NCBI GenBank assembly: GCA_025980465.1
Contig: JAICXJ010000032.1
Span: 1-33,410, forward strand
Reading direction: 5' to 3'
DNA: 33,410 nucleotides
Source: Frankiales bacterium
GTDB lineage: Bacteria; Actinomycetota; Actinomycetes; JAFAQI01
Part shown: positions 1 through 33,410 of the stretch, one piece after another
Layout: each line of letters opens with the position of its first letter
How positions within the stretch are numbered: position 1 is the stretch's first letter
Notes under the pieces: generated by a model
The model's input: only the letters and a program-made list of their open reading frames with translations
The model's database searches: none
What the model was told of the DNA's origin: nothing
Translations under genes and position numbers: made by a program

Positions 1-390
1 CTCGACCTGGCGGTCGAGCCAGCCAGAACACCGGGCCGCCTCCGCTCTCGCCGGGGTGCGGTTTGCCGGCGGACGGCACTTCAACACATTGAGCACTGCA
101 GTCTCGCTTCGCGTCAGGCCCACCTCCGCCAGCAGGCCGTCGAGCAGTTGCCCGCCCTTGCCCACGAAAGGCCGTCCAGCGATGTCCTCGTTCGCCCCTG
201 GCGCCTCACCGACGATGAGCAACCGGGCGTCGGCAATCACATCGCCGACGACAACCGTCGTACGCGTCGCGGCGAGCGCGTCGCATGCGACGCAGCCGCG
301 GACCGCGGCGGCGAGGGTGTCCAGATCGCTGCACGCATGCGCCCGGCCGGCGATCTCGTCGATCGACGGGTCGACGGGTCGCGGGCTCAT
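1..390 (-). CDS. Uracil-DNA glycosylase, family 4/5 Fe-S type (3' part cut off)
   Basis: Removes uracil from DNA to start base-excision repair. Only the first 130 residues are inside the window; the gene runs off the left edge. The glycosylase motif GEAPG followed by E68, D69 and PFVG lies at residues 61-77. Four cysteines at C33, C36, C105 (in KCRPP) and C121 match the [4Fe-4S] ligands of thermophile-type UDGs, so all cluster ligands are already present. The NVLKCRPPANRTP stretch is characteristic of the family. The ATG at 390 overlaps the TGA of the upstream hydrolase gene as ATGA, which indicates translational coupling in the alr operon. Family membership is clear; family 4 versus the related family 5 cannot be settled without the C-terminal half. 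Confidence 0.9.
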   Translation of the reverse strand, partial: MSPRPVDPSIDEIAGRAHACSDLDTLAAAVRGCVACDALAATRTTVVVGDVIADARLLIVGEAPGANEDIAGRPFVGKGGQLLDGLLAEVGLTRSETAVLNVLKCRPPANRTPARAEAARCSGWLDRQVE

Positions 391-1448
391 CCGGTAGCGG
401 ACGCCACCCGATCCATGGCCCGATCAGCCAGCCGCCGCAGGCCGGCGTTCACGACGACGTGACGATCGATCTTTGCCATGTGTCCGGCACCAGGGATCAC
501 CTGCAGCTCGGCGTGGGGCAAGGTCGCCGCCATCAGCTCGCTGTGTGACAACGGCGTGAGCACGTCACGGTCGCCGCAGGAAATCAGGACCGGAATGGCG
601 CCGAGCACGTCGAGTGCCTTCAACTTGTCGTGCGAGAGGAAGGTGTCGAAGAATTCGCTCATCGTCTCGATGGAGGTGTCGGTCAGCATCCGCTCCATGA
701 AGTCGACGAGTGACGGTGGCACGTCCGGGCCGTAGGAGAGGTAGCGGGTCACGATGTAGGCGAAGTCGGTACCGGCTCGCCGCCCACGCTCCAGCAGCGT
801 CGCGCGGGCACGGATCATCCTCGCGAAGGTCGGAACGGCGGGGGTGACGGCCCGGGAGATCCATCCGGGCAACCCGACGACCTCCTTGGCCATCTCGCCG
901 GTCGAGGTCGACAGCAGGGCGACGCCGACGATGCGATCACCGAAGAGTTCGGGATGCTGGTCCGCGAGGGCGAGGATCGTCATCCCGCCCATCGAGTGAC
1001 CGACCAGCACAACCGGTCCGCTGGGTGCCACCGCATTGAGCACGGAGAGCAGATCACGCCCGAGCTGATCAATCGTCGAGTGTTCCGACGGCCCGTGTTC
1101 CGACACGCCGTGGCTGCGCTGGTCGTAGAACGCCAGTCGATAGTCATCGGCGAGATCGCGACGCTGGAAATGAAAGGCATCCATGCACAGCGTGAAGCCG
1201 TGAGCGAAGACGATCGTCAACGGCGCGTCCTGCTTGCCGTCCACCTCCACGTGGAGCAGTACGCCGTCATCCGCGCGGATGTCGATGCCCTGGGTATGTA
1301 GCTTCCCGAGCGGCTCGTCGACGTAGGGGTCCGGGCGCGACCGAGCGCGGCCCACAGCGCGATGTTCGGCCGCGACAACACCGGCGACGGCTGCGCCGGC
1401 GGCACCGGTGACGAGGGCCGCTATCCCAAGGTTGCGTCGACTGCTCAT
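387..1448 (-). CDS. Alpha/beta hydrolase with N-terminal membrane segment
   Basis: A serine hydrolase of the alpha/beta fold, 353 residues, substrate unknown. An N-terminal Ala/Gly/Val-rich hydrophobic stretch (about 8-27) preceded by arginines looks like a signal anchor or an uncleaved signal. The oxyanion-loop HG is at 83-84, the nucleophile elbow GHSMGG carries S152, the acid is probably D295 in GDRD, and the histidine is H323 in GAGHM, so the triad appears complete. It overlaps the end of alr by ATGA and the start of the glycosylase gene by ATGA, placing it in the middle of a tightly coupled three-gene unit. Alpha/beta hydrolases next to alr are common in actinomycetes, but I know of no proven function for them. 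A lipase or esterase acting at the envelope is an inference only. Confidence 0.85.
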   Translation of the reverse strand: MSSRRNLGIAALVTGAAGAAVAGVVAAEHRAVGRARSRPDPYVDEPLGKLHTQGIDIRADDGVLLHVEVDGKQDAPLTIVFAHGFTLCMDAFHFQRRDLADDYRLAFYDQRSHGVSEHGPSEHSTIDQLGRDLLSVLNAVAPSGPVVLVGHSMGGMTILALADQHPELFGDRIVGVALLSTSTGEMAKEVVGLPGWISRAVTPAVPTFARMIRARATLLERGRRAGTDFAYIVTRYLSYGPDVPPSLVDFMERMLTDTSIETMSEFFDTFLSHDKLKALDVLGAIPVLISCGDRDVLTPLSHSELMAATLPHAELQVIPGAGHMAKIDRHVVVNAGLRRLADRAMDRVASATG

Positions 1449-2572
1449 CGCTCCCCTTCATACCGCCGCGGCACCCGCGCGCCGATCCGACTGACGATCT
1501 CGTAGTTGATCGTGCCGATCGCCTCGGCCCACTCGTCCGCAGTGGGTTCACCGCAGGAGCCGGGGCCGAACAGCACCACCTCATCGCCCACGCTGACCGG
1601 GTCGGAGCCGACATCGACCACGAACTGATCCATGCACACGGTGCCGGCGATCCGGTATCGCCGGCCGCCGACGGCGACCTCGCCGAGGTTCGTCAGATGA
1701 CGTGGCACCCCATCGGCGTACCCCAGCGGCACGAGAGCAAGAGTGGTGGGAAGCGGTGTGGTGTAGCGATGCGCGTACGACACGCCCTGGCCGGCGGGCA
1801 CCTGTTTGGTGAGCGCCACCTGGGTGGTCAGCGTCATCGCCGGCGTCAGCCCCAGCTCGCCGGCCTCACCCACCTCCGGCCCGGGCGACAGCCCGTAGAC
1901 CGCGACGCCGGGCCGCACCAGGTCGTAATGGGTGGCGGGTGAGCGGAGGGTGGCCGCCGAGTTCGCCAGGTGCCGAAGCTGGGGACGCAGCCCGGCCCGC
2001 GCGGCGATCTCGAGCGCCTGCTCAAAGACAGCGTGCTGCCTGTCGATGGTCGGATGTCCGGGGTTGTCGGCGTAGGCAAGGTGCGACCAGATCCCGATCA
2101 CCTCGACCCCGCCGTCGGCCTGGGCCTTCGCCGTAGCATCGACCAGATCGGGCCAGTCGACCGGCTGCACACCGCCGCGACCGAGCCCGGTGTCGGCCTT
2201 GAGATGGACGCGGGCGGGTCTGCCGTCAGCAGCGCCGGCCGCGACCGCCCGCTCCAGCGCCCATGGCCCGTTCACACCCACGTCGACGCCGGCTGCGACC
2301 ACCGCGTTCCAGTCGTCATTGGGGCCGAGCAACCAGGCGAGCGTTGGTGCGCTGACGCCGGCGCTGCGCAGCTCGATCGCCTCATCCGCCATCGCCACAC
2401 CCAGCCAGCTCGCCCCCGCATCGAGCGCAGCACGCGCCGCCGGCAGCATGCCGTGGCCATACCCGTCGGCCTTGACCACCGCCATCAGGTCCGCGTCCCC
2501 GGCCCGACTCTTCAGCGTGGCGACGTTCGACCGGATCGCGTCGAGATCGACGCGGGCCGCGGACACGCTCAT
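1445..2572 (-). CDS. alr: Alanine racemase
   Basis: PLP-dependent interconversion of L- and D-alanine, supplying D-Ala for peptidoglycan. The 375-residue length is normal. The PLP lysine is K34 in VVKADGYGHG. K125 (HLKADTG) is at the position of the carbamylated lysine and R134 follows in GLGRGG. The second catalytic base, Y266, lies in GVSYAHRY. The C-terminal beta domain shows VPLGYADGVPR (282-291) and GTVCMDQ. The start is the ATG at 2572; the gene to its right is on the opposite strand, so its promoter must lie in the 59-bp divergent gap. It is the first gene of the alr-hydrolase-glycosylase unit and overlaps the hydrolase by 4 bp. Identification is firm. Confidence 0.97.
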   Translation of the reverse strand: MSVSAARVDLDAIRSNVATLKSRAGDADLMAVVKADGYGHGMLPAARAALDAGASWLGVAMADEAIELRSAGVSAPTLAWLLGPNDDWNAVVAAGVDVGVNGPWALERAVAAGAADGRPARVHLKADTGLGRGGVQPVDWPDLVDATAKAQADGGVEVIGIWSHLAYADNPGHPTIDRQHAVFEQALEIAARAGLRPQLRHLANSAATLRSPATHYDLVRPGVAVYGLSPGPEVGEAGELGLTPAMTLTTQVALTKQVPAGQGVSYAHRYTTPLPTTLALVPLGYADGVPRHLTNLGEVAVGGRRYRIAGTVCMDQFVVDVGSDPVSVGDEVVLFGPGSCGEPTADEWAEAIGTINYEIVSRIGARVPRRYEGER

Positions 2573-2631
2573 CCGAACAGTCTGTCAGGCGCTGCGTTGG
2601 GCGCCGACTCGATTCCGGTCACAATGGCGGG
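2573..2631. promoter_or_regulatory. Divergent intergenic region alr / VOC gene
   Basis: This 59-bp gap separates the starts of alr (minus) and the small VOC gene (plus), so both promoters, or at least their core parts, should be here. I see no convincing TTGACA/TANNNT pair in either direction. On the plus strand CACAAT sits only a few bases before the VOC start codon, which would fit a leaderless transcript but is weak as a -10 element. Confidence 0.4.
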
Positions 2632-3042
2632 ATGGCGCTCGGACACCTCGGAGTGAACGTCCCCGATCTCGACGCCGCGAAGGCGTACTACGACGTGATC
2701 ATGCCGCTGGTCGGCTACGAGGAGTTCTTCAGCACCGCCGAGGAGTTCTCCTATCGTCCGGTCGAGAACAAGCCTGGCACGTACCTCTTCTTCTATCGCA
2801 GCACCGACGGCAGCGACTACTCGCGTGGAAACACCGGCCTGCAGCATCTCGCGTTCATCGTCAAGTCCCGTGCCGCCGTCCACGCCGTCCACGACCGCGC
2901 GCTACTGCTGGGCAGCCCGATCGTCGAGTCCCCGCAAGAGTTCGCGCAGTACCACCCCGGCTACTTCGCGGTGTTCTGGAAGGATCCGTTCGGCATCGTG
3001 CTCGAGGCGGTCTGTCACCGCGACGAGACCGCCGACAAGTGA
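2632..3042 (+). CDS. Small VOC-superfamily (glyoxalase-fold) protein
   Basis: A single-domain VOC protein of 136 residues, the class that includes glyoxalase I, extradiol dioxygenases and bleomycin-binding proteins. The paired beta-alpha-beta-beta-beta pattern is visible, and H5 (GHLGVNV), H72 (QHLAFIV) and E125 (IVLEAV) match the usual metal-binding His/His/Glu positions, so a metal-dependent activity is plausible. DAAKAYYDVI is the typical first helix. It lies alone on the plus strand between alr and the NAD(P)HX repair gene, and its stop is only 2 bp from the stop of that convergent gene. The substrate cannot be inferred. No Shine-Dalgarno is obvious before the ATG. Confidence 0.85.
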   Translation: MALGHLGVNVPDLDAAKAYYDVIMPLVGYEEFFSTAEEFSYRPVENKPGTYLFFYRSTDGSDYSRGNTGLQHLAFIVKSRAAVHAVHDRALLLGSPIVESPQEFAQYHPGYFAVFWKDPFGIVLEAVCHRDETADK

Positions 3043-3044
3043 CA

Positions 3045-4511
3045 CTAGCGGGTCGCGGCGATCGCCGAAGGAACGGCGTCGGCGATCTCGAGCGCGGTGA
3101 TCGGCGACGGCGGGGAGCCGCTCGCCAACAGGCCCGCCAGTCCGTGGAGGAAGGCACCAGCCGATCCGGCGTCGAGTGGATCGAGGCCACCGGCGAGCAG
3201 CGCTCCGCAGATTCCGGAGAGCACGTCACCACTGCCGGCGGTCGCAAGGTACGGCGTCGACGCCGTGTTGACTCGCACTGACCCTGCCGGATCGGCGACG
3301 AGCGTCGTAGCGCCTTTGAGAAGCACCGTCGCACCGAGAGCCTTCGCGGCCGCTCGCACCTGCTCGAGGCGATGCGCTTCGACGGTGGAACGCTCGAGGT
3401 CCATGAGCCGGGCGAACTCGCCGGCGTGCGGGGTCAGCAACGTCGGCGCGCGGCGAGTCACCAGCGAATGATCCGTCGCGACGATCGTGATTGCGTCGGC
3501 ATCGAGCAGCACCGGCAGATCGGTAGCCAGGATCGCGGCAACGAGGCGCTGGGCGTTGTCATCCGTGCCCAACCCCGAGCCGATGGCCCACGCCTGCACG
3601 CGGCCGGCAGCGAGCACCGCTTCGGCATCACCCGGCTCGATCGTCGTGACCAGAGCCTCGGGCCAGCGGGTGCGGACCAGGTCAGCTGCGCCCGCGGCTC
3701 CGGCGTACCGCACCATCCCGGCGCCGGTAGCCAGCGCGCCGCCCACCGCGAGCTGCGCCGCACCCGGGTAGGTGTCACTGCCGGCGACGATGCCGAGGAC
3801 CCCGCGCGCGTACTTGTCCGACTCCGCTGTCGGCTGGGCGAGGAGGACGCCGACGTCGTCGGCGTCGAGCGCGGTGATGTCCGGGGCGGGCAGTGATAAC
3901 CCGATGTCCACCACCTCGACCAACCCGGCAGATTCCGCGCCTGGCGCGATCAGCAGCCCCGCCTTGATCGCGCCGAAGGTGACCGTCACGTCGGCGCGCA
4001 CCGCAGCACCGTCGACGACCCCGGTCGAGGCATCGATACCGCTCGGAACGTCGACCGCGACAACGGTCGCCTGGCCGTCCGCGACCAGTTCCGCCAGCCG
4101 GGCCATCGGTGGGCGCAACGCGCCGTGCCCGCCGATGCCGACCATGCCATCGACCACCAGATCGGCCGTCGCGACCAGCACCGCGTCGCGATCGCCTCCC
4201 GCCGCCGCGACTCGGCCGCCGGCGTCACGCAGCGCCTGGAGAGCCGGCGCGAAGGGCTGGTCCGTCACCAGCAACGCGTCCACTCGAGCGCCGCGGGCCG
4301 CCAAGCGCGCCCCGGCGTACATCGCATCGCCACCGTTGCCGCCCGAGCCGACGAGCAACACGATGCGAGATCCGTAGACGCCACCGAGCAGTTCTGCGCA
4401 GCGGCGGGCGAGAGCCGTCGCGGCCCGCTGCATCAACGCGCCCTCGGGCAGCGAGTCCAGTACCGGCTTCTCGGCGGCCCGCACCGCCGCCGCGTCGTAC
4501 GCCGCCCTCAT
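3045..4511 (-). CDS. nnr: Bifunctional NAD(P)H-hydrate epimerase / ADP-dependent dehydratase
   Basis: Repairs hydrated NADH and NADPH: the N-terminal YjeF domain epimerises NAD(P)HX, and the C-terminal kinase-fold domain dehydrates the S form with ADP. 488 residues is the normal fused length. In the epimerase half the NGGDA motif is at 59-63 and VDVPSGID at 153-160. In the dehydratase half LLTPHAGEF (358-366), LLKGATT (397-403) and the catalytic loop AGSGDVL (425-431) are intact. The reading frame is open further upstream, but the ATG at 4511 forms an ATGA overlap with acpS and begins the conserved domain; the extension is arginine-rich shadow of acpS. It is co-transcribed with glmS and acpS. 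The fusion is standard in bacteria. Confidence 0.95.
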
Positions 4512-4864
4512 CCTTCCCCCTCCGCGATCACCATCGCGATCGCGGCGCCGGCGTCGTGGGACAGCGACAGGTGCCACCGGACGACACCGAGGGCAGCGGC
4601 AGCCGCGGCGACTGTGCCAGTCGCCAGGAGGTACGGCCGACCGGACGATTCGTGCCGCACCTGCGCGTCGTGCCACTCGAGGCCTGAGGGTGCGCCGAGC
4701 GCCTTCGCGATCGCCTCCTTCGCCGCGAAGGTCGCAGCCAGGGTGGCGGGAGCACCGTCTCGTTCCCACTCGGTGAACAACCGCTCCTTCAGATGCGGCG
4801 TGCGCTCCAGACTGACCGCGAACCGGCTGAGGTCAACGATGTCGACGCCGATCCCGACAATCAT
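4508..4864 (-). CDS. acpS: Holo-[acyl-carrier-protein] synthase
   Basis: Transfers 4'-phosphopantetheine from CoA to the serine of acyl carrier protein, activating fatty-acid synthesis. At 118 residues it is a typical small trimeric AcpS. The N-terminal [10 protein letters not shown] motif provides the Mg-binding Asp, [12 protein letters not shown] provides the Glu and Lys of the second motif, and SLSHDAGAA is the conserved third motif. It lies 16 bp after the glmS stop and overlaps the next gene by ATGA, so glmS-acpS-nnr probably form one transcript. This acpS-nnr neighbourhood beside alr and glmS is widespread in actinomycetes. Confidence 0.96.
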
Positions 4865-4880
4865 TGGGAAGAAGTGGCCG

Positions 4881-6719
4881 TCACTCGACGGTGACGCTCT
4901 TCGCGAGATTGCGTGGCTGATCGATGTCGAGCCCCCGGGCCATCGCGAATTCCGCCGACAGGACCTGCATCGGGACCAGCGTGAGCATCGGCGACAACAG
5001 CGATTTGATGTCGGGGATCCGGATCAGATGATCGGCATGCGGCGCCAGCGAGTCGTCGCCGTCGGTGGCGATGACGATGGTGCGAGCGCCTCGCGCTCGG
5101 ATCTCTTGGACGTTGGTGACGATCTTCGCGGTGAGCGCGTGCCGCGGCGCGATCACGACGACCGGCGTGCCCTTCTCGATCAGAGCGATCGGGCCATGCT
5201 TGATCTCGCCGGCCGGCAGCCCCTCGGCGGAGACGTACGCGAGTTCCTTCAGTTTCAGCGCACCCTCGAGCGCCATCGGGTAGCCGACGTGTCGCCCGAG
5301 GAACATCACCCGTTCGTGACTGGCGATCTCTCGGGCCAGCTTGCGGACCGGATCCATTCGACCAAGTACGTCGGCGATCTGCGCCGGAGTCGCAGCCAGA
5401 TCACCGAAATGCGAACGAACCTCGTCGTCGTCGCGGAAGCCGCGGACGTGCGCAAGATGCAGCCCCACGAGGTACACGGCAGCGAGCTGGGTCATCACCG
5501 CTTTGGTCGACGCCACTGCGACCTCAGGCCCGCCGCGGGTGTAGAACGCCGCATCGCTCTCGCGGGCGATCGACGATCCAACAGTGTTGCTGACCGCTAG
5601 CACCCACGCCCGCAGCCGGCGGGCATGGCGGACCGCCTCGAGGGTGTCGGCGGTCTCACCGCTCTGACTGATTGCGACGACCAAAGTGTGCCGATCCAGG
5701 ACGGGGTCGCGGTAGCGGAACTCGCTCGCTATCTCGACCTGCACCGGTAGCCGAGCCCATCGCTCGATCGCGTACTTCGCGACCAGGCCGGAGTGGTACG
5801 TCGAGCCGCACCCGACGACGACGACCTGGGTCAGGCCCTGGATGTCCTCATCGCTCATGGCGAGCTCGTCGAGCGTCAGCCGGCCGTCCGGGCCGAGCCG
5901 GCCACCGACCGTCTCGCGCACCGCCGCCGGCTGCTCGTCGATCTCCTTGAGCATGAAGTACTCGTAGCCGGCCTTCTCGGCGGCCGCGGTGTCCCAATCG
6001 ACATAGAACGTGGCACCGTCGACGGGGCTGCCGGCGAGGTCGGTGACGGTTACGCCGTCGCGGCGGAGCGTGACGACCTGGTCCTGCTCAACGACCCGGG
6101 CACTACGGGTGTGGGCGATGAAGGCGGTGACATCGCTCGCGAGGAAGTTTTCGCCGTCACCAAGTCCGAGGACCAGCGGCAGATTACGTCGGGCACCGAC
6201 CACGACGTCGGGCTCATCGCGATGGGTGACGACGAGCACGAAGGAGCCATCCAGATCGCCACAGACCTCCCGGACAGCGGCGGCGAGGTCGCCGGCGTAC
6301 CTCTCCTCGATCAGATGCGCGACCGCCTCGGTGTCGGTCTCACTAGCAAGCGCATGGCCGCGATGTTCCAGACCGTCACGCAGCTCGGTGAAGTTCTCGA
6401 GTGTTCCGTTGTGCACGACAGCGATCGCGCCGGTGCAGTCGACGTGAGGGTGAGCGTTGCGGTCGGTGGGCGCGCCGTGCGTCGCCCACCGGGTGTGGCC
6501 GATGCCCATCGTGCCGTCCAGCGTCTCGCTCGGCGTGCCGTCGAGCGCCTCACGAAGGTTAGCCAGCTTCCCGGCGCGCCGGACGACCGTGAGCTCTCCA
6601 GCGGCTGTGCGAACCGCGATGCCGGCAGAGTCATAGCCGCGGTACTCCAGCCGGCTCAAACCGGCCATGACGACGTCGAGCGCGGGCTTGTCCCCGACGT
6701 AGCCGACGATCCCGCACAT
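4881..6719 (-). CDS. glmS: Glutamine-fructose-6-phosphate aminotransferase (isomerising)
   Basis: Makes glucosamine-6-phosphate from fructose-6-phosphate and glutamine, the first committed step to UDP-GlcNAc. 612 residues, normal length. The protein must begin MCGIVGYVG because the cysteine after the initiator Met is the glutaminase nucleophile; this fixes the start at the ATG at 6719 although the frame is open 27 bases further upstream. The N-terminal glutaminase domain (about 1-220) includes HTRWATHG and the HNGTLENF loop. Two SIS sugar-isomerase domains follow, with SQSGETADT in the first, and the protein ends in the conserved NLAKSVTVE tail. It is divergent from the ECF sigma gene, with an 85-bp gap that should hold both promoters. 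Its product feeds GlmM, encoded nearby. Confidence 0.97.
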
Positions 6720-6766
6720 GTGGTCAAGGGTACGGTGCAGTGCCAACCGAACCGGGGCAACGATCG

Positions 6767-6796
6767 TGACAACGACCCGAGCGATCCGTTACGTAT
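6767..6796 (+). promoter_or_regulatory. Possible ECF-type promoter of the sigma gene
   Basis: In the glmS/sigma divergent gap, TGACAAC (6767-6773) and CGTAT (6792-6796) are spaced 18 bp and lie just upstream of the sigma-factor start. CGT-containing -10 elements are typical of ECF promoters, and the spacing would put the transcription start at about 6803, giving a nearly leaderless mRNA. ECF genes often read their own promoter, so autoregulation is a reasonable inference. The match is to general ECF features, not to a consensus I can name for this subgroup. Confidence 0.25.
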
Positions 6797-6804
6797 GAAT
6801 CATT

Positions 6805-7317
6805 GTGGCGATGTCACAGCAGGACGAAGAGGCATTCCGGGCGTTCGCGCACGCTCAGCGCGCGACGTTGCGCCGCACCGCCTACCTCCTGTGCGGCGAC
6901 TGGCACCACGCCGATGACCTGGTGCAGACCACTCTCGTCAAGCTCTACGTCGCATGGAAGCGGATCCGCAACGACGCCAGTCCCGAGGCCTACACCCGGC
7001 GGATCCTGACTCGCTGTTACCTCGACGAGCGGCGCCGGCCATGGCGACGTGAGGCGCCCGCCGCCGAACTGGGCGACCAGCCGGCACCCCACGTGCCGAC
7101 CGAGGACCGGCTCGACTTGCGCGCCGCGCTCGAGCTGCTGCCGCTGCGCCAGCGAGCAACTGTGGTGCTGCGGTTCTGGGCTGACGCATCCGTCGCAGAA
7201 ACCGCGGACGCCCTCGACTGCTCAGAGGGAACTGTGAAGAGCCAGACCGCCCGGGCGCTCGCAACGTTGCGTGCGCGCCTCGACGACCCAGCGCTCGTGT
7301 CGAAGGAGTTCGGATGA
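6805..7317 (+). CDS. SigE-family ECF RNA polymerase sigma factor
   Basis: An extracytoplasmic-function sigma factor of 170 residues that directs RNA polymerase to stress or envelope promoters. Region 2 lies at about 15-80: a core-binding and -10 helix with LLCGDWHHADDLVQTTLVKLY and the AYTRRILTRCYLDERRR segment. Region 4 is at about 107-157, with LPLRQRATVVLRFW and the helix-turn-helix ADALDCSEGTVKSQTARAL. There is no C-terminal SnoaL-type extension. The start is the GTG at 6805 or the ATG at 6811. It overlaps the next gene by ATGA (7314-7317), so its partner is translated with it. It is inserted between glmS and the glmM/GH3 genes, suggesting an envelope-related regulon, but that is inference from position. 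Confidence 0.92.
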   Translation: MAMSQQDEEAFRAFAHAQRATLRRTAYLLCGDWHHADDLVQTTLVKLYVAWKRIRNDASPEAYTRRILTRCYLDERRRPWRREAPAAELGDQPAPHVPTEDRLDLRAALELLPLRQRATVVLRFWADASVAETADALDCSEGTVKSQTARALATLRARLDDPALVSKEFG

Positions 7318-8273
7318 CCGACATCAAGGATCGCTTCGCCGGGATGCTCGCCGACGAGCCGCCGGGTCGTGACGACATCGATCACGTCGTGGGCGCGGGG
7401 CGGCGACGGCTACGTCGGCGCACCGCACTGATCTCAGTTGCCGGCACCGCCGGAACGGCCGCCGTCGTCGCCGCGGTCGTCGTACCCCTGAGTGTTGAGG
7501 GCAGTAGCGCACCTAACCGTGAAGCCCTGATCACCGCAGGGTCGCATCCCTCGCCGCCGCCCTGCCAGTCCTACCTCGCACGTCCAGGCAGCCGGCGAGC
7601 CCTCAAGCGGGACGTCGCCGGAATCGTCAAGCAGTGGCACTCCCGTGGCCAGCGTGTCTATCGGCTGCAGCAGAGCAGGCTCACGCACGGCCTGGAGAGG
7701 ATCACCGTCTGCTCCGGTCCGGGTGACGGAACCACCAAGCGGCCTGTGACGGCGACCGCTCCCGCCTCCTCGGCGCCGCGTTATCACTACAGCGAGGACC
7801 CGCAAGCGATCGCGAGCCGGTTCGGCAGAGAACTGTCGCACGCTGTCGACGCAGCTGGACGCACCATCGTCTACACCCGCCCGTTCGCCCAGGAAACCTC
7901 GACGCTCGAGTCAGGTCATCCCTCCTACTACGACGGAAACGTCGACGTGGCGCTCGGCGGCGACCAGGGTGACATCGGAGTTCAGGTGACGCACGCGGTG
8001 ACTGAGCAGGTGCCGTTCGACGGCTCATGCGACCCGCCGTACTGCTCCCAGACGACGCTTCCCGACGGCAGTGTGCTGCAGACCGACCGAGTCGACGCCG
8101 GTAAGGGCACCATCCTCACGGCTGTGATTCACCGGCCCGACGGGCTGGTGGTGGCGGCCCAGGAGAGCGACTACGGATTCGGCCCGAACGCACCCGTGCA
8201 CACGTACGGCGCCCAGCCGCTGACCCTCGATCAGCTGACCTCGCTCGCTGCGGATCCCGCCTTCCAGTTCTGA
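7314..8273 (+). CDS. Single-pass membrane protein coupled to the ECF sigma factor
   Basis: A 319-residue protein with a short cytoplasmic N-terminus (1-36, basic GAGRRRLRRR before the membrane), one transmembrane helix at about 37-60 and a large extracytoplasmic domain. Four cysteines, C84, C133, C239 and C244, lie outside and could form two disulfides. The C-terminal TLDQLTSLAADPAF resembles the ends of other proteins encoded after SigE-family sigma genes. I see no zinc-binding anti-sigma motif (H-x3-C-x2-C) in the cytoplasmic part, so it is not a classical ZAS anti-sigma factor. It could act as an atypical anti-sigma or sensor, or simply be a regulon member. It ends 3 bp before the stop of the convergent GH3 gene. 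Confidence 0.75.
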   Translation: MTDIKDRFAGMLADEPPGRDDIDHVVGAGRRRLRRRTALISVAGTAGTAAVVAAVVVPLSVEGSSAPNREALITAGSHPSPPPCQSYLARPGSRRALKRDVAGIVKQWHSRGQRVYRLQQSRLTHGLERITVCSGPGDGTTKRPVTATAPASSAPRYHYSEDPQAIASRFGRELSHAVDAAGRTIVYTRPFAQETSTLESGHPSYYDGNVDVALGGDQGDIGVQVTHAVTEQVPFDGSCDPPYCSQTTLPDGSVLQTDRVDAGKGTILTAVIHRPDGLVVAAQESDYGFGPNAPVHTYGAQPLTLDQLTSLAADPAFQF

Positions 8274-8276
8274 GAC

Positions 8277-9425
8277 TCAGCCGAGGAGGTGTGCTGCCGC
8301 CTTCGCGTCGAGGACCGCGATCACGGCAGCCTTGATCGTGGCGGCAAAATGCGGCTTCAGCGCGATCCGGGTGGCGATGGCGTGCTCCATCGTGCGGATT
8401 GGTCTCGGGTCGGTGTCGAGCAGCATCGTCCCGCCGGCGCGGAAGAAGTTCACCGCCTGCACAGCTGGCGCGACGCTCTCGATGGCCTTGGCGTTGAAAC
8501 TGTCCGAGATGATGACGCCGCGAAATCCGAGCGAACCGCGCAGCATCTTCGTCATGACGACCGGCGAGAAGCAGGCGGCATGGTGGGAGTCGATGCTCGG
8601 GTAGGTCGCGAGCGACACCATCACGAACGGCGCGCCGGCGTCCACGCCGGCCCGAAACGGCGCGAGATAGGGGTCGTGGCGAGTCGTCGGATCGGTCACG
8701 TGACGAGCCAGGTCGGTGTTGCCGGTGGCCCGGCCGATTCCGGGGAAGTGCTTGATGGTGACGTCGACACCCGCCGACATCTCGCCGCGCACCACCGCGA
8801 CCACATGGTTGGCAACAACGGTCGGGTTGTGACCGAACTCGCGGTCGTAGCGCCCGATCGGCTGGTTCTGCCTGGCATGTTTCGCCGGAACGGTGTCGGC
8901 GTCCGGCGCGAGATTGAGGTTGACTCCGGCCCGCGCCAGCTGGTGACCCCACGTCGTCGCATCAGCCCGCAGTTCGCGTCGCGGGAGTTGTCCCTGCACG
9001 AGGGCGGTGGGCATCTGCGAGAAGCCGGTGCCCGACAGTCGCTGAACTTCCCCGCCTTCCTGGTCGGTCGAGATGAATGGCGCGGCGCCAGCGACCGTCA
9101 GATGCGAGGCAAGGTTCGCGGTGAGTAGGGCGACGTGGTGACGGCTGCGATGTGAATTGCCGTTGAGGATGATGTTGCCGACGTCGAGTGACTCGAGCTT
9201 GTTCAGCTGCGCTGCGGTCGGACCCGTCGCGTCAACACCGACCATGAACAGCTGACCGATGCGTTGCCTCTCGCTCATCGCGGCGTACTCCGCGCGGGCC
9301 TGGCTGCCCGATGGCGAGACGTACTGCCACATCGCGTCGGGACCTGAGGCATGAGCGGGGGTAGCCGCCAGTGTCGCGCAGGACAGCGTCGCCCCGGCCA
9401 GCGCGCCGAGGATGCCGCGGCTCAT
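8277..9425 (-). CDS. Secreted GH3-family glycoside hydrolase (beta-N-acetylhexosaminidase-like)
   Basis: A 382-residue glycoside hydrolase family 3 protein with an N-terminal signal peptide ending near AHAS (residue 27). Family features are the TIM-barrel start RIGQLFMVGV, the substrate-binding DQEGG at 121-125, LAPDADT, KHFPG at 225-229 and the catalytic nucleophile D308 in IISDSF. Likely substrate: GlcNAc-containing cell-wall fragments, as for NagZ/LpqI relatives. The loop after KHFPG reads IGRATGNTD in place of the GHGDT...DSH that carries the NagZ Asp-His acid/base dyad. There is no lipobox cysteine near the predicted cleavage site, although C16 sits inside the hydrophobic core. The gene overlaps glmM by ATGA, an unusual coupling of precursor synthesis with wall turnover. 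Confidence 0.88.
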   Translation of the reverse strand: MSRGILGALAGATLSCATLAATPAHASGPDAMWQYVSPSGSQARAEYAAMSERQRIGQLFMVGVDATGPTAAQLNKLESLDVGNIILNGNSHRSRHHVALLTANLASHLTVAGAAPFISTDQEGGEVQRLSGTGFSQMPTALVQGQLPRRELRADATTWGHQLARAGVNLNLAPDADTVPAKHARQNQPIGRYDREFGHNPTVVANHVVAVVRGEMSAGVDVTIKHFPGIGRATGNTDLARHVTDPTTRHDPYLAPFRAGVDAGAPFVMVSLATYPSIDSHHAACFSPVVMTKMLRGSLGFRGVIISDSFNAKAIESVAPAVQAVNFFRAGGTMLLDTDPRPIRTMEHAIATRIALKPHFAATIKAAVIAVLDAKAAAHLLG

Positions 9426-10765
9426 GCCGACCGGGAGCGCATTGCCCCCGCGATGCGCTCGGCAATCGATCCGGCTCGCTCGTCGGTCTCGGCTTCCACC
9501 ATCACTCGCACCAGCGGTTCGGTGCCGCTCGCCCGCACCAACACGCGACCATCGTCACCGAGCTCGGCGGTCGCGAGGTCGATCACCGGCTGCGCCGCGC
9601 CGATCGCCGCCGGCGGGTCGGCGCTGCGAACGTTGATCAGTACCTGCGGCAGCTTGTGAATGACCCCGGCGAGCTCGCCGAGAGATTTGCCTGCAGCGGC
9701 AGCCGCCGAGAGCAGTTGAAGCCCGGTGAGTACGCCGTCGCCGGTGGTGGCGTGATCGAGCATGACGATGTGCCCCGACTGCTCGCCACCGAGGGACGCG
9801 CCATCAGCACGCATGCGCTCAGCGACGTGGCGGTCACCGACCGGCGTGGTCAGCAGTGACAAACCGGCGTCGCGGAGCGCGCGGTGCAAGCCCAGATTGC
9901 TCATTACAGTTGCGACGACGCGACCGCCAGGAAGGTTGGATTTTCGTTGCAGATCAAGGGCCAAGATCGCAAGGATCGCATCACCGTCGAGCACCTCGCC
10001 AGCCGCGGTGACAGCGAGGCAGCGATCGGCATCGCCGTCGTGGGCGATCCCTGCACTCGCTCCCGCGTTCCGCACCTCGCGCCGTAACCCGTCGAGGTGG
10101 GTCGCGCCGCAGTTGTCATTGATGTGCTCTCCGTCGAGAGCGCAGTTGATGACGGTGACGTCGGCCCCGGCCCGGCCGTAGGCCGAGGCCGCGACGGTCG
10201 CTGCGGCGCCGTTCGCGCAGTCGACCACGACGGACATTCCGCCGAGCGGTGTCTCGACGGTGCGAAGAAGCGCATCGACGTACCAGTCGGGCTGATCGGA
10301 CAGATCGGCGCGGATCTCGCCGCGCTGCTCAGCCGCCGGCGGCACCGAACCCAGCCGAGTCTCGATACGAGCCTCGTCAGCCTCACCGAGCTTGAGTCCG
10401 CCGGTTCCGAAGAACTTGATTCCGTTGTCCGGAGCGGGATTGTGGCTCGCCGAAATGACGAGTCCGAACGCCGGTCTCGAGTCGATCCCCGAGAGGCCAT
10501 CCGCCACCGCGCGGGCAACCGCCGGGGTCGGGATCACACCGAGCAGTACGACGTCGGCGCCGGATCCGGTCAGGCCGTCGACAACCGCGTCCTGTAGCCA
10601 CGGGCCGGACGGTCGAGAATCACGGCCGACCACGACGAGCGGACGCGGACCGGTGGTGAGTTCAGCGACGCCGGCAGCGGCAAGTGCGCGCGCCAGGTCG
10701 GCGGTCAGATCGACGCCGGCAACCCCCCGTACCCCGTCCGTGCCGAATAGGGCCACTTTCTCCAA
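9422..10765 (-). CDS. glmM: Phosphoglucosamine mutase
   Basis: Converts glucosamine-6-phosphate to glucosamine-1-phosphate, the step after GlmS in UDP-GlcNAc synthesis. 447 residues. It begins with the conserved LFGTDGVRG. The phosphorylated active-site serine is S107 in SASHNP, the metal loop DGDAD is at 243-247, the sugar-binding GEQSGH at 327-332, and RASGTEPLVRV is the C-terminal phosphate-binding motif. The start is uncertain: TTG at 10765 has GGAGG only 2 nt upstream, while the GTG at 10756 gives a product beginning MALFGTDG, closer to homologues, with weaker spacing options. It lies 35 bp after rpsI, a common order in actinomycetes, and overlaps the GH3 gene by 4 bp. No coaA gene is present between glmM and glmS. 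Confidence 0.96.
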   Translation of the reverse strand: MEKVALFGTDGVRGVAGVDLTADLARALAAAGVAELTTGPRPLVVVGRDSRPSGPWLQDAVVDGLTGSGADVVLLGVIPTPAVARAVADGLSGIDSRPAFGLVISASHNPAPDNGIKFFGTGGLKLGEADEARIETRLGSVPPAAEQRGEIRADLSDQPDWYVDALLRTVETPLGGMSVVVDCANGAAATVAASAYGRAGADVTVINCALDGEHINDNCGATHLDGLRREVRNAGASAGIAHDGDADRCLAVTAAGEVLDGDAILAILALDLQRKSNLPGGRVVATVMSNLGLHRALRDAGLSLLTTPVGDRHVAERMRADGASLGGEQSGHIVMLDHATTGDGVLTGLQLLSAAAAAGKSLGELAGVIHKLPQVLINVRSADPPAAIGAAQPVIDLATAELGDDGRVLVRASGTEPLVRVMVEAETDERAGSIAERIAGAMRSRSA

Positions 10766-10800
10766 CGCCTCCGAGGCTGAGGGCGCGAAGCGTCGGGTTC

Positions 10801-11319
10801 TCAGCGCTTGGAGTACTGAGGGGCCTTGCGAGCCTTCTTGAGGCCGTACTTCTTGCGCTCCTTGGCCCGAGCGTCGCGGGTGAGGAAGCCGGCCTTCTTC
10901 AGCGGCGGCCGCGCCTCCTCGTCGGTCTCGATGAGAGCGCGCGAGATGCCGAGACGCACCGCACCGGCCTGGCCGGAGACGCCACCACCGTGGACCCGCA
11001 CGAGAACGTCGTAGCGGTCCTGGACATCGAGGGTGACGAGCGGTTCGTTGACGATCTGCTGGTGGACCTTGTTCGGGAAGTAGTCCTCGAGCGACCGGCC
11101 GTTGATGTTCCAGACCCCGGTGCCGGGGATCAGCCGGACCCGCGCGATGGCCTCCTTGCGGCGCCCGGTCGCGCCGGCCGGACCGCCGATGCGCACCTGG
11201 GGCTTGCGCTCCGGGGCCGGTGCCTCGACGACCTCCTCGTCGACAGAATCGGTCTCAGCGACCGCCGCGTCCTCAGGTGCCTCGACGTCGGTCTCGGTCT
11301 CCGTCACGGTCTCACTCAC
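10801..11319 (-). CDS. rpsI: Ribosomal protein uS9 (S9) with acidic N-terminal extension
   Basis: Small-subunit protein whose C-terminal tail reaches the decoding site; here it ends in the invariant [12 protein letters not shown]. 172 residues. The folded part begins near residue 51 ([15 protein letters not shown]), with [10 protein letters not shown] and [14 protein letters not shown] following. Residues 1-37 hold no Lys, Arg or His and are rich in Glu, Thr, Asp and Val, a strongly acidic leader on a basic protein. The start is a GTG whose G is the last base of the rplM TAG stop (TAGTG), so it is translationally coupled to rplM. Actinomycete S9 proteins often carry an acidic N-terminal stretch. 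Confidence 0.97.
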
Positions 11320-11762
11320 TACTGCGCCACCTGCGTGATCTCGTAGGGCACCGGCTGCTGGGCCTGGTGCGGATGCTCGGGGCCTGCGTACACCTTCAGC
11401 TTGCTCGCCATCTGACGGCCCAGCGAGGTGTGCGGAAGCATGCCCTTGACCGCCTTCTCGATCACCCGTTCCGGGCGCTTCTCGAGCAGCTCGGAGTAGG
11501 GCGTCGCGGACAGCCCGCCCGGGTAGCCGGAGTGGCGGTAGGCCAACTTGTCATTGCGCTTGTTGCCGGTGAGGGCGACCTTGCTCGCGTTGACGATGAT
11601 GACGAAGTCACCGGTGTCAACGTGCGGTGCGTAAATCGCCTTGTGCTTTCCCCGCAGCAGCCGGGCGGTCTGGCTGGCGAGCCGGCCGAGTACGACGTCA
11701 GTCGCATCGATGACGTGCCACCGGCGCGTCACCTGGCCGGCCTTCGGTTGGTACGTACGCAC
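11319..11762 (-). CDS. rplM: Ribosomal protein uL13 (L13)
   Basis: Early-assembly large-subunit protein, 147 residues from the chosen start. Conserved stretches include [47 protein letters not shown] and the [20 protein letters not shown] helix region. I choose the GTG at 11762 because GAAGG lies 7 nt upstream and the product begins MRTYQPKAG, matching homologues. The frame is open to a TTG at 11780 but nothing before it resembles a ribosome-binding site. The gene has its own promoter (11857-11886) and an 87-nt structured leader. L13 is known to autoregulate rplM-rpsI in E. coli, so a similar control here is plausible but unproven. Confidence 0.97.
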
Positions 11763-11816
11763 GCGGGTGCCTTCACTCAATTCGGTTCGGATTGCGGCTC
11801 GCGCAGTGTGAACGAG

Positions 11817-11846
11817 GTCCGCCCGCCGCGCAGGCGGACGCCTGCG
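11817..11846 (-). promoter_or_regulatory. Alternative hairpins at the 5' end of the rplM mRNA
   Basis: Two mutually exclusive stems in the rplM leader. Stem 1 pairs CGCAGGCG (11846-11839) with CGCCTGCG (11836-11829), a perfect 8 bp around a 2-nt turn. Stem 2 pairs GTCCGCC (11839-11833) with GGCGGAC (11823-11817), 7 bp around a 9-nt loop, and reuses the 3' arm of stem 1. Stem 1 would begin only about 4 nt after the predicted transcription start. This layout suits an attenuator or an L13-responsive leader, or simply 5'-end protection of the mRNA. Confidence 0.5.
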
Positions 11847-11856
11847 TGACGAAACG

Positions 11857-11886
11857 AGGCTACCTGCGCCTCGCGGGGTGGGTCAA
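11857..11886 (-). promoter_or_regulatory. Housekeeping-type promoter of rplM-rpsI
   Basis: Read on the minus strand, TTGACC (11886-11881) is separated by 18 bp from TAGCCT (11862-11857), a good match to the actinobacterial housekeeping sigma consensus (TTGAC and TANNNT). The predicted transcription start is near 11850, giving a leader of about 87 nt before the rplM GTG. The -35 element lies 15 bp beyond the stop codon of the upstream VOC gene, so there is little room for a terminator between them. Confidence 0.7.
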
Positions 11887-11901
11887 AGTCGCCCGTCACG
11901 C

Positions 11902-12576
11902 TCAGGAATCGGGCGAAAAGACACAGAACTCGTTGCCTTCCGGGTCGGCCATCACGGTCCATTCGATCTCGCTGTCCGGGCGCCGGAGGATACCGGCGCC
12001 GGCGTCGAGAAGCGGGTCGACCTGGCCAATGACGTCCCAGTGGATCCGGTTCTTCACCCTCTTGGGCTCGGGCACCGGCACGAAGTCCATCGTCTCGATC
12101 GGCATCCCCGGCACGCGCTGGACCGTGGAGTAGCCATCGTCGTGGTGGACGATCTCGGCGTCGTACACGCCGCCCCACCACTCGGCGATCGCGTGTGGGT
12201 CGCCGCTGTCGACAACCAGCCCGTGCAGCAGGTCCGGGGGGAGCTCGTCGCGGATGAAGGCGCAGAACTCGCCGCCTTCCGGGTCGGTCATCACCGTCCA
12301 GCGCCCGTCATGCATCGCATCGCCGATCGTCGCCCCGAGTGCTTCGAGGTCGACGAGCGACCGGGCGTAGATGTCGAGGTGCACCCGATGTTTCACGGTC
12401 TTCGGCTCCGGTACCTCATCCAGCCAGATCCGATGTTGCGGTGTCCGGCCGGCCAGGTGGCCGACGTGCTGCGGATCCGCCTCCCACGCCAGCCCGAGGA
12501 CCGCGGCCCAGAACGGACCGAGCCGCCTCGCGTCAGTCGCGTCGAGGCAGAGATCCTTGAAGCTCGCGAGCGGCAT
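11902..12576 (-). CDS. Two-domain VOC-superfamily protein
   Basis: A 224-residue protein made of two tandem glyoxalase-fold repeats of about 105 residues. The repetition is visible in VKHRVHLDI (61-69) versus VKNRIHWDV (174-182), and DPEGGEFCAF (98-107) versus DPEGNEFCVF (211-220). This resembles the glyoxalase-like proteins common in actinomycetes whose substrates are mostly unknown. The frame is open upstream, but the ATG at 12576 starts the fold (MPLASFKDLCLDATD) and lies 1 bp after the stop of the PaiB-like gene, so it is the last gene of an ABC-F/PaiB/VOC unit. A role in detoxification or in binding small molecules is possible; the sequence does not decide. Confidence 0.85.
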   Translation of the reverse strand: MPLASFKDLCLDATDARRLGPFWAAVLGLAWEADPQHVGHLAGRTPQHRIWLDEVPEPKTVKHRVHLDIYARSLVDLEALGATIGDAMHDGRWTVMTDPEGGEFCAFIRDELPPDLLHGLVVDSGDPHAIAEWWGGVYDAEIVHHDDGYSTVQRVPGMPIETMDFVPVPEPKRVKNRIHWDVIGQVDPLLDAGAGILRRPDSEIEWTVMADPEGNEFCVFSPDS

Positions 12577-12577
12577 C

Positions 12578-13198
12578 TCAGGCGCCCTCGGTGGTACGGC
12601 GCAACAGGTGCGCTCGAGCCACGGCGTCGCCCGGACCGCAGCGGCCCTGCAACAACTCGGCGACCGCATGCCGGTGCTCGACGTCGACATTGCCGCCGTA
12701 TTTGAACTTCGCCGTCACTTCCACGATCGCGAGGCGGAGACCACGGATGCCAGGCAGCTTGCGGTCGTGCACTTCGGGATCGGCGACGGCGATGTCGGGC
12801 TGCTCCTGCCGCAGTTGCTGCCGGAGGATTTCGACCTTGCCAGCGTTGTCGTCGACGACCGTCGCCCGGCAGCGGAGTTGGACCGCGGCGTAGTAGGTCG
12901 TCGGGATGCCCAGCGTGGGGTCCTCATCCCCGATCGCCTTCCACGATGAAGGGATGAACGCCCAGTCGCCGGCCACCGAGAGCAGCACAGTCGGGTTCTC
13001 CTCGATCGCCGCCCAGATCGGGTTCGGCCGCGCCAGGTGCAACACCACCTCGTCACCGATCAGCAAGAACTGCGTGGGTACGACGACGGGCACGTCGCGG
13101 TCCCGCCCGGAGGCGATCAGCTGGCCGAACCCCTGACCCGAGACGAACTCGCGCCATTCGTCATTGTTCTGGCCGGCGTCCCAAGGGTGGACGAGCAT
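12578..13198 (-). CDS. PaiB-like FMN-binding split-barrel protein
   Basis: A 206-residue member of the FMN-binding negative transcriptional regulator (PaiB, FMN_bind_2) group within the flavin split-barrel fold. The signature HLARPNPIW (54-62), FIPSSWK (81-87) and the TYYAAVQ segment (101-107) match the HLA-R-NP-W, YISPSWY and VPTWNY-A-V blocks of that family, although PT-TYY replaces PTWNY. There is no DNA-binding motif; despite the family name, PaiB proteins mostly look like flavin- or cofactor-binding proteins. The ATG at 13198 shares its A with the TGA of the ABC-F gene (TGATG), so the two are translationally coupled. A longer open frame upstream is shadow of the ABC-F gene. Confidence 0.8.
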   Translation of the reverse strand: MLVHPWDAGQNNDEWREFVSGQGFGQLIASGRDRDVPVVVPTQFLLIGDEVVLHLARPNPIWAAIEENPTVLLSVAGDWAFIPSSWKAIGDEDPTLGIPTTYYAAVQLRCRATVVDDNAGKVEILRQQLRQEQPDIAVADPEVHDRKLPGIRGLRLAIVEVTAKFKYGGNVDVEHRHAVAELLQGRCGPGDAVARAHLLRRTTEGA

Positions 13199-14880
13199 CA
13201 ACGCACCCGCTCGACACGGGCTTCGTCCCAGACCGCCTCTGCCGACTCCGTGACCGTGCCATCGGCGCGGAAGATGACGAACCGGTCGAACGATCGTGCG
13301 AACCAACGGTCGTGGGTCACCGCGACCACGGTGCCCTCGAACGCGTCGAGACCTGCCTCGAGCGCGTCGGCGGAGGCGATGTCGAGGTTGTCGGTCGGCT
13401 CGTCGAGCAGCAGCAGGGTCGCGCCGGACAGCTCCAGCAGCAGGATTTGAAGCCTCGCTTGCTGGCCGCCCGAGAGCGTCTCGAACGGCTGCTCCGACGA
13501 GCCGGCGAGCTCGTAACGGTCCAGCACCTTCGCTGCCGCCTCGCGGCCGAGTCCCTCGCGGTGTGCGTCGCCCTTCCAGAGGATGTCGAGCAGGCTCCTC
13601 CCGATCAGCTCCGGATGCTCGTGGGTCTGGGCAAACCAGCCGGGCCTGACCCGGGCGCCCAGGCGGGCCTTCCCGGTGTGCGCGACCGACCTGATCGCAG
13701 TCCCGATCACCGGCCGGTGATCGGCGTCCGGGTCGGAGCCGCCGGCGGCGAGTAGGCGCAGGAAGTGGGACTTCCCTGAGCCGTTTGAGCCGAGCACCGC
13801 GACCCGCTCGCCGAACCAGACCTCGAGATCGAACGGCTTCATGAGACCGGTCAGCTCGACTGAGTCGCAGATCACCGCCCGCTTCGCGGTGCGACCGCCC
13901 CGCAGCCGCATGTGGACGTTCTGCGCGAGCGGCACCGCTCGCGGGGGGCCCTGCCGTTCGAACACCTCGAGCCGGGTGCACGCCGCCTGGTAGGCACCGG
14001 ACATCCCGTCGTTGTACTTCGCCTTCTCCCGCAACCGCAACACCAGCGCCTTGACCTTCGAGTGTTCCTCGTCCCAGCGCCGGCGCAGCTCCTCGAGCCG
14101 GCTGTTGCGGTCGCGTCGGGCGTCGGCGTACGTCGCGAAGCCGCCACCATGGACCCAGGTCGTGTTGCCTGCCGCACCGAACTCCAGGGTGATGATCCGG
14201 TCCGCAGCGCGAGCCAGAAGCTCGCGATCGTGTGACACGAACAGCACCGTCTTCGCGGATTCGAGCAACCGGTCCTCGAGCCAGCGCTTCGCCGGAACGT
14301 CGAGGTAGTTGTCCGGCTCGTCAAGCAGCAAGACCTCATCCGGCCCGCGCAGCAACGCCTCGAGGACCAACCGCTTCTGCTCGCCGCCCGACAGCGTGCC
14401 AACCTCACGCCAGCGCGCCTTGTCATAGGCAATCCCGAGCGCCTGGACGGTGCAGACGTCCCACAGCACCTCGGTGTCCCAGCCGCCGGCGTCGGACCAG
14501 TCGGCGAGCGCGTCGGCGTAGCGCAGCTGGGTGGGCTCGTCGTCGGCCTCCATCATCGCCAGCTCGGCAGCATCGACGGCGGCTGCCGCGACGCGAACCC
14601 GTGCTGGTGCGACCGACAGCAACAGGTCGCGCACCGTCGAGTCATCACGTACCGACCCCACGAACTGACGCATCACACCAAGACCGCCCGACTCGACCAC
14701 CGACCCTGAGTCGGCGGCAAGGTCGCCGGTGATGATTCGGAACAGCGTCGTCTTGCCGGCGCCGTTGGGTCCGACAAGGGCGGCCTTCTGTCCATCTCCG
14801 ACGCGGAAGGTCACCTCATCGAGCAGGTTACGGCCATCGGGCAGCGCGTAGCTGACGCGCTGCACATCGATGTGACCCAT
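13198..14880 (-). CDS. ABC-F family ATPase (ribosome-associated type)
   Basis: A soluble ABC protein of 560 residues with two ATPase domains and no membrane segment, the ABC-F layout whose members bind the ribosomal E site to rescue stalls or give antibiotic resistance. Domain 1 has Walker A GPNGAGKT (37-44), signature LSGGEQ (163-168) and Walker B LLLDEPDNYLD. Domain 2 has GSNGSGKS (364-371), LSGGQQ (469-474) and LLLDEPTDNLD. The linker between them (about 250-340) is rich in Arg/Glu/Lys, as expected for the tRNA-contacting P-site tether. DEPDNYLD departs from the usual DEPTNHLD. It starts 60 bp after truA and leads the PaiB-like and VOC genes. Whether it is a housekeeping translation factor or a resistance factor cannot be told. 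Confidence 0.92.
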   Translation of the reverse strand: MGHIDVQRVSYALPDGRNLLDEVTFRVGDGQKAALVGPNGAGKTTLFRIITGDLAADSGSVVESGGLGVMRQFVGSVRDDSTVRDLLLSVAPARVRVAAAAVDAAELAMMEADDEPTQLRYADALADWSDAGGWDTEVLWDVCTVQALGIAYDKARWREVGTLSGGEQKRLVLEALLRGPDEVLLLDEPDNYLDVPAKRWLEDRLLESAKTVLFVSHDRELLARAADRIITLEFGAAGNTTWVHGGGFATYADARRDRNSRLEELRRRWDEEHSKVKALVLRLREKAKYNDGMSGAYQAACTRLEVFERQGPPRAVPLAQNVHMRLRGGRTAKRAVICDSVELTGLMKPFDLEVWFGERVAVLGSNGSGKSHFLRLLAAGGSDPDADHRPVIGTAIRSVAHTGKARLGARVRPGWFAQTHEHPELIGRSLLDILWKGDAHREGLGREAAAKVLDRYELAGSSEQPFETLSGGQQARLQILLLELSGATLLLLDEPTDNLDIASADALEAGLDAFEGTVVAVTHDRWFARSFDRFVIFRADGTVTESAEAVWDEARVERVR

Positions 14881-14940
14881 GTGCCGAGTCTCGCAGCCTT
14901 CGCCACCGAGTTTCGGTCGCAGTCTTCCCCGATGACTCGC

Positions 14941-15789
14941 TCAGGCGTCGCGCCGTCGCCGGGTGCGTTGAGCCTGCAGCGCGAGCTCGTCATCTGGCGG
15001 GTACTCGACGGCGACCAGGGTCAGACCGTGCGGCGGTGCGACGGTCACCGCCGAGTTACGGACGCCGGCGGAAAGCACCTCGGCCGGCCACCCGACCGGA
15101 CGACGACCGTCCCCGACCGCGAGCAGCGCGCCGACCATCGCGCGAACCTGGTTGTGGCAGAACGCATCGGCCGCCGCCTCGATGACCACGACTGCCTCGG
15201 CGTCACGAGCTACATCGAGCTGCAGCAAGGTACGGATCGTCGAAGCGCCCTCCCGCGGCCGGCAGTACGCGGCGAAGTCGTGCTCACCGAGGAGACCGGT
15301 CGCTGCGGTGTGCATCAAGCCGACATCGAGTGGCCGCCGCCAGCGCACGGTGTCGTGACGTCGCAGCGGATTCAGCGAGCCGTCAGCCACGCGATAGCGG
15401 TAACGGCGCCTGAGAGCGGCAAACCGGGCGTCGAAGCCGTCCGCTGCCTCGGCAACCGCCCGCACCGACACATCCGGTGGCAGAACGCCTTGTAGTCGGC
15501 GGGCGAGATCGCCGCCCACCACCTCCGACGGCAGGTCGACGTGGGCGACCTGGCCAATGGCATGCACGCCGGCATCGGTCCTGCCGGCCACCGTGAGCGA
15601 CGCCGGATCAGCCAGCCGCAGCACGGTCTGCAGCGCGCTCTCGAGGGTCTCCTGGACGGTACGACGCCCCGGCTGACGGGCCCAGCCGGAGAAATCGGTG
15701 CCGTCGTAGCGCAGGTCGAGTCGGAAGCGACGAAGGCCGCCGTCCCCGGTGGGGGCGGCGGCCTCGTCGGTGTCGGTGTCGCGGGCCAC
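14941..15789 (-). CDS. truA: tRNA pseudouridine(38-40) synthase
   Basis: Converts uridines 38-40 in the anticodon stem-loop of tRNAs to pseudouridine. 282 residues, usual length. The catalytic aspartate is D72 in AGRTDAGVHA. Family motifs include the RYDGTDFSGWARQP start, RRRYRYRV, the HDFAAYC stretch and FCHNQVRAMVGALL. The first 20 residues are a poorly conserved Asp/Ala/Thr-rich leader. The GTG start at 15789 shares a base with the TAG of rplQ (TAGTG), placing truA at the end of the alpha-type operon, its usual place in actinomycetes. Confidence 0.96.
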   Translation of the reverse strand: MARDTDTDEAAAPTGDGGLRRFRLDLRYDGTDFSGWARQPGRRTVQETLESALQTVLRLADPASLTVAGRTDAGVHAIGQVAHVDLPSEVVGGDLARRLQGVLPPDVSVRAVAEAADGFDARFAALRRRYRYRVADGSLNPLRRHDTVRWRRPLDVGLMHTAATGLLGEHDFAAYCRPREGASTIRTLLQLDVARDAEAVVVIEAAADAFCHNQVRAMVGALLAVGDGRRPVGWPAEVLSAGVRNSAVTVAPPHGLTLVAVEYPPDDELALQAQRTRRRRDA

Positions 15790-16550
15790 TAGTCGGTGGC
15801 GTCGTCCTCGGCACTCGCGTCGGAGTCGCTCACCTCGACGCTGCCCTCCTCGGCCGGAGCCTCCACCTCGGTCTCGGCCGCTGCCTCGACCTCGGCTGGG
15901 GTCTCCGCCCCGGCCGTCGGCGCGTCGGCAGCTGCAGCCTCAGCGGCGGCGTCCCCGGTAGCGGGGGCATCCGCGGTCGTCTCACTGACCTCGCCGTCGG
16001 TTGCGGTGTCATCGACCGCGCCGAGCTCCGCCGAGTCCGCTGCCTGCGCCTCAGCGGCAACACCCGCTGCGATCTCGGACTCGCCAGCCAGGTCGGCAGC
16101 CGCTTCGGCAGTCGCGCCGGTCGGCCGGCGACGGCGGGCGAACCGGGTGCCGCGCGCGGCCTCCGCCTCGTCGACCGCCTCCTGTCCCAGGGTCTGCGCC
16201 TCGACCAGCTCGATCACGGCCATCGGAGCGGCGTCACCCTTGCGGGGCCCGAGCTTGGTGATCCGGGTGTAGCCGCCCTGCCGGGCGGCGAACCGGGGGC
16301 CGATGTCCGCGAACAGGTGATGCACGACCTCCTTGTCCCGAACCACGGTGAGGACCTGACGCCGGGCGTGGATGTCGCCACGTTTCGCGAAGGTCACCAA
16401 CCGGTCGGCGAGTGGCGAGAGCCGCTTCGCCTTGGCGAGGGTCGTCGTGATCCGGCCGTGCTCGAACAACGCTGTCGCGAGGTTCGCGAGCATCAGCCGC
16501 TCGTGCGAGGGACTCCCGCCGAGCCGCGGACCCTTGGTGGGGGTAGGCAT
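15789..16550 (-). CDS. rplQ: Ribosomal protein bL17 (L17) with long acidic C-terminal tail
   Basis: Large-subunit protein near the exit-tunnel face. The conserved core covers about residues 1-120 ([73 protein letters not shown]). After an RRRR at 139-142, the remaining 111 residues contain no Lys, Arg, His or aromatic residue and consist mainly of Ala, Glu, Asp, Thr and Val, so the protein is about twice the core length. Actinomycete L17 proteins often have such tails; this one is long. The gene follows rpoA by 37 bp and overlaps truA by one base. Confidence 0.97.
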
Positions 16551-16587
16551 CGTCTGCTCCTGAACTCCTGCTGGTGCCTAGAAGGCG

Positions 16588-17616
16588 TCAGTACTGCTCG
16601 GTCTCGGCGAACCCGGCGTCGCCGTTATCGTCGTACCCCTGGTCGTAACCCGCGATGACCGAGGTCGGGTCGAACCCTGGCGGGCTGTCCTTGAGCGCGA
16701 GGCCGAGCCCGGCCAGCTTGCCCTTGACCTCGTCGATCGACTTCTGGCCGAAGTTGCGGATGTCCATCAGGTCGGCCTCCGACCGCGAGACCAGCTCACC
16801 CACCGAGTGGATGCCCTCGCGCTTGAGGCAGTTGTAGGAGCGGACGGTCAGGTCGAGCTCCTCGATCGGCAGCGCCAGGTCGGCCATCAGCTGCGCATCG
16901 GTCGGCGACGGCCCGATCTCGACCCCCTCGGCGTTCTCGTCGAGCTCACGCGCCAGGCCGAACAGCTCGACCAGGGTGTGACCGGCGGACGCGATCGCGG
17001 TGCGCGGCGTGATCGAGGACTTGGTCTCGACGTCGACCACGAGCCGGTCGAAGTCGGTGCGCTGCTCGACACGCGTCGCCTCGACCTTGTAGGTGACCTT
17101 GAGCACCGGGGAGTAGATCGAGTCGACCGGGATCACGCCGATCGGCTGGCCCGGCTGCTTGTTCTGCACCGCTGAGACGTAGCCACGGCCACGCTCGACG
17201 GTGAACTCGATCTCGAGCTTGCCCTTCGCGTTCAGGGTGGCGATGTGCAGGTCCGGGTTGTGGATCTCCACACCGGCCGGTGGCGCGATATCGGCCGCCG
17301 TCACGGGGCCGGGGCCCTGCTTGCGCAGGTACATCACGACCGGCTCGTCGTGCTCGGAGGAGACGACGAGGTTCTTGATGTTGAGGATCAGGTCAGTGAC
17401 GTCCTCTTTGACGCCGGCCACGGTCGAGAACTCGTGGAGGACGTCGGCGATCCGCAGCGACGTCACCGCGGCACCTGGGATCGAGGAGAGCAACGTACGG
17501 CGGAGCGAGTTGCCGAGCGTGTAGCCGAAGCCCGGCTCGAGCGGCTCGATGATGAAGCGCGAGCGACTGGCGTCGATCGGCTCCTCGGTCAAGGTGGGGC
17601 GCTGTGCGATGAGCAA
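16588..17616 (-). CDS. rpoA: RNA polymerase alpha subunit
   Basis: Scaffolds RNA polymerase assembly and contacts promoters and activators. 342 residues. The N-terminal domain shows [25 protein letters not shown], the dimerisation helix; the C-terminal domain shows [20 protein letters not shown] and [17 protein letters not shown], the helix-hairpin-helix region that binds UP elements. The start is a TTG at 17616: AGGAAGG lies 7 nt upstream and the product starts MLIAQRP like its homologues. The protein ends in an acidic tail with ETEQY. It is preceded by a 68-bp gap after rpsD in which only a weak 5-bp inverted repeat is seen. Confidence 0.98.
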
Positions 17617-17684
17617 GGTATTGCCTTCCTGTCGTGGACCACCGCTATATGAGGTCCGCTAGTACTGCTGGTCGTGCGGTCTTG

Positions 17685-18311
17685 CTACTTGCTGTAGAGC
17701 TCGACGATGAGCTGCTCTTGAACCTGCGTGTCGATGACCTGACGCGCCGGAAGTGAGTGCACGAGGATTCGCATCCGGTTCGCGATGACCTCGATCCAGG
17801 CCGGGACCGGTCGCTCGCCGGCCTCGGCCCGCGCAATCACGAACGGCGTCAACTCGACCGAGCTCGGCTTGACCTCGATGATGTCGTTCTCGTCCACCAG
17901 GTACGACGGGATGTCGACCTTGTGGCCGTTGACGATGAAGTGGCCGTGCTTCACCAGCTGGCGGGCCATGTCACGGCTGTGGGCGAACCCGGCCCGGTAG
18001 ACCACGTTGTCGAGGCGGCGCTCGAGCAGCTGGAGCAGGTTCTCACCGGTCTTGCCAGGACGCCGGTTGGCCTCCTCGTAGTAGCGGCGGAACTGCTTCT
18101 CGAGCACGCCATAAATGCGCGCGCACTTCTGCTTCTCGCGCTTCTGCAGCAGGTATTCGCTGTCCTTGGTGCGGCCGCGGCCATGCTCACCCGGCGGGTA
18201 CGGTCGGATCTCGATCGGGCACTTCGCCGACTCGCACTTGGCGCCCTTGAGGAAAAGCTTGGTCTTCTCGCGACGGCATCGCTTGCAGTCGGGTCCGGTG
18301 TAACGGGCCAT
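17685..18311 (-). CDS. rpsD: Ribosomal protein uS4 (S4), zinc-ribbon form
   Basis: Primary 16S rRNA-binding assembly protein and part of the mRNA entry channel; in E. coli it represses the alpha operon. 208 residues. The N-terminus keeps four cysteines (C9, C12, C26, C31), the C-plus zinc form, whereas many actinomycetes encode a cysteine-free form. Further features are RPYPPGEHGRGR, EKQFRRYYEEA, RRLDNVVYRAG and the S4 RNA-binding domain (QLVKHGHFIVNGHKVDIPSY). It ends in the conserved EQLIVELYSK. It lies between rpsK and rpoA, the canonical order. Confidence 0.98.
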   Translation of the reverse strand: MARYTGPDCKRCRREKTKLFLKGAKCESAKCPIEIRPYPPGEHGRGRTKDSEYLLQKREKQKCARIYGVLEKQFRRYYEEANRRPGKTGENLLQLLERRLDNVVYRAGFAHSRDMARQLVKHGHFIVNGHKVDIPSYLVDENDIIEVKPSSVELTPFVIARAEAGERPVPAWIEVIANRMRILVHSLPARQVIDTQVQEQLIVELYSK

Positions 18312-18363
18312 CAGACTGGCCGCCGCTCGGTAGGACTAGCGACTCCGGTGTTCGTCATTGGAC

Positions 18364-18768
18364 TCACACTCTCCGTCGCTTTGGGGGACGGCAGCCGTTG
18401 TGTGGCGCCGGTGTTACGTCGGAAATGGTGCCTACCTCCAGGCCAGTTGCTTGTAGAGATCGAATAGCGGTCTCCCGGCCCGATCCCGGGCCCTTCACAA
18501 AAACGTCGACCTTGCGCATGCCGTGCTCCTGGGCCCGGCGGGCTGCGGCTTCGGCGGCCATCTGGGCGGCGTACGGCGTGGACTTTCGGGAGCCCTTGAA
18601 GCCGACCTGGCCGGCACTGGCCCAGCTCACGACGTTGCCCATCGGGTCGGTGATCGACACGATCGTGTTGTTGAACGTGCTCTTGATGTGCGCGTGACCG
18701 TGCGCGATGTTCTTCTTCTCCTTGCGGCGAACCTTCTTCGCCGCTGCCTTCTTCGCTGCGCCTGGCAT
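18364..18768 (-). CDS. rpsK: Ribosomal protein uS11 (S11)
   Basis: Platform protein of the 30S subunit beside the E site. 134 residues. A lysine/alanine-rich N-terminus is followed by [41 protein letters not shown] and the invariant C-terminus [18 protein letters not shown]. The ATG overlaps the rpsM stop as TAATG, so the two are translated together. A 52-bp gap before rpsD shows no notable structure. Confidence 0.98.
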
Positions 18769-19148
18769 TACTTCTTGCCTGCCTTCTTCTTGCCGGCCAC
18801 GGTCTTGCGCGGACCCTTACGGCCACGGGCGTTGGTGTGGGTGCGCTGACCCCGGACCGGCAGGCCACGGCGGTGCCGAATGCCCTGGTAACAGCCGATC
18901 TCGATCTTGCGGCGGATGTCCGAGGCAACCTCACGCCGCAGGTCACCCTCGACGCGGTAGTTGGCCTCGATCCAGTCACGCAGCTTGACCAGGTCGTCGT
19001 CGGTCAGATCCCGAACTCGGGTGTCCGGGTTGACACCGGTCTCCGAGAGCGTCTGCAGCGCTCGCGTGCGACCGATGCCGAAGATGTAGGTGAGCGCGAC
19101 CTCGACCCGCTTTTCGCGAGGCAGGTCGACGCCGACAAGGCGTGCCAT
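18768..19148 (-). CDS. rpsM: Ribosomal protein uS13 (S13)
   Basis: Head protein of the 30S subunit; its tail touches P-site tRNA and it forms the B1 bridge to the 50S. 126 residues. The start [22 protein letters not shown], the GIGR motif, the helix-two-turn-helix region and the basic end [16 protein letters not shown] are all typical. AAGGAG lies 11 nt before the ATG, a slightly long spacing. It is preceded by a 131-bp gap containing two hairpins (see 19214-19255). In E. coli the S4-responsive translational operator of the alpha operon is immediately upstream of this gene. Confidence 0.98.
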
Positions 19149-19213
19149 CCGGGCTAGAACTCCTTCTTTCGACGGAGGTCGTCCGCGTCACCGTCCCCAC
19201 CAGCCCAGTGAGG

Positions 19214-19233
19214 CCCCGGCCTCCGCGCCGGGG
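19214..19233 (-). promoter_or_regulatory. Hairpin 2 upstream of rpsM
   Basis: A 7-bp perfect GC stem pairs 19214-19220 with 19227-19233 around a 6-nt loop, extended after an internal loop by three more pairs (19208-19210 with 19237-19239). It lies 66 nt before the rpsM start. No U-tract follows on the transcribed strand, so it is not a textbook terminator. Confidence 0.45.
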
Positions 19234-19237
19234 GTGA

Positions 19238-19255
19238 CTCGCGTTGAGACGCGAG
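19238..19255 (-). promoter_or_regulatory. Hairpin 1 downstream of rpmJ
   Basis: CTCGCGT and ACGCGAG form a perfect 7-bp stem around a 4-nt loop (19245-19248), 25 nt after the rpmJ stop and 4 nt before hairpin 2. The two hairpins occupy the central part of the rpmJ-rpsM gap. They may be a regulatory leader, an RNase processing site or a weak terminator. Confidence 0.45.
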
Positions 19256-19280
19256 GTGGTGCGCGCTAACTCGGTGAGTG

Positions 19281-19394
19281 CTAGCCCTGGCGCTGCTTGT
19301 GGCGCAGGTTGTCGCAGATCACCATGACCCGGCCGTGGCGGCGGATCACCTTGCACTTGTCGCACATCTTCTTGACGCTCGGCTTGACCTTCAC
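19281..19394 (-). CDS. rpmJ: Ribosomal protein bL36 (L36), zinc form
   Basis: Smallest large-subunit protein, 37 residues, binding 23S rRNA near the base of the L7/L12 stalk. C11, C14, C27 and H32 form the zinc site, so this is the C-plus paralogue. It starts with a GTG at 19394, giving [19 protein letters not shown] and ending in RHKQRQG as expected. It follows infA by 10 bp. The 131-bp gap before rpsM is unusually long for this operon. Confidence 0.97.
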
Positions 19395-19404
19395 AGCACG
19401 GTCC

Positions 19405-19626
19405 TCACTTGTACCGGTAGACGATCCGACCGCGTGACAGGTCGTACGGCGACAGTTCCACCACGACGCGGTCCTCCGGGAGAATGCGGATGTAGTGCTG
19501 GCGCATCTTGCCGCTGATGTGGGCAAGGACCTTGTGACCGTTAGCGAGCTCGACGCGAAACATGGCGTTCGGCAGCGGCTCGACAACGCGCCCTTCGATC
19601 TCGATGGCGCCTTCCTTTTTCGGCAT
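19405..19626 (-). CDS. infA: Translation initiation factor IF-1
   Basis: Binds the 30S A site during initiation and helps IF-2 and IF-3. 73 residues, one OB-fold: the start [20 protein letters not shown], then [31 protein letters not shown] and the end GRIVYRYK are all canonical, which fixes the ATG at 19626. The Shine-Dalgarno GGAGG ends only 1 nt before this ATG, too close for normal use; a longer open frame upstream is not conserved. It is the first gene after a promoter at 19691-19719 and so probably leads the alpha-type transcript. Confidence 0.97.
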
Positions 19627-19690
19627 TCCTCCGCAAGTCCAATGTCGGGGTGGGGATGGAGCAGCCCGCAAACTCGCAGGCCAACAGGAG

Positions 19691-19719
19691 AGTCTACGTG
19701 AGCGTGAGCGTCGCGACAA
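19691..19719 (-). promoter_or_regulatory. Housekeeping-type promoter of infA and the alpha-type operon
   Basis: On the minus strand TTGTCG (19719-19714) is separated by 17 bp from TAGACT (19696-19691), an excellent TANNNT -10 with optimal spacing. The expected transcription start is near 19684, giving a leader of about 58 nt before infA. It lies just downstream of the 19737-19777 inverted repeat. Confidence 0.65.
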
Positions 19720-19736
19720 ACGCTGCGGCGAGATCG

Positions 19737-19777
19737 ACGTTCAGGGCGTTAAACCGCCCGTTTGACGCCCTCAACGT
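19737..19777 (-). terminator. Long inverted repeat between map and infA, possible terminator
   Basis: The arms pair ACGTT with AACGT (outer 5 bp), then one mismatch, then 12 positions of AGGGCGT..AAAC with GTTT..ACGCCCT around a 5-nt loop (19755-19759). In the direction of map transcription one inner position is a C-A mismatch; on the other strand it is a G-U pair. It starts 31 bp after the map stop and just precedes the infA promoter, so termination of the spc/secY/map transcript is the simplest reading. There is no T-tract on the transcribed strand, and an operator role is also possible. Confidence 0.5.
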
Positions 19778-19807
19778 CCTGCTCGGCGGCTGGGGAACCC
19801 GACCGAC

Positions 19808-20632
19808 CTATGCACTGGCAGCCACGCCGGAGATGGCCGCGATCCGCTCGCGGCCACCGTCGAGGGCGGTCAGGACCCAGGGCCCGTCCGCATCGACGGT
19901 GAACGTGTGTTCGAAGTGTGCCGACACCGAGCCGTCGGCGGTGACCACGGTCCAGCCGTCCTCGAGGACCCGGGTGTGGCGCCCGCCCAGGTTCACCATC
20001 GGCTCCACGGCCAGCGCCAGTCCGGGCACGATCTCGACGCCCTTGGGCATCCGTGGCCCGACGTAGTTGTGGATCTGCGGATCCTGGTGCATCTCGGTGC
20101 CAATGCCGTGTCCGACGTACTCCTCGACGATCCCCCAGCTGCCGCCGGTGGGATGCGGCTGCGAGCGGATGTAGTCCTCGACCCCGCGCGAGATGTCGAT
20201 CTGCCGGCCGCCGAGATGCGCCGCAGCCATGCCGTGCCACAGCGACTCCTCCGTGACCCGCAGCAGCTCGAGCACCTGCGGAGCGACCGTTCCCACCGGG
20301 ACGGTGATCGCAGCGTCGCCGTGGTAACCCTCCACGATCGCGCCGAAGTCGATCGAGATCACGTCGCCGTCGCGAACGACTGCCTTCTTCGACGGGATGC
20401 CGTGCACGATCTCGCCGTTGATCGAGGTGCAGACCGTCGCGGGGAAGCCGTGGTAGCCGAGGAACGAGGAGCTGGCATCACGATCGGCGAGTGCCTTGCG
20501 CGCGATCTGGTCGAGGTCCGCAGTAGAGATTCCGGGTTCGACCGCATCTCGAAGGATCGCGAGCGTCTCACCGACCACCAGGCCGGCGCGACGCATCAGA
20601 GCGATCTCAGCCGGCGTTTTGATCTGGATCAT
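19808..20632 (-). CDS. map: Type I methionine aminopeptidase
   Basis: Removes the initiator methionine from nascent proteins. 274 residues, normal for type Ia without an N-terminal SH3 extension. The pita-bread metal ligands are all visible: D95 (SIDFG), D106 (HGDAAIT), H175 (GHGIG), E210 (AVEPM) and E241 (HFEHT); H77 in VHGIPS is the conserved active-site histidine. The start is the ATG at 20632 (MIQIKTPAEI), with GGAGGAGG upstream. A GTG at 20662 overlapping the adk stop as GTGA is in frame but adds a non-conserved Arg/Trp-rich leader. The gene sits after adk in the usual secY-adk-map order. Confidence 0.97.
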   Translation of the reverse strand: MIQIKTPAEIALMRRAGLVVGETLAILRDAVEPGISTADLDQIARKALADRDASSSFLGYHGFPATVCTSINGEIVHGIPSKKAVVRDGDVISIDFGAIVEGYHGDAAITVPVGTVAPQVLELLRVTEESLWHGMAAAHLGGRQIDISRGVEDYIRSQPHPTGGSWGIVEEYVGHGIGTEMHQDPQIHNYVGPRMPKGVEIVPGLALAVEPMVNLGGRHTRVLEDGWTVVTADGSVSAHFEHTFTVDADGPWVLTALDGGRERIAAISGVAASA

Positions 20633-20658
20633 TTGCTCTCGCCTCCTCCACCGGCCGA

Positions 20659-21315
20659 TCACGGATGGTCGAACCGCCGCAACGCGGCGAGTGCCCGCTC
20701 GGTCACGTCATCGACTGGGCCGGTCGCGTCGACACCCACGAGTATTCCGCGTTCGCCGTAGTAGCCAACCAACGGCGCGGTCTGCTCGGCGTACACCTCC
20801 AGCCTATGGCGGATCGTGGCCGGCTTGTCGTCGTCACGCTGGAACAGCTCGCCGCCACAGTTGTCGCACACGCCCTCGTTGGACGGCGGGTCGAAATCCA
20901 CGTGCCAGATGTGACCACAGGAACGGCAGGTCCGCCGACCGGAGAGCCGACGCACCACCTCGTCGTCATCAACGATCAGCTCGACCACGACATCGAGCTT
21001 GGTGCCCATGTCGGCCAGGATGTCGTCGAGCTCGACCGCCTGGGGGACGGTTCGCGGGAAGCCGTCGAGGAGAAAGCCGCGGTTGGCATCGGGCTCGCCA
21101 AGCCGGTCCCTGACCATCGCGATGGTGACCTCGTCAGGCACCAGGTCACCTGCGTCCATGTACTCCTTGGCCTGCTTGCCGAGCGGGGTGCCCTGGCTGA
21201 CGTTGGCCCGGAAGATGTCGCCCGTGGAGATCTGAGGCACCGACATGTGGGCGGCGACGAACTGGGCCTGGGTCCCCTTCCCTGCCCCGGGCGGGCCGAC
21301 CAGGACCAACCGCAC
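20659..21315 (-). CDS. adk: Adenylate kinase, zinc-lid type
   Basis: Interconverts ATP, ADP and AMP. 218 residues, long-lid form. The P-loop GPPGAGKGT is at 7-15, followed by [18 protein letters not shown] and the lid with CRSCGHIWH and CDNCG, four cysteines that should bind structural zinc. The GTG at 21315 gives a product starting [10 protein letters not shown], as in homologues; the frame is open upstream to 21456 but that stretch is not conserved. No strong ribosome-binding site is visible before the GTG. A hairpin at 21420-21443 lies between secY and this gene. Confidence 0.97.
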
Positions 21316-21419
21316 GCCGGCCCCGCTACCCGACGCCGGCGGAGATCGGTTCCGCCGACGTATGAAGTCGTCGCTCGCGCGGGCCCTCACTCCTCGCCGA
21401 GGGATCACTAGAGAGGCAC

Positions 21420-21443
21420 GGTCGTACGAGGACTCGCACGACC
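21420..21443 (-). terminator. Hairpin in the secY-adk gap
   Basis: GGTCGTGCGAG (21443-21433) pairs with CTCGTACGACC (21430-21420) on the transcribed strand: 11 positions with one G-U pair around a 2-nt turn. It begins 16 nt after the secY stop. No run of Ts follows. It could be a partial terminator, an mRNA-stabilising 3' end for secY, or a cleavage site within the 144-bp gap, in which I see nothing else. Confidence 0.45.
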
Positions 21444-21459
21444 GCCTGTCCGGCACTCA

Positions 21460-22788
21460 CTAGCGCAGGAAACCTTCGTAGTTGCGCAGCATCAGCTGGC
21501 TCTCGATCTGCTTCGAGGTGTCGAGGCCGACGCCGACGAGGATCAGGATCGAGGTGCCGCCAAAGGGGAACGCCTGGCTGGCACCGGACGCCGACCCGCC
21601 GGGTAAGTAGTGCAGCGCCAAAATCGGCAGGACCGCGATCGCCGTGAGATACAGCGATCCAGGCAGCGTGATGCGCGACAGCACGTACTCGAGGTACTCG
21701 GCGGTGGGCCGACCCGGTCTGATGCCCGGGATGAACCCGCCGTACTTGCGCATGTTGTCGCTGACCTCGACCGGGTTGAACGTGATCGCGACGTAGAAGT
21801 AGGTGAAGAACATCGTCAGCAGCGCGTAAGTCCCGATGTAGACCCAGTCCGGGTTGTTCGGCGAGAAGTACGTCGTGACGAAGCTGGTGAAGCCGGTGTT
21901 CGAGGTCCATACCTGGGCCAGCAGCTGCGGGAGGTAGAGCAGCGACGAGGAGAAGATGACCGGGATGACGCCGGCCTGGTTGACCTTGAGCGGGATGTAG
22001 GTCGAGGTCCCGCCGTACATCCGCCGGCCGATCATGCGCTTGGCGTACTGCACCGGAATCCGGCGCTGGCCCTGCTCCATGAACACGATGCCGACGATGA
22101 TCAGGACGCCGACCAGCAGGACGATGACGAACGCCGTCGCGCCCTTCTCCTGCAGGATCGCGCTGCCCTGCTGCGGGAAGCGCGCGGCGATCGAGGTGAA
22201 GATCAGCAGCGACATGCCGTTGCCGATGCCGCGGTCGGTGATGAGCTCGCCCAACCACATGATCACGGCGGTGCCGGCGGTCATCGCGACCACCAAGGTG
22301 ATGATGCGGAACACCGACGTCGAGAACAGCAGCGGGATCTGGTTGCCGGCGCTGTCGGTGCAGTTCAGCAGCCGGCCGCTGCGGGCCAGCGCGACGATGC
22401 CGGTCGCCTGCAGGATCGCGAGGGAGATCGTCAGGTACCGGGTGTACTGGGTGAGCTTGTTCTGCCCTGCCTGACCTTGTTCCTTCAGCCGCTCGAGACG
22501 GGGAATCACGACCACGAGCAACTGGATGATGATGCTGCTCGTGATGTAGGGCATGATCCCGAGCGCGAAGACGGTCAGCTGGAGTAATGCGCCGCCGCTG
22601 AACAGGTTGACCAGCGCCAGAACCGAGTTGTTCTTGTCCAGCGACAGGCAGGTGTGGACGTTGTGGTAGTCCACACCTGGCGCCGGGATCGTCGAGCCGA
22701 GCCGGAACAGCGCGAGGATCGCGAGGGTGAACAGCAGCTTCCGACGCAGGTCCGGGGTACGGAAGGCCCTGCCAAAAGCGGAAAGCAC
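21460..22788 (-). CDS. secY: Preprotein translocase channel subunit SecY
   Basis: Forms the protein-conducting channel in the membrane with SecE and SecG. 442 residues with the expected ten hydrophobic segments. Recognisable are FRLGSTIPAPG near the start, the plug region after NLFSGGALLQLTVFALGIMPYI, the QNKLTQYTRYLT loop, QGQRRIPVQYAKR, the GTSTYIPLKVNQAGVIPVIF stretch, KYGGFIPGIRPG and the end ESQLMLRNYEGFLR. The start is a GTG with AGGAGG 4-5 nt upstream. A 109-bp gap precedes it, enough for a separate promoter. Its place after rplO and before adk is universal in actinomycetes. Confidence 0.98.
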   Translation of the reverse strand: MLSAFGRAFRTPDLRRKLLFTLAILALFRLGSTIPAPGVDYHNVHTCLSLDKNNSVLALVNLFSGGALLQLTVFALGIMPYITSSIIIQLLVVVIPRLERLKEQGQAGQNKLTQYTRYLTISLAILQATGIVALARSGRLLNCTDSAGNQIPLLFSTSVFRIITLVVAMTAGTAVIMWLGELITDRGIGNGMSLLIFTSIAARFPQQGSAILQEKGATAFVIVLLVGVLIIVGIVFMEQGQRRIPVQYAKRMIGRRMYGGTSTYIPLKVNQAGVIPVIFSSSLLYLPQLLAQVWTSNTGFTSFVTTYFSPNNPDWVYIGTYALLTMFFTYFYVAITFNPVEVSDNMRKYGGFIPGIRPGRPTAEYLEYVLSRITLPGSLYLTAIAVLPILALHYLPGGSASGASQAFPFGGTSILILVGVGLDTSKQIESQLMLRNYEGFLR

Positions 22789-22839
22789 GGCTCCTCCTGG
22801 GCGGGCTACGCCGATGTGGCGCGGTGGTCGGACGGGGTT

Positions 22840-22865
22840 CGGCGGCCACGGTCACTGCCCCGCCG
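22840..22865 (-). other. rplO-secY gap with a small hairpin
   Basis: The 109-bp gap (22789-22897) holds a 6-bp stem (22840-22845 with 22860-22865, CGGCGG/CCGCCG) around a 14-nt loop. A TAAAGT at 22871-22866 fits a -10 box, but no -35 is seen at the right distance. A secY promoter here is possible and unproven. Confidence 0.25.
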
Positions 22866-22897
22866 ACTTTACCTTGGCGGTTCGCCGTGCCGGACTG

Positions 22898-23338
22898 CTA
22901 CAGAGTGGTCGCTGAGCCTCCCGCGGCGGCGATCTTGTCGCGGGCGCTGCCCGAGAACGCGTGGGCACTGACCGCGAGCTTCACGCTCAACTCCCCATCG
23001 CCCAGGATTTTCACGAGTTGCCCCTTGCGCACCGCCCCGCGCGCAGCAAGGACCTCAGGCGTGACATCGCCGCCATCCGGGAACAGCGCCGCCAACCGGT
23101 CGAGGTTGACGACCTGATACTCGGTCCGGAACGGGTTGGTGAAGCCCTTGAGCTTCGGCACCCGCATGTGGAACGGCATCTGGCCACCCTCGAACGCCGC
23201 GGAGACCTGGTTACGGGCCTTGGTGCCCTTGGTGCCGCGGCCGGCGGTCTTGCCCTTGGAGCCCTCGCCGCGCCCCACCCGGGTCTTCGGGGTACGGGCG
23301 CCCGGCGCGGGACGCAGGTGATGGACCTTCAAAGTCAT
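22898..23338 (-). CDS. rplO: Ribosomal protein uL15 (L15)
   Basis: Late-assembly large-subunit protein, 146 residues. The start [20 protein letters not shown], the Gly/Arg/Lys-rich [18 protein letters not shown] stretch, [17 protein letters not shown] and the C-terminal LTVKAHAFS-like [14 protein letters not shown] are typical. It lies 2 bp after rpmD and last in the spc group before secY. The frame is open further upstream, but the conserved start is the ATG at 23338. Confidence 0.97.
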
Positions 23339-23340
23339 AG

Positions 23341-23523
23341 CTATTCGACCTCTTCCACATCGACCAGGTGGGCGACGGTGCGCACCATGCCTCGGATCTC
23401 CGGCCGGTCCTCCTGTACGACGACGTCGCGCATCCGCTTGAGACCGAGCGTGCGCAGGGTCTCTCGCTGGCTGTGCGTGCCGCCGATCGGCGACCGCTTC
23501 TGGGTGATCTTCAACCGCGGCAT
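23341..23523 (-). CDS. rpmD: Ribosomal protein uL30 (L30)
   Basis: Small large-subunit protein, 60 residues, normal size. It begins [15 protein letters not shown] and contains [14 protein letters not shown] and [12 protein letters not shown], the standard blocks. The ATG shares its A with the rpsE stop (TGATG), so it is coupled to rpsE. An open frame upstream of this ATG is shadow of rpsE. Confidence 0.97.
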
Positions 23524-24164
23524 CACGCACCGATCCCGGCAGCGCGGGCCCGGAGCATCGCGGCAGGCGCGACGTCCTCGATGGGCAGGCCACGTCGCGC
23601 GGCGATCTCCTCCGGGCGGTGGAGGTCCTTCAGCGCGGCCACGGTCGCGTGGACGATGTTGATCGGGTTGGACGAGCCGAGCGACTTTGACAGCACGTCG
23701 TGAATGCCGGCGCACTCCAGCACGGCGCGCACCGGACCGCCGGCGATGACACCGGTACCCGGCGACGCCGGCTTGAGCAGCACGACGCCGGCAGCCTCCT
23801 CACCCTGCACCGGATGCGGGATCGAGCCCTGGATCCGAGGCACGCTGAAGAAGTGCTTCTTGGCTTCCTCGACACCCTTGGCGATCGCGGCCGGCACCTC
23901 CTTGGCCTTGCCGTAGCCGACGCCGACCTGACCATCGCCGTCGCCGACGACAACCAGCGCGGTGAAGCTGAAGCGCCGGCCGCCCTTGACGACCTTCGCG
24001 ACCCGGTTGATCGCCACGACCCGCTCGAGGTAGTTCGATGCCGGAGCACCACCGCGGTCGCGGCCGCCCTCTCGACGGTCGCGCCGATCGCCGCCACCAC
24101 CGCCATGGGCTGAGCCGCCCTGACCGGGGCCGGCCCCGGTGCCGCGTCGCTGTGGTCCTGGCAT
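23523..24164 (-). CDS. rpsE: Ribosomal protein uS5 (S5) with Gly/Arg-rich N-terminus
   Basis: 30S protein at the mRNA entry channel that affects decoding accuracy. 213 residues. The first 42 residues are Gly/Arg/Asp-rich, low complexity, an extension common in actinomycetes. The double-stranded-RNA-binding-like domain starts at [21 protein letters not shown], followed by [12 protein letters not shown], the loop [22 protein letters not shown] and [18 protein letters not shown]. It overlaps rpmD by one base and follows rplR by a 28-bp gap. Confidence 0.97.
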
Positions 24165-24192
24165 CAGCTATCCCTCTCAACAGTCCTACGCA

Positions 24193-24564
24193 TCAAAACT
24201 CCAGCCCTGCCTCGCGGGCGGCGTCGGCGAGGGCCGCGATCCGCCCGTGGTAGCGATTGCCCCCGCGGTCAAAGACCACCTTGCCGATGCCGGCCGCGGT
24301 GGCGCGTTCGGCCAGCAGCTTGCCGACCTGGGCCGCCCGGGCCTTCTTGTCACCGTTGGCGCCGCGGATGCCGTCATCCAGCGTCGATGCGGACACGAGC
24401 GTGTGGCTCGCGGTGTCGTCGACCACCTGCACGTAGATGTGCCGCGCCGAGCGGGTCACCACCATGCGGGGGCGTCCCGGCGTACCGGCCACCTTCTTGC
24501 GGACCCGCAGGTGGCGGCGCGACCGCGCCGCGCGTCGCTGCTGTGCGACCTTTGGACTACTCAC
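24193..24564 (-). CDS. rplR: Ribosomal protein uL18 (L18)
   Basis: Binds 5S rRNA in the central protuberance together with L5. 123 residues, normal. The N-terminus is arginine-rich ([19 protein letters not shown]), followed by [18 protein letters not shown] and the C-terminal [28 protein letters not shown]. It starts with a GTG at 24564, 2 bp after the rplF stop. Confidence 0.97.
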
Positions 24565-24566
24565 GG

Positions 24567-25103
24567 CTACTTACCAGCCTTTCCGGCCTTGCGCCGCACG
24601 ATCTCGCCCGCGTATCGGACGCCCTTGCCCTTGTAGGGCTCCGGCTTGCGGATCTTTCGGATGTTGGCCGCGGTCTCGCCGACCTTCTGCTTGTCGATGC
24701 CGGAGACCACGAAGCGGGTCGGTGCCTCGACGTTGAACGAGATCCCGTCGGGAGGTGTCACCACGACCGGGTGCGAGAAGCCGAGAGCGAACTCGAGGTC
24801 CTGACCCTTCGCCTGCACGCGGTAGCCGGTGCCGACGATCTCGAGCGTCTTCGCGTAGCCGTCCGTGACGCCGACGACCATGTTGTTGACCAAGGTGCGG
24901 GTCAGGCCATGTCGGGCTTTGCTGTCCCGCTCGTCGTCGGGCCGACTCACCACGAGTTCGCCGTCGGACTGGGTTACGGTGATCGGCTCCACGATCGTGT
25001 GCGACAACTCGCCCTTCGGGCCCTTCACGGTGATGTCGCGACCGCTGATCGTGACCTCGACGCCAGCGGGGACGGGGATCGGAAGCTTGCCAATTCTGCT
25101 CAT
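24567..25103 (-). CDS. rplF: Ribosomal protein uL6 (L6)
   Basis: Two-domain large-subunit protein near the sarcin-ricin loop and the factor-binding site. 178 residues. It begins [17 protein letters not shown], carries GPKGELSH in the first domain and [23 protein letters not shown] at the second, and ends with [16 protein letters not shown] followed by a basic tail. It lies 16 bp after rpsH. Confidence 0.98.
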
Positions 25104-25119
25104 TCGTCGATCCCTCCCG

Positions 25120-25533
25120 TCACCAGACGTAGGCGAGGACTTCCCCGCCTATCCCGGACTTGGAGCACTGCCGGTCGGTGCGAAGCCCGCCGGAGGTCGA
25201 GATGATCGCGACCCCGAGCCCACCGAGCACCCGCGGCAGGTTGGTCGCCTTCGCGTAGACCCGCAGGCCAGGCTTGCTCACCCGGCGGACACCAGCGATC
25301 GAACGTTCCCGGTTCGGGCCGTACTTCAAGGTGATCTCGAGCGCCTTACCCGGCGTCTTGGCGTCCGGCTCCGGGTCGAGGACCCGCCAGCCGGCGATGT
25401 AACCCTCCTGCTGGAGGATCTCGGCGATGTGGACCTTGATGCTGGAGTGCGGCATCGAGACGACGTCGTGGTACGCCGAGTTGGCGTTGCGCAGACGAGT
25501 GAGCATGTCTGCGATCGGGTCGGTCATTGTCAT
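25120..25533 (-). CDS. rpsH: Ribosomal protein uS8 (S8)
   Basis: Primary 16S rRNA-binding protein; in E. coli it represses the spc operon by binding mRNA near rplE. 137 residues from the ATG at 25533 ([18 protein letters not shown]), which matches homologues; a second ATG follows two codons later. The C-terminal block [18 protein letters not shown] and the end GGEVLAYVW are conserved. The start ATG overlaps the TGA of a possible 33-codon ORF as ATGA, and a 111-bp structured gap separates it from rpsN, unlike the tight spacing elsewhere in this cluster. Confidence 0.98.
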
Positions 25534-25631
25534 GCGGTTCGCTGTCCTTCCCGCTCTGGTTCCCACTCGATGAGCAGGCCTGGAGCGAAGACGTGGTGCT
25601 CTCGAGGCATTACCAGGAACTCTCTGTGCAT
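25530..25631 (-). CDS. Possible 33-codon small ORF between rpsN and rpsH
   Basis: An ATG at 25631, with AGGA 8 nt upstream, opens a 33-codon frame that ends TGA at 25530 and overlaps the rpsH start as ATGA. The peptide starts [13 protein letters not shown] and is charged (Glu, Arg, His) with no membrane segment; I recognise no family. Its start codon lies in the loop and its ribosome-binding site in the stem of the 25612-25645 hairpin. Against it: about a third of its third codon positions are A or T, and codons such as AGA, CGA, GTA and GGA are frequent, unlike the neighbours. It may be a coupling peptide carrying ribosomes from rpsN to rpsH, or chance. Confidence 0.3.
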
Positions 25632-25657
25632 CGGGAGTTCCTGGTCACCAAGAACTC
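25612..25657 (-). promoter_or_regulatory. Three-arm competing RNA structure at the rpsN stop codon
   Basis: Three related segments lie in a row on the transcribed strand: arm A (GAGTTCTTGG, 25658-25649, in the last codons of rpsN), arm B (ACCAGGAACTC, 25645-25635) and arm C (GAGTTCCTGGT, 25622-25612). B pairs perfectly with C over 11 bp around a 12-nt loop. A pairs with B over 10 positions with one G-U, with the rpsN UGA as the 3-nt loop. The two pairings exclude each other. This resembles translation-sensitive attenuators or coupling hairpins. No U-tract follows C. Confidence 0.6.
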
Positions 25658-25830
25658 TTCGTGATGCCGGGCAGCTCGCCGGCGTGGGCCATCTGTCGCA
25701 CGCAGATCCGGCACAGGCCGAACACGCGATAGACCGCTCGCGACCGGCCACAGCGCGAGCACCGGGTGTAGCCGCGGACCGCGAACTTGGGCTTGCGCGC
25801 GGCCTTCGCCCGCAGGGCCTTGGTTGTCAT
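25645..25830 (-). CDS. rpsN: Ribosomal protein uS14 (S14), type Z zinc form
   Basis: 30S head protein, 61 residues, the short zinc-binding form. C24, C27, C40 and C43 (in TRCSRCG and GLCRICVR) hold the zinc. It starts [19 protein letters not shown] and ends GITKSSW. It lies 2 bp after rplE. Its last codons form one arm of the competing hairpins described at 25612-25657. Confidence 0.98.
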
Positions 25831-25832
25831 CT

Positions 25833-26405
25833 CTACTGCTCCTTGAACGGGAATCCGAGGGCGCGCAGGAGTGCTCGGCCCTCGTCGTCGGTCGTGGCGC
25901 TGGTCACGAGAGTGATGTCCATGCCGCGCGGTCGGTCGATGGTGTCGGGATCGATCTCGTGGAACATCGACTGCTCGGTCAAACCGAACGTGTAGTTGCC
26001 GTTTCCATCGAGCTTGCGCCCATCGAGACCGCGGAAATCACGGATCCGGGGCAGCGCGATGGCCAGCAACCGGTCGACGAACTCCCACATCCGGTCGCCG
26101 CGAAGCGTGACATGGGCGCCGATCGGCATCCCCTCACGCAGCTTGAACTGGGCGATCGAGAGCCGGGCTTTCGCGATCGCCGGGCGCTGGCCGGTGATCA
26201 GTGTCAGGTCGCGAACGGCACCCTCGATGAGTTTGCCGTCCTTGGCGGCGTCACCGACGCCCATGTTGACCTTGACCTTGACCAGGCCCGGGACCTGCAT
26301 GACGTTGGCGTAGCCGAACTGCTCGCGCAGCTGCCCGACGATCTCCTCGCGGTAACGCTGCTTGAGGCGAGGGATCGCCGTCGCCTCAGTCGCAGTTGCA
26401 GTCAT
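25833..26405 (-). CDS. rplE: Ribosomal protein uL5 (L5)
   Basis: Binds 5S rRNA and contacts P-site tRNA and S13 of the small subunit. 190 residues. The blocks [68 protein letters not shown] and [16 protein letters not shown] are all conserved. It ends GFPFKEQ. It follows rplX by 21 bp and leads directly into rpsN. Confidence 0.98.
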
Positions 26406-26426
26406 CTCGTCGTACTCCTCTTAGCC

Positions 26427-26753
26427 TCAGATGTCCTGGTCGCACTTGCGGCAGACCCGGACGCTTCGGCCGTCCTCGTCCGTACGGTGCCCGATGCGGG
26501 TCGGCTTGCCGCATTGCGGACAGACGACCTGCACATTGCTGACGTGGATCGCCGCCTCCTGGTGGACGATGCCGCCCTCCTGCGCGCCACGCGTCGTGGT
26601 CTGGATCTTGGTGTGCTTCCGCACCCGGTTGACACCCTCGACCAGGACCCGAGAGCTCTTCGGGGAGGTGAGCAGCACCTTGCCCTCGGCGCCACGGTCC
26701 TTGCCGCTGATCACCCGAACGGTGTCGCCCTTCTTCACAAACAGACCAGCCAT
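26427..26753 (-). CDS. rplX: Ribosomal protein uL24 (L24), cysteine-containing form
   Basis: Early-assembly protein near the tunnel exit. 108 residues. A KOW domain is seen in [20 protein letters not shown], then [14 protein letters not shown] and the HVSNV block. The C-terminus carries CPQC and CRKC, two CxxC pairs that could bind zinc; several actinomycete L24 proteins lack them. It lies 3 bp after rplN. Confidence 0.97.
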
Positions 26754-26756
26754 GAC

Positions 26757-27125
26757 TTACAGAACCTCCGGAGCCAGCGAGATGATCCGCATGAAGCGCT
26801 TCTCACGCAGCTCCCGACCCACCGGGCCGAAGATGCGCGTGCCGCGCGGGTCGCCGCCGTCACGGATCAGGACCGCAGCGTTCTCGTCGAAGCGGATGTA
26901 GGAACCGTCAGGCCGGCGACGGCTCTTGGTGGTGCGAACGACGACTGCCTTGACGACCTCGCCCTTCTTCACACCGGCGCCTGGCAAGGCGTCCTTGACG
27001 GTGCCGACGATGATGTCGCCGATGCTCGCGTAGCGGCGACCCGAGCCACCGAGCACGCGAATGCAGAGGATCTCCTTCGCACCGGTGTTGTCGGCGACCC
27101 GAAGCCGGGACTCCTGCTGGATCAT
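26757..27125 (-). CDS. rplN: Ribosomal protein uL14 (L14)
   Basis: Large-subunit protein at the subunit interface, bridging to 16S rRNA; also the docking site of the silencing factor RsfS. 122 residues. It starts [18 protein letters not shown] and contains [42 protein letters not shown] and the end [12 protein letters not shown]. Its start overlaps the rpsQ stop as ATGA. Confidence 0.98.
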
Positions 27126-27406
27126 TTGGCCTTCTCCAGGATCTCCACCACGCGCCAGCGCTTGGTGGCTGACAAGGGGCGGGTCTCCATGAGCAGGACA
27201 CGGTCGCCGATCCCGGCGGTGCTGGCCTCGTCGTGGGCCTTCACCTTGCGGGTACGACGGATCGTCTTGCCGTACCGGGCGTGCTGGACCCGGTCCTCGA
27301 CCTCGACGGTTACGGTCTTCGTCATCTTGTCGCTGACGACGTAGCCCTCACGGGTCTTGCGGAACCCGCGAGCGTCGTTAGCGGCGTCAGTAGTTGCCTC
27401 AGTCAT
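27122..27406 (-). CDS. rpsQ: Ribosomal protein uS17 (S17)
   Basis: OB-fold 16S rRNA-binding protein of the 30S body. 94 residues from the ATG at 27406, chosen because GAGG lies 5 nt upstream; a GTG at 27421 that overlaps rpmC has no ribosome-binding site. After a short acidic N-terminus come [41 protein letters not shown] and [24 protein letters not shown]. It is followed by rplN with a 4-bp overlap. Confidence 0.97.
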
Positions 27407-27413
27407 CGTGTCC

Positions 27414-27659
27414 TCACTCACCGACCGGCTGGTCGCCGGCTGCCGGGGCTGACGTCAGCCCAAGCTCGCGCTCTCTCATCACGGTGTAGATGCGCGCGAT
27501 GTCATGCCGCACGGTCTGCAGTCGCTTGTTGTTGTCCAGCTGCCCGGTAGCGGTCTGGAAGCGGAGGTTGAACAGCTCTTCCTTGGACTCCTTGAGCTTG
27601 GTGATCAGCTCGTCGTCCTCGAGGCCACGCAGCTCAACTGCTGGTGTCCCGGCAGCCAT
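27414..27659 (-). CDS. rpmC: Ribosomal protein uL29 (L29)
   Basis: Small two-helix protein at the tunnel exit, part of the docking platform for trigger factor and SRP. 81 residues, with [27 protein letters not shown] and the second helix [18 protein letters not shown]; the last 15 residues are an Ala/Gly/Pro tail. The start overlaps the rplP stop as TAATG. Confidence 0.97.
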
Positions 27660-28078
27660 TAGGCCTCACCCACTTCACGCGTCACGATCCGGCACTTCAT
27701 CGGCAGCTTGTGGATCGCGCGGGTGAGCGCGGCCCGTGCCGTGGCCTCGTTCGGATAGGACAGCTCGAACATCACTCGACCCGGCTTGACGTTGGCGACC
27801 CACCACTCCGGCGAGCCCTTGCCGGACCCCATCCGGGTCTCCGCCGGCTTCTTGGTCAGCGGCCGGTCCGGGTAGATGTTGATCCACACCTTGCCGCCAC
27901 GCCGAATGTGCCGGGTGATGGCGATACGGGCGGACTCGATCTGCCGGTTGGTCACGTAGGCCGGCTCCAACGCCTGGATGCCGTACTCGCCGAAGGTCAC
28001 TCGGGTGCCGCCCTTGGCGGCGCCGGAGCGCCCAGGGTGATGCTGCTTGCGGTGCTTGACTCGCCGCGGAATCAACAT
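27659..28078 (-). CDS. rplP: Ribosomal protein uL16 (L16)
   Basis: Late-assembly protein that helps place tRNA at the peptidyl-transferase centre. 139 residues. It starts [17 protein letters not shown] and contains [61 protein letters not shown] and [17 protein letters not shown]. It lies 3 bp after rpsC and overlaps rpmC by one base. Confidence 0.98.
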
Positions 28079-28081
28079 GGC

Positions 28082-29104
28082 TCAGGCCTCTTCGGTGGGA
28101 GTCGACTGGGCAGATGACGGCGGATCCGACGGGGCCTCATCAGTCGGTGTGGCGTCGGCCACCGTGGGGGTGTCGCTCGCCACGCCGGGGACGTCGCCGG
28201 CGACCTGATCGGTCGGCTCGACGGCCGGCTCGGTCAGCGTCGCGGTCTCGGCCGGCTGTGCCGGCGCAACAGCCTCGGCCGGCTGTGCCGGCGCAACAGC
28301 CTCGGCCGGCTGTGCCGGCGCAACAGCCTCGGCCGGCTGTGCCGGCGCAACAGACTCGGCCTGTCCGGGGCCACCGTTGATAGCAGCGCTGGCCGCTGTC
28401 GAGGGCCGGTCGCGGCGCGGCCGACGGTTCCGCTGGTCACGCGCCCGCAACGCAGCAGCGGCCGCGGCCTCCTCACGGGTCATGACCTCGTCGCCGGTGT
28501 AGATCCAGACCTTCACGCCGATCCGGCCGAAGGTGGTCCGAGCCTCGTAGAAGCCGAAGTCGATGTTCGCGCGCAACGTGTGCAGCGGCACCCGGCCCTC
28601 ACGGTAGAACTCCGAGCGACTCATTTCGGCGCCGCCGAGGCGACCACCGCACTGCACCCGGATGCCCTTGGCTCCGCCCTTCATCGCCGACTGCATCGCC
28701 TTACGCATCGCGCGGCGGAAGCTCACTCGGCTGGACAGCTGCTCGGCCACGCCCTGCGCGACGAGCTGGGCGTCGATCTCGGGGTTCTTGACCTCGAGGA
28801 TGTTGAGGTTGACGTGCTTGTTCGTCAGCTTCTCGAGGTCGCCGCGGATCCGGTCGGCCTCGGCGCCGCGACGCCCGATGACGATGCCCGGACGCGCGGT
28901 GTGGATGTCGACGTTGACCCGATCGCGGGTGCGCTCGATCTCGACCCGGCTGATGCCGGCGCGCTCCATGCCCTTGGTGAGCAGGCGGCGGATGGCGACG
29001 TCCTCAGCGACGTAGTCACGGTAGAGCTTGTCGGCGTACCAACGGCTCTTGTGGCGAGTGGTGATGCCGAGCCGGAAGCCGTTCGGGTTGACCTTCTGAC
29101 CCAT
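28082..29104 (-). CDS. rpsC: Ribosomal protein uS3 (S3) with long repeat-bearing C-terminal tail
   Basis: 30S head protein at the mRNA entry site, with mRNA-unwinding activity. 340 residues, about 110 more than the conserved part. It starts [20 protein letters not shown]; the KH-domain loop GRRG is at 77-80; the C-terminal domain ends near residue 230 after [12 protein letters not shown] and an Arg-rich RRPRRDR. The tail (about 235-340) is Ala/Pro/Thr/Glu/Asp-rich with no Lys or Arg, and contains four 9-residue repeats of the form PAQPAEAVA (about 253-287). The start ATG overlaps the rplV stop as TGATG's mirror arrangement in the same cluster, with rplV upstream. Confidence 0.97.
28248..28355 (-). 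repeat. Four in-frame 27-bp tandem repeats in rpsC
   Basis: Four contiguous 27-bp units at 28248-28274, 28275-28301, 28302-28328 and 28329-28355. The first three are identical on the plus strand and the fourth differs at one base near its end. They encode the PAQPAEAVA repeats in the uS3 tail. The near identity at the DNA level, including synonymous positions, points to recent slippage or unequal recombination. Confidence 0.95.
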
Positions 29105-29541
29105 CAGCGGTCCTTCCTGTGGGGCCCGCCCGGCGCATTGGCAGCAGAGTCGGCTGGGGCGACGGCGATCGTGATGTGCGACGTGCGCTTACGGATTCGG
29201 TAGGCCCGGCCCTGGGCCCGCGGCCGGAACCGCTTGAGGGTCGGACCCTCGTCGACGAACGCCTCGACGACGACCAGGCCGTCGGGGTCCAGCCGGAGGT
29301 TGTGGCTGTGTGCGTAGTGCTCGGCGTTCGCGATCGCGGATCCGAGCACCTTGCCGACCGGCTCGGCGGCGGCATGTGGGTCGAACCGGACAATGGCCTG
29401 CGCCTCGCGTGCCGGCATGCCGCGCAGCATGTCGATCACCCGGCGCGCCTTGGTCGGCGACATCCGGACGTACTTCGCGGTCGCCCGGCCGACGATGTAG
29501 TCGTCGGTCGGCACATTGCGAGCGAACGTCTGCTCAGCCAC
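29104..29541 (-). CDS. rplV: Ribosomal protein uL22 (L22)
   Basis: Large-subunit protein whose beta-hairpin lines the exit tunnel, a site of macrolide-resistance changes. 145 residues. Conserved are [22 protein letters not shown], the tunnel-hairpin region around [20 protein letters not shown] and [13 protein letters not shown] roughly 15-residue Ala/Gly/Pro tail follows. It starts with a GTG that overlaps the end of rpsS by 8 bp; its own stop shares a base with the rpsC ATG. I see no change in the hairpin that clearly suggests resistance. Confidence 0.97.
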
Positions 29542-29815
29542 GACGGGCCCTCCGCTCGTCCTTGATGTGACCGCGGAAGGTGCGCGTCGGCGCGAACTCG
29601 CCGAGCTTGTGCCCGACCATCGCCTCGGTGATGAACACCGGGACGTGCTTGCGCCCGTCGTGGACGGCGATCGTGTGGCCGAGCATCGACGGCACGATCA
29701 TCGAACGACGCGACCAGGTCTTGATCACGTTCTTGGTCCCCTTCTCGTTCTGGACGTCCACCTTCTTGGCGAGGTGGTCGTCGACGAAGGGACCCTTCTT
29801 CAAGCTGCGTGGCAT
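29534..29815 (-). CDS. rpsS: Ribosomal protein uS19 (S19)
   Basis: 30S head protein, partner of S13 and part of the bridge to the 50S. 93 residues from the ATG at 29815 ([19 protein letters not shown]). It contains [29 protein letters not shown] in two adjoining blocks and the end [10 protein letters not shown]. The open frame further upstream is shadow of rplB's end. It lies 14 bp after rplB. Confidence 0.98.
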
Positions 29816-29829
29816 CTCTGCGTTACTCC

Positions 29830-30666
29830 CTAGCGCCGCTTCGTCCGGCGACGACGACGAACGATCATGCGGTCGCTCTCCTTGTGAGCCCGGCGGGTAC
29901 GCCCCTCCGGCTGGCCCCACGGGCTCACCGGGTGGCGACCACCGGACGTCTTGCCTTCACCACCGCCGTGCGGATGGTCGATCGGGTTCATCGCGACTCC
30001 ACGGACGGTCGGGCGCTTGCCCTTCCACCGCATCCGGCCGGCCTTGCCCCAGTTGATGTTGGACTGTTCGGCGTTGCCGACCTCGCCGACGGTTGCCCGG
30101 CAGCGGGCGTCGACGTTGCGGATCTCGCCCGAGGGCATCCGCAGCTGCGCCATGCCGCCGTCCTTCGCGACGAGCTGCACCGCAGCACCGGCGGAACGCG
30201 CGATCTTCGCGCCACCGCCCGGCCGCAGCTCGATCGCGTGGACCACGGTGCCCACCGGGATGTTGCGCAGCGGGAGATTGTTGCCCGGCTTGATGTCAGC
30301 GGCCGGACCGGACTCGACCCGGTCACCCTGGCTGAGCCGGGACGGCGCGATGATGTAGCGCTTCTCGCCGTCGGCGTAATGCAGGAGAGCAATTCGGGCG
30401 GTGCGGTTCGGGTCGTACTCGATGTGAGCGACCCTGGCTGGTACGCCGTCCTTGTCGTTGCGACGGAAATCGATGACCCGGTACGCCCGCTTGTGGCCGC
30501 CGCCCTGGTGCCGGACGGTGACCCGGCCGTGGACGTTGCGGCCGCCCTTGCTGTGCAGCGGACGAACCAGTGACTTCTCGGGCTCGGTGCGGGTGATCTC
30601 GACGAAGTCGGACACGCTCGCGCCACGGCGACCCGGAGTCGTCGGCTTGTATTTGCGGACACCCAT
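29830..30666 (-). CDS. rplB: Ribosomal protein uL2 (L2)
   Basis: One of the most conserved large-subunit proteins, needed for subunit joining and peptidyl-transferase activity. 278 residues, normal. It starts [14 protein letters not shown]; the RNA-binding core includes [20 protein letters not shown] and [17 protein letters not shown]; the functional loop [20 protein letters not shown] begins at D230 and contains H231 and H233. The C-terminus is strongly basic. Its ATG follows the rplW TAA with no gap. Confidence 0.98.
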
Positions 30667-30966
30667 TTAGACCGGGCCTCCAAACAGGTCGATGCGGTCG
30701 CCGGCAGCGAGGCCGACCACCGCGCGCTTGGAAGAGTTACGGGTGCCGAATCCCTGCCGGGTGCGCTTGCGCTTGCCGGGCCGGTTCAGCGTGTTGACCG
30801 AGGTCACCTTCACGTTGAAGACCTGCTCGACCGCAATCCGGATCTGGGTCTTGTTGGCGTCCTCTCTGACGAGGAACGTGTACTTCCCCTCGTCGAGCAG
30901 CCCGTAGCTCTTCTCGGAGATCACCGGGCCGAGGAGGACGTCGCGCGGGTCTGGAATCCGGGTCAT
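30667..30966 (-). CDS. rplW: Ribosomal protein uL23 (L23)
   Basis: Tunnel-exit protein, main binding site for trigger factor and SRP. 99 residues. It contains [23 protein letters not shown] (in two overlapping blocks), [20 protein letters not shown] and the basic [21 protein letters not shown] loop. Its ATG overlaps the rplD stop as ATGA. Confidence 0.97.
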
Positions 30967-31913
30967 GACTCCTCGCCCAGCTCATCTGCCGAAGCGTCCG
31001 CCGCTGCCGTGTCGCTGCTGGCGCCTTCGGCCTCCCGCTCGAACACGGCCTCGGCCTTGAGGTCCGGCGAGGTCTGCTCGGCGACCTCGGCCACCGCCTC
31101 CTCGTCCGACACTCCGTCGCCTGCGGGCTTCGTGGTTCCGGCATCCGGCGTCTCACTCACGGCTGCTGCCTCCTTGCTTGGCGCTGCCCCCGACGTCGTC
31201 GCCGCGGTCGCCGTCTCGGCGGGCTTGGCGGCCGGCTCCTTCGCCGCCCCGTTCTGCTGCTGGGCGGCAGTGCCGCTGCTCTGCCGGGCTGTCGAGCCGC
31301 CCAGAAACACCTGCAGCGCGCCCTCGGTGAAGACCAGGTCGTCGGAGACGAGCACGTCGTAGGTGTTGAGCTGGTCCGGCGCGATCACGTGAACCGTCGG
31401 GATGTTGCGCAGGCTCTTCCAGGTCAGGGTGTCCTCGCGCTCGAGAACGACGAGCACGTGACGGCTCGACGCGATCGTGGCGAGCGACGCGGCCGCAGAC
31501 TTCGTGGACGGCGTGTCGCCCTCGAGCAGGCCGGCAACGACGTGAACCTTGCCGTTGCGGGCCCGGTCGGACAGTGCCGACCGCAGCGCGGCGGCCTTCA
31601 TCTTCTTCGGAGTCCGCTGCGAGTAGTTACGGGGCGTCGGGCCGTGCACCGTGCCGCCACCGGCGAACTGCGGCGCACGAGTCGAGCCCTGCCGGGCCCG
31701 GCCGGTGCCCTTCTGGCGATATGGCTTGCGCCCACCGCCGCGGACTTCGCCGCGGGTCTTGGTGTCGTGGGTGCCCTGCCGGGCAGCCGCCAGCTGCGCG
31801 ACCACGACCTGGTGCACCAGCGGGATGTTGACCTGTACGTCGAACACCTCGTCGGGCAGGTCGACCGTGCGGGCGAGGTCGCCCTGTGGCGACTGCACGT
31901 TGACGGTGGCCAT
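30963..31913 (-). CDS. rplD: Ribosomal protein uL4 (L4) with long Ala/Glu-rich C-terminal tail
   Basis: Large-subunit protein with an exit-tunnel loop; in E. coli it also represses the S10 operon. 316 residues, against about 205-220 for the usual protein. The core shows [25 protein letters not shown] (in overlapping blocks), the loop [38 protein letters not shown], and ends near residue 206 (LQVFLGG). Residues 207-316 are low-complexity Ala, Thr, Glu, Gln, Ser, Asp, increasingly acidic to the end ELGEES. It overlaps rplW by 4 bp and shares a base with the rplC stop. Confidence 0.97.
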
Positions 31914-32581
31914 CAGGCGGCACCTCCGTGCGAGAGCGGTGCCTTCGCGGCGGTGCGGACGAACACCAGACCACCAGTCGGGCCGGGCACGGCACCCTTG
32001 ATGAGCAACATGCCTTTATCCGCGTCGACGGAGTGGACCTTGAGGTTCAGCGTCGTGGTCTTGACGCCGCCGTGACGTCCGGCCATCCGCAGCCCCTTGA
32101 AGACGCGAGCCGGGGTTGCGCAGGCGCCGATCGAGCCCGGCGAGCGGTGCTTGCGCTGGACGCCGTGGCCGGCACCCAGACCGCCGAAGCCATGCCGCTT
32201 CATGACGCCGGAGAAGCCTTTGCCCTTGCTGGTGGCGATGACGTCGACCATGGCGCCGGCCTCGAAGACCTCGGCGGTGACTTCCTGCCCGATCTGGTAC
32301 TCGGCGGCGTCGGTGGTGCGGATCTCGACCAGGTAGCGGCGGGGTGGCACGCCGGCCTTCTCGAAATGACCGCTCTCCGGCTTGTTCACCTTGCGCGGGT
32401 CGACCGCGCCGTACCCGATCTGTACGGCGTCGTAGCCGTCGCGCTCGGGGGTGCGCACCTGCGTGACCACGCAGGGGCCAGCCTTGACCACCGTGACCGG
32501 GACCAGCCGATTCGCGGCATCCCAGACCTGGGTCATCCCGAGCTTCTCGCCCAGGATCCCCTTCTGCTGTCTCGTACCCAT
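31913..32581 (-). CDS. rplC: Ribosomal protein uL3 (L3)
   Basis: Early-assembly protein reaching the peptidyl-transferase centre. 222 residues. It starts [21 protein letters not shown], with [15 protein letters not shown], the extension-tip region [19 protein letters not shown] and [19 protein letters not shown], and the end block [20 protein letters not shown]. It lies 15 bp after rpsJ and is coupled to rplD by a TGATG overlap. Confidence 0.98.
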
Positions 32582-32596
32582 GACTGTGTCGGTCCC

Positions 32597-32905
32597 TTAA
32601 AGCTTGATCTCGATGTCGACGCCGGCAGGGAGGTCGAGCCGCATCAGCGAGTCGACCGTCTTCGGCGTCGGGTCCAGGATGTCGATCAGGCGCTTGTGCG
32701 TCCGCATCTCGAAGTGCTCGCGTGAGTCCTTGTACTTGTGCGGCGAGCGGATGACGCAGTACACGTTCTTCTCGGTCGGCAGCGGCACCGGGCCGGCGAC
32801 CTGCGCACCAGTGCGAGTCACCGTCTCGACGATCTTGCGCGCCGACGAGTCGATGATCTCGTGGTCGTAGGCCTTGAGCCTGATGCGGATCTTCTGTCCC
32901 GCCAT
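32597..32905 (-). CDS. rpsJ: Ribosomal protein uS10 (S10)
   Basis: 30S head protein, also the NusE antitermination factor in complex with NusB. 102 residues, normal. It begins [19 protein letters not shown] and contains [23 protein letters not shown] (in two blocks), [13 protein letters not shown] and the end [13 protein letters not shown]. It is the first gene of the S10 group. The 113-bp gap before it holds the tuf terminator, and I see no clear promoter consensus in the remaining 70 bp. Confidence 0.98.
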
Positions 32906-32975
32906 CTTCTGTCTCTATTCCCTAGGTCGTAACCGCTGCGTCTTGCCCCGTGCTGATCGATAGGCCTCACAAGAA

Positions 32976-33007
32976 GGCGGCGGCCGGTCTTTCGCTCGGC
33001 CGCCGCC
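32976..33007 (-). terminator. Intrinsic terminator after tuf
   Basis: GGCGGCCGCCGCC-type arms form a perfect 11-bp GC stem (32976-32986 with 32997-33007) around a 10-nt loop, starting 11 nt after the tuf stop. On the transcribed strand the stem is followed by a short T-rich TTCTTGT. This should end most tuf transcripts and separate them from the S10 operon. Confidence 0.8.
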
Positions 33008-33018
33008 GCCTTGGCGTG

Positions 33019-33410
33019 TTAGGTGTTGATCTTCGTAACTCGACCGGCCCCCACGGTTCGGCCCCCTTCGCGGATCGCGAAGCGCAGGCCGTCCTCCATC
33101 GCGATCGGCTGGATCAGCTCCACCTTCATCTCGGTGTTGTCACCGGGCATGACCATCTCGGTGCCTTCGGGCAGCGTGACGACGCCGGTGACGTCCGTGG
33201 TGCGGAAGTAGAACTGCGGCCGGTAGTTGTTGAAGAACGGCGTATGACGGCCACCCTCGTCCTTGCTCAGGATGTAGACCTGGGCCTCGAACTCGGTGTG
33301 CGGGGTGGTCGTACCGGGCTGGATCACGACCTGGCCGCGCTCGACCTCCTCGCGCTTGATGCCACGAAGCAGCAGACCGACGTTCTCGCCCGCCTGACCC
33401 TCATCGAGCA
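33019..33410 (-). CDS. tuf: Elongation factor Tu, C-terminal part (5' part cut off)
   Basis: Carries aminoacyl-tRNA to the ribosome. The last 130 residues are in the window; the GTPase domain lies beyond the right edge. Domain 2 contributes [22 protein letters not shown] (in overlapping parts); domain 3 shows [61 protein letters not shown] and the conserved end [18 protein letters not shown]. The position before rpsJ is the usual one (str operon end). The visible part shows no truncation or unusual change. Confidence 0.98.

Follow-up and report, generated by a model that had tools for sequence, protein, structure and literature searches.

The rplM-rpsI locus and its promoter

The window, which is the whole stretch of 33,410 nt that was analysed, carries the genes of the ribosomal proteins uL13 (rplM) and uS9 (rpsI), the two sharing one base where rplM ends (Table 1). 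The neighbouring gene upstream is co-oriented with rplM, stops at 11902 and encodes a protein with a glyoxalase-like domain (Pfam), and the predicted rplM promoter sits between this end and rplM. TTG at 11780 is just the mechanically assigned start of the rplM open reading frame; GTG at 11762 is the most likely translation start, because the conserved L13 start of the relatives is VRTY, an N-terminus common to them, and the Shine-Dalgarno sequence GAAGG precedes it. AAGG-like boxes are also found ahead of the rplM start in many relatives. At Thr codon 3 of rplM (11756-11754 in the window) a bias to ACG was noticed, a nucleotide-level constraint beside the start codon.

The promoter TTGACC-18 nt-TAGCCT was not called by a generic sigma-70 scan. 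A TTGAC-type -35 box followed at equal spacing by TANNNT preceded rplM in 157 of 197 leaders, thus supporting the promoter read in the window, and G11850 is a reasonable prediction from the sequence for the start of the rplM mRNA.

Table 1. Predicted features of the rplM-rpsI locus in the window
Feature	Position	Strand	Remark
-35 box TTGACC of the predicted rplM promoter	11881-11886	-	read from sequence
-10 box TAGCCT (GGTAGCCT)	11857-11862	-	spacer to -35 of 18 nt
Predicted transcription start, G	11850	-	7 nt past the -10 box; inferred
Alternative stem B, GUCCGCCUGC[GCG]GCGGGCGGAC	11817-11839	-	mutually exclusive with hairpin A
Hairpin A, CGUC.CGCAGGC[GUCC]GCCUGCG.GGCG	11824-11851	-	at the predicted 5' end; from folding and family pairing
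rplM leader (predicted 5' UTR), 88 nt	11763-11850	-	both ends predicted
Shine-Dalgarno GAAGG	11770-11774	-	GTG 7 nt downstream
rplM (uL13)	11319-11762	-	start GTG 11762-11760 most likely; Pfam PF00572 Ribosomal_L13, E 4.1e-48
rpsI (uS9)	10801-11319	-	Pfam PF00380, E 2.7e-49

Hairpins at the predicted 5' end of the window leader

An earlier note on this DNA had described two competing stems, of 8 bp and 7 bp, close to the predicted transcription start of rplM. The first is indeed a perfect 8-bp inverted repeat in the DNA (CGCAGGCG/CGCCTGCG), its arms are 2 nt apart, and since so short a gap would have to form the loop, the core of hairpin A in the RNA has 7 bp instead, 11846-11840 pairing with 11835-11829 around GUCC. 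Past one A-C mismatch, four pairs (11851-11848 with 11827-11824) extend the core, and the 28-mer folds at -19.4 kcal/mol. With a start at about 11850 behind the predicted promoter, hairpin A would be 5'-terminal, in keeping with the note, and with a start at 11850 its outermost pair (11851) would be untranscribed. Stem B overlaps hairpin A and excludes it, as the note had said, with 10 pairs in place of 7: 11839-11830 pairs with 11826-11817, including one G-U, at -19.6 kcal/mol versus -13.7 kcal/mol for the 7-bp core of hairpin A.

The size of hairpin A is not rare, because the window has 47 perfect stems of at least 7 bp with loops of 3-8, versus 19-36 in ten shuffles. The weight of hairpin A is in its predicted place at the 5' end and its conservation, not in mere occurrence. 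Over 11850-11740 (111 nt) stability did not exceed that of shuffles (z 0.45), and the first 30 nt of the leader were more stable (p 0.010).

Hairpin A in the family of the window

Leaders of rplM were obtained from 9 of the 12 genomes of the window's family, plus one of the order. A 28-nt 5' hairpin was present in 5 of the 9 family leaders (L001, which is the window, L002, L003, L006 and L008), and these five fall on one side of a branch with SH-aLRT 98 in an L13 tree made by a quick method from 58 hand-picked rows. MAFFT did not align L002 with the others, so a script was used to pair the five 28-mers ungapped; 52 of 60 cells were paired, and slid versions gave 12-37 of 40-60. Two-sided changes occurred at pairs 1-28, 5-24, 6-23, 9-20, 10-19 and 12-17, all except 1-28 coming from L002. 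When entire 3' halves were exchanged between the five sequences, 6 of 120 permutations did equally well. From five sequences with 52 of 60 cells paired, hairpin A is suggestive of a conserved r-leader structure.

Folding of the first 30 nt, a length picked after the hairpin had been seen, gave p < 0.05 in 6 of 11 leaders (the five above and L090 of the sister family), with a combined p of 1.4e-6. Lengths of 40 and 50 nt gave combined p values of 0.007 and 0.004, with 1 and 2 of the 11 leaders below 0.05. The 5' hairpin of L090 is comparable (p 0.004), that of L149 from another family is weaker (p 0.14), and the family leaders L004, L005, L007 and L009 had no significant 5' hairpin (p 0.46-0.70). 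A degenerate pattern of hairpin A with zero mismatches was found in 4 of 393 genomes, always in rplM leaders of the family. Allowing up to two mismatches, 106 of 393 genomes matched; the matches with mismatches look like chance, and a reversed control pattern also matched.

A motif opening rplM leaders in Actinomycetes

When aligned on the -10 box, rplM leaders elsewhere in the Actinomycetes open in many cases with GUCGUUGUGYG. The motif GUCGUUGUG, in at least 7 of its 9 letters, opens 109 of the 186 anchored leaders outside the window's family and is absent from the 9 leaders within it. It starts 5 nt past the -10 box in 101 of the 105 promoter-anchored leaders that have it. These leaders came from 200 loci, 3 of which had no recognised L13 start and were dropped, and the named loci are the best 80 of at least 587 L13 relatives, rich in Streptomyces, while the fetched genomes were hand-picked among the matches listed. 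No promoter was found by the pattern used in 40 of the 197; a motif search re-anchored 38 of these, giving 195 leaders with L131 and L195 left out. Several re-anchored leaders are misplaced or one base off (e.g. L114, L157, L166), which lowers the motif count, while a bonus for a nearby motif in the choice of promoter raises it.

A count free of this bonus, GTCGTTGTG in 8 of 9 letters 3-9 nt after TANNNT, gave 93 of 197 leaders, and two control motifs scanned in the same way gave 0 of 197 each. With a threshold of 7 of 9 letters where the start was anchored, or of 8 of 9 when leaders were rescanned, 66 of 117 genomes and 26 of the 44 families sampled had the motif, including Streptomyces and many other genera, and 18 of the 44 families were without it.

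The motif was specific to one ribosomal protein operon in genome searches. The promoter together with TCGTTGTGCG was found in 18 of 148 genomes, with one match each and all at rplM (17 adjoin rplM by coordinates and the 18th has L13 directly downstream), and the reversed control gave 0. With the shorter motif TCGTTGTG behind the promoter, matches were obtained in 7 of 26 genomes within the class and in 0 of 270 from elsewhere; 7 of these 8 matches were at rplM, the exception lying in G096.

A covarying stem behind the motif

In the class, the tail GUCGUUGU is followed by a hairpin of variable loop whose 5' arm starts with GYGY. The earlier note had proposed a search of related rplM leaders for covarying stems, and this hairpin answers to it in two alignments, both of which favour pairing by their making, the seeds of covariance model R1 having been trimmed by eye at the 3' arm and A6 having been fitted to the model. 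Alignment A3 was built from 20 leaders picked by hand; here pairing reached 92.6% of cells versus 83.2% in shuffles (0/500) and 26-50% in slid versions, and 28 cells were two-sided versus 7.8 (0/500); the second and fourth pairs, for example, change among C-G, U-A and U-G. Alignment A6 was taken from 67 loci with leader matches, weaker matches and near copies being excluded, and holds 67 leaders (59 distinct); 89.5% of cells were paired versus 79.6% in shuffles and 27-47% in slid versions, with 71 two-sided cells versus 20.8. The weakest measure was the number of pairs with two-sided change, which shuffles reached in 9/500 (A3) and 35/500 (A6). The alignment of the stem is not in doubt for Streptosporangium and relatives, because there it lies between invariant flanks. 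In a single-sequence fold test, for which 109 leaders had been reduced to 74 clusters, Fisher's combined p was 4.5e-8, and 16 of the 74 clusters were singly below 0.05.

All matches of R1 at E <=0.001 (22 + 22, including seeds and near copies) were in rplM leaders. Genome-wide, 13 of 118 genomes matched at E <=0.01, and the five at E <=0.001 were all at rplM. Six of the matches at E <=0.01 were at rplM (G027, G094, G064, G017, G096, G097) and four away from it (G051, G039, G012, G073), those of G075, G028 and G026 standing outside this split.

The leader of the window was recognised by neither R1 nor the second model, R2. No R1 match up to E 1 was obtained in the nine family leaders, nor, with the filters switched off and E allowed up to 10, at the window leader (11824-11851). 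R2 missed the family leaders and matched only L090 of the sister family (E 4) among leaders of this group; its matches away from leaders in family loci include one in L005 (E 0.023), more than 1 kb upstream and inside an open reading frame. What the window does have is a 5' hairpin directly behind an rplM promoter of the form TTGACC-N17/18-TANNNT.

Comparison with known L13 leaders

According to the consulted part of PMC10931766, uL13 of E. coli represses its own operon by binding the 5' UTR. The E. coli or gammaproteobacterial rplM leader is likewise a structured 5' UTR of rplM-rpsI, from which uL13 is taken here by analogy as the ligand. The same part of that paper gives it a 157-nt UTR with three hairpins and the Shine-Dalgarno sequence GGGU, and a long-distance stem is added in the portion of PMC6736130 available to us, whereas the element of Actinomycetes consists of a short tail and a hairpin at the 5' terminus. 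The rplM leader of the window is not of the E. coli type, from which its Shine-Dalgarno sequence GAAGG and its predicted UTR of 88 nt set it apart.

RF00555 (L13_leader) of Firmicutes is likewise an r-leader upstream of rplM. It had no match in the genome of the window, in a search that did find the Bacillus subtilis and Lactococcus lactis controls. At gathering score, no Rfam family, RF00555 included, matched the window. Among 20 actinobacterial loci searched up to E 1, no fitting family, RF00555 included, was found, and the only matches were two weak ones to different families, well away from the L015 leader.

The L13 r-leader of Bacteroidia (Eckert and Weinberg 2020) is likewise a candidate from comparative genomics; in the sections of PMC7247131 at hand it is described for Bacteroidia, and it is set apart here by this description, not by structure. 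The same sections of this 2020 r-leader survey name L13 leaders in E. coli, Firmicutes and Bacteroidia, and its Table 1 has no actinobacterial one. Actinobacterial r-leaders of L31, L17 and S15 come from the same phylum and differ in gene and ligand (S15: PMC4137082, in part). No actinobacterial L13 leader was found in the parts of the open-access literature covered.

Proposed role of the 5' element and alternative explanations

The class-wide element, specific to rplM, 5'-terminal and covarying, fits the logic of the uL13 operator in E. coli, and it is likely, judging from sequence, the actinobacterial counterpart of L13 leaders that the earlier note had suggested. For the window itself this suggestion holds in part: the family has a 5' hairpin of its own, but that of the window is missed by both covariance models. 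As it lies in the same place with the tail motif gone, we infer that the window hairpin is a diverged or replaced form of the class element. For the whole reading, in which the class element would be an autoregulatory uL13 leader and the window would carry a diverged or replaced form of it, the chances appear about even. A fuller version falls slightly short of that and is put forward tentatively: Actinomycetes may have a uL13 leader type of their own, as yet undescribed (GUCGUUGU plus hairpin, in at least 26 of 44 sampled families), which would open the rplM-rpsI mRNA and be recognised by uL13. The family of the window would have replaced the motif, with one subclade keeping a 5' hairpin.

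On this proposal, the rplM-rpsI mRNA would begin near 11850, and a hairpin of some 28 nt at its start would emerge from RNA polymerase before any other structure. This hairpin would occupy the place of the rplM-specific 5'-terminal element of many other Actinomycetes. The class element would be the operator in a feedback loop on the uL13-uS9 operon. When more uL13 is present than 23S rRNA can take up, the free protein would presumably bind the 5' element, and bound uL13 may lower translation or completion of the mRNA; both ligand and repression are carried over by analogy. In the window's family the tail motif would have been lost or replaced, leaving one subclade with its own hairpin.

How Actinobacteria control the synthesis of ribosomal proteins has received little study according to the part of PMC8470358 consulted, and a covarying 5' element of rplM-rpsI gives a direct way to ask whether uL13 regulates itself there. 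If the proposal is true, it would add a further L13 leader type to those of E. coli, Firmicutes and Bacteroidia, and the window's family would represent an r-leader caught in the middle of its turnover, showing how fast such operators are replaced.

Mimicry of 23S rRNA by the element was considered and rejected: on both strands of two loci (G068, G029) parts of the motif and hairpin found no better counterpart than matches that were short or had one mismatch. G000 and G011 gave no 23S match, so that the comparison covers G068 and G029.

The main rival is a generic stabilising role, in which a stem at the 5' end would guard an abundant ribosomal protein mRNA against decay that depends on that end, no specific ligand being involved. 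It would account for the placement of the hairpin at the predicted 5' end and for the subclade stem, whose letters vary while pairing is kept. It does not account for the fixed tail GUCGUUGU of the class element and its restriction to rplM (18/18 strict matches, 7/8 with the shorter motif), which together suggest recognition by something specific, and an unpaired tail of about 8 nt would be less than ideal for protection. We regard this rival as rather unlikely.

That the window hairpin is a functionless product of chance is improbable. Such stems are common in DNA of 68% GC, as the 47 in the window illustrate, the leader with the first codons is no more stable than shuffles, and 4 of 9 family leaders have no significant hairpin. 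Against this stand the location at the predicted start, the combined p for the first 30 nt over the 11 leaders and the two-sided changes.

Pairing of the 5' element with the start codon region (GUGCGYACG), by which the start would be hidden until the 5' hairpin released it, has a low probability. The minimum-energy fold of the window does join the 5' end to the start codon, and the third codon, for Thr, reads ACG in 160 of 197 loci versus 190 of 914 later Thr codons, counted in the 137 loci with the full gene. Over 58 clusters the combined p was 0.02, three control leader segments doing worse, but only 4 of the 58 were below 0.05 and the median p was 0.41; for the family leaders the combined p was 0.43 (11 leaders) and 0.15 (10 leaders). 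The tail GUCGU and ACGAC or ACGAA before the start co-occur in many leaders, without strict covariation.

Very improbable is an attenuator-like switch, in which the choice between A and B would set rplM-rpsI expression: the two are mutually exclusive and near-equal in energy, and the predicted fold alternates between them as the transcript grows, but the competition claimed by the earlier note was not upheld in relatives, where B-like partners downstream were unconserved (combined p 0.12 over 7 leaders, 0/7 below 0.05, the lowest being 0.055 in the window and 0.075 in L006), and B has no U-run behind it, a terminator scan of the minus strand at 11300-12300 having found no G+C-rich stem with a U-run.

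Other rplM leaders

Other conserved leaders were observed ahead of rplM. L120, L123, L133 and L195 (family f36) are without GUCGUUGUG and share a sequence close to GAACGTGAGCCCTCCAC ... GGAGTGGGATTCACGAAC, which may represent another kind of rplM leader that has stems of its own. The leaders of L072 and L130, also without the GUCGUUGUG motif, have GTGCAGTGTTCGTCAGAAG in common. Leaders of the Streptosporangium type (L014, L015, L031, L047, L050 and relatives) carry an invariant GGCGCGTCCGGCGTC 3' of the 5' hairpin (13/13) and an apparent second hairpin (GTCNTCTCC ... GGAGAC), these features lying about 40-90 nt past the predicted start.
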